Source: an uncultured Flavobacteriaceae bacterium (GTDB lineage Bacteria > Bacteroidota > Bacteroidia > Flavobacteriales > Flavobacteriaceae). Taken from it: DNA of 64,000 nt. The notes beneath the pieces were generated by a model that saw only the letters and a list, made by a program, of their open reading frames with translations, was not told where the DNA came from and ran no database searches. Shown here piece after piece: positions 1 through 64,000 of the stretch (within the stretch, counting starts at the first letter, position 1; every line of letters starts with the position of its first letter). The DNA is taken from positions 1 through 64,000 of the forward strand of contig CANMSB010000019.1 of the NCBI GenBank assembly GCA_947500445.1. The letters are read 5' to 3'. A program made the position numbers and the translations under genes.

Positions 1-75
1 AAACTCGACGTCATGTTCACGGCCTTTATCTATATCGCCCTGATTTTCGATGCAATTAGTGTTAACACGCCCTAG
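1..75 (+). CDS. C-terminal end of a membrane protein (partial)
   Basis: The first 24 codons of the window are open in frame 1 and end with TAG at 73-75. The peptide is hydrophobic in its middle (FTAFIYIALIFDAISV), which looks like a final transmembrane segment followed by a short polar tail. The rest of the gene lies left of the window, so no family can be assigned. It converges on waaA. It could be a chance open stretch, but the composition reads like a membrane protein end. Confidence 0.4.
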   Translation, partial: KLDVMFTAFIYIALIFDAISVNTP

Positions 76-172
76 TTAAAAGCAAGGTAAAAATACATAA
101 GATGAGGGGGGAACGTGCCATTTCGTAGTAGGTTATGCCAATGGCTGACTTTAAGTGGCAATTGGCATTAAA

Positions 173-1411
173 CTATAATAATGTACGTATGTGTGCTACG
201 ATTTGGATGCTAGCGCCTTTATTTTTAGCGATATAGCGGGCGTTTATGGCGCCTGTTTTTTTCTGAAAATCGGGATTGTCCAACAATCTTTTCATAAGCT
301 CACCGAAACCCCAACCATCGGTTACGGACAAGATACCTTTTTCGGCCACCAGCTCCTCGGCCTCTTTAAAACCTTTGTATTGTGGACCAATGATGACCGG
401 GATACCAAAAACGGCAGGTTCCATGGTATTATGGAGCCCCGTTGCAAAACCGCCCCCGACATAGGCGATATCCGCATAACTATAAATTTTGGTCAGTAGG
501 CCGATGGTGTCGATCAGCAACACCTCATAGTTGCCTATGGTCTCCGGATCCATTTTCGAGTACAGAACGGTTTTTTTGTTGAGGGAGCCGGCCAGTCCCA
601 AAACCCTTTCGGGGGTAATGGTATGTGGGGCGAACACATATTTAAGCGATGACGACGGTGCGTGGTTGATGTAGTCGATCAAAATTGCTTCGTCTTCCGG
701 CCAAGTGCTGCCCGCTACAAAACACTGCCGATCTTTTTTGAACGCGTCCATAAAATCAAGGCGTTGGTCACGTTCCAAAATTTCGCTTACCCGATCAAGG
801 CGGGTGTCCCCGCTAACCGTAACCCGGTTGATTCCGGCTTTTACCAATAACTCTTGCGAATCCTTGTTCTGGACAAAAATATGGGAGAATTTTTTTAGGG
901 CCGATCGCATGAATCCGCCATAGGGCTTAAAATAGACTTGGTGTTTTTTGAACAATGCGGAAATTAACAAGGCGGGAATTTTACGCCGGTGCAGCTCCCT
1001 TAGGTAATTGGGCCATACTTCGTACTTCACAAAAATCGCAAGTTCCGGTCGCACCATGTCCAAAAACCGGGAAACATTGGCTTTGGTGTCCATGGGCAGG
1101 TAAACGATTACATCGGCGACCGTACTGTTCTTTTTTACCTCATATCCGGAAGGGGAAAAGAAGGTGACTACAATTTTATGGGACGGAAAAGCGGTCTTTA
1201 GCCGTTCGATCACCGGGAGCCCTTGCTCGTATTCCCCCAGGGATGCGGCATGCATCCATAGGGTGCGGTCGTTCTCCGAAAGAAGCTCGTTCAGTTGCCC
1301 CCAGGTTTTTTTTCTACCAGCTACAAAAAGGCGGATTTTTGGTTTAAAAAGCGCAACAAACCGAAGCCCGGCCCAAGCCAAATGAACAATGCTATTATAA
1401 ATGGAAAACAC
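173..1411 (-). CDS. waaA: 3-deoxy-D-manno-octulosonic acid (Kdo) transferase
   Basis: This inner-membrane glycosyltransferase moves Kdo from CMP-Kdo to the lipid A precursor, the first step of LPS core synthesis. It has 412 residues, normal for the family. Visible landmarks are the N-terminal membrane anchor (IYNSIVHLAWAGLRFVALF), the HAASLGEYEQG motif, GDTRLDRV, FVAGSTWPEDE, and the C-terminal donor-binding motif YVGGGFATGLHNTMEP. The start is GTG: an in-frame TGA lies three codons upstream, and the first residues match the expected family N-terminus. It is divergent from a sugar aminotransferase gene 94 bp away, and galE follows that gene, so the neighbourhood concerns cell-envelope sugars. 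Confidence 0.95.
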   Translation of the reverse strand: MFSIYNSIVHLAWAGLRFVALFKPKIRLFVAGRKKTWGQLNELLSENDRTLWMHAASLGEYEQGLPVIERLKTAFPSHKIVVTFFSPSGYEVKKNSTVADVIVYLPMDTKANVSRFLDMVRPELAIFVKYEVWPNYLRELHRRKIPALLISALFKKHQVYFKPYGGFMRSALKKFSHIFVQNKDSQELLVKAGINRVTVSGDTRLDRVSEILERDQRLDFMDAFKKDRQCFVAGSTWPEDEAILIDYINHAPSSSLKYVFAPHTITPERVLGLAGSLNKKTVLYSKMDPETIGNYEVLLIDTIGLLTKIYSYADIAYVGGGFATGLHNTMEPAVFGIPVIIGPQYKGFKEAEELVAEKGILSVTDGWGFGELMKRLLDNPDFQKKTGAINARYIAKNKGASIQIVAHIRTLL

Positions 1412-1471
1412 GGAAAATCAATTTGCCGGCTAAATTACATTTCTTTCCAGAGTTCATTGATGCCTGTTTCG

Positions 1472-1479
1472 TATTTTTG
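1472..1479 (+). promoter_or_regulatory. Bacteroidota -7 box upstream of the aminotransferase gene
   Basis: TATTTTTG fits the TAnnTTTG consensus and lies 26 bp before the ATG. No good -33 TTTG is found at the usual 19-21 bp spacing. On the opposite strand TAATTTAG (1430-1437) is a possible -7 box for waaA. Confidence 0.4.
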
Positions 1480-1505
1480 TGTGAAATCTTGAAAAAACAA
1501 AGGGC

Positions 1506-2660
1506 ATGAAGAAAATCCAAATGGTCGATCTTGGAGGGCAATACAAGGGCATCAAAGAGCAGGTGAATGCCGCGATCGCCAACATTATGGAAACTTCGGC
1601 CTTTATCAACGGTCCGGAGGTACATGCCTTTCAAAAAGATTTGGAAACGTATTTGGGGGTCAAACATGTTATTCCCTGCGCCAACGGAACCGATGCCCTG
1701 CAAATTGCCATGATGGGCTTGGGACTGCAGCCCAGCGACGAGGTCATTACGGCCGACTTTACGTTTGCCGCCACGGTGGAGGTCATTGCGCTGTTGCAGC
1801 TGACCCCCGTACTGGTGGATGTAGATCCCGATACCTTTAATATCGACATCGCGGCAATAGAAAGGGCGATCACCCCAAAAACAAAGGCGATCGTACCGGT
1901 TCACCTTTTTGGCCAATGTGCCGACATGGATGCCATTATGGATTTGGCGGAAAAGCACAAGCTTTTTGTAATAGAGGACAATGCGCAGGCCATTGGAGCG
2001 AACCATACTTCAAAAAATGGAACAAAAAGAAAAGCCGGTACCATCGGTCATGTTGGGGCGACCTCCTTTTTTCCTTCCAAGAATTTAGGGGCCTATGGTG
2101 ATGGGGGAGCCATTTTCACAAATGACGATGCCTTGGCGCATACGTTGCGGGGAATCGTAAACCACGGAATGTACCAGCGGTACCATCATGATGTGGTCGG
2201 GGTAAACTCTCGATTGGATTCCATGCAGGCCGCGGTACTGCGCGCAAAGCTTCCCAAACTCGACATGTATTGCGATAACAGACGAGCGGCCGCCCGAAAA
2301 TATAGTGCCGCTTTTTCGGTCCATCCCGATATTGTGGTTCCAAAGACCGTAAACGGTTGCGAGGGCATTTGCGATGTTTGCGACTGTCATGTTTTTCATC
2401 AGTATACCTTAAAGATAACCAGCGGAAAGCGCGATGCACTGGTAAAGCATTTGGGTGAGAAGGGTATACCTTGTGGGGTCTATTATCCCATACCCTTGCA
2501 CCGGCAAAAAGCATATGCCGATGCCCGATATAACGAATCTGATTTCGAAATAACCAATCTGCTTTCCGAACAAGTAGTTTCCCTGCCGATGCATACGGAG
2601 CTGGACGATGAGCAAATCGACTATATTACCGCTACGGTCATCGGTTTTTTAAATGGATAG
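1506..2660 (+). CDS. DegT/DnrJ/EryC1/StrS family PLP-dependent sugar aminotransferase
   Basis: This cytosolic enzyme transfers an amino group from an amino acid to a nucleotide-linked keto-sugar, making amino sugars for LPS or O-antigen. It has 384 residues, typical length. The N-terminal VDLGGQY motif, the CANGTDAL phosphate-binding loop, the IEDNAQAIGA segment with the PLP-contacting Asp, and the Schiff-base lysine in SFFPSKNLG (Lys192) are all present. An unusual Cys-rich loop (GCEGICDVCDCHVFHQYT) near residue 285 precedes the conserved HQYT motif. The exact sugar substrate cannot be told; WbpE/QdtB/DesV-like roles are all possible. It lies between waaA and galE. Confidence 0.9.
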   Translation: MKKIQMVDLGGQYKGIKEQVNAAIANIMETSAFINGPEVHAFQKDLETYLGVKHVIPCANGTDALQIAMMGLGLQPSDEVITADFTFAATVEVIALLQLTPVLVDVDPDTFNIDIAAIERAITPKTKAIVPVHLFGQCADMDAIMDLAEKHKLFVIEDNAQAIGANHTSKNGTKRKAGTIGHVGATSFFPSKNLGAYGDGGAIFTNDDALAHTLRGIVNHGMYQRYHHDVVGVNSRLDSMQAAVLRAKLPKLDMYCDNRRAAARKYSAAFSVHPDIVVPKTVNGCEGICDVCDCHVFHQYTLKITSGKRDALVKHLGEKGIPCGVYYPIPLHRQKAYADARYNESDFEITNLLSEQVVSLPMHTELDDEQIDYITATVIGFLNG

Positions 2661-2837
2661 CCGGGCAAGTCGTTAGTTTTGGGTGCAAACACCAACCATT
2701 AAAAGAAATATATGAAATGAGCATAAACTTTTTTAAGCATACCCTACCGAGATGATTAAAATAAGTTTATGCGAATTACTGAATGTGTAGAAATTTTTAG
2801 TTTCTTCATTTTCAGTGAACTACAAAATTTTAAACAG

Positions 2838-3854
2838 ATGAAAATTTTAGTCACGGGCGGTTTGGGTTTTATAGGGTCCCATACGGTCGTTGAGCTGCAG
2901 AAGGAAGGATATCAGGTCGTTATCGTCGATGATTGTTCCAATGCCGATGAAAAAGTACTAGCGGGAATTACCGCCATTACAGGAAAGGAGCCGGTATTCG
3001 AAAAAATCGATTTACGGGAAAAAGAGGCGGTAGGTGCACTGTTCGAACGCCATTCCGATATCGCCGGAGTCATCCACTTTGCAGCTTCAAAAGCGGTAGG
3101 GGAGAGTGTTGAGAAGCCCCTGTTGTATTACGAAAACAATATCGGATCGCTGGTATATGTGTTAAAGGCTTTGGTCAAAAAAGAAAAGGCAAGCTTTATC
3201 TTCAGTTCTTCCTGTACCGTTTACGGCCAGGCAGATGCGATGCCGATTACCGAAAATGCCCCGATCAAACCTGCTGAATCGCCTTATGGGAAAACAAAGC
3301 AAATGGGCGAAGAGGTCATTTCGGACACCTGTAAGGTAAGCCCTAACCTTCAAGCGATCGCGCTACGTTATTTTAATCCCATGGGAGCGCACCCCAGTGT
3401 TGAAATAGGGGAATTGCCGGTAGGGGTGCCACAAAATTTGGTGCCGTTCATTACACAGACCGGTATCGGAATTCGAGAAGGGTTGTCCGTTTTCGGTAAC
3501 GATTATCCAACAGAGGACGGTACGTGCGTGCGCGACTACATTCATGTGGTAGATTTGGCCAAGGCACATGTGGTAGCGCTCCAACGCTTGCTGCACGGTA
3601 AAAACGAAAAGAACTATGAAGTGTTCAATGTGGGTACGGGAAAAGGCAGTTCGGTCATGGAAGTCATCCGCAGTTTTGAACGGGTATCCGGAAAAAACCT
3701 GAACTACAAAATAGTGGACCGTAGGCCCGGCGATGTTATAGAGGCTTTTGCCGATACCACCAAGGCCAATGAGGTGTTGGGTTGGAAAGCGCAATCGAGT
3801 TTGGACGAAGCCATGCGATCGGCTTGGGAATGGGAACAAAAGGTCAGGAGTTAG
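2838..3854 (+). CDS. galE: UDP-glucose 4-epimerase
   Basis: It interconverts UDP-glucose and UDP-galactose (possibly also the N-acetyl forms) in the cytosol and supplies galactosyl donors for glycans. The extended short-chain dehydrogenase fold is clear: an NAD-binding GGLGFIG motif (Gly7, Gly10, Gly13), the FAASKAVGES segment, and the catalytic Ser124/125, Tyr150 and Lys154 (YGKTK). The open frame extends 23 codons upstream, but starting at ATG 2838 (MKILVTGGLG) places the glycine motif where the family has it and gives 338 residues, the usual length. Only 177 bp separate it from the aminotransferase gene. Confidence 0.93.
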   Translation: MKILVTGGLGFIGSHTVVELQKEGYQVVIVDDCSNADEKVLAGITAITGKEPVFEKIDLREKEAVGALFERHSDIAGVIHFAASKAVGESVEKPLLYYENNIGSLVYVLKALVKKEKASFIFSSSCTVYGQADAMPITENAPIKPAESPYGKTKQMGEEVISDTCKVSPNLQAIALRYFNPMGAHPSVEIGELPVGVPQNLVPFITQTGIGIREGLSVFGNDYPTEDGTCVRDYIHVVDLAKAHVVALQRLLHGKNEKNYEVFNVGTGKGSSVMEVIRSFERVSGKNLNYKIVDRRPGDVIEAFADTTKANEVLGWKAQSSLDEAMRSAWEWEQKVRS

Positions 3855-3929
3855 TCCGGAGCTTGTTGCAATAGGCGCGCCGTATCGCTGTTTTAGAAAA
3901 GAACATTACAACAACCAATCATAAGTGGC

Positions 3930-4584
3930 ATGAAGCGGTCATCCATAGTACTGGCGTTCTTGGGTATTTTGCTCTGTACCTCCTGTTATTCCTATAAGCT
4001 ATATCCTAAAAAGTATTGGCACTATACCAATCAGCGGGTAAGGCAGAACGCTTACGTGCGTAACGATAGCTTGAAGAAAGCGCTTAAAATACTGGAAGCC
4101 TCGGAACTATTCGTAATAGTGACGGACAGCAGTTCCGCCGATTTGCACATTACCCTATATCCCTTGAAGCAAAATGTTGCCTGCGCTACTCCGATGCTGC
4201 CGACAATGCTCACCTTGGGCCAAATGCCGGTAGTTGTTCCGGAAAAGTATTACTTTCGGTTCGATGAGACCGTTAACGACAGTACGGTAATACCATTTTA
4301 ACTTTGAAATGGCGCGTATAGAAATTGAATTATTTTTTAGTGGTTCAAGGCAAAAAATAGAAGCATAGCCTTAGCTACGGTTATATTTTTTAACGAAGAA
4401 CAGCTGAAAAAGAAACGATTTATTAGTGCTATTTCAAAGTTAAAATGGTATGGGACGAAATTTTTCACTTAACATTTCGCGAAGGGTATGGTTTTGGGAC
4501 TTGTTTACATTTTCCAAGCGCTTCAACAAAAAGGCAGGGAAAGCGGTCTTGGGAGCATACCGATCCAGTAGCGCAACGCCCTAA
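3930..4584 (+). pseudogene. Small lipoprotein gene interrupted by a palindromic element
   Basis: The intact frame from ATG 3930 codes for a lipoprotein: a signal peptide ending in LLCTSC (cysteine 19), then about 100 residues with YKLYPKKYWHY near the start. It stops at TAA 4299-4301, which lies inside the inserted element. Beyond the element, from 4453, another 43 codons are open to TAA 4582-4584 and read GRNFSLNISRRVWFWDLF then TFSKRFNKKAGKAVLGAY, which looks like genuine protein. Removing 160 bp (4291-4450) or 163 bp joins the two parts in frame, giving about 164 residues. I infer that the truncated 123-residue product is what is made now. The function of the family is unknown to me. Confidence 0.72.
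4290..4451. repeat. Palindromic repeat element, copy A (full-length)
   Basis: The first 21 bases (from ATACCATTTTAACTTTG) are the exact reverse complement of the last 21. Between them lies about 120 bp with a central imperfect hairpin, GCATAGCCTTAGCTACGG. There is no open reading frame inside. It resembles a MITE- or REP-like non-autonomous element. The same ends and the same central motif recur in the copy at 24153-24323. The insertion lies inside the lipoprotein gene and supplies its present stop codon. Confidence 0.8.
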
Positions 4585-4627
4585 GGTTCATTAATGGACC
4601 GGTACATATGATAAAACCAAAACACAA

Positions 4628-5899
4628 ATGAAAAATCTTTTTACACTTTTGGTGCTCGGTATTTCCATTGTTTCCAATGCACAGGATAGCTATCTGCAAT
4701 GTGGTACCCTGTTCGATACCGAAACGGGAAAGTCTCTTTCCAAGAAAACGATCGTAGTATCCGGTAATAGGATAAAAGAGATCAAGGACGGTTTTGTGGC
4801 AGGGGGTGCCGAAGATCTGTTGGTCGATTTAAAGGATAAGGTAGTATTGCCCGGATTGATCGATATGCACGTGCATTTGGAGTCGGAGTTCGACCCTAAA
4901 ACCTACATTAAAAGGTTTACCGGTAATGATGTGGATGTGGCCTTTGAGGCCGCGGTATATGCGGAGCGAACATTGATGGCCGGTTTTACTACCGTGCGCG
5001 ACCTCGGGGGCTCCGGAGTGAACATTGCCCTACGAAATGCGATAAACAAAGGGTTGGTGCGAGGCCCGAGGATCCTTACCGCCGGCAAGGCACTTGCGAG
5101 TACCGGTGGGCATGCCGATCCTACCAATGGTATGCGGAAAAGCCTTATGGGAGATCCCGGACCAAAGGAAGGGGTGGTCAACTCACCGGAAGATGCCCGA
5201 AAAGCCGTTCGGCAACGTTATAAAAATGGCGCCGATGTGATAAAAATAACCGCTACCGGAGGGGTGTTGAGCGTGGCGAAAAGCGGTCAGAACCCACAGT
5301 TTACCCTTGAGGAAATAAAGGCCATTACGGATACGGCCAAAGATTATGGATTTTCCGTGGCGGCACATGCGCATGGTGACGAAGGAATGCGTTTGGCCAT
5401 TTTAGGAGGGGTAAATACCATAGAGCACGGAACGTTGATGAGCGAAGAGACCATGGAACTCATGATACAGAAAAAGTGTTATCTGATTCCGACGATCAGT
5501 GCCGGAAAGCAAGTTGCCGAAAAAGCAAAAATACCAGGTTTCTTTCCCGATGTGGTCGCGAAAAAAGCACTTGATATCGGCCCCAAACATCAGGCGGCAA
5601 TGGCAAGGGCATACAAAAAAGGGGTGCCGATGGGCTTCGGTACGGATGCCGGTGTGTTTCCCCATGGCTTGAACGCGATAGAGTTCGGGTATCTCAAAGA
5701 AGCGGGAATCCCGGTGGGCGAGTCGTTAAAGGCGGCTACCGTGGTCAATGCCAAACTTTTGGGAATGGAAGACCAGATCGGGCGCTTGCAGCCCGGTTTC
5801 TTCGCCGATATCATCGCTGTTGCGGAAGATCCCATTAAAAATGTAAAAACGCTGGAACAAACCGTTTTTGTGATGAAAAACGGGGTGGTGTATAAGTAG
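4628..5899 (+). CDS. Secreted amidohydrolase (imidazolonepropionase/prolidase-like)
   Basis: This metal-dependent hydrolase of the amidohydrolase superfamily acts on an unknown amide or dipeptide-like substrate outside the cytoplasm. It has 423 residues with a signal peptide (cleavage near ISIVSNAQ, residue 19). Metal ligands are visible: HVH at 81 and 83, a likely carbamylated Lys206 in DVIKITATGG, His247/His249 in AHAHGDEG, His267 in IEHG, and Asp340 in GTDAG. The C-terminus returns to the small beta domain (GRLQPGFFADIIAV). Family members include dipeptidases and organophosphate-acid anhydrolases, so the substrate remains open. It stands alone between the broken lipoprotein gene and a convergent gene. 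Confidence 0.85.
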   Translation: MKNLFTLLVLGISIVSNAQDSYLQCGTLFDTETGKSLSKKTIVVSGNRIKEIKDGFVAGGAEDLLVDLKDKVVLPGLIDMHVHLESEFDPKTYIKRFTGNDVDVAFEAAVYAERTLMAGFTTVRDLGGSGVNIALRNAINKGLVRGPRILTAGKALASTGGHADPTNGMRKSLMGDPGPKEGVVNSPEDARKAVRQRYKNGADVIKITATGGVLSVAKSGQNPQFTLEEIKAITDTAKDYGFSVAAHAHGDEGMRLAILGGVNTIEHGTLMSEETMELMIQKKCYLIPTISAGKQVAEKAKIPGFFPDVVAKKALDIGPKHQAAMARAYKKGVPMGFGTDAGVFPHGLNAIEFGYLKEAGIPVGESLKAATVVNAKLLGMEDQIGRLQPGFFADIIAVAEDPIKNVKTLEQTVFVMKNGVVYK

Positions 5900-5941
5900 T
5901 GAAAGGTTTCCACTTGTTCTTTAAAAAAAGATTCAACGGAG

Positions 5942-7945
5942 TCAATGCGGCAACATCATTGTGTCATCTTTTTTGTATTCTGAAGAGCCTACCCAGTGCT
6001 GCTCCCCATTTTCATTAATGGTAAAAATAAACTCTTCTTCTCCATTCGAATGGTTTCTTAACCAGAACAGTGAGTTTTTAGGTACTTTATTATAGGTTAA
6101 ATATATGGTTTTGGCCTTTTGAATTCCTAAAGAGACCCATTTCTCATCCCAGAACAAAAGTTCGTATTCATCACCGAGATTAATATTGTTGTCGTCAGTT
6201 CTTGATTGAATTCCAATGCCGGAAACACATTTTTTCTTTAGAAAAGCGTATTTAAATTGAAAATTAGTTTTGTCTGTAAACGTTAGAGGGTCGTGGTCAG
6301 TTAATTCTGAATTATTACCAATGGGATTATTATTCAAAGCGGCATGTTTCCAGTCATTGATCTCTTCAAGTTCATCATTTAAAAGGTATAGTTCAGAAAT
6401 GCTTGTAATTTTCTCTTTGGGGCCAATCAATCTGAAGTATCTTTTGCAAGCAATTTTATTAAGGGTATACCTTTCCATTCTTGAAGAAGATATTTTCTGA
6501 ATAGTATCGATGTTTTCATAATATTCAGGTTTATCTAAATTCGCTCCTTGAAGCACTAAACCATTAATAGACCTTATTCTCCTTATTTTTTCTTTTCTGT
6601 TTCTTACAAGAAATGGAGTAAATTTTCGTTCAATAAGCGCATTTTGGTATTCAGCTTTACTAGGTCCGTTATAACAATGTATTTTACCTTTAGTATCAAC
6701 TTTAAAAGGATAATTTAACGGATAGATGGAATCTTTAAAAACTGTTACCGGCAAGTATATAATGTTTGCCCCTACATTATTAAATTGCGCTTCTTGTCTG
6801 TTGACTTTGGAAGCGCTTAATACTATATCCCAATCCAAATATTTGTCAAATACTGCTAGATGTACCTCGGATGCTTTTGTTTTAGCTGTATTCCATTTTA
6901 AGGGTATGGTAAAATTCACTGTTTCCTTGTACAGATGGGTTACATCAATATTTTTGTCGTACAGTTCTCTAAAAACCTTCGGCAGGCTTGATTTTTTATA
7001 AATTTCATTTACAGTCTCATACCTATCCAAGCCAATATTAATCGATTTAAAACCTGTTTTGGTGAGATAAAAGACCCAAGAGTGTCCCTCGGATTTATGC
7101 CAGTTTCCAAATCGGGGGCAAAAATCTATTCCCGAGGGAATACCTACAGCTCTAAGGATATTGACCAGATAGCTGGAAAGCGCCGAGCAGGAAGCAAAAC
7201 GAGTGTCTTCTATTTGCGACATTGAGGGAGTGGTTTTGAATGGATTGTTAGCTCCCCAAACTGCCATCATTTCGAGTTTATTATAAATTTTTTTTACCAC
7301 CGTATCTAAAGGCGTGGTTTTAAGGCTATCGAAGACCCATTGGTATTGGTTTAAAAACTCTCTCCTTTTTTTTGGCTCAAAAGGTTCGTTGCCAACTCTA
7401 TGGGGAAGAACAAAGTTTAAAAAATCTTTCTCTGAATAGTAATCTTGAAGCGGATTCTTTTCCTTGGCTATTATTGCCAATTCTATGTTTTGAAGTAAGT
7501 CTTTTGGCAAGATGAACTCGGAATCTACTTTCCAATGATTTTGAACAGGTGTCGTAGATTGGTCAATAGAATCTAAGCAAAGTTTAAAAATGGAAAGGGA
7601 ATGCTGGGTAACATCATGAATCGAATATTCGGTTATCGAATCCTTAAATTTTGTCCTTTCTTTTTGTACCCTTACAAAAGCTTCGCTATATCTTCCGCCA
7701 TTATCGTAATAGCCCTTCTTGTTAAGTTTTTTTAGGAGGAATTGCAAGCTACGGTACTGAAGATTTAAACTTTTTTCCCGACATAACGAATCTAAAATCT
7801 TAGAATAAACTTCGCAGTTCGTAAATTCCGTTTCCAGGTCGTTTTTTTGGCAAAACGGGGTGTCGTTACATGATAGTAACAATACTGCAAAGCATAGTGT
7901 AAATTGTAAAACAATGGACCTGGTCTTAAGAAAAATCTTTATCAT
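5942..7945 (-). CDS. Lipoprotein with transglutaminase-like domain
   Basis: A 667-residue outer-envelope lipoprotein: the signal peptide ends in AVLLLSC (Cys26). The middle carries a transglutaminase-like cysteine-protease fold with a plausible Cys-His-Asp triad at Cys253 (ASCSALSS), His288 (EGHSWVF) and Asp307 (GLDRYE), which is also the order found in cell-wall and peptide-processing members. The C-terminal 250 residues have no recognisable motif but look beta-rich. The open frame begins two codons earlier at a TTG; ATG 7945 is preferred. A TAATTTTG box (7949-7956, minus) sits just before it. Substrate unknown. The gene is AT-rich and diverges from the O-antigen ligase gene. Confidence 0.75.
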   Translation of the reverse strand: MIKIFLKTRSIVLQFTLCFAVLLLSCNDTPFCQKNDLETEFTNCEVYSKILDSLCREKSLNLQYRSLQFLLKKLNKKGYYDNGGRYSEAFVRVQKERTKFKDSITEYSIHDVTQHSLSIFKLCLDSIDQSTTPVQNHWKVDSEFILPKDLLQNIELAIIAKEKNPLQDYYSEKDFLNFVLPHRVGNEPFEPKKRREFLNQYQWVFDSLKTTPLDTVVKKIYNKLEMMAVWGANNPFKTTPSMSQIEDTRFASCSALSSYLVNILRAVGIPSGIDFCPRFGNWHKSEGHSWVFYLTKTGFKSINIGLDRYETVNEIYKKSSLPKVFRELYDKNIDVTHLYKETVNFTIPLKWNTAKTKASEVHLAVFDKYLDWDIVLSASKVNRQEAQFNNVGANIIYLPVTVFKDSIYPLNYPFKVDTKGKIHCYNGPSKAEYQNALIERKFTPFLVRNRKEKIRRIRSINGLVLQGANLDKPEYYENIDTIQKISSSRMERYTLNKIACKRYFRLIGPKEKITSISELYLLNDELEEINDWKHAALNNNPIGNNSELTDHDPLTFTDKTNFQFKYAFLKKKCVSGIGIQSRTDDNNINLGDEYELLFWDEKWVSLGIQKAKTIYLTYNKVPKNSLFWLRNHSNGEEEFIFTINENGEQHWVGSSEYKKDDTMMLPH

Positions 7946-7990
7946 TGCCAAAATTACTAATATATTTACTTGTAAGAAGATACTAATATT

Positions 7991-9736
7991 TTGTCGTTTA
8001 AAAAGTTACAAAACCAAAGATTTTTTCAAATATTTACCTGCTTATTGGCTGTTGTTCCAATTATTGTGATTTTGTTTTATCCGCCGTACTCCGAGGCAAT
8101 TGGAAAACAAACATTTCTTTCCATTGCTATAGCAGTAGTTGCTACAGCCTGTTTTTGTTTTATTATAATAGCACTATTTAAGGCTGAAATAGCGTATAAT
8201 TTTTCGGTAATCGATTTTGTTCTATTGGCTCTATTTATCTATTCCGCTATATTTCTGCTGCTTCGTTTTGAAATTCCATATGCAAGTTATAATTTGAAAT
8301 GGGCGGTACTTTATGGTACAAGTTTCATTTTTGGAAAATTTATGGCTGTTAATATTGGAAAAACAGTAATTTGGGCGAGTATCTTTCTTGTTGCTGTGGT
8401 TCATGGTTTTTGGTCGTTCTTACAGATCTTGCCATTTCTTGAAACTAAGTTTCTCTCCTTTAACGTAATAAGTATTTCAATGAAAGGAGGGTATTATAAC
8501 TCTTCTATGCTTGCCTGTATACTAGCGTTAGGTATTTTGTGCGGAATTCACCTATCCAAATGTTCCACTTCTAAGATACTTCGGATAGTTATGGTTATAG
8601 GGGTGGTCTTATTAGCTCTTTTACTACTTATTACCTTATCAAGAGCTGCGTTGTTGATGTGCTTGTTTGGTGTTTTGTTGTTGTTTCGAGTTAGGATAAA
8701 GTATATTCTGGTTCTTTCTTTGCTGATAATAGCACCGTTTCTTTTTTATAAGAAGGATTCCATCGAGGGTAGGTTATTAATTTGGAGGGTCAGTACCGAA
8801 ATTATTGCTGAAAACCTTTGGACAGGTGTCGGGTTCAATAGATTTCAAGCTGAATACAATACTTATCAAGGACTTTTTTTTGAGAAGAATCAAGATTTAG
8901 AAAGTGGACGCCTACTGGCGGCAAACAATTATTTTGCGTTTAACGAGCTGTTGAGAGTACTTGTAGAGTTAGGCGTTTTTGGTTTTTTGCTTTTACTTTT
9001 TTTGCTTTTTCTTTATGCCAGATTGAAAATTGATTTCATCGAAAAGGCGTTGCTGGGAGCATTCTTGGTGTTCGCTCTATTTTCATACCCTTTGGCAGAC
9101 ATTAAAAATTCATTTTTGTTGTTTGTTCTTATGGGAGTTGCGGCCAATGAACAAAGTGCTATGTTTAAAAACGTAAGTAAAAAAGGGAGCCTGATTGTTC
9201 CTGGATGTACGGGACTCACACTGACGATATTATTGATTATTGAAATAGGACAGTTGAAGAAATTGAAAAGTTGGCAAACATCTGAAAATTTGAGGTTGGG
9301 TTCTCCAGGTATAGCAATGGAGCTTTATCAAGACTTGGAAGAGAGTTTTTCCGGTAATCCGGAATTCAATCATAGTTTAGGGGCATTATTGTTTAAATAT
9401 CAAAAGTACAGCGATGCGCTTCCCTTATTGGAAAAAGGTGTTGCACAGATACCAAGTTCAGACATATATGTTTACACGGGGCTGTGCCAAGAGGCTCTAG
9501 GAGAAAAGGAAAGAGCCAAATATCATTTGGAACTTTCTACTCAGATAGTGCCACATTTAATAATTCCAAAATACCATCTGTTCCATTTTTATTTGCGGGC
9601 CGGAGAGCAACAAAACGCACGGCGGATTGGCAATAAGATATTAAATCAAAAAGCGAAAACAATTAGCCCCGCTATTTTGGAAATTAGAAAGGAAATAGCT
9701 ACATTCATCTACGGAAATAAAACTATAAAAAAATGA
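7991..9736 (+). CDS. O-antigen ligase/polymerase (Wzy_C) with C-terminal TPR-like region
   Basis: A 581-residue multi-pass inner-membrane protein of the O-antigen ligase superfamily, which joins O-antigen to lipid A-core or polymerises glycans at the periplasmic face. There are about 10-12 hydrophobic helices up to residue 420. The Wzy_C signature is visible in LLITLSRAALLMCLFG and in GRLLIWR followed by GVGFNRFQAEYN. The last 150 residues are soluble and TPR-like (LGALLFKYQKYSDALPLLEKG). The only start available near the first helix is TTG at 7991. It overlaps the next gene by 4 bp (ATGA), so the two are probably translationally coupled. WaaL-like or Wzy-like activity cannot be separated by sequence alone. 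Confidence 0.82.
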   Translation: MSFKKLQNQRFFQIFTCLLAVVPIIVILFYPPYSEAIGKQTFLSIAIAVVATACFCFIIIALFKAEIAYNFSVIDFVLLALFIYSAIFLLLRFEIPYASYNLKWAVLYGTSFIFGKFMAVNIGKTVIWASIFLVAVVHGFWSFLQILPFLETKFLSFNVISISMKGGYYNSSMLACILALGILCGIHLSKCSTSKILRIVMVIGVVLLALLLLITLSRAALLMCLFGVLLLFRVRIKYILVLSLLIIAPFLFYKKDSIEGRLLIWRVSTEIIAENLWTGVGFNRFQAEYNTYQGLFFEKNQDLESGRLLAANNYFAFNELLRVLVELGVFGFLLLLFLLFLYARLKIDFIEKALLGAFLVFALFSYPLADIKNSFLLFVLMGVAANEQSAMFKNVSKKGSLIVPGCTGLTLTILLIIEIGQLKKLKSWQTSENLRLGSPGIAMELYQDLEESFSGNPEFNHSLGALLFKYQKYSDALPLLEKGVAQIPSSDIYVYTGLCQEALGEKERAKYHLELSTQIVPHLIIPKYHLFHFYLRAGEQQNARRIGNKILNQKAKTISPAILEIRKEIATFIYGNKTIKK

Positions 9737-10911
9737 AAAATTATATATTTGGCGGTTTGTTAACGGTTTTTGTTCTCTTTTTGTCGTGCGAAAAAGAGGT
9801 TGTGGCCATCGAGCAGGACCCTTTAAGCGTAGATTTAGTTGAGGCATGGTTAAGTACGGCTATCCCCGAATCTAATGAGAACCGTATATATCGAAACCAG
9901 ATTCAGTGGGATTGGGAGGGTCTGCAGCGAAAAGATGATAATGTTATTACTGTAAAGTCCAAAAATGCATCGGCTGACCAGACAGAATTCGAACTAGAAG
10001 TAGCATATTTGAACGGTGAGTACAAGGCGGTTGTATATTTCTATATTGAAGCAGGCCTCGATACAGAGGGGAACCTATCAAAAACTACGATAGCCGTCAG
10101 TTTAAATGGTGATATTTTATATAGTAAAAATCCTACTATGGACAGTTTTCAGGTACTCTTGAAAAAGGGACGCTTGACGGCCAATGGAAATTATGGTGAA
10201 GATGGTGGTGGTGGCTCCGGAGGAGGATCTCCTCAGGGATTTGTTTGGAATTCTACTGTTGGGGCCTACGTCTTGGCAAACGTTACGGTTGTTGCGTTTC
10301 AAAATCCCTCATTGAATACTCGAAATGCATTTACATACATAAATTGGGCTAATGTAACCAATTTCGTGTCAAATAATAGTCCTGATTCTCCCAATTATTA
10401 CAATCTTCCAAGCGGAGGGAGCGGTAATAATTCGTCTAATACAAATTGGATTAATCCCAATGCTCCCGGTGATGAAGTTATATTACCTCCGAGTTGTAAA
10501 AGTTTTAAATTTTCAAAAGTTGGAAATGCGCAATTCGCGTATGTAAAAGGAATTCGCTTTTTATTTGTAGAGTCCAGTGGTTCTACAGAGTATGCTAAAT
10601 ATGATAATCCAATAGAATTTTCTACTCCATATGAAGATAGATTCGGGAATGTTTATGACAATGCAACAATAGCTGAAGCTAGTGCTCGGGCACTCAACGA
10701 GGCGATGGAAAGTACTTTCCAGTATACTAAATCTATACCCACCGATATTGGGGAATATAGAATAAAAAAGTATTTTGAGGATAAACTTAGTAGAATCTAT
10801 CCCAATCACATTCCTGGTGGACGAGTACAAATAAGGCCTAGGGAACTAAAAGTTCCGGAGGTTACCGAGTATAAGGCTTCATGGTTTTTTGAGGATGACT
10901 GTGAGGATTAA
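9733..10911 (+). CDS. Lipoprotein of unknown function, Gly-rich linker and conserved C-terminal domain
   Basis: A 392-residue lipoprotein (lipobox VLFLSC, cysteine 19), with an N-terminal beta-rich part, a GGGGSGGGS linker near residue 160, a Ser/Asn-rich stretch, and a C-terminal domain of about 140 residues beginning at CKSFKFSKVG and containing NPIEFSTP and IPGGRVQIRP. I recall similar C-terminal domains at the ends of other Bacteroidota surface proteins, but I cannot name a function. It is coupled to the ligase gene by an ATGA overlap and is followed after 8 bp by a small cytosolic-type protein. A modular secreted protein followed by small genes resembles polymorphic-toxin loci; that reading is inference only. 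Confidence 0.6.
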   Translation: MKNYIFGGLLTVFVLFLSCEKEVVAIEQDPLSVDLVEAWLSTAIPESNENRIYRNQIQWDWEGLQRKDDNVITVKSKNASADQTEFELEVAYLNGEYKAVVYFYIEAGLDTEGNLSKTTIAVSLNGDILYSKNPTMDSFQVLLKKGRLTANGNYGEDGGGGSGGGSPQGFVWNSTVGAYVLANVTVVAFQNPSLNTRNAFTYINWANVTNFVSNNSPDSPNYYNLPSGGSGNNSSNTNWINPNAPGDEVILPPSCKSFKFSKVGNAQFAYVKGIRFLFVESSGSTEYAKYDNPIEFSTPYEDRFGNVYDNATIAEASARALNEAMESTFQYTKSIPTDIGEYRIKKYFEDKLSRIYPNHIPGGRVQIRPRELKVPEVTEYKASWFFEDDCED

Positions 10912-10919
10912 ATCAAAAT

Positions 10920-11546
10920 ATGGAAGATTCAATTTTAAAAACTGTATATAATTATTATCCTAAACACATTGGCTTTTTAGATGGCACAAGAAATATTAAT
11001 AACAAATATTTAGAATCAAAGGAACATCAGAATATCACAACAAGGTTGACAGAGCTTTGTAAACAAAACAATAATGCCTTAAGAGTGACCACTACAAAAA
11101 TTCTAAATGAAGTTAGTAAAAAGTTAGAAATTAGGGATGTTTCAAGAGTATGTCAGGAAGATAGGGCCACATGCTTGCAGCATAGTGGATTTTATAATGA
11201 ACAAGACAAAATATTTAAACCCATATGCTTCGTATTTAGTACTTTGGCTCCTTATTATCATGGCTATATGATGGAAATTAATTTAGTTGAGGATCATAGT
11301 TCAAATGCCTTTAAATATAGATGGGATAGAATTTATGGCCCTATAATTAACTGGCAAGATAACGCTAATTACGCTGTAGTTTACGATATTATCAAGGAAG
11401 TAATACGTAAATTTTCAAACTACAAAGAGTTTCCTAAAGAACTAGTGAATGAAGTAATTCCGAATATCTCCAAGAATAATATTGAATTTGGAGAGATGAC
11501 CTATTTTAATGCGTTTTTTTTGGATAATTTTTTTTGTTACCCTTAA
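10920..11546 (+). CDS. Hypothetical protein, possible immunity-like protein (paralog 1)
   Basis: A 208-residue soluble protein without signal peptide or membrane segment. I do not recognise the family. It starts 8 bp after the lipoprotein gene, so it is likely co-transcribed. Its layout matches the 227-residue protein at 11704: an early YYP motif, a following Lys/Asn-rich helix, an LEIR/LEKK helix, a central beta region, and a C-terminal FNAFFLDNFF segment comparable to LENVLFSKCF. The similarity is distant, and I judged it by eye. Codon use is very AT-rich. Confidence 0.55.
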   Translation: MEDSILKTVYNYYPKHIGFLDGTRNINNKYLESKEHQNITTRLTELCKQNNNALRVTTTKILNEVSKKLEIRDVSRVCQEDRATCLQHSGFYNEQDKIFKPICFVFSTLAPYYHGYMMEINLVEDHSSNAFKYRWDRIYGPIINWQDNANYAVVYDIIKEVIRKFSNYKEFPKELVNEVIPNISKNNIEFGEMTYFNAFFLDNFFCYP

Positions 11547-11556
11547 GAATATAATC

Positions 11557-11700
11557 ATGGAAGTTGACTTTAATATTTTGGATATCTACTTTACTTTAGA
11601 CACTGGTCAACTGGTAATTGTAGGTCTTTTTCTTTTTTTCTTCTTTTACGGTGTTTCAAGCTTTCTTCTTTATCTAAGAAAAAAGATAATTAGTTTATAG
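11557..11700 (+). CDS. Small single-pass membrane protein
   Basis: ATG 11557 opens a 47-codon frame. The product has an acidic N-terminus (MEVDFNILDIYF), one strongly hydrophobic helix (LVIVGLFLFFFFYGVSSFLL) and a basic tail (RKKIISL), as expected for an inner-membrane protein with its C-terminus in the cytoplasm. The open frame extends 16 codons upstream into the previous gene, which is less likely coding. It sits 10 bp after the first small paralog and 3 bp before the second. Function unknown. Confidence 0.5.
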   Translation: MEVDFNILDIYFTLDTGQLVIVGLFLFFFFYGVSSFLLYLRKKIISL

Positions 11701-11703
11701 AGT

Positions 11704-12387
11704 TTGATAGAGTTAGCGAATATTAACTCACTTGATTCTAATATAGTAAGCAATTTACAACTATATTATCCACAATGTTTTGAAATAAGAAAACCTAAGC
11801 ATGAAATAAAGGAAAATAAGCTTAAAGGGTTAGGAAATCTTATAGATACTTTGCTGATGGATCAGCAAAGCTTCAGGAAATTCTGGGTAAATGGTTTTTG
11901 TCGTGAACTAGAAAAAAAATTGGGCCTAACAGTTTTAGCCCCTACTGGTGGTCCCATACCGGCCTATAGCGCCAAAATACCACTTGGAAGCTACCAAAAG
12001 GATTTTTTTGCCGAGTTGTATTTGGATGTTGGGCTAACACTACAATGTTATCGTGTCAGAATCGTAATCCTTAACCCAAAAATGAATATTTACTGTCAAG
12101 AGGCAAAGTGGATATCCAGTGTGGGTACTGGGGTGGACACCTTGGTGGTTTCCCCAATGGAAAGGCTATACTTGAAAACGATGAAGAAGGTCATTAACTT
12201 TGTGGCCGAAAAGTTTGAAAACGCAGTATTTTTATCTTACAACCAAGGAATTAGAAAATTTGATAAGCTCAATGGTAACCTTCCCGAGATAGATGATGTA
12301 CTTACCTTGGAAAATGTGCTATTCTCCAAATGCTTTCCTTTAAATGAGCCAAGGATACTTATTGGTGACAGGGATTATCAGCCATGA
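11704..12387 (+). CDS. Hypothetical protein, possible immunity-like protein (paralog 2)
   Basis: A 227-residue soluble protein of unknown family. The start is TTG at 11704; the next in-frame ATG would remove about 50 residues, including the YYP motif shared with the protein at 10920. It shares with that protein an LYYP motif, an ELEKKLG helix and a C-terminal LENVLFSKCFPL segment. It follows the 47-residue membrane ORF by 3 bp. Base composition becomes less AT-rich in its second half, toward the right edge of the accessory block. Confidence 0.55.
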   Translation: MIELANINSLDSNIVSNLQLYYPQCFEIRKPKHEIKENKLKGLGNLIDTLLMDQQSFRKFWVNGFCRELEKKLGLTVLAPTGGPIPAYSAKIPLGSYQKDFFAELYLDVGLTLQCYRVRIVILNPKMNIYCQEAKWISSVGTGVDTLVVSPMERLYLKTMKKVINFVAEKFENAVFLSYNQGIRKFDKLNGNLPEIDDVLTLENVLFSKCFPLNEPRILIGDRDYQP

Positions 12388-12457
12388 TGTCCCTAAAAGC
12401 ATCTTAATATGCACTTTACCTTTTTTCATATGAATATTGACCCAAGAACGCTCTCTG

Positions 12458-12805
12458 ATGAATGAAAACACCTTAAGGTCAAGAATGAAATGGTGGGAAT
12501 CCAAAAGATGGTTATACAACGTGATGGTCGGCGCTTTTGGGCTGTATGGAATACTTGCCGGATGTTCCGGAAAAACGTATGCTTGGACCGCAATTGATAC
12601 TATTGGGGTTTTACTTTGGGCGACGGCGGTAAACGTGTTTTATACTATGGGCGTTATAGTAGAACTTTTGGATTGGTACTACCTAAAAAATAAACTGCGG
12701 ATGAGTAGGTTCAGGCTGTTCTTTTTTTGTGTTGGAAGCCTATTCGGATGCTTATTGACCCTAGGTTGCGCCAGGCTTCATTTCTTAGACGTAGTGTTGT
12801 GGTAG
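12458..12805 (+). CDS. Small integral membrane protein of unknown function
   Basis: A 115-residue protein with about three or four hydrophobic segments: VMVGAFGLYGILAG, IGVLLWATAVNVFYTMGVIV and FFFCVGSLFGCLLTLGCA. ATG 12458 (MNENTLRSRMKW) is chosen over an upstream TTG because it begins with a typical charged N-terminus. A positively charged loop (KNKLRMSRFR) precedes the last helix. No family recognised. It is the last gene of the block that started with the ligase. Confidence 0.55.
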   Translation: MNENTLRSRMKWWESKRWLYNVMVGAFGLYGILAGCSGKTYAWTAIDTIGVLLWATAVNVFYTMGVIVELLDWYYLKNKLRMSRFRLFFFCVGSLFGCLLTLGCARLHFLDVVLW

Positions 12806-12948
12806 CCGATGTTTCAAAAAAGGTCGGGAATGGGTCCTGCAACTAGCGTCCATTGCGCTATCAACAAATGGCTTTTGCCGAAATGTTCGTATTGGTATTT
12901 AAGTAGCCTTTAACAACCAAATAGCGAAGTTGTTCCGTATCTTCCAAT

Positions 12949-13305
12949 ATGCAAGCTACTTTTACGAACAGTACCGCATTGTTGCAAAATGCCATTTCCG
13001 TAGGGTTATACCAACCGTTGATCGCCCAATTGGAGAAGGACTTTTTATTGTCGAACCTTCAGATCGATATCGGTTTGGGCATGTTTCCCGAAGATTTAGG
13101 GTCCACCTTACACGAAAAAGTATACCATTTGATTATGGAAAAGTTTTCGGCCTATCTTAATTTACTCTATGTAATCGACGTACCGGAAAGTGCCTTCAAG
13201 GAAATACAGGTTACCGATGTAGTTGAGGTAGCGGAACAGGTTTCGTTCTTGATATTAAAAAGGGAGTTTCAAAAAGTGAAATTAAAGGAACTGTATAGCA
13301 ATTGA
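12949..13305 (+). CDS. Conserved-looking hypothetical protein
   Basis: A 118-residue soluble protein, mostly helical by appearance, with no signal peptide and no motif I can name. Codon use and GC match the core genome rather than the AT-rich block, which suggests an ordinary chromosomal gene. It converges on an outer-membrane protein gene; between them GCTCC (13337) and GGAGC (13352) could form a weak hairpin without a T-run. Confidence 0.55.
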   Translation: MQATFTNSTALLQNAISVGLYQPLIAQLEKDFLLSNLQIDIGLGMFPEDLGSTLHEKVYHLIMEKFSAYLNLLYVIDVPESAFKEIQVTDVVEVAEQVSFLILKREFQKVKLKELYSN

Positions 13306-13387
13306 ATTTTGTTGCGGCTTGGTACCCGAACTAGATGCTCCTATTTTGACGGGAGCTGCGGACCATAAAGGCCAAAGTAAACGATCA

Positions 13388-13903
13388 CTAAAAATAAAAA
13401 CGGATAAAGGGCGCCCAGGCATTTAGATAGATGCTGTCGTCATTATTAAAAAGGACGTTGTAGCGAATGCCAACGGTGGTAAAACGGTTGGTATAGCCCA
13501 CACCCAGAAAAAGTGCGGGAGACCAAAAGTTATCGTTCAAATCGCCCAGGCTTTGGTTGACCCGTAACTGTTCCAATTCTGCAGAAAGTTGTAAAAAGTC
13601 TACCGGGTTGTAAAGGTTGATGATACTACCGCCATAGGCCGTTAGTTTGCTGTCGTTCACTTTCGAATAGATAATGCTCAACCCGATCCCGGTAGCAAAT
13701 TTGTCCGATACTTGATAAATGGCACTTGGCGCCAGTGAGCCGTTGAAGCCGGCGTTGTTGAACCCAACGCCCACACCACCGCCAAAACGGACCCTTTCCC
13801 AAAAGGTGTTCACCGGAGGCGCATTTTGGGCCAGGGCAGCGGATGATAAGGTCAGTAGGAAAAATAGGAGCTGGATTTTTTTCAGGTATGGAGAAGGTCG
13901 CAT
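13388..13903 (-). CDS. Small outer-membrane beta-barrel protein
   Basis: A 171-residue protein with a signal peptide (cleavage after AALAQ, near residue 26) and repeated amphipathic strands rich in Gly and aromatic residues (RFGGGVGVGFNNAGFNG, FATGIGLSIIYSKV). It ends in AWAPFIRFYF, with the terminal phenylalanine usual for barrel insertion by BAM. It is divergent from sucA with 165 bp between. Homologs beside sucA in related genomes may carry 2-oxoglutarate-related names copied from the neighbour; nothing in this sequence supports an enzyme. Confidence 0.7.
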   Translation of the reverse strand: MRPSPYLKKIQLLFFLLTLSSAALAQNAPPVNTFWERVRFGGGVGVGFNNAGFNGSLAPSAIYQVSDKFATGIGLSIIYSKVNDSKLTAYGGSIINLYNPVDFLQLSAELEQLRVNQSLGDLNDNFWSPALFLGVGYTNRFTTVGIRYNVLFNNDDSIYLNAWAPFIRFYF

Positions 13904-13966
13904 TGGTCGGGTAGCTTTTGCATTACATTAATACCCCTAAGATACCCCGATAAAAGGGAAATATTG

Positions 13967-13974
13967 TATTTTTG
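13967..13974 (+). promoter_or_regulatory. -7 box upstream of sucA
   Basis: TATTTTTG matches TAnnTTTG, about 95 bp before the sucA ATG, leaving a leader of roughly 85-90 nt. No clear -33 partner is visible. Confidence 0.4.
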
Positions 13975-14068
13975 ATAAAATAATATAGAGAAGGTTCCGT
14001 TCGGGAAAAAGAGGTCAAATGACCTTTATGAACATTTCAACGGTATCAATAACTAGAGCAAGCCTTGC

Positions 14069-16885
14069 ATGGATAAGTACTCCTTTTTAAACGCAGCACA
14101 CACTTCTTTTTTTGCCGAAACATACGACAAATATTTAGCCAATCCGGATAGCATAGAGCCCAGTTGGCGGGCCTTTTTTCAGGGTTTCGACTTCGGAACC
14201 GAAAGTGCTTTGGACGATTTGGACCTTGTGGATGGTGTTGCATCGGTCACCACCGCGAACGGAAAAAAGGCGGAGGTGCCCCAATCGTTACAAAAGGAGT
14301 TCCAGGTCATACGGCTGATCGATGGGTATCGCAGTAGGGGACACCTGTTCACGGAAACCAATCCCGTTCGGGAGCGTAGAAAGTATGTTCCCACCTTGGA
14401 TATCGAAAATTTTGGCCTTACGGAGGCCGATTTGGACAGTACCTTCAGTGCCGGCGAGATCATCGGTATCGGAACGTCCAGCCTCAGAAATATCATTGGC
14501 CATTTAAAACGGATCTATTGCGATTCCATTGGTGTGGAATATATGTACATCCGTAAGCCGGAACGTTTACAATGGATACAGGAATGGTTGAACGTAAACG
14601 ACAACCACCCCGACTTTTCCAACGACCGCAAAAAGCATATTCTAAAAAAACTGAACCAGGCCGTTTCGTTCGAAACGTTTTTACACACCAAGTACGTCGG
14701 TCAAAAGCGGTTCTCCTTGGAAGGGAACGAATCGTTGATCCCGGCATTGGACGCCATAGTGGAACAGGCCGCGGAAATGGGCGTGAAGCAATTTGTAATG
14801 GGTATGGCCCACCGGGGGCGCTTGAACGTGCTCACCAATATTTTTGGCAAAGCGGCAAAAGATATTTTTAGCGAGTTCGATGGCAAGGATTATGAGCAGG
14901 AAATATTCGATGGCGATGTAAAGTATCACCTCGGGTGGACCAGCGATCGCATGTCGGACAACGGCAATAAGATAAAAATGAATATCGCCCCCAACCCGTC
15001 CCATCTTGAAACGGTCGGTGCCGTAGTGGAGGGGATCACGAGGGCAAAACAAGATGCCCACTTCTCGGACGATTTTTCAAAAGTACTCCCGATCGTAGTA
15101 CATGGCGATGCCGCCATTGCCGGACAGGGATTGGTGTACGAGGTGGTGCAAATGGCAAATTTGGACGGATACAAGACCGGTGGTACCATTCATATCGTGG
15201 TCAATAATCAGATCGGTTTTACCACCAATTATTTAGATGCCCGTTCGTCTACCTATTGTACCGATGTTGGCAAGGTGACACTTAGTCCCGTATTGCATGT
15301 CAATGCCGACGATCCCGAGGCCGTGGTACATGCGGCACTGTTTGCTTTGGAATATCGCATGCGTTTCAAAAGGGATGTTTTTATCGATTTGTTGGGATAT
15401 CGGAAATATGGGCATAATGAAGGGGACGAACCCCGGTTCACCCAGCCAAAACTCTACAAGGCCATTGCCAAACATAAGAATCCGCGCGATATTTATGCCG
15501 AGAAGTTGCTTTCCCAAGGCATTATCGATGAAGGACATGTGAAAAAATTGGAGGCGGAGTATAAGGCTTCCTTGGAAGAAGAACTGGAAGATTCCCGAAA
15601 AGAGGACAAAACCGTAATTACCCCGTTCATGGCCGATGAATGGAAAGGTTTTCAGAACGTAAGGGAATGGGAAATGATGGAAGGTGTGAACACCAAGTAC
15701 CCCAAAAAGAAGTTGACCCAAGTGGCCAAGGTATTGACGGAACTTCCCGAAAACAAAAAGTTTTTAAGAAAGGTCGAAAAACTGGTGCGCGATCGTAAAA
15801 AGATGTTTTTTGAAACGGACAAGCTCGATTGGGCCATGGGCGAACTGCTCGCCTATGGGTCTCTTTTGGAAGAAGGTTTCGGAGTGCGCATGTCTGGGCA
15901 GGACGTAGAGCGGGGTACCTTTTCACATCGGCATGCAGTCATGAAGGTAGAGGAAAGTGAGGAAGAGGTGCTGCTGCTGAACCATGTTTCGGAAAAACAG
16001 GGCGATTTTCAGATATACAATTCCCTGCTCTCCGAGTATGGTGTGGTCGGCTTCGATTATGGCTATGCCATGGCGAGTCCGAATACCCTGACCATTTGGG
16101 AGGCGCAGTTCGGTGACTTTAGTAACGGTGCCCAGATCATGATCGATCAGTATATTTCTGCCGCCGAGGACAAATGGAAGCTTCAGAACGGACTCGTAAT
16201 GTTGTTGCCCCACGGTTACGAAGGCCAGGGTGCCGAACATTCCTCGGCCCGCATGGAGCGCTACCTACAACTTTGCGCGCGGGACAATATGTACATTGCC
16301 GACGTTACCACCCCGGCACAAATGTTCCATATTTTGCGCAGGCAAATGAAGGCCGGTTTCAGAAAACCTTTGATTATCTTTACTCCAAAGAGCCTATTGC
16401 GGCACCCAAGGGCCGTTTCCTCTTCGGACGATTTGGCCAACGGGGCATTTAAGGAAGTGATCGACGATGATGCGGCTACGGTAAAAGAGGTCAAAAGTTT
16501 GGTCTTTTGTACAGGAAAGTTTTACTATGATCTGTTGGCTGCGAAAGAGGCCAATGATCGAAAGGACGTGGCACTGGTACGCGTAGAGCAATTGTTTCCA
16601 TTGCCATCCGAGCAAATGAACGCATTGATTTCCAAATATAAAAATGCAAAGGACCTGGTTTGGGCGCAGGAAGAACCCCGTAATATGGGAGCCTGGAGCC
16701 ATATGATGATGCATTTTGAGGGAGCACATCGGTTTAGGGTGGCTTCAAGACGCTTTTATGCCTCTCCGGCGGCGGGAAGTGCGGTGCGATCTAAAAACAG
16801 GCACCAACAGGTGATCGAATACGTTTTTGATGCCGAAAAAGACAATTCAAATAGAAAAATAACAAAGCAAACAGTACAAGAATGA
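14069..16885 (+). CDS. sucA: 2-oxoglutarate dehydrogenase E1 component
   Basis: The thiamine-diphosphate-dependent E1 subunit decarboxylates 2-oxoglutarate in the TCA cycle and passes the succinyl group to the lipoyl arm of E2. It is full length at 938 residues. Visible are the N-terminal E2-contact segment ([19 protein letters not shown], then [10 protein letters not shown]), [11 protein letters not shown], the ThDP motif region [14 protein letters not shown] with NNQIGFTT, and the C-terminal transketolase-like part ([10 protein letters not shown]). Its stop overlaps the sucB start by 4 bp (ATGA), so the two subunits are translationally coupled. Confidence 0.97.
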
Positions 16886-18159
16886 TTTTAGAAATGAAAG
16901 TCCCTTCACCGGGTGAATCGATTACCGAGGTAGAAATTGCGGAATGGTTGGTTGAAGATGGTGACTACGTAGAAAAAGATCAGGCCATAGCCGAAGTAGA
17001 TTCCGATAAGGCGACCTTGGAGCTGCCTGCGGAAGCTAGCGGTACCATTACCCTTAAGGCCGAGGTGGGTGATGCCGTGGAGGTGGGTGCGATTGTCTGT
17101 TTGATCGATACCAGTGCCGAAAAGCCCGGAGGTGCGAGTGCCGGGGCGTCCAGTACCATGGGCGGTGGCAATGAAGGTTCCGGCAGTAATGCCGAGAAGG
17201 ATCTGCAACAGCAGAAAGAAGATACCAAAACCAATGCAGATAGCGAAAAGGCACCGCAACCCGCACAGGCAAAAGACACCTATGCCTCTGGGACGGCTTC
17301 CCCGGCGGCCAAAAAGATATTGGACGAAAAAGGGATTTCCGCCAGTGCCGTAAAAGGTTCCGGTCGTGATGGCCGCATCACCAAGGACGATGCAGTAAAA
17401 GCGGTACCTTCCATGGGCACCCCAAGCGGAGGTTCTCGAGGGGAGTCCCGTTCGAAGCTGTCCATGTTACGTAGGAAAGTGGCCGAACGCCTGGTATCCG
17501 TTAAAAATGAAACGGCCATGCTGACGACCTTTAACGAGGTGGACATGTCGCCAATTTTTGAATTGCGAAAACAATATAAGCAAGCGTTCAAGGCAAAACA
17601 CGGAGTAGGCCTAGGGTTTATGAGCTTTTTTACAAAAGCGGTGGTCCGGGCACTTCAAATGTATCCTTCCGTGAACGCCATGATCGATGGAAAGGAAATG
17701 ATCAGCTATGACTTTTGCGACATCAGTATTGCAGTATCGGGTCCGAAAGGGCTTATGGTTCCCGTCATCCGAAATGCGGAGAACTTGACCTTTAGGGGCG
17801 TGGAGTCCGAGGTGAAGCGTTTGGCGATTCGGGCCAGAGAAGGGGAGATTACCGTTGATGAAATGACCGGAGGTACCTTTACGATTACCAATGGCGGTGT
17901 TTTCGGTTCCTTGCTGAGTACACCGATCATTAATCCTCCGCAGAGCGCGATCTTAGGAATGCATAATATTGTGGAGCGTCCGATTGCCAGGGATGGTGCC
18001 ATCGCCATTGCCCCGATCATGTACGTGGCCCTGTCCTACGATCATCGTATCATTGATGGCAAGGAATCCGTTGGCTTTTTGGTCGCGGTCAAGGAAGCGC
18101 TGGAAAATCCGGAGGAGCTGCTTATGGATAACGATGTTAAAAAGGCATTGGAAATGTAG
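16882..18159 (+). CDS. sucB: Dihydrolipoyllysine succinyltransferase (E2 of 2-oxoglutarate dehydrogenase)
   Basis: It transfers the succinyl group from the lipoyl arm to CoA. The domain order is clear over 425 residues: lipoyl domain with lipoyl-lysine Lys43 in VDSDKATLE; a Gly/Ser/Ala-rich linker; the E3-binding domain ([20 protein letters not shown], near 135-170); then the acyltransferase domain with the HRIIDG active-site motif near the C-terminus. It begins inside the last codons of sucA. The E3 (lipoamide dehydrogenase) gene is not in the window. Confidence 0.97.
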
Positions 18160-18183
18160 CAGTGTCCTTACAAAAATAAATTC

Positions 18184-18223
18184 AAAAAAATCCCGACACG
18201 CTTTGATTGTCGGGATTTTTTTG
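18184..18223 (+). terminator. Rho-independent terminator of sucA-sucB
   Basis: Perfect stem TCCCGACA / TGTCGGGA with a 9-nt loop, an A-run before and a T-run after. It can work on both strands. Confidence 0.85.
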
Positions 18224-18299
18224 TTTGGCCGATCGATGCCGCGATAGCTTCTGGTAACATCGGACTTTTTTTGCGTCTTAATCCAAATTGCACAAGGGG

Positions 18300-18767
18300 T
18301 CAACGCTTAAAGTCGCGCTTTTTCTTTTTCAATTTTAAGTAAACGTCTTTGGTATCATAATCGATGACCGCCTTTCCTTTTTTTAGAAGATCGGCGCCTA
18401 TAATTCCATCAACGGGCATGGCGTTGTGGGCGGTTAGGGCCTCGTTGACGTGAACGAGATCGAATAGCACGATTTTGAGTTTCTTTTGACGCCAATCGCC
18501 CACTGCTATCTTGTTTTTTTTGGAAATCAGGGTTTCCATATCCGTAGCACCGGCACCCGCCGCCTTTATTTCGGAAGCTTGGGAACTGAGTTGAAAAAAA
18601 TCCATCTTATCAAAACCGACACAGGTGTTGGATGCTCCGGTGTCCAAAATAAACCGTCCGCGAATTCCATTGATGCTCGCAACCACTTCAAAATGGTTGG
18701 TGGCGGTCAATTTCAACGGAATTTTTACGTAGTTCTTTTTCCTTAAAAAGCGTTTCAATTTTGTCAT
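18300..18767 (-). CDS. Retropepsin-like clan AA aspartic protease
   Basis: A 155-residue protein with the aspartic protease signature FILDTGASNTCV (catalytic Asp in DTGAS) and a second conserved stretch GIIGADLLKKGKAVIDY. One catalytic Asp per chain means it would act as a homodimer, as in retropepsins. There is no signal peptide, but the start KLKRFLRKKNYVKIPL is highly basic. Similar short proteases occur across Bacteroidota; the substrate is unknown. It is convergent with sucB and divergent from tatD, with 55 bp between starts. Confidence 0.8.
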   Translation of the reverse strand: MTKLKRFLRKKNYVKIPLKLTATNHFEVVASINGIRGRFILDTGASNTCVGFDKMDFFQLSSQASEIKAAGAGATDMETLISKKNKIAVGDWRQKKLKIVLFDLVHVNEALTAHNAMPVDGIIGADLLKKGKAVIDYDTKDVYLKLKKKKRDFKR

Positions 18768-18787
18768 AATACCATTTCTCCGAACAG

Positions 18788-18818
18788 TTTTGTTATCGCA
18801 AAGATAACCCTATTTTTG
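18788..18818 (+). promoter_or_regulatory. Promoter of tatD, possibly giving a leaderless mRNA
   Basis: TTTTG (18788-18792), an 18-bp spacer and TATTTTTG (18811-18818) form a good Bacteroidota promoter. The -7 box ends only 4 bp before ATG 18823, so transcription should begin at or next to the start codon. Confidence 0.55.
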
Positions 18819-18822
18819 CGTC

Positions 18823-19590
18823 ATGATATTGACCGATACCCATACCCATTTATACGGCGAAGCCTTCGACGAAGACCGCCATGAAGTTGTGGAAAGAGCG
18901 CTCAAATGCGGGGTATCCCGTTTTTTCATACCTGCCATAGACGCTACGTACACCGAAGCCATGTTGGCATTGGAAAAGGCCTATCCAGCGCATATGTTCC
19001 TGATGATGGGTTTGCATCCTACACATGTAAAGGAAGGTTATAAGGCCGAATTACGCCATGTGCAGGATATGTTGGCCGAACGAAAGTTTTATGCCGTTGG
19101 GGAAATCGGAATCGACCTGTATTGGGACAAAACGACCCTGCTGCAACAGCAAGAGGCCTTTCGAACACAGATCGACTGGGCAAAAGCGTATGGCTTGCCC
19201 ATAGTCATCCATTGTCGCGATGCTTTTGATGAGGTATTCGCCATTTTGGAAGAGAAGAACGACGACGCCCTTTTTGGGATATTCCATTGCTTTACAGGAA
19301 CCTTGGAGCAAGCGGAACGGGCCATATCCTTTGGACTGAAACTGGGTATCGGTGGCGTAGCGACATTTAAGAACGGCAAGATCGATACTTTTTTGGATAC
19401 CATCGACCTCCAGCATATAGTATTGGAAACCGACGCCCCTTACTTGGCCCCGGTGCCTTATCGTGGAAAACGGAACGAAAGCTCCTATTTGCGACAGGTC
19501 GCCGAGAAAGTCGCTACCATATATGGAAAGGACATCTCCGAAATCGCGGCGGTGACCACCGCAAATTCTAAACAGGTATTTGGGATATAA
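18823..19590 (+). CDS. TatD family metal-dependent hydrolase (DNase)
   Basis: A 255-residue cytosolic TIM-barrel metallohydrolase. Metal ligands are visible: DTHTHL at residues 5-10, EIGID in the middle, HCRDAF, FHCFTG and the ETDAPYLAP motif with the last conserved Asp. Family members are 3'-5' deoxyribonucleases or D-aminoacyl-tRNA-like hydrolases; the specific substrate is not decided by sequence. The asparaginase gene follows after 25 bp in the same direction and is probably co-transcribed. Confidence 0.9.
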   Translation: MILTDTHTHLYGEAFDEDRHEVVERALKCGVSRFFIPAIDATYTEAMLALEKAYPAHMFLMMGLHPTHVKEGYKAELRHVQDMLAERKFYAVGEIGIDLYWDKTTLLQQQEAFRTQIDWAKAYGLPIVIHCRDAFDEVFAILEEKNDDALFGIFHCFTGTLEQAERAISFGLKLGIGGVATFKNGKIDTFLDTIDLQHIVLETDAPYLAPVPYRGKRNESSYLRQVAEKVATIYGKDISEIAAVTTANSKQVFGI

Positions 19591-19615
19591 AAACCGATAA
19601 AAAGGAAAAGCACAT

Positions 19616-20641
19616 ATGGCCAAAAGCAATATTCTACTTATATATACCGGCGGTACCATTGGTATGGTAAAAGATTATGCGTCGGATTCCCTAAAAGCGT
19701 TTAATTTTAAAAAGTTGCTGCAACGCATTCCCGAGCTGAACCAGTTGGATTGTGCTATCGATTCCGTTTCTTTTAAGGAGCCTATCGACTCCTCCAATAT
19801 GAATACGGTCCATTGGGTGCAGATCGCCGAAATCATAGCGGAAAATTATGACCGTTATGACGGCTTCGTGGTATTGCATGGTAGCGATACCATGAGCTAC
19901 ACCGCTTCGGCCCTTAGTTTTATGTTGGAAAACCTTTCCAAGCCGGTCATTTTTACCGGGAGCCAGTTGCCGATCGGCGATTTGCGGACCGATGCGAAGG
20001 AAAACTTGATAACCAGTGTCCAGATCGCGGCATTAACGGAAAAAGGCAAGGCGGTAGTGCAGGAGGTAGGTTTGTATTTTGAGTATAAGTTGCTTCGTGC
20101 CAATCGCACCACAAAGATCAATGCCGAGCATTTCGAGGCCTTTCAGTCCATGAACTACACGCCTCTGGTGTCGTCCGGGGTGCATTTAAAAGTGCACAAG
20201 GAGGCATTATTGCCCCGAAAAAGACAAAAGAAACTAAAGGTCCATAAAAGCTTGGATTCCAACGTGGGGATTTTAAAATTGTTCCCGGGACTCGGTCAAA
20301 ACCTGTTGCAAAGCATCTTAAGTACACCCGGACTCAAGGGCTTGGTGCTGGAAACCTACGGATCGGGAAATGCGCCTACGGAAACCTGGTGGACCGAAAT
20401 GTTGAAAAAGGCGACGGCCAGCGGGCTGAAGATCGTAAACGTGACGCAATGCGCCGGTGGAGGGGTAATTCCAGGGCAATATGAAACCAGTGTCCACCTT
20501 AAAAAAATGAAGATCATCAATGGGGGCGACATCACTACCGAGGCCGCTATAACCAAACTCATGTACCTCCTAGGGGTGGGAACGTCGGATAAAACGTTCA
20601 AAAGCGTGTTCGAAACCTCCCTAAGGGGAGAGATGTCATAA
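19616..20641 (+). CDS. ansA: Type I L-asparaginase
   Basis: Cytosolic enzyme that hydrolyses L-asparagine to aspartate and ammonia. The 341 residues lack a signal peptide, as expected for type I. The two active-site elements are visible: YTGGTIGM (Thr11/Thr14) and HGSDTMSYTASALSF, in which Ser92 replaces the more usual Thr before the catalytic Asp93. GSQLPIGDLRTDA and the later GGDITTEAAITKL are typical. It follows tatD closely. A periplasmic glycosylasparaginase elsewhere in the window (55244) is unrelated in fold. Confidence 0.92.
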   Translation: MAKSNILLIYTGGTIGMVKDYASDSLKAFNFKKLLQRIPELNQLDCAIDSVSFKEPIDSSNMNTVHWVQIAEIIAENYDRYDGFVVLHGSDTMSYTASALSFMLENLSKPVIFTGSQLPIGDLRTDAKENLITSVQIAALTEKGKAVVQEVGLYFEYKLLRANRTTKINAEHFEAFQSMNYTPLVSSGVHLKVHKEALLPRKRQKKLKVHKSLDSNVGILKLFPGLGQNLLQSILSTPGLKGLVLETYGSGNAPTETWWTEMLKKATASGLKIVNVTQCAGGGVIPGQYETSVHLKKMKIINGGDITTEAAITKLMYLLGVGTSDKTFKSVFETSLRGEMS

Positions 20642-20710
20642 AATTTACCTGTTTAATTTCCTCAACTAATATTTTTTTCGTTATTTGGCCAACCTTTAAA
20701 ATTATAGACT

Positions 20711-20798
20711 AGAGAGGTGGCCGAGTGGTCGAAGGCGCACGCCTGGAAAGTGTGTATACACCAAAAGTGTATCGAGGGTTCGAATCCCTTCCTCTCTG
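20711..20798 (+). tRNA. tRNA-Ser (anticodon GGA)
   Basis: 88 nt with acceptor stem AGAGAGG / CCTCTCT, discriminator G, anticodon stem CACGC / GTGTG enclosing loop CTGGAAA (anticodon GGA), a long class II variable arm, and T-loop TTCGAAT. CCA is not encoded. Confidence 0.95.
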
Positions 20799-20873
20799 CA
20801 AAGGTTTTGCTTTTATTATTGCGAAATTTTTTTATCTTTAGCATTATTAACTAACTAATTTAAGTTTGAAAAA

Positions 20874-21620
20874 ATGAAAAAATTATTCTCTACTCTGGCC
20901 GTTAGCGGCTTGTTTATCATGGGAACGAATACGATGAGTGCCATGACAACGACAGCAGCAATGTTTCAGGAAGGAACGGAAGAAGCTTCGGCAGGATTTA
21001 CTCAAGTTTTAAAAGAGCAATTTATTCAGGGTGGTGCCGGTTTTATGGGTATCGTTTTGCTTTGTTTGATCTTGGGCCTTGCGGTTGCCATCGAAAGGAT
21101 CATATACTTAAATATGGCCAGTACCAATACTTCCAAATTGAAACAACAAGTAGAGGATGCATTGGCTTCCGGTGGTGTAGAAGCGGCCAAGGAAGTGTGC
21201 AGAAATACAAAAGGCCCTGTTGCCTCTATATACTATCAGGGATTGGACAGAGCTGGTGAGAGCATCGAATCGGCAGAAAAAGCGGTCGTTTCCTATGGTG
21301 GTGTACAAATGGGACAGTTGGAGAAAAACGTTTCTTGGTTGTCCTTATTTATCGCTATTGCACCCATGCTAGGATTTATGGGAACGGTAATCGGTATGAT
21401 CCAGGCCTTCCAGAAAATTGCTGCGGTAGGTAACTTGAGTGCCTCGTTAATCGCAGGAGATATCCAGGTGGCGTTATTGACCACGGTATTCGGTCTGATT
21501 ACGGCAATTATCCTCCAGATTTTCTACAACTATATCATTGCTAAAATTGATGGTATCGTAAACGACATGGAAGATTCTTCCATCTCCTTGATCGATATGT
21601 TGGTAGACCACAAAAAATAA
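20874..21620 (+). CDS. exbB: MotA/TolQ/ExbB proton channel family protein
   Basis: The inner-membrane proton-channel subunit that, with ExbD, powers TonB-dependent uptake. It has 248 residues: an N-terminal hydrophobic leader (LFSTLAVSGLFIMGTNT), a first channel helix (FMGIVLLCLILGLAVAIERI), a cytosolic domain, and two C-terminal helices (SWLSLFIAIAPMLGFMGTVI and LLTTVFGLITAIILQIFYN). The GFMGTVIGMIQAFQ motif is characteristic. It heads an operon with a small membrane protein and two exbD genes, and a terminator follows at 23240. Confidence 0.93.
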   Translation: MKKLFSTLAVSGLFIMGTNTMSAMTTTAAMFQEGTEEASAGFTQVLKEQFIQGGAGFMGIVLLCLILGLAVAIERIIYLNMASTNTSKLKQQVEDALASGGVEAAKEVCRNTKGPVASIYYQGLDRAGESIESAEKAVVSYGGVQMGQLEKNVSWLSLFIAIAPMLGFMGTVIGMIQAFQKIAAVGNLSASLIAGDIQVALLTTVFGLITAIILQIFYNYIIAKIDGIVNDMEDSSISLIDMLVDHKK

Positions 21621-21644
21621 ATCGTACACCCTAAACATATAGCA

Positions 21645-22085
21645 ATGAATAAAATTGTAAAAATAGCTTTAGTAGCGATAGGGTTGATCGGTGCCATATT
21701 ATGGTTCATGCTGCCCTCAAGGGCGGAGTCCGAAGCGGATCCTGCAGGGGCTGCGCAAAACGGGGCAATGGCCGCAATGTTTATGATAACGTATTTGTTA
21801 TTGGCGGTCGCCATCATCTTTAGCCTGGGATTTGCACTCAAGAATATGTTTTCCAATCCTCAGGGGTTGAAGAAAACCTTGTTTGCCGTAGGCGGTTTCG
21901 CCTTGATAGCGATAATCTCTTATGTGATTTCAAGTGGTACCGACGTAGGGCCGCAATATATGGAGATGTCGGACGAGGCCACTGTCAAAAAAATTGGAAT
22001 GGGCTTGAACGTGTTTTTTATTCTCGCTGCGGTAGCTGTCATTTTGATGATAGTGCCTTCCGTTAAAAAACTAGTTGGTAAATAA
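21645..22085 (+). CDS. Small membrane protein of the exbB-exbD cluster
   Basis: A 146-residue protein with three or four hydrophobic segments (KIALVAIGLIGAILWFML, AAMFMITYLLLAVAIIFSLG, TLFAVGGFALIAIISYVI, GLNVFFILAAVAVILMIV). It lies 24 bp after exbB and 10 bp before exbD. The placement suggests an accessory component of the Bacteroidota energising complex. No named domain is recognised. Confidence 0.7.
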   Translation: MNKIVKIALVAIGLIGAILWFMLPSRAESEADPAGAAQNGAMAAMFMITYLLLAVAIIFSLGFALKNMFSNPQGLKKTLFAVGGFALIAIISYVISSGTDVGPQYMEMSDEATVKKIGMGLNVFFILAAVAVILMIVPSVKKLVGK

Positions 22086-22095
22086 AAAATAAATT

Positions 22096-22710
22096 ATGGC
22101 TAGAAGAGCAGGAGCACCAGAAGTGAACGCAGGTTCCATGGCCGACATCGCCTTCCTACTGCTTATCTTTTTCTTGGTAACTACTACCATTGAAACAGAT
22201 GCGGGACTGGATCGTATGTTGCCACCGATCGAACCACCGGAAACGGATGTTGTGATCAAACAGAAAAACATCTTTCAGGTCAATATCAACAAAAACGGAC
22301 AGTTGTTGGCCGATGGGGAGTTGATCAATTTGACGGACCTCAGGGCGAAGGCAATGGGCTTTTTGGAAAATAACGGAGACGGATCTTGTAACTACTGTAG
22401 TGGTGGCAAAAAAGATGCGAGCTCTTCGGATAATCCTACCAAGGCCATTATTTCCTTGAAAAACGATAGGGAAACCAAATACGGAACCTATATCACGGTT
22501 CAGAACGAATTGGTAGGTGCCTATAACGATTTGCGAAACCGTGAGGCAAAACGACTCTATAAAAGAGAGTTTACCGAAATGGAAGCGGAATATATCAAAC
22601 AAGAGACCCCTGCAAGTGTTAAGGAGGAGTTGAAAGAGAAGATTACCGCAATCCAGGAAATGTTTCCACAGAAACTTTCCGAAGCGGAGACCTCTACGTC
22701 GGGTAGCTAA
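22096..22710 (+). CDS. ExbD-type biopolymer transport protein 1 (CxYC-containing)
   Basis: A 204-residue partner of ExbB. One N-terminal transmembrane helix carries the proton-path aspartate (Asp17 in NAGSMADIAFLLLIFFLVTT). The periplasmic domain is longer than in standard ExbD and contains Cys98-Asn-Tyr-Cys101 followed by SGGKKDASSSDNP, then TYITVQNELVGAYNDLRN. The same CxYCSG...SSSDNP block is present in the paralog at 24463, so it is under constraint. A periplasmic CxxC could form a disulfide or bind metal. It is followed after 26 bp by a second exbD. Confidence 0.9.
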   Translation: MARRAGAPEVNAGSMADIAFLLLIFFLVTTTIETDAGLDRMLPPIEPPETDVVIKQKNIFQVNINKNGQLLADGELINLTDLRAKAMGFLENNGDGSCNYCSGGKKDASSSDNPTKAIISLKNDRETKYGTYITVQNELVGAYNDLRNREAKRLYKREFTEMEAEYIKQETPASVKEELKEKITAIQEMFPQKLSEAETSTSGS

Positions 22711-22736
22711 AAGAACACAAATTTTTAATTCGTATT

Positions 22737-23219
22737 ATGTCTAAATTTGCAAAGAAAAAAAGTGGTGATTTACCTGCGGTATCTACTGCTTCCCTTCCGG
22801 ATATCGTTTTCATGCTACTGTTCTTTTTCATGACCGTAACGGTAATGAAGGACAATAGCCTAAAGGTCGAGAACGTGCTTCCGAACGCAAGCGAAATTAA
22901 AAAGCTTGAAAAGAAGGATAGGGTCATCACCATTTATGTGGGACCACCGACCCAGGAATATCAAAAGTTGTTCGGTACGGAATCTAAAATACAGCTGAAC
23001 GACAAGTTCGCAGGACCAACAGAGGTTGGCGATTACATTTTGATGGAACGGGCAAAAAAGCCACAGGAACTTCAAAACGTTTTGACCACTAGTTTAAAAG
23101 TGGATAAAAACGCGAACATGGGATTGGTGAGTGATATCAAACAAGAGTTGCGAAAAGTAAATGCCCTAAAGGTCAATTATACGACCTATGATGGCGATGC
23201 TTTCAACAACGTCAAATAA
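22737..23219 (+). CDS. ExbD-type biopolymer transport protein 2
   Basis: A 160-residue ExbD. The transmembrane segment STASLPDIVFMLLFFFMTVT contains the conserved Asp22. The periplasmic part has KKLEKKDRVITIYVG and LRKVNALKVNYTTYDG near the end. Having two different ExbD proteins per ExbB is common in Bacteroidota. It is the last gene before the terminator at 23240. Confidence 0.9.
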   Translation: MSKFAKKKSGDLPAVSTASLPDIVFMLLFFFMTVTVMKDNSLKVENVLPNASEIKKLEKKDRVITIYVGPPTQEYQKLFGTESKIQLNDKFAGPTEVGDYILMERAKKPQELQNVLTTSLKVDKNANMGLVSDIKQELRKVNALKVNYTTYDGDAFNNVK

Positions 23220-23239
23220 TAGTTTTCAAACTTAGTTAG

Positions 23240-23271
23240 AACGCTCCAAATGAAAGTTTGGGGCGTTTTTT
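23240..23271 (+). terminator. Terminator of the exbB-exbD operon
   Basis: Stem AACGCTCCAAA / TTTGGGGCGTT (one T-G pair) with a 6-nt loop, followed by a T-run. Confidence 0.85.
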
Positions 23272-23381
23272 GTAATGTGTACCTTTGAGACCATACTAGT
23301 GGCCCACATTTGGTTTCGAGGTGTACGGTGGAGTATAGTATATAGGGCGATAGTATTTCCATGCCATACCATTTTTGTTCG

Positions 23382-24068
23382 ATGAGATCAATTTTCCTGC
23401 TTTTGGGTTTTCTTGGTTCCGTTTCGGTTTTTGGGCAGATGGCCACCGACACGGTCAACTTTGATGAGCGGTATTTTGAAGACCAATTCTACCTTGGGGT
23501 TACCTATAATTTCATATTTCAACGACCGTCGGAATTAAGTCAACGAAGTCTTTCGTATGGCTTACAAGGGGGCATCATCAAGGATATTCCATTGAACAAG
23601 GACCGAACGGTGGGCCTGGGTATAGGGTTGGGCTATGGGGTCAATTCCTATTATTCGGATTTGATCGCGACCAACACCCCTGACGGACCGGTGTACGAAA
23701 TCGATGGTTCCCGGGAAGGTTTTGATCGTAGCAAGGTAGAGACCCATACGGTAGAAATGCCATTGGAATTTCGGTGGCGTAACTCAACCAAGGACGAATA
23801 TCGGTTTTATCGCATTTATACCGGGTTAAAGTTGGCCTATGCCTTTTCTGCGCGGTCTAAGTTTGTTTCCGATATGGGAAAAGAAGCTTTTTCCAATGAC
23901 GATATCCGAAGGCTCCAATACGGACTTACCTTAAATGTAGGGTACGACAGCTTTAACATACATGCCTATTACATGCTCAACACGCTTTTTAATGAAGGTG
24001 TTCAAGTAAATGACAGCGATATAGGCCTTAGACCGCTTCGTATCGGTTTTATCTTCTACATTTTATAA
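23382..24068 (+). CDS. Outer-membrane beta-barrel protein, PorT-like
   Basis: A 228-residue protein with a signal peptide (MRSIFLLLGFLGSVSVFGQ) followed by a predicted eight-stranded barrel (FYLGVTYNFIFQ, LSYGLQGGIIKDIPL, VGLGIGLGYGVNSYY, and a final GLRPLRIGFIFYIL). ATG 23382 is preferred to the upstream 23361 because it gives a proper signal peptide. The layout fits the Bacteroidota PorT/OMP_b-brl_2 group, some of which serve T9SS. Whether this one does is not decided here. It lies between two exbD pairs. Confidence 0.7.
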   Translation: MRSIFLLLGFLGSVSVFGQMATDTVNFDERYFEDQFYLGVTYNFIFQRPSELSQRSLSYGLQGGIIKDIPLNKDRTVGLGIGLGYGVNSYYSDLIATNTPDGPVYEIDGSREGFDRSKVETHTVEMPLEFRWRNSTKDEYRFYRIYTGLKLAYAFSARSKFVSDMGKEAFSNDDIRRLQYGLTLNVGYDSFNIHAYYMLNTLFNEGVQVNDSDIGLRPLRIGFIFYIL

Positions 24069-24152
24069 CCACCGTTATTTTTTTCAAGCTGTTTTACGGT
24101 GTTTTTTCTTTCGGTTGGCACGAATTTTGATATTTCTTTAACACCAACATTT

Positions 24153-24323
24153 ATACCATTTCTGGTGTTCTACCATTTTAACTTACGCAAATAAAAACCA
24201 GGGATTTTTTGGGTAGGCGAAAAAGAAAATCCAAGCATAGCAGTAGCTATGGTTAGCTTTTATTTTGAAGCATACACGAAAAAGAACAATTTTTAATGGG
24301 TAATTTAACATTAGAAATGGTAT
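24153..24323. repeat. Palindromic repeat element, copy B
   Basis: The outer ends ATACCATTTCT (24153-24163) and AGAAATGGTAT (24313-24323) are exact inverted repeats, and TGTT extends the pairing. Inside, TACCATTTTAACTT (24171-24184) matches the left end of copy A. The core GCATAGCAGTAGCTATGG forms a 6-bp perfect stem (CATAGC/GCTATG), and GAAAAAGAA follows as in copy A. The rest of the 394-bp gap before exbD holds a hairpin ACGGTAC/GTACCGT (24406-24426) and no gene. Confidence 0.75.
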
Positions 24324-24462
24324 TACCATACCGTTACACTCTTTAAGCGGTATTGATAAGGCCGGAGCAACGGCCAGGTTTATAAGTATACTCCCAAAAA
24401 TAACGACGGTACCGCATGCGTACCGTAAACGTTATACCATTGTCTAATTTAAATTTTTCAAA

Positions 24463-25071
24463 ATGGGAAGACGACTACCTGTGCCCGAAGTAAATGCCGG
24501 TTCCATGGCCGACATTGCGTTTTTACTACTTATTTTTTTCCTAGTGACCACTACTATCGAAACCGATTCGGGTATCGATAGAAAGCTGCCTCCTCCGGAC
24601 GATATAACGGAGGTGACCCGTAAAAAGAAGAACGTTCTTTCCGTGCTGTTGGATGGTAAGGGGCAGCTTTTGGTGCAGGATCAGATCACGGCGCTAACCG
24701 ATTTACGAGAGACTGTAATGGCTTTTTTGGATAATGGCGGCGCTCCAAGCGATAGTTCCGATCATTGTGCGTATTGTTCGGGTAAGGAGCTGTCCTCATC
24801 TTCGGACAATCCGCTAATGGCGACGATTACAATGCGTTCGGGAAGGGAAACCGAATACGGTTTTTACATTACCGTGCAGAACGAGGTGGTGGCCGCTTAC
24901 AATACGCTTCGGAATCGTGAAGGACAACGGCTTTATGGTTTGGATTATACCGATATGGAAATCGCTTACGAAGCTTCGGAAACAACAGAAGCGGAAAAGA
25001 CACTTTTGCGAAAACAGATTATGCACCTTCGGGAAATGTACCCTTTGAATATTATAGAACCCTTACAATGA
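24463..25071 (+). CDS. ExbD-type biopolymer transport protein 3 (CxYC-containing paralog)
   Basis: A 202-residue paralog of the ExbD at 22096: the first 36 residues are nearly identical (Asp17 conserved), and Cys102-Ala-Tyr-Cys105-Ser-Gly with SSSSDNP and YITVQNEVVAAYNTLRN follow. The LPPPDD segment and C-terminus differ. It lies 14 bp before its own partner exbD. No exbB accompanies this pair, so it either uses the exbB at 20874 or one elsewhere. It probably arose by local duplication followed by divergence. Confidence 0.9.
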   Translation: MGRRLPVPEVNAGSMADIAFLLLIFFLVTTTIETDSGIDRKLPPPDDITEVTRKKKNVLSVLLDGKGQLLVQDQITALTDLRETVMAFLDNGGAPSDSSDHCAYCSGKELSSSSDNPLMATITMRSGRETEYGFYITVQNEVVAAYNTLRNREGQRLYGLDYTDMEIAYEASETTEAEKTLLRKQIMHLREMYPLNIIEPLQ

Positions 25072-25084
25072 AACACGCTGAGAT

Positions 25085-25564
25085 ATGTCAAAATTCAATA
25101 AACACCTAGAAAAGAAACCACAGATATCCACGGCCTCCTTGCCCGATATTGTATTCATGCTGTTGTTCTTCTTTATGACCGTTACCGTCATGAAAGACGA
25201 TTCGTTAAAAGTCGAGAACGAATTGCCCAATGCTACCGAAGTAAAGAAACTGGAGAAAAAGGACCGTGTGATTACCATACATGTGGGACGGCCTACAAAC
25301 GAATACTCCAAAGTACTGGGAACGGAGTCCCGAATACAATTGGGCGATAAATTCGCCAAGCTGTCCGATGTGGCCCCGTATGTACTGGGAAGGTTGACCC
25401 ACATACCGGAGCAACTGCATCCCTATGTTACCGTAGCCTTAAAGGTAGACCGTAAGGCCAATATGGGATTGGTAAACGATATCAAACGGGAATTGCGGCA
25501 AGTAGGAATGCTCAAAATAAACCATACCACCTATGAGGGCGATGCGTTTACGAATTTGAAATGA
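25085..25564 (+). CDS. ExbD-type biopolymer transport protein 4
   Basis: A 159-residue paralog of the ExbD at 22737, with the same STASLPDIVFMLLFFFMTVT helix (Asp21), KKLEKKDRVITIHVG and a matching end (NHTTYEGDAF). The mid-periplasmic segment (LTHIPEQLHPYV) has diverged. Its stop is 4 bp before a 26-bp palindrome, and the next gene is convergent. Confidence 0.9.
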   Translation: MSKFNKHLEKKPQISTASLPDIVFMLLFFFMTVTVMKDDSLKVENELPNATEVKKLEKKDRVITIHVGRPTNEYSKVLGTESRIQLGDKFAKLSDVAPYVLGRLTHIPEQLHPYVTVALKVDRKANMGLVNDIKRELRQVGMLKINHTTYEGDAFTNLK

Positions 25565-25568
25565 ATTT

Positions 25569-25594
25569 ATACCATTTCAAAGTTAAAATGGTAT
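25569..25594. repeat. Short palindrome of the element family (solo form 1)
   Basis: 26 bp with a 9-bp stem ATACCATTT / AAATGGTAT around CAAAGTTA. Its last 21 bases are identical to the right end of element A. It lies between convergent genes and may act as a transcription terminator for either. Confidence 0.75.
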
Positions 25595-25718
25595 TATCCT
25601 CAAAATGAACTATAGCATACCGAAGTTGCCTTTTACCGGTGACAACAAAAGCTTGGAGCGGTCAATGTCCCGTACCCCATCATCTCAGCTGCAAAGCTGA
25701 AAAAGATAAAAATGGGCG

Positions 25719-28700
25719 CTAATTTCGCTTTTCGTATGCCGGTCTTTTTGGTTTTTTAAAGTTGTTGGGACTGTCCAATAGTTTGATGACCTCTTTGATG
25801 CCAACTTCCAGTTGCATATCAATTCCATTGGCAAGCTTTTGAAAGTCCTCTACCACTTCGATATCGGCATCGACACCGTGCCCCTCTTTGAACCATTCCC
25901 CATTGGGGTCGTACATTCTAAAGGTAGGCATGGTAATGCCCCCGTTATCGATCAATGGTGGTGCTCCGGTAATTCCGATAAGTCCGCCCCATGTTCGTGT
26001 GCCTATTAACGGCCCGATTTTTTTCTTTTTAAAATAGTCGGGAAAAGCATCGCCGCCGGAGCCGCTAAAGCCGTTGATCAGCATTACTTTTGGTCCAAAG
26101 TTACCGGATGGTGGCCATGCCCAGTCCTTTCCGTCCCGTACTGCCCAAAACGCCAAAGGATCACGGTCCAATAGCTCGATAAATCTATCCGGTATCTGCC
26201 CTCCACTGTTGAAGCGCTCATCGATGATAAGACCCTCCTTGTTCATTTGTCCATAAAACTGTCGTACCAATTCGTTTTGGCCATCCAATCCGGTACTGCG
26301 AACATAGATGTAGCCAATCCTCCCATTTGATATTTTTTCGACCCTTTTCCGATTGTTTTCGATCCAGGCCAAATGACGCAACCTGTTTTCCGAGCGCATT
26401 GGTTTTACGATCACCTTTTGGCCAGTGTCGGTAGGCTCCTTACCGATCGTAAGTTGTACCGGTGTATCGGCCAAGCCCTGGAAAGAAGCGGATATGGGCT
26501 TACTGGTGTCGACCTTTAGGCCATTTACGGCAAGAATATAATCCCCTTCCCTTACTCCTATACCGACGGCAGATAGGGGCGAACGACTTTTCACGTCCCA
26601 AGGGGCTCCGGATATGATTTTTTTGATACGGTACCCACCGTTTTCCAAAACGATGTCCGCACCCAAATAACCTACATCGATCGTTTTGGCGCGTGTGATA
26701 TCCCCACCGCCCGTATAGGTATGCGATGCGTTCAGTTCGGCGATCAGATCGCCGATAATAATGTTTACGTCGCTTCTTGAATTGGCTTGGTCGATCAGAC
26801 TTCCATATCGCGATTTCATCAGGTTCCAATCTACGCCATGCATTCCGGGATCATAAAAATAATCGCGTTCAAACCTCCAAACATCATTGAACAATTGTTT
26901 CCACTCTTCAATGGGAATTACCGTCATCATCATTTTTTCGGTAGGAACGGTCTTCTCGATTTTCTGATCGGCGTCGATTTTAATAACGGCCAACTTTTCG
27001 TCTTTCCAAACAAGAATTTTTTCACCTTTCGGAGCAACACTAAAGCTTTCGACATCCTTGATGATCGTTTTAACTTTTCGCTCTTCAATATCGTAATAAT
27101 CGACCGTAGGACTGGCTTCTTCCGATGAACCCGAGTTTGGATAGCGCGAGAACAACAGTTTGCCCGTTACGGCGGATAAGTTGCCCAGGTTTCCGGCAGC
27201 GACATCCAACATTTCAACGCGATTCTCAAAACCAACGATATCGATCTTCGTTTCTGCTACCTTGGCTTTTTCGGGCTTGTCTTTTCCTTTATTCTTCTTC
27301 TTGGATTTGGTATCTGTTTCATCGCCCTCCTTCTCGTTTTTTACCGCATCGTTTTTTACCGACAACAATGATTCCCCGGAAGTGTTTAGGGTGCCGACCG
27401 CAATGGATGTGGTGTTGGGGTAGACAAAGGTATTGTCTACATCGGAATACACTGGTAGGAATGTTCTATTGGTTGCAAAGAAAAGGTGTTTTCCGTCCGC
27501 ACTAAAGGCAGGAGCGCTGTCGGAATAGTAGCCCGAAGTAAGTTGGGAGGCTTTTCTTTTTTCCGTATCGTAAACGAAAATGGCGCTTGTCGCTGGATTG
27601 TCGGTGTCCCGGTCATAGGCGAACCATTTGCTGTCGGGGGACCATGAAACACTAAAACCTCGGAGACCGCCCTCGAACATGTATTTGCCCTTATCGGCCT
27701 TGATAATTTCGCCGGTACTAACGTTCACATAGTTGATGTTCATAGCCTGATCTACATAAGCGAGTTTTTTACTGTTCGGCGACCAATAAATGCTATAATT
27801 AAACCCACTCGTAAACGAGGTAATCGTTTTTGGTTTACGTTTGCCGGTCATATCGTGCAATACCAGCTGGTATTCCCCACTGGTATCGCTCCAATATGCC
27901 AGGGTTTTGCCATCGGGCGACCAAGCGGGACTGCGTTCGGCCACACCTGCCGTACCCGATATGTTTGCTACAAACCCTTCCGTTGCGGGCAGATCGAACA
28001 ATTCTCCCCTTGCCTGAACGACTACTCTATTGCCATTCGGCGATATAGTGGCATTTTGGATATAGGCAGAAACGTTCTTTTGTTGTGGAATGCGCCCGAT
28101 CTGATCTGAGATCAATTGAACGGCCACTTCATCTGTGGTGCCCGAAGCGATATCATACAGGTATAATTTGCCCCCTGCCTCGAAAACAATATCGGAAGGT
28201 CCGCTCTCAGGAAAGGTGATGTCATAATCCTTAAAAGAGGTCAGTTGCGAATTGCGTTTCGTGTCAACATCATATTTCCACAAATTGTTTCGTTTGTTCG
28301 GCCCTTGGTCCGACATGTAGTAAACCGCATTCCCGACCCACATGGGCAATTCGTCGTTCGCGTTGTTGTTGGTGATATTCTCGCTGGTGTAGGAGGTGAG
28401 GTCAAAAATGGTGATGTCGGGAGCCGTACCGCCGCGATACCTTTTCCAGTTTCTGTTTACCCGTGATCGATCGGTATAGGCCAATTTTAAGCCGTCCGGC
28501 GAAAACGAGCCGTACTCGCCATAGGGAACGGGGAGTTTGGTGGGGGCTCCCCCTTTGGCAGGAACCGTGTAAAACTGACTATAACGCTGGCGTCCGCTCT
28601 CCCTTGAAGAAGCGAACAGTACCGATGTACCGTCCGGGCTCCATCCCAATACCCTATCATACATGCCGTGGTAGGTTAATCGCAATGGAATGCCACCGTT

Positions 28701-28988
28701 TACCGAAACGACATAAACATCGCTATTTCCCTGATAATTGGCCGTAAAAGCGAGCATACTTCCATCCGGCGAAAACCTGGGGTACCCTTCCGCTCCCTCC
28801 GGGGAACTCAACCGATTGGCGACGCCCCCCGCCTTTGGGGCGATCCAAATATCATCACCATGCACAAATGCGATCTGCGATTCCGATACATCGGGATGCT
28901 GCATCAAATGGGCGCTCAATTGGGCATTTGCCGATAGACAGGTAAGTATAAAGACGAAAAGTAAAGAAGCTTTTTTCACAACGTTCAT
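25719..28988 (-). CDS. Tricorn-like S41 family peptidase with WD40-like repeats
   Basis: A secreted 1089-residue protease (signal peptide LLFVFILTCLSANAQ). The N-terminal 600 residues form beta-propeller PD40 repeats (FSPDGSMLAFTANYQG, WSPDGTSVLFASSRES, WSPDGKTLAYWSD). A lysine-rich insert (KSKKKNKGKDKPEKAK) follows, then the tricorn core, a PDZ domain (GVREGDYILAVNGLKV), and the S41 catalytic domain with Ser977 in GFSGSGGDAFPDY. Tricorn-type proteases degrade peptides fed through the propeller. ATG 28988 gives the signal peptide; the open frame runs 40 codons further upstream without sense. Confidence 0.9.
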   Translation of the reverse strand: MNVVKKASLLFVFILTCLSANAQLSAHLMQHPDVSESQIAFVHGDDIWIAPKAGGVANRLSSPEGAEGYPRFSPDGSMLAFTANYQGNSDVYVVSVNGGIPLRLTYHGMYDRVLGWSPDGTSVLFASSRESGRQRYSQFYTVPAKGGAPTKLPVPYGEYGSFSPDGLKLAYTDRSRVNRNWKRYRGGTAPDITIFDLTSYTSENITNNNANDELPMWVGNAVYYMSDQGPNKRNNLWKYDVDTKRNSQLTSFKDYDITFPESGPSDIVFEAGGKLYLYDIASGTTDEVAVQLISDQIGRIPQQKNVSAYIQNATISPNGNRVVVQARGELFDLPATEGFVANISGTAGVAERSPAWSPDGKTLAYWSDTSGEYQLVLHDMTGKRKPKTITSFTSGFNYSIYWSPNSKKLAYVDQAMNINYVNVSTGEIIKADKGKYMFEGGLRGFSVSWSPDSKWFAYDRDTDNPATSAIFVYDTEKRKASQLTSGYYSDSAPAFSADGKHLFFATNRTFLPVYSDVDNTFVYPNTTSIAVGTLNTSGESLLSVKNDAVKNEKEGDETDTKSKKKNKGKDKPEKAKVAETKIDIVGFENRVEMLDVAAGNLGNLSAVTGKLLFSRYPNSGSSEEASPTVDYYDIEERKVKTIIKDVESFSVAPKGEKILVWKDEKLAVIKIDADQKIEKTVPTEKMMMTVIPIEEWKQLFNDVWRFERDYFYDPGMHGVDWNLMKSRYGSLIDQANSRSDVNIIIGDLIAELNASHTYTGGGDITRAKTIDVGYLGADIVLENGGYRIKKIISGAPWDVKSRSPLSAVGIGVREGDYILAVNGLKVDTSKPISASFQGLADTPVQLTIGKEPTDTGQKVIVKPMRSENRLRHLAWIENNRKRVEKISNGRIGYIYVRSTGLDGQNELVRQFYGQMNKEGLIIDERFNSGGQIPDRFIELLDRDPLAFWAVRDGKDWAWPPSGNFGPKVMLINGFSGSGGDAFPDYFKKKKIGPLIGTRTWGGLIGITGAPPLIDNGGITMPTFRMYDPNGEWFKEGHGVDADIEVVEDFQKLANGIDMQLEVGIKEVIKLLDSPNNFKKPKRPAYEKRN

Positions 28989-29296
28989 TTTTGATGATTT
29001 TTTATACCATTTTATGTATTTCCTACGGGGGATGATGGGAAAAAATAGTTGTTGGGGGATGCAAAAACGATAACATATCGATTCCGAATACAAGCACGGA
29101 CCGTGCAATCGGTTTCACGCGGGAAGATACTAAATGAATTTTAAAATAGCTCAAAGTAAAACCCACTTTCACGGCAATAAAACCGGATTTAAAAACTATA
29201 ATTTCTTGGGGACGGGTTGCGCTAGTTGAGCGAATGGGAAACAGCGAAAAAAAAGAACTATTGAGGAACATGGGGTGTTACTGGCACGTGGGTATT
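28989..29296. other. Intergenic region upstream of the tricorn-like gene
   Basis: 308 bp between the tricorn start and the palindrome at 29297. A half-site ATACCATTTTA (29005-29015) of the repeat family lies 17 bp before the start codon. No RNA gene or other gene was seen. Confidence 0.5.
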
Positions 29297-29322
29297 ATAC
29301 CATTTTTGCTTTGAAATGGTAT
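29297..29322. repeat. Short palindrome of the element family (solo form 2)
   Basis: ATACCATTT / AAATGGTAT with an 8-nt loop; 24 of 26 bases agree with the reverse complement of the copy at 25569. Its last base is the first base of the stop codon of the next minus-strand gene (29322). Confidence 0.72.
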
Positions 29323-29927
29323 TAAAGCCAGAACTTTACGGTGAGCAACTGGGAAAGCACACCAATACCAAAACCGATAACCACTTCGGCCCTGCTGTGT
29401 CGCTCAAGGTATAACCTGGCCGTGGCGACCAGTCCCGTGGCCAAAATAAAAAAGCCCAATGCCAGTGTGATGTTGATCTCAAAATGTACGCTCAAGCTAA
29501 GAAGGTACATGCAAAGGCTGGCCATGCCGGTCACATGAAGGCTACTTTTAAAATTTAAGTATAACAACAGCAACGAAGCTGCGGCCGCACTAATGAGGCC
29601 TATAAAAAAGTAATACAGCTCCGGGGTATAATTGTTCGGTATAACCTTGTAAAGCACCATTAACAGTAGGGCGATGACCACGTATAACGGGTAGCGCCGT
29701 TCCTTGGTGGTCGGAAACCATATCGAGCGCACTATTCCCACATTGGCCAGGATTAAAAAGGAAATGATGGGTATGACGACGGTAAGGATAAAAATAGGGA
29801 GGACATTCCCACTTTGTACCGCCAAAGGGCTGTATTTCGGGGTAATCATAAAATAGGCGATGGTGCCGCCTACCGGTATAAGAATGGGATGTAAAATGTA
29901 AGAGATCGTTTTGGAAAACAAGGTCAT
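29322..29927 (-). CDS. PAP2-like integral membrane protein
   Basis: A 201-residue protein with five or six hydrophobic helices. The segments KSSLHVTGMASL and ATARLYLERHSRAEVVIGFGIG resemble the conserved phosphatase motifs of PAP2 (type 2 phosphatidic acid phosphatase) proteins, with His and Arg/Ser/Glu positions but not a perfect signature. Substrate and activity are therefore uncertain; undecaprenyl-PP or lipid phosphates are possible. The start overlaps the rpoN stop by one base (TAATG), so translation is coupled. Confidence 0.7.
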   Translation of the reverse strand: MTLFSKTISYILHPILIPVGGTIAYFMITPKYSPLAVQSGNVLPIFILTVVIPIISFLILANVGIVRSIWFPTTKERRYPLYVVIALLLMVLYKVIPNNYTPELYYFFIGLISAAAASLLLLYLNFKSSLHVTGMASLCMYLLSLSVHFEINITLALGFFILATGLVATARLYLERHSRAEVVIGFGIGVLSQLLTVKFWL

Positions 29928-31384
29928 TATATCTGCTTTCGTAAACGGGCTACCGGTATTCCAAGCTGTTCCCGGTATTTGGCAACGGTTCTTCTGGCGA
30001 TCGGATATCCCTTTTCTTTTAGTATGGCCGCCAAACGATCGTCCGTCAGGGGTTTTTTCTTGACTTCTTCCGAAATAACGGTTTCCAATATCTTTTTGAT
30101 TTCCCTTGTGGAAACATCCTCGCCCTGTTCGTTTTTCATGGATTCGGAAAAGTACTCCTTGATCAATTTGGTGCCGTAGGGAGTGTCTACATATTTACTG
30201 TTCGCCACCCGAGATACGGTGGAAACGTCCATGTCGATCTCATCGGCGATATCTTTCAATATCATGGGGCGCAGGTTGCGTTCGTCCCCCGTCATGAAAT
30301 ATTCTTTTTGATAGTTCATGATGGCGTTCATGGTGATGAAAAGGGTCTGCTGTCGTTGCCGTATGGCATCGATAAACCATTTTGCGGCATCCAATTTTTG
30401 TTTTATGAACAGTACCGCATCTTTTTGGGACTTGGATTTGTCTTTGGCATCCTTATACCCTTTTAGCATATTGTTGTATTCCCGGGATACATGCAGTTCG
30501 GGGGCGTTCCTTCCGTTTAGGGAAAGTTCGAGTTCGCCCTCTACGATCCGTATGGAAAAATCGGGTACCACATGCTCGATCATTTTGTTGTTTCCGGCAT
30601 AGGAGCCTCCCGGTTTTGGATTCAGTTTTTCAATTTCCGAAATGGCGGCCTTTAACTCCTCCTCGGAGATATGATGTTTTTGGAGCAGCTTTTTGTAGTG
30701 CTTTTTGGTAAACTGATCAAATGACTTTTCTAAAATGGCTATCGCCATGGTCACACTAGGTGTTGGTTCTTTACGTCCAAGTTGCAGTAACAGGCACTCT
30801 TCCAATGATCGTGCCGCTACCCCTGGTGGATCGAGCGATTGCACAATTTTTAATACCTGCAGTATGGTCGCCTCTTCGGTATAAATATTTTGGGTAAAGG
30901 CCAAATCGTCCAGAATATCGCCCAAAGGCCTTCGAATGTAACCGCTCTCGTCAACGCTGCCCACAAGGAACTCCGCAATGCTCCACTCCTCATCGCTCAG
31001 GTATACCGTATTGAGTTGATTTAGCAGAAATTGATTAAAAGAAATGCCTGCCGCATAGGGAACGCTTTTTTCGTCATCATCGGCACTGTAATTGTTGGCC
31101 TTGGTACGGTAATCCGGAATTTCATCGTCGCTCAGGTAATCGTCGATGTTGATGTCGTCGGTGTTGATGCTTTCATTGTCCGCCCCATCTTCGTAGGTGT
31201 CCCCAAAATCTTCATCTAAGCGTTCGTTGTCCTCTTTTCCGGTTTCCAGAGCGGGATTTTCTTCCAGCTCTTGTTTCAGCCGTTGCTCAAAGGCTTGCGT
31301 CGGCAGCTGGATCAACTTCATCAGCTGTATCTGCTGCGGCGATAGCTTTTGGGATAACTTAAACTGTAGATGTTGTTTTAGCAT
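29927..31384 (-). CDS. rpoN: RNA polymerase sigma-54 factor
   Basis: A 485-residue alternative sigma factor that needs enhancer-binding ATPases. Region I (LKQHLQFKLSQKLSPQQIQ, Gln-rich), an acidic region II (DEDFGDTYEDGADNE), the core-binding domain, the HTH segment, and the RpoN box near the C-terminus (ARRTVAKYRE) are all visible. The last residues are VARLRKQI. It shares one base with the PAP2-like gene downstream and lies 90 bp after asnS. Confidence 0.95.
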   Translation of the reverse strand: MLKQHLQFKLSQKLSPQQIQLMKLIQLPTQAFEQRLKQELEENPALETGKEDNERLDEDFGDTYEDGADNESINTDDINIDDYLSDDEIPDYRTKANNYSADDDEKSVPYAAGISFNQFLLNQLNTVYLSDEEWSIAEFLVGSVDESGYIRRPLGDILDDLAFTQNIYTEEATILQVLKIVQSLDPPGVAARSLEECLLLQLGRKEPTPSVTMAIAILEKSFDQFTKKHYKKLLQKHHISEEELKAAISEIEKLNPKPGGSYAGNNKMIEHVVPDFSIRIVEGELELSLNGRNAPELHVSREYNNMLKGYKDAKDKSKSQKDAVLFIKQKLDAAKWFIDAIRQRQQTLFITMNAIMNYQKEYFMTGDERNLRPMILKDIADEIDMDVSTVSRVANSKYVDTPYGTKLIKEYFSESMKNEQGEDVSTREIKKILETVISEEVKKKPLTDDRLAAILKEKGYPIARRTVAKYREQLGIPVARLRKQI

Positions 31385-31474
31385 TGGGGTTTGTTGTTCC
31401 TACTCTTTTGGTGCCTTACGTTTTTTGTGAATAACAAATGTTGGACACTTCTTTATAAAGTTACCAAATTCGAT

Positions 31475-32908
31475 TTAAAACTCCGCATTCTGCGGGCTTC
31501 TAGGGAACGGTATAACATCTCGGATGTTGCCCATGCCCGTGGCAAAAAGGACCAATCTTTCAAATCCGAGTCCGAAACCGCTATGTACGGCGGTGCCGAA
31601 TTTGCGCAGGTCCAGGTACCACCAAAGCTCTTCCTCTGGAATGTCCAGTGCCGCCATCTTTTCCTTGAGCACGTCCAAACGCTCCTCTCTTTGCGATCCA
31701 CCGACGATTTCCCCGATTCCGGGAAAAAGAATGTCCATGGCCCGAACGGTTTTTCCGTCCTCGTTCAAACGCATATAGAACGCCTTTATTTTTGCGGGAT
31801 AGTCAAACAGGATAACCGGGCATTTGAAATGCTTTTCCACCAAAAAACGCTCGTGTTCGCTTTGAAGGTCGGCACCCCATTCGTTAATAGGATACTTGAA
31901 TTTTTTCTTTTTGTTCGGTTTACTGTTCCTTAGAATATCGATGGCCTCGGTATAGGTAACCCGTTTAAACCCATTGTCTACCACAAAACGAAGTTTTTCG
32001 ATCAAGGGCATTTCACTGCGCTCGGCCTGTGGTTTGGTTTTTTCCTCATCGAGCAGTCGTTTTTGCAAAAATTCCAAATCCTCCATGCAGTGTTCCAAGA
32101 TATAACGGAGCACACTTTTGATGAAATCCTCGGCAAGGTCCATATTGGCGTCCAAGTCATAAAACGCCATTTCGGGCTCGATCATCCAAAACTCGGCCAA
32201 GTGTCGCGAGGTGTTGGAGTTTTCGGCCCTAAAGGTAGGTCCGAACGTATATACTTTTCCAAGCCCCATGGCATAGGATTCCGCTTCCAATTGACCGGAT
32301 ACGGTCAAATTGGTCTCCTTTCCAAAAAAGTCCTGACTATGGTCGATGGCCCCGTCTTCGGTAAGTGGCGGTCGTTTTTGATCCAAGGTGGTCACCCGAA
32401 ACATTTCGCCCGCACCTTCGGCGTCCGACCCCGTAATAACAGGGGCGTGAAAATAATAAAAGCCGTTCTGATTAAAATACTGATGTACGGCAAAGGCCAA
32501 TGACGATCGCAACCGCATTACCGCGGAAAAGGTATTGGTGCGTACCCGAAGGTGTGCCTGCTCCCGCAAAAACTCCATAGAGTGTTTTTTGGGTTGGATA
32601 GGGTAGGTTTCCGGGTCGGAAGCACCATGAACGAAAATCGAGTTTACCTGAACTTCCACTTTTTGGCCACGCCCTTGACTCTCAACAAGTACCCCGGTAA
32701 TGCGCAGCGCGGCGCCCGTGGTTATCTGTTTTAACAGGGATTCATCAAAATTTTCAAAATCGACGACGCATTGGATGCTCCCTAGGGAAGACCCGTCATT
32801 CAGGGCGATAAACCGGTTGCTCCTAAACGTTTTTACCCATCCGTTGAGCTGTACTTCTTGGGATAATGGTTCGGTAACTAGCAAGTCTTTAATACGGGTC
32901 GATTGCAT
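31475..32908 (-). CDS. asnS: Asparagine--tRNA ligase
   Basis: Class II aminoacyl-tRNA synthetase charging tRNA-Asn, 477 residues from ATG 32908. The OB-fold anticodon domain begins [19 protein letters not shown]. Motif 2 is near [16 protein letters not shown], and motif 3 is [16 protein letters not shown] segment [12 protein letters not shown] is typical of AsnRS. The open frame runs 5 codons further to a TTG; ATG is preferred. Both AsnRS and two unrelated asparaginases are encoded in the window. Confidence 0.95.
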
Positions 32909-32934
32909 GATAAATGGCTTCAAAATTAAAAGGG

Positions 32935-32942
32935 CAAAGATA
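32935..32942 (-). promoter_or_regulatory. -7 box upstream of asnS
   Basis: On the minus strand TATCTTTG fits TAnnTTTG, 26 bp before the asnS ATG. The -33 element is not obvious. Confidence 0.4.
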
Positions 32943-32995
32943 GATCATTGCACCTATTTATGATTTGTATCTTGATAATTTTAGTATAATCCGTA

Positions 32996-35398
32996 TTACC
33001 GGTCTTCGGAATTTTGGCGTATTTCCTCTTTGGGTAGAATATCGATCTGGGGCTTTTTCAAGGTTTCCTTGTTGGCGATGTTGCGTTCCAACGAAAGCAG
33101 GAGGGATGGAAGTAGAATAAGATTGGCCAACATGGCAAACAGCAGTGTTGCCGATACCAATGCGCCTAAGGCTACCGTACCACCAAAATTGGATATGATA
33201 AATACCGAAAAACCAAAAAAGAGCACTATCGATGTATAGAACATGCTCACACCGGTCTCCCGCAACGCGGCATATACCGACGTTTTGATACGCCATTTAT
33301 TCGCGGTAAGCTCTTGACGGTATTTTGCCAAAAAATGAATGGTATCGTCCACCGATATACCAAAGGCGATACTGAATACCAAAATGGTGGAGGGTTTTAT
33401 GGGAACCCCGGCAAAACCCATGACCCCTGCGGTAACCACCAAGGGCAGCAGATTGGGAATCAGGGAAATGATGATCATACGGAACGAGCGGAACAAGTAG
33501 GCCATAAAAAGTGCGATAAGGCCGATGGCCAATGCCAACGACAAAATCAAGTTCTTTACCAAATACTTGGTTCCCTTTAAAAAGATCAGGGCGCCCCCGG
33601 TCATGTACACACGATAGCGTTCCGATGGAAAGATCTTTTCGATATTATCTTTGAGTTCGGCCTCTATGGCCTCCATACGTTCCGTTTCCACATCGCGCAT
33701 AAACGTGGTAATGCGCGCGGTTTGGCCGGTACTGTCGACAAACGATTGCAGCATGTTGCCATTCTCGGAAGATTTACGGGCGACATCCATAATAAAGGTA
33801 TTCTCCTGGGAAGTGGGCAATTGGTAGTATTTGGGAATGCCGTTGTAAAAGGCCTGCTTGGAATATTTTACCAAGTTCACCACGGAAACGGGTTTGGAAA
33901 GTTCCGGGATCTCTTCGATTACGGTACCCAGCCGATCCATTCGTTTTAAGTTGGCGGAGCGCAGTACACCCTTTGGTTTTTTGGTGTCGACCACGATCTC
34001 TACGGGCATGATGCCGTCGAATTCTTTTTCGAAAAAACGGATGTCCTTAAAAAAAGCGGCCTTTTTGGGCATGTCCTCGATGATACTCCCCGAAATGCGG
34101 ATCTGATAAATTCCGATGATACTGGTGATCAATAAGATCAGGGAGACTACATATACGGAAATACGTCTTTCCCGAACAATACGTTCCATCCAGTTGACAA
34201 AGGTGTCGATCCACCGTTTGTTCAAATGCTTTAGGTGTTTGGTCTTCGGTAGCGACATAAAGCTATAAACGATGGGTATGATCAGCAACGAAAGCACAAA
34301 TATTCCAATGATATTAATGGAAGCGACGATACCGAATTCCTTTAGCAATTTGCTATCGGTAATGATAAAAGTGGCGAACCCGGAAGCCGTGGTGACATTG
34401 GTCATTAGCGTAGCGTTCCCGATTTTGGTGATCACCCGTTGCAGGGATAGCGCCTGATTGCCATGTTTTTTAACCTCCTGTTGGTATTTGTTGATCAAAA
34501 AGATACAGTTTGGAATCCCGATTACGATAATCAAAGGTGGGATCAAGGCCGTCAATACCGTAATCTCATATTGCAATAGGCCTAAAATACCAAAGGCCCA
34601 CATCACTCCTACGATGACCACGCACATGGAGATAAAGGTGGCCCTGAAACTCCTGAAAAAGAAGAAGAAAATCAAGGAGGTAACCCCAAGGGCGGCCAGA
34701 ATGAACGTTCCGATCTCGTCGATAATGTTCTGTGAATTCATCGTCCGGATGTACGGCATGCCCGAAACATGCACCTCCATGCCCGTTTCCTCTTCAAAAC
34801 GTAGTACGGCGTTCTGGAGTTCCTTAAGGATAAAATCTTTCCGCACCGAAGTGTTTACAATATCCTTGTCCAAATTTGCGACGGTACGAATGGTTCCGCT
34901 TTCCTTGTTGAACAGTAGGTTATCATAGAACGGAAGTTCGTTGAACAAATGGTTTTTGATGCTGTCCACCTCGCTTTTGGTCCGAACCGCGGAGGTAATC
35001 AAAGGGCGAAGTACAAACTCCTGCCGTTCCTGGTCCTTTACCAGTTCCTTTAAATTGTCGGTCGAAATGACAAAATCGATTTCCGGGAAGGCCAATAACT
35101 GTTTGCTGAACTTGTTCCAACGGTTGAAATTATCAGGGGTGAACAACGCGCTGTCCCGAATGCCAAAAACGATGGCGTTCCCTTCTTCGCCAAATTGTTT
35201 TAAAAACGATTGGTATTCAATGTTTATGGGGTGGTCATCGGGCAATAGGTTTGCCTGGGAGTTGGAAAAGCGCATGTTCTCCCATTGAAAACCAAGAAAT
35301 ACCGTAAATGCAATGACCAATAACAAGATCAGCATTCTGTTGCGAAGGATGATCCTTGCCGTTTTTGCCCAAAAGCCTTTTGTGATTTTCGCTACCAT
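32996..35398 (-). CDS. RND superfamily (MMPL type) exporter
   Basis: An 800-residue inner-membrane transporter driven by the proton gradient. Two repeats, each with one helix, a large periplasmic loop and five further helices, are visible (first loop QANLLPDDHPINIEYQSF; second repeat starting YVVSLILLITSIIGIYQI). The helix-4 signature with acidic pair GISVDDTIHFLAKYRQE is present. Cargo is unknown; lipid or hopanoid export is typical for MMPL/HpnN-like proteins. It precedes asnS by 87 bp in the same direction. Confidence 0.88.
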   Translation of the reverse strand: MVAKITKGFWAKTARIILRNRMLILLLVIAFTVFLGFQWENMRFSNSQANLLPDDHPINIEYQSFLKQFGEEGNAIVFGIRDSALFTPDNFNRWNKFSKQLLAFPEIDFVISTDNLKELVKDQERQEFVLRPLITSAVRTKSEVDSIKNHLFNELPFYDNLLFNKESGTIRTVANLDKDIVNTSVRKDFILKELQNAVLRFEEETGMEVHVSGMPYIRTMNSQNIIDEIGTFILAALGVTSLIFFFFFRSFRATFISMCVVIVGVMWAFGILGLLQYEITVLTALIPPLIIVIGIPNCIFLINKYQQEVKKHGNQALSLQRVITKIGNATLMTNVTTASGFATFIITDSKLLKEFGIVASINIIGIFVLSLLIIPIVYSFMSLPKTKHLKHLNKRWIDTFVNWMERIVRERRISVYVVSLILLITSIIGIYQIRISGSIIEDMPKKAAFFKDIRFFEKEFDGIMPVEIVVDTKKPKGVLRSANLKRMDRLGTVIEEIPELSKPVSVVNLVKYSKQAFYNGIPKYYQLPTSQENTFIMDVARKSSENGNMLQSFVDSTGQTARITTFMRDVETERMEAIEAELKDNIEKIFPSERYRVYMTGGALIFLKGTKYLVKNLILSLALAIGLIALFMAYLFRSFRMIIISLIPNLLPLVVTAGVMGFAGVPIKPSTILVFSIAFGISVDDTIHFLAKYRQELTANKWRIKTSVYAALRETGVSMFYTSIVLFFGFSVFIISNFGGTVALGALVSATLLFAMLANLILLPSLLLSLERNIANKETLKKPQIDILPKEEIRQNSEDR

Positions 35399-35953
35399 GT
35401 TAACGTGACTTCCTGATTACAACTATTTGGTTAGCTGTTGAAAAGAGACGGGTGATAGTATCGCTTCACCGCGTTCCGCTTCATTACTTTTAAAATGCGG
35501 CAAAGGTAGAAAATGATGGGTTGTGTTCCTAAGGGGAACTCATAAATAAATGCGTTTTTAAGTCGATTTCAAACGCTTTAATTCTAAAGTTACCGGGTCC
35601 TGTTATCATGGTTTTGCCATCAGATCGATCCCACGACCAAAAGCGTAATGGCTCACGAATCATTTACCGTGAAAATAAGATGTCCATCAGCGTTTACGAG
35701 AGTTCTAATCTCACGGGTCCAAGCCTTAAAACAGGGCGATTTGACTGTACTGGCCTGATATGTCCGGCATGGTAAAAGCCTTTCGATTTGATATCTTTCA
35801 AAACGGACATTCCAGATTTTAGGCCTTGTTAGGACGAAATAATTTGCTCAAAGTTCGGTGGTCTAAGCTGTCGTTCCCAAAAAGTCTGTGGCGTAATACA
35901 TTCAAACAAACTAAAAAAGTACTGAAACCTATGTTAATCAAAAGAATGATACT
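35399..35953. other. 555-bp gene-free region upstream of the beta-helix gene
   Basis: No ORF with recognisable protein character on either strand. A minus-strand stretch near 35710-35815 is open for about 34 codons but matches nothing I know. It should contain the promoter of the 35954 gene and that of the exporter. It might hold decayed sequence. Confidence 0.4.
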
Positions 35954-38308
35954 ATGAAATATATTTTACCTACCATCGCCATATTTTACTTGATGCTCCC
36001 ATCGATATATGGGCAAACGGTAACACCGGGCCAAAATTTGGAGTCGACAATTAAGAGTGCTTCCGGTGGAGACGTGATACTGGTCGAATCTGGCACATAT
36101 AGCCCTTTGGAATTGAATGGTCTTCTGTTTTCCGAGACAAGACCATTGGTCATTAAGGCGAAACCTGGGGCCAACGTGGTTGTGGATGGCACCAATGCGA
36201 ACCGAGCGCTCTACCTGACCAACAGCAAGTACGTGGTTTTTGAGGGAATCCATTTTAGAAAATCACTATACGAAGGGGTCTTGATCGAGCGAAGCGAACA
36301 CGTTATAGTTCGTAATTGCGAGGTCTCGCAATCCGGGCAGGCCGGCATAAAAGTGGCATTAGGATCTAGTTATGTCGATATACTTAAAACCAAGATTCAT
36401 GATACCGGTTCCAACGGGCCCGGTAATCGGCGTTATGGGGAAGGGATTTATATTGGGCGAGGAGGGAGCCATACGAATGCCAATTGGCCCGATCTGACGA
36501 AAAATGTTTGGATAGAAGGCTGTGAGATATACCGTTGCGGTGCCGCGGAAGGAATAGACGTGAAAGGTGGGGCATTTGCGAATACCATACGAAACAATAC
36601 GGTGCACGATATTACACTGGGCGATCCCAATTTTGGACAAACAAACGAGGCTGCCGTATCGCTTGGTCATTACGCGGTCTATAACGGAAATATCTATCAA
36701 AAAAATAAACGCCGCGAGAATTGGGTGGAAAACAATACTATTTATAAGGTGAGGGCAGGTGCAAATAATAGAATTTCAGGAATTTACAGCGCTGGGTTGG
36801 GCAATAACATCAAGAACAACTCGGTACGGGACGTAAAAACTACTTCGATAAATAGGAATCAGAATGTTTATGGACTGCAGTTGAACAACTGGGGCGAAGC
36901 CTTTCTCCCAGTGTACGTGCACAATAATACCATTTCAAACGTTGGTAAAAATACCAATTATAGGGGGCTGGCCATAACGCAAAACCCGGGTGGCAATCCC
37001 AATAAAAAACAAGATTGGTATCCCAATGGTCAAAATACATTTGATGATGATATTATTGCCGTATCCGCCCCAAATCAGGTGCGTCAAGGACAAGAGGTTT
37101 CCGTGCGGATAGATTATAGCGCATCAGGGGACAGGGATGTTATAGTAACCTTTCAAAAAGATAGTGGCGATTACAAATATTATACGGGTGCAGTGCGCAA
37201 AGTAGTTAAGGGAAGCGGTACCTTATGGGTAAAATTGACCATACCCAACAATGTGCCGGTGGCCGATAACGCATATCAATTTCAAACATACATTACCGAT
37301 CGAAACGGGGATTGGAGGGGAGCCAAGGACAATATTGAAAAACAGAACAGGGATGTGCTGCCCAAAAGTACCGACAATGATCGCATTGATCGTATCAGCG
37401 CGGCCAGTTCGGTTCGCGCCGGCACCAGTTTTGCCGTTACCATTGGCTACCAAACGTCTGCCAATCGAGATCTGCACCTCAGTTTCAAAAAAGGGAGTAC
37501 CGTTTATGACACTCAAAAGGTACGCTTGACCAAAGGATCCGGGAGTCATACGTTTACTATAAATGTTCCCTCCAATGCCAGCCCTCAAAATGGCTATTAC
37601 TTGTTTTCCTATTTGGTAAAACCCAATGAAGGATGGTCGAAAGATCGATACGACGCCAAGACGAAGAACAATATATCCGTTCAAAACAACCCCAATAGCT
37701 GTAAGATTACCATTAGGGCCAAGGGAAGTGTGGGAAGCGAAGAGATGGTTTTGGCAATCAATTATGATTGGGTCAAACGCTGGACAGGTATTGGTACCTC
37801 CTGGAATAATTTTTCATTTGAAGTAAATCCAAACATCGACTTGAACAATATCAAAGTCAGATTTGTTAATGCTAAATCTCAAGAAGCGCTTTCGGTCGAC
37901 AAAATTGTTTTAGGGGGGAATACCCTCAATACGGAAGTGAAAGCTACCCGGTCAGGAAATGGGTCTGGCGAAAGGCTCGTAGGTGGTGGGTACTTTGATT
38001 TTGGGTCCGGAACTTGTAGTTCAAGTGCACGATTAATGGCAGGTTTGACCGAAGAAATGGTTTCAGTGGATTCCAAGGTCTTTTCGGTATTGCATAACCC
38101 GTTACGTTCAAAACAATTGCATCTTTTGGGTCCGGATAGCTATCGTGTTGTCATATTCGATTTTTCGGGCAGGCAAGTTTTTATGGCTCGTTCACTGCAG
38201 GGAGAGCACAAGCTAAATCTAAAATCCTTGAACAGCGGAATTTACATTGTGCAGATGACAGATGTAGATACCGGCCGTTCGAAAATCCAAAAAGTGATTG
38301 TTCCTTAA
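35954..38308 (+). CDS. T9SS-exported right-handed beta-helix protein with CBM60-like module
   Basis: A 784-residue surface or secreted polysaccharide-active protein. Order: signal peptide (to about residue 20), parallel beta-helix about 22-355 of the polysaccharide-lyase type (GGDVILVESGTYSPLEL, EHVIVRNCEVSQSGQAGIKV), two related Ig-like repeats about 357-460 and 465-570 (VRQGQEVSVRIDYSASGDRD versus VRAGTSFAVTIGYQTSANRD), a CBM60/36-like domain about 585-690 (CKITIRAKGSVGSEEMVLAI), and a type A T9SS sorting domain about 707-784 (SGIYIVQMTD). Catalytic residues cannot be placed, so lyase activity is inference. It is flanked by gene-free regions and has no SusC/D partner. Confidence 0.82.
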   Translation: MKYILPTIAIFYLMLPSIYGQTVTPGQNLESTIKSASGGDVILVESGTYSPLELNGLLFSETRPLVIKAKPGANVVVDGTNANRALYLTNSKYVVFEGIHFRKSLYEGVLIERSEHVIVRNCEVSQSGQAGIKVALGSSYVDILKTKIHDTGSNGPGNRRYGEGIYIGRGGSHTNANWPDLTKNVWIEGCEIYRCGAAEGIDVKGGAFANTIRNNTVHDITLGDPNFGQTNEAAVSLGHYAVYNGNIYQKNKRRENWVENNTIYKVRAGANNRISGIYSAGLGNNIKNNSVRDVKTTSINRNQNVYGLQLNNWGEAFLPVYVHNNTISNVGKNTNYRGLAITQNPGGNPNKKQDWYPNGQNTFDDDIIAVSAPNQVRQGQEVSVRIDYSASGDRDVIVTFQKDSGDYKYYTGAVRKVVKGSGTLWVKLTIPNNVPVADNAYQFQTYITDRNGDWRGAKDNIEKQNRDVLPKSTDNDRIDRISAASSVRAGTSFAVTIGYQTSANRDLHLSFKKGSTVYDTQKVRLTKGSGSHTFTINVPSNASPQNGYYLFSYLVKPNEGWSKDRYDAKTKNNISVQNNPNSCKITIRAKGSVGSEEMVLAINYDWVKRWTGIGTSWNNFSFEVNPNIDLNNIKVRFVNAKSQEALSVDKIVLGGNTLNTEVKATRSGNGSGERLVGGGYFDFGSGTCSSSARLMAGLTEEMVSVDSKVFSVLHNPLRSKQLHLLGPDSYRVVIFDFSGRQVFMARSLQGEHKLNLKSLNSGIYIVQMTDVDTGRSKIQKVIVP

Positions 38309-38770
38309 TAAGAGAGCGTGAGCGGTATCCGTAGTGCTTTGTCGCATGAAGTGGTGTGTTCAAAACGAGCGGTGTCCCAGAAGCAATGAGAAACTGTTCG
38401 TTTCGGTCATTTATGCTAAAAGTTCGAAGCCAATTTTCCTTGGGGAAATTTAGAGGAAAGCGATTGGCACATCAGCGTTTTGCGAAAGATGGGATAGCAA
38501 CTTTTTAGGGTTCTTATTGTCCAGAAAAATCCCGTTATTCCGACTACGCCAATCCTCGATACCGCAGGTTTTCACAACAGACCTGTTGCCTCATTATAAT
38601 CAGGGAAAACAATCTGCCGGGAAGGCGGAAGTCAAGCGAAACTAGGTGTGTAACCTCCCCTAATATACGGTCCGGGAATGGAATGAATGGGGAGAATTAT
38701 AAAATGTTGGTCGTAAAGCATGCTACGGGATTTCCGATTTTTAAGACGGTGTACACCCGTTTCCTCAAAC
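38309..38770. other. 462-bp gene-free region
   Basis: Between the convergent beta-helix gene and frr. Only short open frames are present (for example about 41 codons from 38386), none convincing. No terminator with a T-run was recognised. The sequence may be degenerate. Confidence 0.4.
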
Positions 38771-39328
38771 TTATACCTTCATGATCTCGGCCTCTTTGGC
38801 AACCAAGAAATCGTCTATTTTTTTGCTATACGTATCGGTGAGTGCCTGAACGTCGGTTTCCGTATTTTTTTTAAGGTCTTCCGAAGCATCTTCGAGGTTG
38901 CGAACCTCCTTATTGGCTTCTTGACGGGCGTTGCGCACCCCTACTTTGGCATGCTCGGCCTCGGCCTTGGCCTGTTTGGCCAGATCGCGCCTGCGTTCTT
39001 CCGTTAAAGGGGGCACGTTTATAATTATCGTTTCACCGTTGTTCATGGGGTTAAAACCGAGATTCGCGTTCATTATCGCTTTTTCTATTTCGGTCAACAT
39101 GCTTTTTTCCCAAGGCTGTACGGTAATGGTCCGTCCGTCCGGAGTATTGACATTGGCCACCTGTGATAGCGGTGTTTGCGATCCGTAGTATTCTACCAGA
39201 ACGGAAGACAACATGGCCGGGCTGGCCTTGCCGGCACGAATTTTCATGAATTCCTTTTCCAAATGTACGATTGCGGCATCCATTGCTTCCTTGGTCGAAT
39301 CAAGTATAAAATCAATTTCTTCGTTCAT
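38771..39328 (-). CDS. frr: Ribosome recycling factor
   Basis: Splits the post-termination ribosome together with EF-G. Exactly 185 residues, the family length. The segments KIRAGKASPAMLSSVLVEYYG, TPLSQVANVNTPDGRTI and LTEERRRDLAKQAKAEAEHA are signature regions of domains I and II. pyrH lies 66 bp upstream in the same direction, the classical pyrH-frr pair. Confidence 0.97.
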   Translation of the reverse strand: MNEEIDFILDSTKEAMDAAIVHLEKEFMKIRAGKASPAMLSSVLVEYYGSQTPLSQVANVNTPDGRTITVQPWEKSMLTEIEKAIMNANLGFNPMNNGETIIINVPPLTEERRRDLAKQAKAEAEHAKVGVRNARQEANKEVRNLEDASEDLKKNTETDVQALTDTYSKKIDDFLVAKEAEIMKV

Positions 39329-39394
39329 TTTACATGAGTGTTTTAAAAGGTATTGGTGTGTTCTTGCTGCTGTTTCTTTTAGGTGATGCGAACA

Positions 39395-40102
39395 TCAGGT
39401 GTTCACAACGGTACCGATGTTCTGCCCGTCTACGATCTTGAGCAGGTTTCCCTTTTTGTTCATATCGAACACCACGATCGGCAAGTCGTTTTCTTGGCTC
39501 AGGGTAAAGGCGGTGGTATCCATTACTTTCAACCCCTTGTTGAGCACATCTTGAAAGGAAATGGAATCGAATTTTGTGGCGGTCTTGTCTTTTTCGGGAT
39601 CGGAGGTATAAATTCCGTCGACCCGGGTCCCTTTTAAAATAACATCGGCCTCTATTTCGATGGCCCGCAGTACAGCGGCCGAATCAGTGGTGAAATAGGG
39701 GTTTCCCGTTCCGCCCCCGAATATAACTACCCTGCCTTTTTCCAAATGGCGCATGGCCCTGCGTCGTATAAAGGGTTCCGCAACTTCGTTTATTTTAATG
39801 GCCGATTGTAAACGGGTCTGTATTCCTTTCAATTCCAGGGCACTTTGCAAGGCCAGTCCGTTGATCACGGTGGCCAGCATGCCCATATGGTCTCCTTGAA
39901 CGCGATCCATGCCCGTAGCGGCACCGGTAAGGCCGCGAAAGATGTTTCCTCCACCTATAACGATGGCTACTTCAATTCCCTTCTCGACGACCTGTTGGAT
40001 TTCCTCCGCATACTCCGAAAGCCTATTGGAGTCTATTCCATATTGTTTTTCACCCATTAGGGCTTCGCCGCTAAGTTTAAGAAGTATTCGTTTATAGTGC
40101 AT
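39395..40102 (-). CDS. pyrH: UMP kinase
   Basis: Phosphorylates UMP to UDP in pyrimidine nucleotide synthesis. 235 residues with the amino-acid kinase fold: [14 protein letters not shown] at the N-terminus, [21 protein letters not shown], and [17 protein letters not shown] 40102. It is divergent from the M61 peptidase gene. Confidence 0.97.
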
Positions 40103-40121
40103 GTATCGTTTTTAATTCCAA

Positions 40122-40129
40122 CAAAAATA
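40122..40129 (-). promoter_or_regulatory. -7 box upstream of pyrH-frr
   Basis: Minus-strand TATTTTTG about 20 bp before the pyrH ATG, preceded by TTTTG with a 17-bp spacer. This is slightly shorter than the usual 19-21. Confidence 0.45.
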
Positions 40130-40255
40130 ATCAAAAAAAGTTATGCCAAAACGGGCGATTTTTTTGTGCGTTCTTTCTTAATTTATTGTAAAATAATGGT
40201 GTTCAAACGATTAATTTTAGCCATCTTGCGGCCTATTAAATTGATTTTTAGCCTC

Positions 40256-42121
40256 ATGAGAAAAGTATGTAAAGCATTCCTTTGTATTTTAATGGTGGGA
40301 TGTACCGCGAGCAAAACGGCGATTCCCGCCAGTAAATCCCCCGTAGTCGCAACCTTGGACTTGGTGAACGTGACCGATGATAAAGTGATGGTCAGTGTCG
40401 ATCCGGGAGCATTTTTAAAGGACGAAGTGTCCTTTTTTATACCCAAGACAGTGCCGGGCACGTATAGCTCGGACAACTACGGAAAATACATTGAGGGCTT
40501 CAAGGCCATCGATTATGACGGGAAAGAACTGTCCGTCGCAAAAAAGGACGATAATACCTGGACCATTACTGAAGCCAAAAAATTGGATAAGGTATCTTAT
40601 TGGGTAAACGATACCTACGATACTGAAAAAGAGGTCAAAGATGCCGTGTTTTCCCCTTCCGGGACAAACATTGATAAGGGCAATAATTATATGCTGAACC
40701 TCCACGGGTTTGTAGGTTATTTTGATGACCTGCAAGAAGTACCCTATGAAATAAAGATCACAAGACCAGAAAACTTGGTCGCCACCACTTCGCTCAGCGA
40801 AAAGGCCGTGGCCGATGCCAAAGCTTCCGAGCAGGTGTTTTTGGCCAGCCGGTACTTTGAGGTGATCGATAGTCCGATCATGTATGCGGAACCCAATATC
40901 GAAACATTTCAGATAAACGATATTACGGTGACGTTAAGTGTGTACTCGCCAAATGGAACGTACACGGCCGCAAGTATAAAAGAATCTATGGAAAAGATGA
41001 TGACCGCGCAAAAAGCCTTTTTGGGCGACATCAATAGTACAAAGGAATATAACATTTTGTTGTACCTCTCTACCCTTGAAAACGATGCCGGAGGTTTCGG
41101 TGCCTTGGAACACCATACCTCTACGGTGGTGGTGCTCCCCGAAGTAATGCAAAAAGAGGCATTGGAGCAGGCCATGATTGATGTAGTGTCGCACGAGTTT
41201 TTCCATATTGTGACGCCCCTGAGCGTGCATTCCGAGGAAATCCAGTATTTCGATTTTAACGACCCCAAAATGTCGCAACACCTTTGGATGTACGAAGGCA
41301 CCACCGAGTATTTTGCCAACTTGTTCCAAATACAGCAGGGATTGATCGATGAAACGGAATTTTATAAAAGGATCATGACCAAAATTTCAAATTCGAAGTC
41401 GTACGACGACGCCATGTCCTTTACCGAAATGAGCAAGAATATTTTGGACGACCCCTATAAGGACAATTATGCCAATGTATATGAAAAGGGTACGTTGATC
41501 AATATGGGACTCGACATTATGTTGCGGGAATGGAGCAATGGTGAGAAAGGGGTATTATGGCTTATGAAAGAACTTTCCGGTAAATATGGCGACATGACCC
41601 CTTTTAAAGACGATGTGCTGATTGATGAAATCGTAGCGATGACCTTTCCTGAAGTACGTACTTTTTTCGATACGCACGTCATCGGGAATACGCCTATCGA
41701 TTATGACGCGATTTTCGCAAAGGTAGGTTTGGAGAAAAGCACAAACCAAGAACAGTCGGGGTATTTTTTGAAGGGGGATATTCCTTTTATCGATGTTGAC
41801 CAAGAGAACGAAAACGCGATCTTCATCCGAAAAGGCATCGAATTGAACAGCTTTTTACAGACGCTCGGAACACAAGGGGGCGACGTTATCAAAAAAATAA
41901 ACGGTACACCGATAAACCTTGATGCCATACGTCCGATAATCGGGCAGAGTTTTGGTTGGACACCCGAAACCGAGATAGAAATGGTGGTCGAACGTGATGG
42001 GGAAGAATTGACGCTGACCGGTCCGGTAGGGACCCCTACCGTAAACGTGGTTTCGTTGCTTCCAACGCCCACGGCTAGCGAAGCGCAGCAAGAGCTGCGT
42101 CAAGCTTGGTTGAAAAACTAA
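40256..42121 (+). CDS. M61 family metallopeptidase (glycyl aminopeptidase-like) lipoprotein
   Basis: A 621-residue lipoprotein peptidase (lipobox CILMVGC, reached from ATG 40256). The zinc motif HEFFH is at 313-317, with the third ligand Glu347 in YEGTTEYF. An N-terminal beta domain (YSSDNYGKYIEGF) and a C-terminal PDZ domain (GGDVIKKINGTPINLD) match family M61 architecture, which includes glycyl aminopeptidases. The open frame extends 53 codons upstream, but the lipoprotein start is far more sensible. The TonB receptor gene follows after a terminator. Confidence 0.85.
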   Translation: MRKVCKAFLCILMVGCTASKTAIPASKSPVVATLDLVNVTDDKVMVSVDPGAFLKDEVSFFIPKTVPGTYSSDNYGKYIEGFKAIDYDGKELSVAKKDDNTWTITEAKKLDKVSYWVNDTYDTEKEVKDAVFSPSGTNIDKGNNYMLNLHGFVGYFDDLQEVPYEIKITRPENLVATTSLSEKAVADAKASEQVFLASRYFEVIDSPIMYAEPNIETFQINDITVTLSVYSPNGTYTAASIKESMEKMMTAQKAFLGDINSTKEYNILLYLSTLENDAGGFGALEHHTSTVVVLPEVMQKEALEQAMIDVVSHEFFHIVTPLSVHSEEIQYFDFNDPKMSQHLWMYEGTTEYFANLFQIQQGLIDETEFYKRIMTKISNSKSYDDAMSFTEMSKNILDDPYKDNYANVYEKGTLINMGLDIMLREWSNGEKGVLWLMKELSGKYGDMTPFKDDVLIDEIVAMTFPEVRTFFDTHVIGNTPIDYDAIFAKVGLEKSTNQEQSGYFLKGDIPFIDVDQENENAIFIRKGIELNSFLQTLGTQGGDVIKKINGTPINLDAIRPIIGQSFGWTPETEIEMVVERDGEELTLTGPVGTPTVNVVSLLPTPTASEAQQELRQAWLKN

Positions 42122-42193
42122 AATGGCGAAAAAGGGGGTTCAGGGTGTCGTTGTGATACCGATCTGGCCTTACGACCTTTACGGATCAGATAC

Positions 42194-42225
42194 AAAAAAG
42201 CGGTGCATGTTATGGCCGCTTTTTT
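42194..42225 (+). terminator. Terminator after the M61 peptidase gene
   Basis: AAAAAAGCGG / CCGCTTTTTT around a 12-nt loop, with a T-run. It lies in the 323-bp gap before the TonB receptor; the rest of that gap holds a half-site TAAAATGGTAT (42419-42429) of the repeat family and no gene. Confidence 0.75.
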
Positions 42226-42444
42226 GTTGGATTTTTCTCAAATGTTGATAAGAGTGTCCCCTATCATTGCAGTTCCAAAATGCATACAAGGGATAAAAAA
42301 TTTGGACTTGGTGCAACCTTTTGCATGACCATAGTGTCTTTAAGGGTAACCTATCCGTTGAAAACCCAGTAGGTGCCCGGTAGCATTCGATAGCATTTTT
42401 ATAATTTGATCAAAAAAATAAAATGGTATAACTTCAATCAAAAA

Positions 42445-44772
42445 ATGAACATGTCGGGAACAACGTATTCGCTTTTTATCTTTTTCGTTTTTTGCTTTGC
42501 GCTGTGTCAAGCCCAAACCCTTACCCAAACGGTCAAGGGCACCGTGCTGGATTCGGAAACGGGGGCACCTTTGTTGGGTGCGAATGTGATACTCCTAAAT
42601 GCGGAACCCGCCAAAGGGGCGATTACCGACGAAGCGGGTTATTTCAGATTGGAGGGCGTTCCCGTTGGTAGGGCCTCGTTCCAGTTTACTTATCTCGGGT
42701 ACGAGGATTTTGTAGTCTCCGAAATTTTGATTGGCTCCGCAAAGGAAGTAGCTTTAAAAGTTTCCCTTACCGAAGCCTTAAACGCGCTTGATGAAGTGGT
42801 ATTGGTCGCACCTACCGGCACGGGCAAACCCAACAACAAACTGGCAACGGTAAGCGCACGATCCTTTAGCGTTGAGGAAACCAAACGTTTTCCTGCCAGC
42901 GTTAGCGATCCCGGCCGTATGGCGCTTTCCTTTGCTGGGGTCACCAATGGTGACGATACCAGTAATGAAATCATTATAAGGGGAAATGCACCGAATCAGT
43001 TGTTATGGAGGGTTGAAGGTATTGAAGTGCCCGAACCAAATCATTTTTCCGAGGAAGGATACGCTCCGGGTAACGTGAGTTTGATCAGTAGCAACCTCTT
43101 GGGAAAATCCGATTTTTTTACCGGGGCCTTTCCGGCCACCTATGGAAATGCGCTTTCAGGGGTATTCGATATCAATTTAAGAAACGGGAATAACGAGAAA
43201 GGGGAGTACGCATTTCAATTTGGCGTATTGGGAACGGACCTTACCGCAGAAGGACCGTTTAAAAAAGGGTACAAGGGCTCCTATTTGATCAACTATCGGT
43301 ATTCTACGATCGCCATTTTAAACCAGATCGTAGATGTTACCCCAGGAAGTACCCCTACCTATCAGGATGTGTCGATAAAATTGCACCTCCCATTGGGTGA
43401 TCGGACCAAATTGTCCCTATGGGGAATCGGGGGCATTAGTGATGAAGACGAGGACCCGGAGGTAAACGGTAATTTCAGCAGCGAGGAGGTATTCGAATCC
43501 AAAACCTATTTGAGCGGACTGACGCTATCATATTTTTTTGAAGGTGGAAGCAAGCTAGAAGGCCGGATATCGTATTCGGGAAACGCCAGCGATTATATTT
43601 TTGAGGGCCGCAACACCGCATCGAACGATGTTTTTGGAGATAGCGATATTTTAAGAAATAGCGCTTTTAGGGTCAGTACCGATTATACCAAAAAAATAAG
43701 TGCGAGAATGACCATCAATGCCGGCGGAGTACTCAGTTTGTTGAACTATAACGTACGTACCGCCACCTTCGAAAACGACCGGTCGCGAGAGGTGGTCAAT
43801 GAAAAGGGCAATGGCACCATGGGGCAGGCCTATGTGCAGGGCAAGTACCGTTTTAACAGCGATTTTTCCACCACCTTAGGGGTGCACGGCACCTATTTTT
43901 CAGTGAATGATGATTTCGTAGTGGAACCGCGCTTTGGTATGGAGTGGAAGGTAAACGCGAACCACACGCTTTCTGCGGGTTTTGGCGTGCATTCCCGTCG
44001 AATGCCCTTGAACCAGTACTTTATTAAAATTCCCGATGGCACAGGTTTTACCACACCGAATACGGAGGTGGACCTGATGCAGGCAGTACACTACATCATC
44101 GGGCACGATTGGCGCATTATTAGGGATGGACACATAAAGGTAGAGGCGTATTATCAAGATCTGAACAAGGTTGCGGTAACAAGCAACCCCGATTTTACGG
44201 CTTCTTATTTAAATGGACGTTTTATTCCCGCAGCATTTACCGATGCCGGGGTAGGGCGCAACTATGGTCTGGAGTTTACGTTTGAAAAGTTCTTTTCACG
44301 GCAGTATTACTTTTTGGCAACGGCATCCTTATATAATACGCAATACCGCGCTGCCGATGGGAACTGGTACGATAGTGCTTATAACTATAGTTATACCTTT
44401 AACCTTGTTGGGGGCAAAGAGTTTACCGTGGGGAAGACCCAGAACAATATTATTGGTGTAAATGCCAAAACCTTATTTAACGGTGGTAAACGTGCCAGTC
44501 CGCTAGATCAGGAATTTTTTGATGCGACCGGGGAAACACGTATCGATGAACAGTTGCGCAATACCATTGAACTCGATTCCTATTTTAGATTGGATGCCAG
44601 TGTGTACTACCGCCTGAACCGGCCAAAGGCGTCGCATCGTATTTCTTTGGATATTCAGAACCTTACCAATAGGGAGAATATCGATGAGGTGTTTTTTAAT
44701 GACGAGGGGGAAATACGGACCAGCCTACAGTTGGAGTTGATTCCTTTTTTAAACTATCGCATCGAGTTTTAG
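42445..44772 (+). CDS. TonB-dependent outer-membrane receptor with N-terminal carboxypeptidase-like domain
   Basis: A 775-residue receptor: signal peptide (FCFALCQAQ), a carboxypeptidase-D-like regulatory domain (VKGTVLDSETGAPLLGANV), a plug domain (LDEVVLVAPTGTGKPNNK, IIIRGNAPNQLLWRVEG), then a 22-strand barrel ending in LNYRIEF. ATG 42445 is chosen because it begins a good signal peptide; the open frame begins 13 codons earlier at TTG. No SusD partner is adjacent, so it is probably not a polysaccharide-utilisation SusC. The substrate is unknown; siderophore, peptide or cofactor are possible. Confidence 0.85.
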   Translation: MNMSGTTYSLFIFFVFCFALCQAQTLTQTVKGTVLDSETGAPLLGANVILLNAEPAKGAITDEAGYFRLEGVPVGRASFQFTYLGYEDFVVSEILIGSAKEVALKVSLTEALNALDEVVLVAPTGTGKPNNKLATVSARSFSVEETKRFPASVSDPGRMALSFAGVTNGDDTSNEIIIRGNAPNQLLWRVEGIEVPEPNHFSEEGYAPGNVSLISSNLLGKSDFFTGAFPATYGNALSGVFDINLRNGNNEKGEYAFQFGVLGTDLTAEGPFKKGYKGSYLINYRYSTIAILNQIVDVTPGSTPTYQDVSIKLHLPLGDRTKLSLWGIGGISDEDEDPEVNGNFSSEEVFESKTYLSGLTLSYFFEGGSKLEGRISYSGNASDYIFEGRNTASNDVFGDSDILRNSAFRVSTDYTKKISARMTINAGGVLSLLNYNVRTATFENDRSREVVNEKGNGTMGQAYVQGKYRFNSDFSTTLGVHGTYFSVNDDFVVEPRFGMEWKVNANHTLSAGFGVHSRRMPLNQYFIKIPDGTGFTTPNTEVDLMQAVHYIIGHDWRIIRDGHIKVEAYYQDLNKVAVTSNPDFTASYLNGRFIPAAFTDAGVGRNYGLEFTFEKFFSRQYYFLATASLYNTQYRAADGNWYDSAYNYSYTFNLVGGKEFTVGKTQNNIIGVNAKTLFNGGKRASPLDQEFFDATGETRIDEQLRNTIELDSYFRLDASVYYRLNRPKASHRISLDIQNLTNRENIDEVFFNDEGEIRTSLQLELIPFLNYRIEF

Positions 44773-44812
44773 AAGCCTTTTACAAATTCGGGCAAAGTGT
44801 TGATGCTACCTT

Positions 44813-44845
44813 ATACCACTTCAAAGCTAATACCGGAAATGGTAT
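44813..44845. repeat. Short palindrome of the element family (solo form 3, variant)
   Basis: ATACCACTT ... AAATGGTAT, 33 bp, with CAAAGCTAA next to the left arm as in other copies and about 7 extra bases (TACCGG region). More diverged than copies at 25569, 29297 and 51135. Confidence 0.55.
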
Positions 44846-44907
44846 AAAATAGTATTCGCCTCTGGTATAGGTGTTTTGTAGGATTCGGAAAGGTGTACAG
44901 GTCGCAT

Positions 44908-44943
44908 AAAAAAACCGCCAAGATGGAACATCAAGGCGGTTTA
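44908..44943 (-). terminator. Terminator of tsf
   Basis: ACCGCC / GGCGGT with an inner GATG / CATC stem. On the minus strand it is followed by a run of T, just beyond the tsf stop. Confidence 0.8.
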
Positions 44944-44964
44944 AAATGAGTTTATTATATAAGT

Positions 44965-45930
44965 TTACCCTACGGTAACCCTTTTGAAGCCGGTTACTTC
45001 TACCGCTCCGTGGGACTCAACATATGTGGCAACGTTGATTTTTTCATTTTTGATGAAATTTTGGTCCAACAGACACTGTTCTTGATCCAAAGTTGTATTA
45101 TCGGAAATAAAACGCTCCATTTTACCAGGAAGAATTTTATCCCAGATTTTCTCGGGCTTTCCTTCAGCTGCCAATTCCGCTTTCGCATCGGCTTCTGCCT
45201 TTTCCAAAACAGCATCGCTCAATTGGCCCATTGAAATATACTGTGGTACGTTTTTAAGTGTTTTTCCCAAACGGCCCAATTCTTCATTGTCCTTTTCAAT
45301 CGCGGCAATACGGGCTTCGGTTTCCGAAGTTACATAAGCTGGATCGAAATCTTTATAGGATAACGTAGTGGCTCCCATGGAAGCTACTTGCATAGCAACA
45401 TCTTTACCAAGTTCCTCTGCAGTGTCTACCTTCGCCGAAAAACCGACCAATGCAGCAATCTTATTGATGTGTACATAGGAACTAACGTAAGGGGCCTCCA
45501 CTTTTTCAAAAGCGTTGATTTCCAACTTTTCCCCGATGACACCGGTTTGCTCGATCAACTTCTCAGCAACGGTAATCCCACCGAAATCGGCGGCCAATAA
45601 GGCGTCTTTACTGTCTACTGTCAATGCGATGTCCGCGATGCTATTGGCCAAGGCCACAAAGTTCTCGTTTTTACCGACAAAATCGGTTTCACAACCTAAA
45701 ACGATTGCGACACCGGAAGTGTTATCGGCATTTACCTTGGCGATTGCGGCACCTTCCGAAGAATCTCGATCGGCCCTTTTTGCTGCTACCTTTTGTCCTT
45801 TTTTACGAAGAACGGCAATGGCCTTGTCAAAATCGCCTTCGGCTTCTACCAAAGCATTTTTACAATCCATCATCCCGGCCCCAGTGGCCTTTCTCAATTT
45901 ATTTACTTCTGCGGCTGATATTTTTGCCAT
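44965..45930 (-). CDS. tsf: Translation elongation factor Ts
   Basis: Nucleotide exchange factor for EF-Tu. 321 residues, with the N-terminal UBA-like domain KLRKATGAGMMDCKNALVEAEGDFDKAI, the TDFVGKNENFVALA motif, and the C-terminal core with GQLSDAVLEKAEADAKAEL. It lies 71 bp after rpsB, the standard order. Confidence 0.97.
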   Translation of the reverse strand: MAKISAAEVNKLRKATGAGMMDCKNALVEAEGDFDKAIAVLRKKGQKVAAKRADRDSSEGAAIAKVNADNTSGVAIVLGCETDFVGKNENFVALANSIADIALTVDSKDALLAADFGGITVAEKLIEQTGVIGEKLEINAFEKVEAPYVSSYVHINKIAALVGFSAKVDTAEELGKDVAMQVASMGATTLSYKDFDPAYVTSETEARIAAIEKDNEELGRLGKTLKNVPQYISMGQLSDAVLEKAEADAKAELAAEGKPEKIWDKILPGKMERFISDNTTLDQEQCLLDQNFIKNEKINVATYVESHGAVEVTGFKRVTVG

Positions 45931-46001
45931 ATCCTTTATTATTTGTGATTTCCCGTTTTCATGGGAAACCGGTATGTATTTAATTGTTGTGTTCCAGTAC
46001 T

Positions 46002-47129
46002 TTATTCTACGCCTCCTTTAACGCTGTCCTGCCATTCTTTAAGCTCGTCCCATTTGCCTTCAGCGGCCATTTTGGACTGTTTTGCCCAAGAAGTAGGATC
46101 TAAATGCGCCATTCTAGAGCTGGCTTCGGTAAGGATTTCTTTGATTTTCTCTGCATCGGCTTCCGCAAGTTTTGCAAAAGTGTCAAGGCCCGCGTTTACC
46201 AAAGCTTCGGCAGCTTTTGGTCCAACACCTTCTACCTTGGTCAGATCATCGGCTTTCGCCTTTTCCTCTTTGGCCGGCGCCGCTTCTTTTACTTCTTCCT
46301 TTACTTCGGCAACCGCTGGAGCTTCTTCTTTCTTTTCTTCTACCGGTGCCGGGGCAGGAGCCTTTTCAGCTGCGGGAGCGGGGGCTTTTTCTTTCTTAGG
46401 GGCGGCATCCGCACCTTCTTTCTCAGCTTGCTTTTCCGATTTTCTTTCGGCAAGACCTTCCGCTACCGCGTTGGTTACTTGTTGCATGATGATTTCAATG
46501 GATTTGGAAGCATCATCGTTCGAAGGTATCAGATAATCGATATCCCTAGGGTCGGAATTGGTATCTACCATAGCAAAAATTGGAATGTTCAATTTTTGGG
46601 CCTCTTTAACTGCAATGTGCTCGCGCATGGTATCTACGATGAATATTGCACCTGGCAGACGGGTCATTTCAGAAATGGAACCAAGGTTTTTTTCCAACTT
46701 CGCCCGAAGACGGTCTACCTGTAAGCGTTCTTTTTTAGATAGGGTAAGAAAGGTTCCGTCCTTTTTCATACGGTCGATAGAGGCCATTTTCTTTACCGCT
46801 TTACGGATGGTAACAAAGTTGGTCAACATACCGCCCGGCCATCGTTCCGTGATATAGGGCATGTTTACGTTGGCCACCTTTTCGGCAACGATATCCTTTG
46901 CCTGTTTTTTGGTAGCTACGAAAAGAATTTTTCTTCCGGATGCCGCAATTTTTTTCAAGGCCTCGTTGGCCTCGTCCATTTTTGCAACAGTTTTGTAAAG
47001 GTTGATAACGTGGATTCCGTTGCGCTCCATGTAGATGTAGGGCGCCATGTTGGGGTTCCACTTTCTTGTAAGGTGTCCGAAATGCACACCTGCTTCCAAT
47101 AAATCTTTTACTTCGACTTTTTGAGCCAT
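46002..47129 (-). CDS. rpsB: 30S ribosomal protein S2 with C-terminal helix-hairpin-helix extension
   Basis: The S2 core (about residues 1-230) is standard: KDLLEAGVHFGHLTRKWNP, FVATKKQAKDIV, ERWPGGMLTN, DTNSDPRDIDYLIPSNDDA. It is followed by a charged Ala/Pro/Glu/Lys linker (about 235-293) and an extra domain of 82 residues (294-375) with the helix-hairpin-helix pattern LTKVEGVGPKAAEALVNAG and a tail EGKWDELKEWQD. Total 375 residues versus about 230-260 in most bacteria. I recall the same type of module at the C-terminus of Bacteroidota ribosomal protein L21. The domain could bind rRNA or protein. Confidence 0.95.
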   Translation of the reverse strand: MAQKVEVKDLLEAGVHFGHLTRKWNPNMAPYIYMERNGIHVINLYKTVAKMDEANEALKKIAASGRKILFVATKKQAKDIVAEKVANVNMPYITERWPGGMLTNFVTIRKAVKKMASIDRMKKDGTFLTLSKKERLQVDRLRAKLEKNLGSISEMTRLPGAIFIVDTMREHIAVKEAQKLNIPIFAMVDTNSDPRDIDYLIPSNDDASKSIEIIMQQVTNAVAEGLAERKSEKQAEKEGADAAPKKEKAPAPAAEKAPAPAPVEEKKEEAPAVAEVKEEVKEAAPAKEEKAKADDLTKVEGVGPKAAEALVNAGLDTFAKLAEADAEKIKEILTEASSRMAHLDPTSWAKQSKMAAEGKWDELKEWQDSVKGGVE

Positions 47130-47165
47130 TTTTAAATGTAGTTTACGTTCTTTTGAAATAGCAAT

Positions 47166-47204
47166 GGTAAAGTGGTACCGTTATGCAACGGAGCCTTCAC
47201 CATT
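47166..47204 (-). promoter_or_regulatory. Hairpin in the putative rpsB leader
   Basis: CCGTT / AACGG stem with a 4-nt loop, extended by outer partial pairing (GGT-AAAG with CTT-CACC), 37 bp before the rpsB ATG. TAGTTTAG (47211-47218, minus) just upstream resembles a -7 box. It could be an autoregulatory leader; this is inference. Confidence 0.35.
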
Positions 47205-47348
47205 TAGATGCTAAACTAATTTACCCGAACTATTTTGAACCGGAGGACCCAAAACGTATGTTGCTCTTTTGGAAAAGCAAAACGGGATTTGTAAGTGTTC
47301 TCGACAATGCGAAAACTTTCAATGAACTAATTAATGAATATAAAACGA

Positions 47349-47370
47349 AGGTGCCTCTTTCGAAGCACCT
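47349..47370 (-). terminator. Terminator-like hairpin after rpsI
   Basis: AGGTGC / GCACCT with a 10-nt loop, 11 bp downstream of the rpsI stop, followed on the minus strand by TTCGTTTTATATT. Confidence 0.6.
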
Positions 47371-47380
47371 GAAAATTCTT

Positions 47381-47767
47381 TTAACGTTTGGAGAACTGGA
47401 ATTTCTTCCGAGCTTTTTTCTGTCCAAATTTCTTTCTCTCGACCATTCTCGGGTCTCTGGTCAACAAACCTTCCGGTTTAAGCGCCAATCGGTTTTCCGC
47501 ATCGATCTCGCACATTACCCTTGAAAGGGCCAAACGGATGGCTTCTGCCTGTCCTGTAATCCCACCACCGTAAACATTTACCTTTACGTCGTAGTTGTCG
47601 GTACTTTCGGTCAATGCAAAAGGTTGCTTTACCTTGTACTGAAGGGTAGCCGTTGGAAAATAATCGTTTAAATCTCTCTGGTTGATCGTAATGTTTCCTT
47701 TTCCTTCGGAAACGTAAACACGTGCTACAGCCGTTTTTCTTCTACCGATTTTGTGTATGACCTCCAT
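47381..47767 (-). CDS. rpsI: 30S ribosomal protein S9
   Basis: 128 residues, normal length. It shows IHKIGRRKTAVARVYVSEGKG at the start, VYGGGITGQAEAIRLALSR, and the very basic end ERKKFGQKKARKKFQFSKR whose terminal Lys-Arg reaches the ribosomal P site. Its ATG overlaps the rplM stop by one base (TAATG), giving translational coupling. Confidence 0.97.
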   Translation of the reverse strand: MEVIHKIGRRKTAVARVYVSEGKGNITINQRDLNDYFPTATLQYKVKQPFALTESTDNYDVKVNVYGGGITGQAEAIRLALSRVMCEIDAENRLALKPEGLLTRDPRMVERKKFGQKKARKKFQFSKR

Positions 47768-48222
47768 TACTTAAATTCTTTTAAATTGAATACAACTGGC
47801 TTTTGCGCTTCTTGCTGGTGTTCCGATCCCTCGTACACCTTAACGTTCCTGAAAAGTTCCGCTCCCAACTTGTTTTTGGGAAGCATTCCTTTTATGGCAC
47901 GCTCTACAACGCTTGTCGGTCTTTTTTCCAAAACCTCTTTAGCGGTAGCGGCGCGTTGTCCTCCGGGAAAACCCGTGTAACGCAAATAGGTTTTGTCCTC
48001 CCATTTGTTACCGCTCAAATGTATTTTTTCGGCATTGATTACAACAACGTTGTCTCCACAGTCCACATGTGGCGTAAAGTCAGGTTTGTGTTTTCCCCTT
48101 AACAACTTGGCAACTTTTGAGGCAAGACGGCCTAATGTTTCTCCTTCGGCATCCACCAATAACCACTGTTTGGTCACTGTTTTGCGATTTGCCGAAATAG
48201 TCTTGTAGCTTAATGTATCCAC
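47767..48222 (-). CDS. rplM: 50S ribosomal protein L13
   Basis: 151 residues from a GTG start at 48222 ([19 protein letters not shown] follows it). The open frame continues 10 codons upstream to an ATG, but the GTG start matches the usual flavobacterial L13 N-terminus and length. Core motifs [18 protein letters not shown] and [12 protein letters not shown] are present. It is the first gene of the rplM-rpsI pair, with a strong promoter at 48270-48300. Confidence 0.95.
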
Positions 48223-48253
48223 TACTATAATTTTATTGATTAAACACTTCAAT

Positions 48254-48300
48254 CCCTCAAAGAGGGCTGCAAATGTACAACTATTAAGTTGAAATACAAA
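48254..48300 (-). promoter_or_regulatory. rplM promoter with 5'-end hairpin
   Basis: On the minus strand TTTG (48297-48300), an exact 19-bp spacer and TACATTTG (48270-48277) match the Bacteroidota consensus fully. A tight hairpin CCCTC-AAA-GAGGG (48254-48266) lies at the expected transcript start, about 32 nt before the GTG. Such a hairpin may stabilise the mRNA or belong to an L13 leader. Confidence 0.65.
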
Positions 48301-48486
48301 TGCATATTTCCGATTATTTTCCGAAAAAACAAAGCTACCGCTTTAAGTCCGAAAAAGAAGGGTGAATTTGATAAAGGATGCGCGCTTAAATGTTAAAATC
48401 CAAAGAAAGTCGGACGGAAGTGTAACAGTTTTAGAAAGGGGATGTCTTTACCACATCAATCAAATCACAATCAAGAAACGAACAGT

Positions 48487-51135
48487 ATGAAAACCATCTT
48501 TATTGGGGTGTGTGCACTTTTATTACTACCGATACTCGGTAATGCACAGGATTCTACAACAACGGTCCCGAAAAGAATTTATGAAACCAAACCATTACTT
48601 GCCCAAAAACCACCCAGTATCGACGGCATGTTGGACGATACCGCATGGAACACTGTAGCTTGGTCCGGAGATTACATCGAAAATCAGCCCGATGAAAATA
48701 CCGCGCCAAGCGTTCAAACAAAGTTTAAACTGGTCTATGACAAAAAGTTTCTCTATATAGGGGTGCGCTGCTACGACCCCGAACCGGATAAAATAGAAAA
48801 GCGGCTTTCGCGTCGCGATGGGTTTTCCGGCGACTGGGTAGAATTCAATATTGACAGTTACCACGATTATCGGACGGCTTTCTCTTTTACGGTGACAGCG
48901 GCGGGTGTAAAGGGCGATGAGTTCGTTTCCAACAATGGGAACGATTGGGACAGTAGCTGGAATCCCATTTGGTATACCAAAACCAATATTGATGGTGAGG
49001 GATGGACCGCCGAACTGAAAATTCCGTTGAGCCAGTTGAAATTCAGAAGGGACAAAAATCAGGTTTGGGGGTTACAGTCCACACGAAGGTTCTTTAGGGC
49101 AGAGGAACGCTCGTTATGGCAGCGCAAACCCTTGGACACCCCGGGTTGGGTAAGCGAGTTCGGCGAAATTCATGGGCTGGTCGATCTAGAACCCCAACAC
49201 CAGTTGGAAATACAGCCCTACACCGTAGCCAAGTTGGAGACCTATGAAGCGGAAGAAGGCAACCCTTTTCGAGAGGGTAGGGACGGCGATCTGACCGGTG
49301 GCCTGGACGCCAAAATCGGAATTACCAACGATCTTACCTTGGATTTGACCATTAATCCCGATTTCGGACAGGTAGAGGCCGATCCATCTGCCATTGCATT
49401 GGACGGTTTTCAGATTTTCTTCCGGGAACAACGCCCTTTCTTTGTGGAGAACAAAAACATTTTCGATTACGGCGTTTCCAGATCGGAAGCGGGGAATACC
49501 TTTGGATTTGATAACGTTTTTTACTCCCGTAGGATCGGAAGAAGTCCGCAGGGTTTTCCGTCGACCGCCGATGGTGAGTTTGTAGATCAACCCGAGAATA
49601 CCACTATTTTGGGTGCTGCAAAATTCAGCGGTAAAACTAAGGATGGTTGGTCCATTGGGGCGTTGGAAAGTGTTACGGCAAAAAAGTATGCCATCATCGA
49701 TAACAACGGAGATCGCCGCGAGGAAGTGGTGGAGCCGTTGACCAACTATTTCGTCGGACGGCTCCAAAAGGATTTTAATGACGGGAACACCTTTGTAGGG
49801 GGTATATTGACAGCGGTAAACCGGGACGCCCTTACCCCAGAGCTGGATTTTTTGCATCGATCGGCATATTCAGGGGGTTTCGATTTTAAACATCAGTGGA
49901 ACGATCGGGATTGGTATTTTGGGGGCAACATGATCTGGAGCCATGTGGAGGGCGATACGAGCGCCATTCAAAACACACAGGAAACCATAACCCACTTGTT
50001 CCAAAGGGTGGATGCCGATCACGTATCGGTAGACCCCGATGCTACTTCCCTAACCGGAACGGGTGGCAATGTGCAACTGGGGAAGATCGGAAACGGAAAT
50101 TGGAAATTTGAAACCGGTGGTACCTGGCGTTCCCCGGAGTTGGAACTGAACGATATCGGTTTTCAACGCCAGGCCGATGATATACGCCACTATACCTGGA
50201 TAGGCTACCAGACCATAAAGCCCGATAGTACCTTTAGAAGGGTCGGTATCAATTACAACCATTGGAGTGTTTGGGATTTTGGGGGCAACCACAATAGCCT
50301 CCGTTTTAATACGAACAGCTGGCAAAATTGGAAAGGAAATTGGTTTACGAACCTGGGGTTGAACTATGAACCCATCCAATATTCCAATTTTGCCCTGCGT
50401 GGCGGTCCCAGGTTGCGCCTATCCCCAGAAATCGGTTTTTGGAACAGCATCAATACCGACAACCGAAAGAAGGTGCGTTTCAATGTGTTCCATAATGGAA
50501 GAAAAGGTGTGGACAATTCCTACCAGACCTATAGTCTAGGTTTTGGAGTGACCTATCAACCACTGAACGCCCTCAGTATTTCGGCGAGGCCGAATTATAG
50601 TATCAACAAGGACCAGCTTCAATTTATCGACAATATAGCGGTAGACGGGGATACGCGCTACCTTAACGGGACCATTGATCAAGAGACCCTAAGCATGTCG
50701 CTTCGCTTGAATTATACCATAAACCCAAACTTTACCATTCAATATTGGGGGCAACCTTTTATTTCCAGAGGGCGTTATTCCAATTTCAAACACGTGACCG
50801 CGGCTACTGCCAAACGTTTTGAAAATCGTTTTACGTTGTACGATACCGACCAGATCAGTTTGGAAGAAGAGGAATACCGGGTGGACGAAGACCTTGATGG
50901 CGTTACCGATTTTACGTTTGACGATCCCGATTTTTCCTTTGTGCAGTTTCGGTCCAACCTGGTCGTCCGTTGGGAGTACATTCCGGGATCGGAGATTTTC
51001 TTGGTATGGTCACAGGACATTTCACGATCGGGAAATCCGCAAGAACAATTGTTCCAAAGTTTGGGAGACAATATTTTTGGACAGGAAGCGCAAAACATTT
51101 TTCTGATAAAGGCTACCTACCGTTTTGTACTGTAA
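48487..51135 (+). CDS. DUF5916 protein with N-terminal CBM9-like domain
   Basis: An 882-residue envelope protein with a signal peptide (ALLLLPILGNAQ). Residues about 35-210 form a carbohydrate-binding family 9-like sandwich (PPSIDGMLDDTAWNTVAWSG, FLYIGVRCYDPEP). The remainder is the DUF5916 beta-rich region, probably an outer-membrane barrel (LTLDLTINPDFGQVEADPSA, FFREQRPFFVENKNIFDYG) ending in FLIKATYRFVL. ATG 48487 is preferred over the longer frame. Function unknown. Its stop codon overlaps the first base of a 26-bp palindrome. Confidence 0.85.
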   Translation: MKTIFIGVCALLLLPILGNAQDSTTTVPKRIYETKPLLAQKPPSIDGMLDDTAWNTVAWSGDYIENQPDENTAPSVQTKFKLVYDKKFLYIGVRCYDPEPDKIEKRLSRRDGFSGDWVEFNIDSYHDYRTAFSFTVTAAGVKGDEFVSNNGNDWDSSWNPIWYTKTNIDGEGWTAELKIPLSQLKFRRDKNQVWGLQSTRRFFRAEERSLWQRKPLDTPGWVSEFGEIHGLVDLEPQHQLEIQPYTVAKLETYEAEEGNPFREGRDGDLTGGLDAKIGITNDLTLDLTINPDFGQVEADPSAIALDGFQIFFREQRPFFVENKNIFDYGVSRSEAGNTFGFDNVFYSRRIGRSPQGFPSTADGEFVDQPENTTILGAAKFSGKTKDGWSIGALESVTAKKYAIIDNNGDRREEVVEPLTNYFVGRLQKDFNDGNTFVGGILTAVNRDALTPELDFLHRSAYSGGFDFKHQWNDRDWYFGGNMIWSHVEGDTSAIQNTQETITHLFQRVDADHVSVDPDATSLTGTGGNVQLGKIGNGNWKFETGGTWRSPELELNDIGFQRQADDIRHYTWIGYQTIKPDSTFRRVGINYNHWSVWDFGGNHNSLRFNTNSWQNWKGNWFTNLGLNYEPIQYSNFALRGGPRLRLSPEIGFWNSINTDNRKKVRFNVFHNGRKGVDNSYQTYSLGFGVTYQPLNALSISARPNYSINKDQLQFIDNIAVDGDTRYLNGTIDQETLSMSLRLNYTINPNFTIQYWGQPFISRGRYSNFKHVTAATAKRFENRFTLYDTDQISLEEEEYRVDEDLDGVTDFTFDDPDFSFVQFRSNLVVRWEYIPGSEIFLVWSQDISRSGNPQEQLFQSLGDNIFGQEAQNIFLIKATYRFVL

Positions 51136-51160
51136 TACCATTTCAAAGTCAAAATGATAT
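51135..51160. repeat. Short palindrome of the element family (solo form 4)
   Basis: ATACCATTTCAAAGTC then AAAATGATAT: 24 of 26 bases agree with the copy at 25569. The right arm has one change that weakens the stem (GATAT for GGTAT). It begins at the last base of the DUF5916 stop codon. Confidence 0.65.
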
Positions 51161-51266
51161 GGTCTGCTTAGAAGTTGATTTTTGATCAGGAATAGCGAAA
51201 GGGGCCTACATTTAAAATATTGCCATGCTTTTTACGTTCTAAATGATAACTAAAAATATTCGAATT

Positions 51267-51773
51267 ATGAAACGCATAGCTTATATGTTCGGCATGCTAT
51301 CGCTACTGGCGGTATCCTGCTCCGATGATGATGGAAATGATGGGGAAGAAACACCGCAGGAAGCCTCTTTGGTCGGTACCTGGGATTTTGTGGCCTTGGA
51401 CGCCACAGGTGTCGATGAACAACAAATTTTATTGGCCGAGGATGTCATTGAAGTGTTGATCCAGCAAAATTGCGACATTCTGACGTTTACCTTTGCCGAT
51501 GACCAAACGGTTACGGCCGATTATAGGGATTTTACAGAGACCGGTAGGGACGTTAATCCCGATGGAAGCGGTTTGCTTATCGAATGCCCTGAAGAAGTAA
51601 TATCAACTACCTCTGTTTGGTCTTTGGAAGGTGATCAGTTGACCTTTGTTAACGGAGATCTTACCGAAGAAACGGTCACTATCGAATTAACGGCGACCCA
51701 GATGATCGTACCTGCCGAAATTGTGGATGAGGATAACCTTGCAGGTGCCAAAGCGATTTTTGAAAGGCAATAA
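51267..51773 (+). CDS. Lipocalin-like surface lipoprotein
   Basis: A 168-residue lipoprotein: signal peptide with lipobox LLAVSC followed directly by SDDDGNDGEE, an acidic stretch like the Bacteroidota lipoprotein export signal that sends lipoproteins to the cell surface. The body begins with LVGTWDFVALDATG and contains alternating strands (ILTFTFADDQTVTADY, LTFVNGDLTEETVTIEL), the pattern of a lipocalin-like small barrel. ATG 51267 (MKRIAYMFG). Ligand unknown. Confidence 0.75.
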   Translation: MKRIAYMFGMLSLLAVSCSDDDGNDGEETPQEASLVGTWDFVALDATGVDEQQILLAEDVIEVLIQQNCDILTFTFADDQTVTADYRDFTETGRDVNPDGSGLLIECPEEVISTTSVWSLEGDQLTFVNGDLTEETVTIELTATQMIVPAEIVDEDNLAGAKAIFERQ

Positions 51774-51801
51774 GGAAACCTACATATAGCACGAAACGCG
51801 A

Positions 51802-51832
51802 AAATCCCTTTGATGCGTCAAGGGGATTTTTT
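51802..51832 (+). terminator. Bidirectional terminator
   Basis: AAATCCCTTTGA / TCAAGGGGATTT with loop TGCG, flanked by A and T runs, between two convergent genes. Confidence 0.8.
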
Positions 51833-51839
51833 GTTTGCG

Positions 51840-52172
51840 CTATTGTTTGTAAAACCGGGTTTGGAGCTGTTGTTCTTTTGAGCGGATGGCAATGGTATAA
51901 ATTCCCGGGTTTAAATCGGAAACCGGAATATTGACGGCCTTGTTCGTTATCGACCATTGGTATTGCAGCAATACATTGCCGTAACTGTCCGAAATGGAAA
52001 TGGCGGCGCTTGCGCTATTTTTGAGCCCCAACACCGTGATTACGCTGGTAGCGGGATTCGGGAATACCCTTACCTTAGCGGTTTCCCTTCCAGTAGGTTC
52101 CTGCTGCCCTTGTCCCAGTGCGTTACCGGAGAAAGCCAGGCAGGCAAAAACGATAAACAGTGTTTTTTTCAT
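51840..52172 (-). CDS. Small T9SS type A sorting-domain protein
   Basis: A 110-residue protein made of a signal peptide (KKTLFIVFACLAFSGNALG), a short Gln/Glu-rich linker, and a complete type A sorting domain (VRVFPNPATSVITVLGLKN, then DLNPGIYTIAIRS and the basic end). No cargo domain is left between them. ATG 52172 is chosen for the signal peptide. It may be a minimal secreted protein, a remnant of a larger gene, or a donor for T9SS modules. Confidence 0.75.
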   Translation of the reverse strand: MKKTLFIVFACLAFSGNALGQGQQEPTGRETAKVRVFPNPATSVITVLGLKNSASAAISISDSYGNVLLQYQWSITNKAVNIPVSDLNPGIYTIAIRSKEQQLQTRFYKQ

Positions 52173-52347
52173 CTGCTTATATTTATTGTTTTTAATGGTC
52201 AGATGTAATTCGCCAATAATCATTTCGGTTGGTATCAATAATTGTTATGGCTCATTTCATAACAAGCAATACTGCAATAAGTATGCTAAACTAGTCGGTA
52301 GCTGTTCCGAATTCAAAAAAATGTTGTGAAACCGGAATTCCTGTGGG

Positions 52348-55185
52348 TCAATGCGCTTCCAGCCAATCACTTCCCAGGCCAATCTCTACATCCAGTGGCA
52401 CGGAAAGGGTATAGGCGTTTTCCATTTCAGATTTCACCATGTTCTTTAAGGCCTCCAATTCGGGTTTATATGCATCGAAAACCAATTCATCATGAACCTG
52501 TAATAACATTTTACTCTTAAAATTGCTCTCGCCAAGCTTTCGATGGATATTGATCATGGCGAGTTTTATAATATCGGCGGCACTTCCCTGAATGGGTGCG
52601 TTTACGGCATTACGCTCCGCGGCGCCGCGCACTATGGCATTACTGCCGTTAATGGCCTTTAAATACCTGCGCCTTCCCAATACGGTCTGTACATACCCGT
52701 TGTCCCGGGCAAAATCGACCTGTTCGCCCATATAGTTCCTGAGTTTCGGATACGTGGCATAATAGGTTTCGATCAGTTCCTTGGCTTCCGATCGGGATAG
52801 ATCCGTCTGATTGCTCAGCCCAAAGGCAGATACGCCGTAAATAATCCCAAAATTGACCGTTTTGGCATTGCTTCGTTGTTCCCGGGTCACTTCCGATATG
52901 GGAACGTCAAATACCTTTGCAGCGGTAGATGCATGAATGTCCTCACCATTTTTGAAGGCTTCGATCATGGTGGTCTCCTCGCTCAATGCCGCAATGATCC
53001 GGAGTTCGATCTGTGAGTAATCCGCGGCAAGCAGGGTGTAGTCCTCGTTTTTTGGAACAAAGGCCTTACGTACTTGCCGGCCTCGCTCCGTTCGTATGGG
53101 AATGTTCTGAAGGTTGGGATTGTTACTGCTGAGCCTTCCCGTAGCGGCCACCGTTTGCATATAATCGGTGTGTACCCGTCCCGTGCTGGCCTCTACCTGC
53201 AACGGCAGGGCGTCCACATAGGTGCTCTTTAACTTGGAGAGCCCGCGGTAATCCAACACGTTTTGAATAATTTCATGGTCCTTTGCCAAATAGGAAAGCA
53301 CGTCCTCCGCAGTGGAATATTGACCGGTCTTGGTCTTTTTAGGTTTGTCCACCAATTTCATTTTATCAAAAAGGATTTCTCCCAGTTGCTTGGGCGACCC
53401 AATATTGAACGTTGTTTCCGCGGCCTCGTATATTTTTTGTTCCAAGGTGGCAATGTCCTTGTTGAGGTCCTCCGAAAGGGATTTTAAAAATGCCTCGTCC
53501 AGGTTGATGCCCTCCAATTCCATATCGGCCAAAACGTGCAAGAGCGGAATTTCGATATCGTTGAACAGGGCCTCGGTATTGGCCGCTTTGAGTTCCGGTC
53601 TAAAATGTGCGGCAAGCTGAAGGGTGATGTCGGCATCTTCTACGGCATACTCCGTTTGTTTGTCCAAAGGAACATCGCGCATGCTCAGTTGGTTCTTACC
53701 TTTTTTTCCGATCAGTTGTGTTATGGAAACCGGGGTATAGTTCAAGTAGGTTTCCGCCAATACATCCATATTATGGCGCATGTCGGGGTTGATCAGGTAA
53801 TGTGCGAGCATGGTATCGAAAAATTTACCCTTTACCTTGAGCCCGTATTTGTGAAGTACCTTAATATCGTACTTTAAGTTCTGACCGATTTTTTCAATGT
53901 TTTCCGATTCAAAAAATGGGCGTAATGCTTCAATAAGTTCCTGTGCCCCGGCTTTGTCCTCTGGAAAGGCAATATAAAAACCTTTGGTCGCTTCCCAAGA
54001 AAAGGCGATGCCCACCAATTCGGCGGTCAACGGGTTTAGCCCGGTAGTTTCGGTATCAAAACACACGGAGGACTGTTTCATCAGGTTTTGTAAAAACAAC
54101 TTCATGGCCATACCTGGTGCGATACTCTGGTATACGTGTGGTACATCTGCAATGGTCTTACGGCTGTTGTGGTCTTTGAGCGTACCCGGACTTTCCGATG
54201 CGGCACCGCCGAATAATGAAAATTGTCCACTGCCCGCTTCTTCGGATGCTTTTGCCTTAGGGGAGGCTTTTCCCGCCGGAACGGTGGGCGTTTCTTCGGT
54301 ATCCGAAAAAATCTTAATGAACTGGTCCTTGAGCCGCCGGAACTCCAGCTCTTCAAAAATGACCTGTACTTTTTCGTTATCGGGTTCGCACATTTCATAG
54401 TCTTTCGCATCAAAGGTGACATCAACATCCAAACTAATGGTGGCCAACTTTTTTGAAAGCAGCCCCAACTCACCGTTTGCCTCCACCTTCTCCTTCATTT
54501 TGCCCTTCAACTTATCCGTGTTGGCCAAAAGATTTTCTAGGGAACCGAATTCTTCCAGAAACTTTTTTGCCGTTTTGTCCCCTACGCCCGGAAGACCGGG
54601 AATATTGTCACTGGCATCTCCCATCATTCCCAAATAGTCGATCACTTGTTCCGGTTTTTCTACGCCAAATCGTTTTTGGATTTCCGGGATGCCCCAAATT
54701 TCGATTCCATTGCCCATGCGCGCCGGGCGGTACATAAAAATGTTTTCGGAAACCAACTGTCCAAAATCCTTGTCGGGGGTTACCATAAACACTTTATAGT
54801 CTTCCTTTTCGGCCTGTTTGGCCAAGGTGCCGATAATATCGTCGGCTTCCCAGCCTTCTTTTACCACAACGGGTATGTGCATTGCGTTCAGTATATTTTG
54901 AATATAGGGTATCGCAATTCTTATGGCATCGGGGGTCTCGTTTCTATTTGCTTTGTATTCCGGAAAAAGTTCGGTACGTTCGGTACTTCCCCCTTTATCG
55001 AAACAGACGGCCAAATGGTCCGGTCGCTCCCTTTTGATGACGTCAAAAAGGGAATTCATAAAACCCATGATCGCGGAGGTGTCCATTCCTTTGGAGTTGA
55101 TTCTAGGGTTTTTGATCAGTGCATAATACCCGCGAAAAATAAGGGCATAGGCGTCTAGTAAAAAAAGTCGTTTTTGGTCTGCCAT
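52348..55185 (-). CDS. polA: DNA polymerase I
   Basis: A 945-residue repair and Okazaki-fragment polymerase. The 5'-3' exonuclease domain (LFLLDAYALIFRGYYA, GWEADDIIGTLA, GDASDNIPGLPGVGDKTA), an intact 3'-5' proofreading domain (CFDTETTGLNPL with the DxE pair), and the polymerase domain with motif A (LLAADYSQIELRI), motif B (RSNAKTVNFGIIYG) and motif C (QVHDELVF) are all present. ATG 55185 (MADQKRLF) is preferred over ATG 55191 two codons upstream by family resemblance. Confidence 0.97.
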   Translation of the reverse strand: MADQKRLFLLDAYALIFRGYYALIKNPRINSKGMDTSAIMGFMNSLFDVIKRERPDHLAVCFDKGGSTERTELFPEYKANRNETPDAIRIAIPYIQNILNAMHIPVVVKEGWEADDIIGTLAKQAEKEDYKVFMVTPDKDFGQLVSENIFMYRPARMGNGIEIWGIPEIQKRFGVEKPEQVIDYLGMMGDASDNIPGLPGVGDKTAKKFLEEFGSLENLLANTDKLKGKMKEKVEANGELGLLSKKLATISLDVDVTFDAKDYEMCEPDNEKVQVIFEELEFRRLKDQFIKIFSDTEETPTVPAGKASPKAKASEEAGSGQFSLFGGAASESPGTLKDHNSRKTIADVPHVYQSIAPGMAMKLFLQNLMKQSSVCFDTETTGLNPLTAELVGIAFSWEATKGFYIAFPEDKAGAQELIEALRPFFESENIEKIGQNLKYDIKVLHKYGLKVKGKFFDTMLAHYLINPDMRHNMDVLAETYLNYTPVSITQLIGKKGKNQLSMRDVPLDKQTEYAVEDADITLQLAAHFRPELKAANTEALFNDIEIPLLHVLADMELEGINLDEAFLKSLSEDLNKDIATLEQKIYEAAETTFNIGSPKQLGEILFDKMKLVDKPKKTKTGQYSTAEDVLSYLAKDHEIIQNVLDYRGLSKLKSTYVDALPLQVEASTGRVHTDYMQTVAATGRLSSNNPNLQNIPIRTERGRQVRKAFVPKNEDYTLLAADYSQIELRIIAALSEETTMIEAFKNGEDIHASTAAKVFDVPISEVTREQRSNAKTVNFGIIYGVSAFGLSNQTDLSRSEAKELIETYYATYPKLRNYMGEQVDFARDNGYVQTVLGRRRYLKAINGSNAIVRGAAERNAVNAPIQGSAADIIKLAMINIHRKLGESNFKSKMLLQVHDELVFDAYKPELEALKNMVKSEMENAYTLSVPLDVEIGLGSDWLEAH

Positions 55186-55243
55186 TTTCATAAATTCTTG
55201 AAGGGTTCCAAAACTACAAAGATTATCTACTACTGCTAAATTT

Positions 55244-56239
55244 TTAGACTTTAATATAGGAATCCGAAGGGGTATTTCGATGTCCTTCCTTGGTGTACGA
55301 ACGGTACGAAAACCCTGGATGGATGCAATAGCTGCCGGTGTCCCCTTTTTTGTTGATTGCGATAAAGCCTATTTGGAAGTCGGCTTTATCGTCATTTTTT
55401 TTCAAAATACGGCGTACCCCTTCTTCGCAGGCTTCTTGGGGCGATTTGCCTTGGCGCATCAGCTCAACGATCAAAAAACTACCTACCGTACGCACCACTT
55501 CCTCTCCGACGCCGGTGGCCGTGGCGGCACCTACTTCGTTATCTACAAAGAGTCCTGCCCCGATAATGGGGGAGTCCCCCACACGGCCGGCCATTTTATA
55601 GGCCATTCCACTGGTGGTACATGCTCCGGAAATATCACCGGTTGCGTCTATGGCGAGCATACCGATAGTGTCATGATTTTCAATATTGATAACGGGTTTA
55701 TATTGGGCCGTTTTTTGCCATTCCACCCACTCTTTTTTTGATTTTTTGGTCAGCAGATCGGTTTTTTTAAAGCCTAGTTCATATCCGAAGCGTTCCGCTC
55801 CCTTTCCGGCCAACATCACATGCGGCGTTCGTTCCATTACGGCTCTAGCCACCGAAATGGGATGAACGATATTTTCCATTGCCAATACGGCACCACAGTT
55901 GCCCTTGGCATCCATAATGCAGGCGTCCAGGCTTACCCTTCCGTCCCTGTCGGGCCTACCGCCCATGCCTACGGTCTGGTTGTCCTCATCGGCCTCTTCG
56001 ATCATAACACCTTGTTCCACGGCATCCAATGCGTTCCCGTCATTGGCCAAAACTTCCCAGGCCTTGGCCGTGGCATTTCCAAAATCCCAAGTGCATATGA
56101 CAATGGGACGTACCGGATCGTCACCGCTGGGCAAGGAGTTCGGTAGGCTTTGCGATGAAAGCGGCATGGCGGCCAAGGGTACTGTTGCCAAACCGGTGGT
56201 TAGTGCACCGGATCTTTTAAGGAACTTTCTTCGTTTCAT
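55244..56239 (-). CDS. N4-(beta-N-acetylglucosaminyl)-L-asparaginase, Tat-exported
   Basis: An Ntn-hydrolase that removes asparagine from GlcNAc-Asn, the last step in breaking down N-linked glycoproteins. 331 residues with a twin-arginine signal (MKRRKFLKRSG, then a hydrophobic stretch to about residue 28). The self-cleavage site and nucleophile Thr191 lie in NHDTIGMLAID, and GMGGRPDRDG and AGRVGDSPIIGAG are family landmarks. Related to the secreted flavobacterial glycosylasparaginase. It is divergent from cutC, 41 bp between starts. Confidence 0.93.
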   Translation of the reverse strand: MKRRKFLKRSGALTTGLATVPLAAMPLSSQSLPNSLPSGDDPVRPIVICTWDFGNATAKAWEVLANDGNALDAVEQGVMIEEADEDNQTVGMGGRPDRDGRVSLDACIMDAKGNCGAVLAMENIVHPISVARAVMERTPHVMLAGKGAERFGYELGFKKTDLLTKKSKKEWVEWQKTAQYKPVINIENHDTIGMLAIDATGDISGACTTSGMAYKMAGRVGDSPIIGAGLFVDNEVGAATATGVGEEVVRTVGSFLIVELMRQGKSPQEACEEGVRRILKKNDDKADFQIGFIAINKKGDTGSYCIHPGFSYRSYTKEGHRNTPSDSYIKV

Positions 56240-56280
56240 GGCACGGGGATGTTTATTTTTAACGCTTTAAAGATATGTAA

Positions 56281-57003
56281 ATGTTGGTTGAAGTATGTGC
56301 CAATTCATTGGAATCCGCGCTGATCGCCGAAAGGGCGGGCGCCGATCGCCTTGAACTTTGTGTTGCCTTGGAACTTGGGGGGCTTACCCCCTCGTATGGG
56401 CTTTTGCAGGCGGTAAAAAAACAGGTTTCCATTCCCGTTCGGGTATTGATCCGGCCACGGGCGGGCGATTTTACGTATTCCCATCAGGAGTTCGAAATAA
56501 TGAAACAAAATATTGCGCACTGCGCCGAGCTCCATTTTGATGGGGTGGTCGCCGGGGTATTGCAAAAGGATCTTACCCTGGATGAAGGGCGATTGATTTC
56601 CTTGTTGTCGGTCGCCGGTCCCTTGGCGTTTACCTTTCACCGCGCATTTGATTGGGTTCCCGACCCTTTGGGCACTTTTGATCGTTTGGGCGCACTTGGG
56701 GTCGATACCGTATTGACTTCCGGGCAGGCGCGCACCGCAGAAGAAGGGATGCCACTCTTGAAAACTTTGGAGAGCAGATCGGGTAGTTGTACGGTAATGC
56801 CAGGATGCGGAATCCGATCTTCGAATGCCGGGTTGTTCAAACAAAATGGTTTTGAGGCCCTACATCTTTCCGGGGCCGCTATTGTGGATACCTTGGCCGA
56901 AGTGCCTCAAGTGCCCATGCGTTCGGATGCTACACTTTCTGATGGACAACTCCTGCGAACCGATGGGGACATTATCCGCAAAGTGGTCGCCAGCGTTAAA
57001 TAA
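56281..57003 (+). CDS. cutC: CutC family protein
   Basis: A 240-residue TIM-barrel protein (MLVEVCANSLESALIAERAG, DRLELCVALELGGLTPS, RPRAGDFTYS, FHRAFDW, LTSGQ, MPGCGIR). CutC proteins were named for copper homeostasis, but the biochemical role is not established. The conserved Cys and Arg residues near the N-terminus are present. It is followed by a phosphoesterase gene after 49 bp. Confidence 0.92.
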   Translation: MLVEVCANSLESALIAERAGADRLELCVALELGGLTPSYGLLQAVKKQVSIPVRVLIRPRAGDFTYSHQEFEIMKQNIAHCAELHFDGVVAGVLQKDLTLDEGRLISLLSVAGPLAFTFHRAFDWVPDPLGTFDRLGALGVDTVLTSGQARTAEEGMPLLKTLESRSGSCTVMPGCGIRSSNAGLFKQNGFEALHLSGAAIVDTLAEVPQVPMRSDATLSDGQLLRTDGDIIRKVVASVK

Positions 57004-57037
57004 TCCAAAAAAGCACCGGCCGGCATTGGCAAAAAAA

Positions 57038-57045
57038 TACCTTTG
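57038..57045 (+). promoter_or_regulatory. -7 box upstream of the phosphoesterase gene
   Basis: TACCTTTG fits TAnnTTTG and ends 7 bp before ATG 57053. No -33 element recognised. Confidence 0.35.
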
Positions 57046-57052
57046 CAAAAAA

Positions 57053-58285
57053 ATGACCATGCGTTGGATCTTCTTTATTTTATTGTACCTGTTTTTGGGT
57101 TTCTATGCCTTGCAGGCCATTAAAACGGCAACCAAGGCCAGTTGGGCGTACTACCTTTTTATTGCCTTGTCATTTTTGGTTTTGGCCAATTTTATATATC
57201 AATTTACAACAGGTGACGAACAGTCTCGGGTTTTGGGAAGGGCAAAAAGTTATGCTTTCGGTTTTTTATTGACCGTAATCGCCTTTAATCTCGTAACCAT
57301 ACTGTTTTTGTTGTCAGAAGATATCTTTCGTTTGGTGGAAGGGGCATATCGAAAATTCTCCGGAGACCAGGGGACGTTTACCATCCCCCAAAGACGACGT
57401 TTTTTGAGCTTATTGGCGACCGGGGTTGCGGCAATCCCTTTTGGCGCCTTGCTGTACGGGATGTATAAGGGCAAATACAACTACAAAGTATTGACCTACG
57501 AAATGGATTTCGACGACCTTCCCGAAGCATTCGATGGGTACCGGATAACCCAGCTTTCCGATATTCATAGCGGTAGTTTTGACAATAGAAAAGCGGTGGA
57601 GTACGCAGTGGATCTGGTGAACAAACAAGGGAGCGATGCCATCTTGTTTACCGGGGATATGGTGAACAACAAAGCATCGGAAATGCACCCTTGGAAGGAT
57701 CTTTTTGCTACGCTAACGGCCAAGGACGGCGTCTTTTCGGTGTTGGGCAACCATGACTACGGGGATTATGTGGATTGGGAAAATGCAGCGGCCAAAAAAG
57801 AAAACCTGTCCGAGTTAAAATGCTTACAACAGGACATGGGTTTTGATCTGTTGTTGAACGAAAGTCGGTTTTTAAAAAGGGGTGACGACCGTATTGCTTT
57901 GGTAGGTGTCGAAAACTGGGGTAAAGGCGGCTTTAAAAAGGCGGGAGATCTGAACAGGGCATCCGCAAATGTTTCGAAGGACGATTTTAAAATATTGATG
58001 AGCCATGACCCTTCGCACTGGGAGGAAGAAGTACTGCCGCATCCATATCATTACCATTTGACCCTTAGCGGTCATACGCACGGAATGCAGTTCGGGATCG
58101 AAATACCGGGATGGTTCAAGTGGAGCCCCGTAAAATGGCGTTATAAGCAATGGGCGGGTATTTATGAGCAGATGGGACATTACATCAACGTAAACCGTGG
58201 TTTTGGTTTTTTGGGATACCCGGGCCGTGTTGGAATATGGCCGGAAATAACCGTGATTACCCTTCGAAAAAAATCCTTAACATGA
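57053..58285 (+). CDS. Membrane-anchored calcineurin-like metallophosphoesterase
   Basis: A 410-residue protein with three N-terminal hydrophobic helices (WIFFILLYLFLGFYALQA, YYLFIALSFLVLANFIYQF, YAFGFLLTVIAFNLVTILFL), one further hydrophobic stretch before the catalytic domain (FLSLLATGVAAIPFGALLYG), and a phosphoesterase domain with all metal motifs: SDIHSG, GDMVNN, GNHDYG, SHDP and SGHTHGMQFG. The open frame reaches back 76 codons into cutC in another frame; ATG 57053 or 57059 is the true start. It resembles YkuE/LpxH-like phosphodiesterases; substrate unknown. Confidence 0.88.
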   Translation: MTMRWIFFILLYLFLGFYALQAIKTATKASWAYYLFIALSFLVLANFIYQFTTGDEQSRVLGRAKSYAFGFLLTVIAFNLVTILFLLSEDIFRLVEGAYRKFSGDQGTFTIPQRRRFLSLLATGVAAIPFGALLYGMYKGKYNYKVLTYEMDFDDLPEAFDGYRITQLSDIHSGSFDNRKAVEYAVDLVNKQGSDAILFTGDMVNNKASEMHPWKDLFATLTAKDGVFSVLGNHDYGDYVDWENAAAKKENLSELKCLQQDMGFDLLLNESRFLKRGDDRIALVGVENWGKGGFKKAGDLNRASANVSKDDFKILMSHDPSHWEEEVLPHPYHYHLTLSGHTHGMQFGIEIPGWFKWSPVKWRYKQWAGIYEQMGHYINVNRGFGFLGYPGRVGIWPEITVITLRKKSLT

Positions 58286-58346
58286 TTTTAACTCGCTTGT
58301 AATCCCGTAAAACAGTGGGTATAACTATAAATTTAACATTTTTTAC

Positions 58347-58354
58347 TACTTTTG
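58347..58354 (+). promoter_or_regulatory. -7 box upstream of the thioredoxin-like gene
   Basis: TACTTTTG fits TAnnTTTG, 23 bp before ATG 58378. No good -33 element. Confidence 0.4.
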
Positions 58355-58377
58355 AGGGGTAACCCAATGTTAGTCAT

Positions 58378-58674
58378 ATGTCAAAGTTTGGTGAGCTTAT
58401 AGATGCCAAAGTACCCGTACTTTTGGATTTTTATGCAGAATGGAACGAGCAGTCTACGGCAATGCACCCCGTATTGAGAGATGTTGCGGCGGCCTTGGGC
58501 GACAAGGGCAAGATTATTAAGATCGATGTCGATAAAAATAAAGAGCTTTCCCAGGCGCTCCGCGTAAAAGGTCTGCCTACCCTTATGATCTACAAAAAAG
58601 GGGAGATGGTATGGCGCCAGAGCGGAGAGCAAGATGCCAACACCTTGATCGGTATTTTGAACGAGTACCTGTAA
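58378..58674 (+). CDS. Thioredoxin-fold protein lacking the CxxC site
   Basis: A 98-residue cytosolic thioredoxin-like protein. The fold markers are present: LLDFYAEW, the IIKIDVDKN strand, the cis-proline loop GLPTLMIYKKG (Pro67) and a final helix. The active site, however, reads Trp22-Asn-Glu-Gln-Ser in place of WCGPC, and the protein has no cysteine at all. It therefore cannot do dithiol exchange and is probably a structural or regulatory partner. It has its own promoter box and no coupled neighbour. Confidence 0.85.
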   Translation: MSKFGELIDAKVPVLLDFYAEWNEQSTAMHPVLRDVAAALGDKGKIIKIDVDKNKELSQALRVKGLPTLMIYKKGEMVWRQSGEQDANTLIGILNEYL

Positions 58675-58824
58675 CGGCTCTCACAATTCCTTGAAAACTT
58701 CCTTGACGTAATACCGATAAAACGTATCGCATTTTCAATATGCCTGGAAATAGGAGAATCTTGTTTTCGAATAGGTGCGCTCGCTGGTTATCTATACCGG
58801 AATACCAAAAAATCTTTTTATCCC

Positions 58825-58967
58825 AATTACGATTTTAAACAGAATAATTTTAGCAAGACAAAAAGGGTTATAGCGGAATTTGGATGTTGATAGCATACCG
58901 TAGCTATGGTCCCAATCGTATAGCCATAGCGCTTCACATAAACAAAAAGAGCTCCTTAATCGGAATT
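58825..58967. repeat. Palindromic repeat element, copy C (related type)
   Basis: Imperfect inverted ends AATTACGATT (58825-58834) and AATCGGAATT (58958-58967). The core holds GCATACCGTAGCTATGG and a second perfect 7-bp stem GCTATGG / CCATAGC. It shares the central motif and size class of copies A and B but not their ATACCATTT ends. It lies in the 359-bp gap between the thioredoxin-like gene and the convergent DUF2723 gene, which otherwise holds no gene. Confidence 0.55.
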
Positions 58968-59033
58968 CCCCGTTTTCACTTTGGGGTTAGGCCTTAATGA
59001 TGTTTACCAGCTTCTTGGTAATTCAATTCCGTT

Positions 59034-62000
59034 TCAATTGCTTGCGGAATCCAAAATAGCAGATTCTACTTCGTTTATATCCGTTTCCACGCCATCCGTG
59101 GTAGCACTGTCCGAAACGGGTACGGTATCCTTTAAATCAGGATTGCGACCACGCAAAGGTGGTTCTTCCTCGATGAGGTCGTCTTTGTAAAAATGGCTGA
59201 ACTTATCAATGTATTCGTTAAAGATCAAGGTCTCTTTTTCGGCCAGATCGCGATCGTTATTATTGATGAGAATATCGATATTCCTCCGATAGGCCTCCAT
59301 GTCGGCAATGATCTCGTCTATTTTGGCATACTGGGCATCCAGGCTATTGCCGGCGTGGTAGGCAAGCCGTTGTTGATAGACCGTTTTTAACTTATTAAAA
59401 AGCGCTTTGGCCTTTTCGGTTTCCCCTACTTTATAATAGCCGTCTACAAAGGGCTCTACAAAAGTATAATAGCCAAAATATTCCACGGGCATTTTGGCCA
59501 TGGCAAGATCGATGATTTCCTTGGCCTTGTCCGTTTTGTTTTCGCTGAGCAATTGCTCCATAAGACGGGCAAGGTTGCCTCGATACGAGAGTCCCTGGAT
59601 ACGGGTTTGGGGATCGTGATAAATATCCGGACTTCCAGAGTTGCCCCAATCCCATTTGGTAACGATATCGTACATGAGTTCCGAATCGATACGTCCCATT
59701 TCAAAACCGTTTTTGCGTTCGGTCTTAATAGGGACCAACTTATAGGTCATGCCATCCAATTGCAGGTAATCTTTCATCCAAATGAACTCGGCATCGTCAA
59801 AACTTCCACCGGAAAAATAGATGGGCCGCTTCCAATCGTTGTTGGCGATAATGTCCAACATCATCATGCTTTTCTTGGTAATGGCACTTTTCGGTAGTTC
59901 GATGTCGATGTAATCTACAATAAGGTCGGCATCCTCTTGCTTCACAATGTTATAATCCAGTACATTCCTCTTATTTACAGGTATGCGAATTAGGTTCGTA
60001 GGATAATAAACAATATTTTGAGTGCTTTCCGAATAGGCATCCGTATCGGAATTTTGTTTTTGAAAAATGTACTTTAATTTGGTTTGTGGGTTATCACTAT
60101 CGACCCAATTGATAAAATCGTTGATCATCCAACGACTTTTGGACAGCTCTTTATTGAAGAGGGGGTCTACATTTTGGTAGTACAGTACGTCCCTAGATCC
60201 CCAGCGGTATTTGTCATGTGCTATTTGCGAGGGAATGGGGTCGCTCTCATAGGCCTGCCTTTTCATTTGGTCGATATACCAATCCGTTTCAAATAGGCTG
60301 GTACATACGATACGCACGTCGGTGCGGTGGCCTTCGATTTCCTGGGCATACCATAGGGGAAAGGTGTCGTTGTCTCCAATGGTGAATAAAATGGAGCCGG
60401 CGTCTTTTTGGCACGAGTCCAAATAAGCCTTGGCAGAGGAGTTTGCCGTGTAACGGTTGGAGCGGTCATGATCGTCCCAGTTTTGATAGGCCATTACCGA
60501 CGGTACGGCCAACAAACAGATAGCAGTTATGGCAGGGGCCAATAGTTTTGGGGTCAAATAAGGTTTGAGCCCATCGAACAGGCCGTAAACGCCCAATCCG
60601 ATCCACAGCGCAAAAACATAGAAAGAGCCCACTAGGGAATAATCCCTTTCCCGAGGCTGAAAAATATAGGGATTGGTGTAAAACTGTATGGCAAGCCCCG
60701 TAAACAGAAAGAACACAAAAAGCACCCAAAACTGTTTCGGATTTTTAGTGATCTGAAAAACAAGACCGATCAAGCCCAGTAAAAAGGGTAAAAAGTAATA
60801 GGTGTTCCTGGCCTTGTTCAACCGTACTTCATCCGGAAGGTTGTCCTGGTTGCCCAAACGAATGCTATCGATAAAACCGATGCCGCTCAACCAGTTGCCA
60901 TCGCCATTATACCGACCTTGCACATCGTTCTGTTTTCCGGTAAAGTTCCACATAAAATACCGCCAGTACATATACCCAAATTGAAACTCGAGCATGTATT
61001 GGATGTTGTCCCAAACGGAAGGAGGTTCTACCTCCAAGTATTCTCCGAAGCGCCGTACAAAGCTGATGTACTGTTCCGCGTCGATCTCTCCATTGTCAAA
61101 ACCACTCTTTACCTGGTTTACGGCTTTTCGGAGTTCTTCGTTATTCTGGGTCATTTTAAAATCAAGTCGCCCAAAATATTTCATGTAGTTCTCTGCATGT
61201 TGACCGCTCCACATTCGGGGCAATAAACCCACATGTTTTTCGCTAGGTCCGGGAAGGGCATCCTTGTAATAATTTACAATAACATATTTACCCGCTTTTT
61301 CGTCTTTTTCGTATTTGGGTTTTTCGTCCCTGTCCTCTCCGGATCCAGCGAACATATCGGAGTAATAGGTGCCGTATACCGGACTGTCGACCCCGGGGTA
61401 TTGCTCCCTATTGTAATAGGCCAACAAGGCTCTGGCATCCTCCGGATTGTTCTCATTGATCACCACCTGTGCGTTTGCCCGTATCGGTAGCATGAGCCAT
61501 GATGAAAAGCCCAGGAAAAGGAACATTAAACAGAGAATAATGGTGTTTGCCGTTCTGAACTCGTTTTTTCTTGTGTATCGTAATCCAAAGTAGAAAGCGC
61601 CGATAAAAATTAGGCCCATGATTATGGTGCCCGAGTTGAACGGCAGCCCTATATTATTGATGAAAAATACCTCGCTCCAACCAAATAGTTTTAGTACATA
61701 GGTCAACGAGAATTTGTATACGAGCATCAAAATACCGATTACGGCAATATTGGCAATCAGAAAATTGGGTACGGTCGTGTGCTTGTAGCGTTTGAAATAA
61801 TACAACAGCCCAATGGAAGGTATGGCCAAAAAGCCCATAAATTGGATACCGAAAGTAAGACCGACGACAAAGGAGATCAAAATGATCCATCGGTTTCCTC
61901 GTGGGTCGTCCAAAGTGTCCGTCCATTTAAGGCCCAGCCATAACAAGAGGGCCATAATAAAACTTGCCATGGAATAGACTTCGGTCTCTACGGCATTGAA

Positions 62001-62420
62001 CCAAAAACTATCGGAAAAGGTAAAGGCCATACTGCCTACCAATGCGCTGCCCAATATGGCGATAGCCTTACTGTTGGTAATGGCTTCCGATTTTGCGATC
62101 AATTTTCGGGTAAGGTTGGTAATCGTCCAGAACATGAACAAAATGGTAAATGCACTGGAAACTCCGGAAACGTAATTGACCATTCGTGCGACCAATTGCT
62201 CATCGCCAAAAGCGAACATGGCAAAAAAGGCGCCTATCATTTGCAAAAGGGGTGCCCCTGGTGGGTGACCTACCTGCAACTTGGCCGAGGTGGCGATGTA
62301 CTCCCCCGCATCCCAAAAACTATTGGTGGGCTCTACCGTAATCATATAAACGATAAGTGCCAAAAGAAAGGCGGACCAGCCGAGAATACGGTCCCATTTT
62401 TCGAAGTCTTTTGCAAACAT
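59034..62420 (-). CDS. DUF2723 membrane protein (GT-C-like, putative glycosyltransferase)
   Basis: A 1128-residue integral membrane protein. The N-terminal half has about ten or more helices with the GT-C-like opening FLALIVYMITVEPTNSFWDAGEY (EYI, acidic motif in the first loop) and GHPPGAPLLQM. A large periplasmic C-terminal half carries IGDNDTFPLWYAQEIEGHRTD and helical repeats near the end. DUF2723 (GT117-like) proteins are suspected protein O-glycosyltransferases in Bacteroidota, but this is not shown here. Stand-alone gene. Confidence 0.85.
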   Translation of the reverse strand: MFAKDFEKWDRILGWSAFLLALIVYMITVEPTNSFWDAGEYIATSAKLQVGHPPGAPLLQMIGAFFAMFAFGDEQLVARMVNYVSGVSSAFTILFMFWTITNLTRKLIAKSEAITNSKAIAILGSALVGSMAFTFSDSFWFNAVETEVYSMASFIMALLLWLGLKWTDTLDDPRGNRWIILISFVVGLTFGIQFMGFLAIPSIGLLYYFKRYKHTTVPNFLIANIAVIGILMLVYKFSLTYVLKLFGWSEVFFINNIGLPFNSGTIIMGLIFIGAFYFGLRYTRKNEFRTANTIILCLMFLFLGFSSWLMLPIRANAQVVINENNPEDARALLAYYNREQYPGVDSPVYGTYYSDMFAGSGEDRDEKPKYEKDEKAGKYVIVNYYKDALPGPSEKHVGLLPRMWSGQHAENYMKYFGRLDFKMTQNNEELRKAVNQVKSGFDNGEIDAEQYISFVRRFGEYLEVEPPSVWDNIQYMLEFQFGYMYWRYFMWNFTGKQNDVQGRYNGDGNWLSGIGFIDSIRLGNQDNLPDEVRLNKARNTYYFLPFLLGLIGLVFQITKNPKQFWVLFVFFLFTGLAIQFYTNPYIFQPRERDYSLVGSFYVFALWIGLGVYGLFDGLKPYLTPKLLAPAITAICLLAVPSVMAYQNWDDHDRSNRYTANSSAKAYLDSCQKDAGSILFTIGDNDTFPLWYAQEIEGHRTDVRIVCTSLFETDWYIDQMKRQAYESDPIPSQIAHDKYRWGSRDVLYYQNVDPLFNKELSKSRWMINDFINWVDSDNPQTKLKYIFQKQNSDTDAYSESTQNIVYYPTNLIRIPVNKRNVLDYNIVKQEDADLIVDYIDIELPKSAITKKSMMMLDIIANNDWKRPIYFSGGSFDDAEFIWMKDYLQLDGMTYKLVPIKTERKNGFEMGRIDSELMYDIVTKWDWGNSGSPDIYHDPQTRIQGLSYRGNLARLMEQLLSENKTDKAKEIIDLAMAKMPVEYFGYYTFVEPFVDGYYKVGETEKAKALFNKLKTVYQQRLAYHAGNSLDAQYAKIDEIIADMEAYRRNIDILINNNDRDLAEKETLIFNEYIDKFSHFYKDDLIEEEPPLRGRNPDLKDTVPVSDSATTDGVETDINEVESAILDSASN

Positions 62421-62540
62421 GAAGTATCTTATTTTACCAATGGGGCGAATTTACTAATTATATAAGATACCCGACATGATTTTTGATAAAGCTTTAACAG
62501 CTTTTATTCTATACTTTTTCAAGGAATCTATCATAAAATA

Positions 62541-62571
62541 TTTGTCCAAACCAAACTTTGTTTTAAATTTG
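62541..62571 (+). promoter_or_regulatory. Promoter of tRNA-Gln
   Basis: TTTG (62541-62544), a 19-bp spacer and TAAATTTG (62564-62571) match the consensus exactly, 39 bp before the tRNA 5' end. Confidence 0.65.
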
Positions 62572-62610
62572 CACGCTCTTAGGCTGACTTGCAGTTTAGG
62601 ATAATCATGG

Positions 62611-62682
62611 TGGCCCATGGTGTAATTGGCAACACAGCTGGTTTTGGTCCAGTCGTTCTAGGTTCGAGTCCTAGTGGGCCAA
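62611..62682 (+). tRNA. tRNA-Gln (anticodon TTG)
   Basis: 72 nt with acceptor stem TGGCCCA / TGGGCCA, discriminator A, anticodon loop TTTTGGT (anticodon TTG) and T-loop TTCGAGT. CCA is not encoded. The 3' part is repeated downstream. Confidence 0.95.
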
Positions 62683-62912
62683 CGAAAAGTTTTGGAAAGT
62701 CCCGATGTTGGTAAAACGTCGGGATTTTTGTTTTGAATCCCTGATGGGACGAGCCCCGAAGCGTCGGGGTACCCTGAGCAGTCGAAGGGAGTCCTAGTGG
62801 GCCAACGAAAAGTTTTGGAAAGTCCCGATGTTGGTAAAACATCGGGATTTTTGTTTTGAATCCCTTATGGGGCGAGTCCCGAAGCGTCGGGGTATCCTGA
62901 GCTCAGCCGAAG
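62666..62912 (+). repeat. Tandem duplication of the tRNA-Gln 3' end with its terminator
   Basis: A unit of about 123 bp occurs twice (62666-62788 and 62789-62912) with only a few differences. Each begins with the last 17 bases of tRNA-Gln (GAGTCCTAGTGGGCCAA), then a terminator hairpin (TCCCGA / TCGGGA plus T-run), then CCCCGA-AGCG-TCGGGG and a CCCTGAGC...TCGAAGG motif of the widespread REP type. A third start (GAGTCCTGG) follows at 62913 and then diverges. The rest of the 357-bp gap has no gene. Confidence 0.8.
62699..62730 (+). terminator. Terminator of tRNA-Gln (duplicated at 62823-62853)
   Basis: TCCCGA / TCGGGA with a 13-nt loop, then ATTTTTG. The second copy has a 7-bp stem because of one base change (ATCGGGA). 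Confidence 0.7.
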
Positions 62913-63039
62913 AGAGTCCTGGTAGCACGGCACAGTGGCCTTGAAAAGGTGCTGTTGTCATGGAGGGCGATGAAACAAGCCGTATTGGCCCGTTTAGCAT
63001 AAAAAAACCACCGATTAAAAGTATCCGTAGGGGAGCGGC

Positions 63040-64000
63040 TCAATTATATCCTGGGCATAGCGGAACTTCAAAATTGCCATTGATCCGTAAGTCGTCTCCG
63101 GAAACCGCTACTATTTTTCCGTACATGATTTGTTTTTCACGGTCCATTTCGATCAGTACCTTGCCCTCGGTGATGGTGTTGAGGCTTACCTCGGCCGTTC
63201 CCGCTTGCTGTTTCGGCCGAATGGTGAGGATGCAATCCGAATAGGCCAAATCAAAAGCTCCAGGTTTTTTGATTTGTAATTGAAAAAAAGCGGCTTCGGT
63301 ACCGGTTATTTCGCAAGTGTCTTCTGTGTCGAACGCCATGTCGGTCAATTGGATCAGGTACGAATAGTCTTCTACAAAGGTTCCAGTATAGGCTACACCG
63401 TCGACCAATCTCCAGTCCCTGCCCTCTAAACGTCCTTCCGCCGTATTGTTTGCATATTCCAAGGAGGTAGGTTTTACGGTATCGATGTACAACTGTCGCA
63501 ACGCCTTTTTTTGTTCGGCGGTGTCCAATATTTTGGTGATGCCGGACAGTCCCTTTATAATTTGGGCCGTGTAAAGTAACGATCGGTCCTTTGGTATGCC
63601 CACGGGCCAAAAACGCCACCCTTCCTCGGATTCCTTGAATTCCAGTTCAAAAGGTGCCACGGAAAGACCGTTGTCCTGCTCGGGATAGCTAAAGCGCATG
63701 ACGTGCTTCTCTTTCATATACGTTCCCGAGTTGGCAAAATCGGCAAAGGAGGGCAAGGAAAAAAGACTAAATAGAATACCGTTACTTTTAGTGGGGAACT
63801 CCAATTGTAGTGTTTTCCAGGTGGGCTCATGGGCTTCCATGAAGGCGGTATATGTTCCTGATTTTATTTCGACAAGTAGCGCTGCCAAGGCTGACGCCAT
63901 TTCGGGCGTGGTTTCCGGGTCCACATACAGCAGTCTTGTCAATTTTTGAACATCACCGCTCACAATTGCTGTATTTGCAGCGATTACCGCATCTTTTGGG
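63040..64000 (-). CDS. Hypothetical protein (5' end outside the window)
   Basis: At least 319 codons are open to the right edge on the minus strand. The frame continues past the nominal GTG at 63963 with protein-like sequence (KDAVIAANTAIVSGDVQKL), so the N-terminus lies outside the window. The visible part is soluble, with helices at the start (TPEMASALAALLVEIKSGTY) and a beta-rich end (DYSYLIQLTDMAFDTEDTCE). I do not recognise the family. Confidence 0.7.
   Translation of the reverse strand, partial: PKDAVIAANTAIVSGDVQKLTRLLYVDPETTPEMASALAALLVEIKSGTYTAFMEAHEPTWKTLQLEFPTKSNGILFSLFSLPSFADFANSGTYMKEKHVMRFSYPEQDNGLSVAPFELEFKESEEGWRFWPVGIPKDRSLLYTAQIIKGLSGITKILDTAEQKKALRQLYIDTVKPTSLEYANNTAEGRLEGRDWRLVDGVAYTGTFVEDYSYLIQLTDMAFDTEDTCEITGTEAAFFQLQIKKPGAFDLAYSDCILTIRPKQQAGTAEVSLNTITEGKVLIEMDREKQIMYGKIVAVSGDDLRINGNFEVPLCPGYN

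Follow-up and report, generated by a model that had tools for sequence, protein, structure and literature searches.

An Interrupted Lipoprotein Gene

In the window, that is, the whole stretch of 64,000 nucleotides analyzed from an uncultured Flavobacteriaceae bacterium, a 160-bp palindromic element lies within a lipoprotein gene and splits it into two parts (Table 1). The open reading frame starting at 3930 encodes 123 residues and ends on a TAA inside the element (ORF 3930–4301), and a second frame, downstream, stays open from 4453 through 43 codons to the stop at 4582–4584. Excision of either 160 or 163 bp restores a single frame, whereas excision of 162 bp does not. When 163 bp are excised (the element together with a 3-bp target duplication), the resulting protein of 163 residues aligns without gaps across the junction with three uninterrupted orthologs, whereas the 160-bp excision leaves one extra residue. 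The first-pass annotation had described a lipoprotein frame broken inside a palindromic element, followed by 43 codons of convincing protein and rejoined by a deletion of 160 or 163 bp; each of these points is borne out, and the gap-free alignment sharpens the last of them to 163 bp. The element inserted downstream of codon 120 in this small flavobacterial lipoprotein gene, and its terminal repeat supplies the stop, so that the product lacks a conserved C-terminal part of ~40 residues and has probably lost its function.

Table 1. Features of the Window Considered in This Work
Feature	Position	Strand	Remarks
Lipoprotein gene, first part	3930..4290	+	120 codons + one base
Left target 3-mer	4288..4290		TAA; assigned by family rule
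Palindromic element, very probable MITE	4291..4450	+	160 bp, TACC...GGTA
Left terminal inverted repeat	4291..4310	+	TACCATTTTAACTTTGAAAT
Premature stop	4299..4301	+	TAA, from terminal repeat
AAATGG	4307..4312	+	direct repeat of right end, proposed slippage site; from sequence
Right terminal inverted repeat	4431..4450	-	
Right target 3-mer	4451..4453		TGG, unlike TAA
Lipoprotein gene, second part	4453..4584	+	43 codons + stop
169-bp element	24154..24322		similar ends, TTA/TTA duplication; putative relation to family
24-bp solo unit	25570..25593		TTA/TTA duplication
24-bp solo unit	29298..29321		TTA/TTA duplication
24-bp solo unit	51136..51159		flanks TAA/TGG

The 160-residue ortholog from genome G034, searched against 397 genomes of the family, gave matches in seven: G034, G154, and G352, which represent three other genera, have uninterrupted genes; the genome of the window has two separate pieces; G015 has an ortholog in two pieces; and G083 and G161 have weak partial matches. 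The first piece of the window gene is identical to the G034 ortholog at 50 of 120 positions and the second at 20 of 39, and all three intact genes, the uninterrupted orthologs for which a search had been proposed, continue into the sequence that follows the element. One could argue that the two frames were never one gene, with the 123-residue lipoprotein being ancestral and the downstream frame open by chance, and the 123-residue ORF does indeed read as a lipoprotein by itself. However, both halves match one ortholog, in order and adjoining, and the three intact orthologs, rather than ending with the 123-residue product, extend past the element junction, which refutes this reading; we give it practically no credence.

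None of the other nine genomes of the genus yielded the gene (E value of 0.001), so that the comparison is one between genera and the genus offers no empty site for the window locus. Pfam gave no family match for either piece or for the two orthologs scanned, and a pattern search for orthologs in genome contigs matched 249 stretches, none of which was confirmed. We note that G015, from another genus, has an ortholog that is likewise broken close to this C-terminal region (L013:797–1860), with an IS200-like Y1 transposase ORF (L013:919–1392) between the two pieces. Judging from this arrangement, the G015 split appears to be an independent insertion into the same lipoprotein gene.

The Element Family and Its Target Duplication

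The 21-bp end of the element has 248 matches across the genome with at most two mismatches (117 forward, 131 reverse), and its reversed control has none. The fetched loci yielded 44 distinct full copies, of which four were dropped, two as diverged (L014_1168 and L071_5730) and two that span two neighboring ends (L019_933 and L046_934), leaving 40 for analysis. The copies have sharp ends in common, formed by terminal inverted repeats (TACCATTT...AAATGGTA), and are 160 bp (24 copies), 161 bp (4), 182 bp (1), 183 bp (10), or 184 bp (1) long, with the long form carrying a 23-bp insert that contains a small C+G-rich palindrome. A similar 23-bp insert is found in the opposite arm and orientation at L037:1002–1184, as if the interior had been inverted there, and a shortened copy of ~70 bp in L019 keeps part of the right arm. 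At three loci (L014:1005–1325, L017:1005–1192, and L019:933–1163), elements or units directly adjoin each other with one TTA or TAA in common. A different repeat of ~170 bp lies at L071:9361–9546 (contig 1, ~349361–349546), with several copies in the same genome and matches in G002, G003, and G007.

Identical 3-mers flank 28 of the 40 analyzed copies (TTA in 16 and TAA in 12), compared to a mean of 14.6 and a maximum of 25 among 20,000 shuffles, none of which was as high. With all 44 copies included, 28 have identical 3-mers, and these are 28 of the 30 with TWA on both sides; none of the dropped four has identical 3-mers, and two of these have TWA trimers that disagree (L019_933, TTA/TAA; L071_5730, TAA/TTA). 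Because the flanking 3-mers are identical in this many copies, the TWA duplication, not the element, accounts for the palindrome's outermost A/T pair: the element proper is the 160-bp TACC...GGTA sequence, and the 162-bp palindrome is an effect of target duplication. The presence of this 3-bp duplication also means that the family has moved, and we are confident, short of certainty, that the element is a non-autonomous MITE that inserts at TWA.

The mobility of the family, as claimed in the first-pass annotation, thus stands, whereas the accompanying claim of a recent insertion at the window locus calls for more caution. The insertion may well be recent, given the undecayed second half of the gene and the identity of up to 96% between the window copy and its sister copies (40 scored of 233 candidates), but the flanking 3-mers of this copy, as of 11 others among the 40, differ. 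In the window, TAA and TGG differ at two of three bases, yet the reading frame of the gene's second half is preserved; either the duplication was already imperfect when it formed, or the site has mutated since.

Of 42 full copies, three pass an open-frame test (those in the window, L027, and L036), and the family therefore looks mainly intergenic, with gene interruption uncommon; the homolog test of interruption covers the window copy only. At L027:804–1404, a full element with a TTA/TTA duplication is flanked by two membrane-protein-like halves, putatively of one split gene. With respect to their neighbors, 16 of the 40 copies are codirectional in sense and seven in antisense orientation, seven lie between convergent and seven between divergent genes, and three lack one or both neighbors; the codirectional-sense excess is no more than a hint.

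Fold, Composition, and Conservation of the Hairpin

The inverted arms of the window copy (4290–4320 and 4421–4451) are 87% complementary. The + strand RNA has a predicted folding energy of -62.4 kcal mol–1 (z -9.4, with none of 200 shuffles as stable), and the other strand one of -44.0 (z -8.2). The element has a G+C content of 29%, compared to 45% in the window, and its longest open stretch is 37 codons, with no transposase gene. Rfam gave no match above the gathering score, with three weak matches to microRNA models far below threshold, and the window contains only two tRNAs.

To examine the fold across copies, 18 chosen sequences were aligned, comprising nine of the 40 copies from the genome of the window, one from G002, three from Aquimarina muelleri, and five from one MAG. 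In this alignment, 95.3% of cells pair, falling to 42–55% when the partner is slid by 1–3 columns, and two-sided changes occur in 14 of 45 pairs, compared to a shuffle mean of 6.6 (0 of 500 as high). This supports, rather than proves, that the hairpin is kept by paired changes in related Flavobacteriaceae, as the alignment itself supplied the structure and its sequences are related. The paired changes may be due to matching ends or to a hairpin, in either DNA or RNA. Derived wobble pairs number 29 distinct kinds against 15 A.C for the predicted pairs, and 30 against 15 for the palindrome pairs, an excess that is only suggestive of selection on one strand.

Twenty stretches of genome contigs, including Aquimarina and two Flavobacteriaceae MAGs, contain the exact 20-bp end; several of these are single ends that may have arisen by chance. 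Among eight paired copies outside the genome of the window, three have identical TWA 3-mers (TTA/TTA or TAA/TAA; L076, L077, and L089) and five do not, with two of these five having shifted ends. TTA followed by the end with one mismatch is found in two of 149 family genomes, and some match is found in five of the 10 genomes of the genus, the genome of the window being included in both counts; G002 has two near-complete elements. The element ends had no matches in viral contigs (exact pattern), or in plasmids or phages (blastn).

Solo Units of 24 bp

In 400 kb of contig 1, there are 14 units of 24 bp, compared to four full elements and one of 114 bp, and the window adds a further three (17 in total). 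The sequence of a solo unit is that of a single element end, with GGTA closing it. None of the 17 falls within a called ORF of at least 70 residues (such ORFs make up 88% of the stretch), and in the open-frame test three have 40 or more open codons to either side. Across the genome, 39 sites (control 0) fit a pattern that requires TWA at both flanks and tolerates one mismatch, most of them known from the pattern match alone. Identical 3-mers flank 25 of the 39, and at sites with TWA on both sides, for which the pattern itself selects, 25 of 29 agree, compared to a shuffle mean of 16.5 (p = 0.0007). The shortened copy in L019 has one of these 39 sites (C25:14656, TTA/TTA) as its left end. At the solo unit at position 354894 of contig 1, four alignments to relatives in the genus (including L106, L108, and L109) cross the site without the unit, at ~70% identity.

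The solo units look like collapsed full copies. The foot of the hairpin carries short direct repeats (AAATGG... and the terminal AAATGGTA); slippage from one to the other would delete the sequence between them, leaving a 24-bp scar with the target duplication intact. AAATGG is present at positions 17–22 in 13 of 40 full copies, and the terminus AAATGGTA in 27 of 40; the slippage step itself is seen at no single locus. The opposite direction is also conceivable, with the 24-bp solo as the basic mobile unit and the 160-bp element as a composite of two inverted units, and both the uniform length of the solos with their 3-bp duplications and the three of 40 full copies that begin with the complete 24-mer fit such an origin. 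We nevertheless consider it unlikely, as the interior is conserved from genus to genus and varies little in length, the ~70-bp copy in L019 retains part of the right arm, and a 24-bp element offers little room for two binding sites. A fuller version, in which the 24-bp palindromic unit itself transposes into TWA with a 3-bp duplication and the two-unit composite carries an RNA hairpin under selection, seems to us marginally less likely again; if true, however, the unit would be among the smallest known transposable units. The family also provides a natural test of long-palindrome collapse, with full 160-bp copies and uniform 24-bp units in one genome. We note also that an insertion of 160 + 3 bp shifts the reading frame, whereas 24 + 3 bp preserves it.

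The Putative Transposase

Some IS5-type transposases make 3-bp duplications, and eukaryotic PIF/Harbinger elements prefer TWA. The MITE would be moved in trans by a transposase, probably of DDE type, that cuts TWA with a 3-bp stagger. Pfam searches of the genome gave five DDE_Tnp_1, one DDE_Tnp_1_2, and five Y1_Tnp matches, none of which lies between element-type repeats in the flanks inspected; at L099:36, there is a left-end-like sequence with five mismatches and no right partner. Among distant end pairs, no transposase was recognized by eye in the ORFs of eight long pairs, and partial searches (three Pfam families, end pairing, viral contigs, plasmids, and phages) found no autonomous parent with the same ends. 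Twenty very small contigs of the genome (G000 contigs C158–C177; L117–L136) consist entirely of N.

The five Y1 matches also raise the possibility that the element is a palindrome of REPIN type, mobilized via single-strand hairpins by a Y1 (RAYT/IS200-type) transposase. Y1 elements are not known to make a target duplication, and the fixed 3-bp duplication in this family therefore argues against such a mechanism. In addition, in the loci read, no end-like sequence with fewer than six mismatches adjoins any of the five Y1 matches, and no Y1 gene flanked by the same repeats was found. Thus, even though two inverted end units in a hairpin, together with the solos, parallel the REPIN doublets and singlets in the published description (PMC3116915), we regard movement by a Y1 enzyme as highly improbable, and retain the DDE-type transposase as the preferred candidate.

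Comparison with Known Systems

No description of the present repeat was found in the literature searched, which does not prove its absence. REPINs (PMC3116915) likewise combine an inverted pair of end units in a hairpin with paired changes and single-unit remnants, and their authors considered that singlets could arise through deletion between two units; the present family differs in its 3-bp target duplication and in that no linked Y1 gene was found. A 3-bp target duplication is likewise made by eukaryotic PIF/Harbinger elements and their MITEs (PMC2213677), but the host kingdom and end sequences differ.

Bacterial MITEs are, together with REPINs for the doublet/singlet pattern, the nearest relatives in kind. 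As described in two accounts (PMC2229807, PMC10969869), Correia/NEMIS, RUP, and other such elements have in common with the present family a length of ~100–200 bp, A+T-rich composition, terminal repeats, target duplication, a long stem-loop, a mostly intergenic location, and many copies. RUP uses TA targets, compared to the 3-bp TWA duplication here, a distinction drawn from descriptions rather than sequences, and for the present family no parent IS was found. Within the Bacteroidota, two reports (PMC9769881, PMC4596501) likewise describe MITEs, namely MITECca01 of Cardinium, which is IS982-derived, and BrickBuilt/MITE293 of P. gingivalis, which has IS5-type ends; compared by description only, these have ends that match named IS elements, whereas no such match was found for the ends of the present family. 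At the window locus, a small bacterial MITE has cleanly interrupted a gene that has intact orthologs elsewhere; its ends are exact and its 3-bp target is defined. The family is new, but it belongs to a known kind of element, the bacterial MITE.
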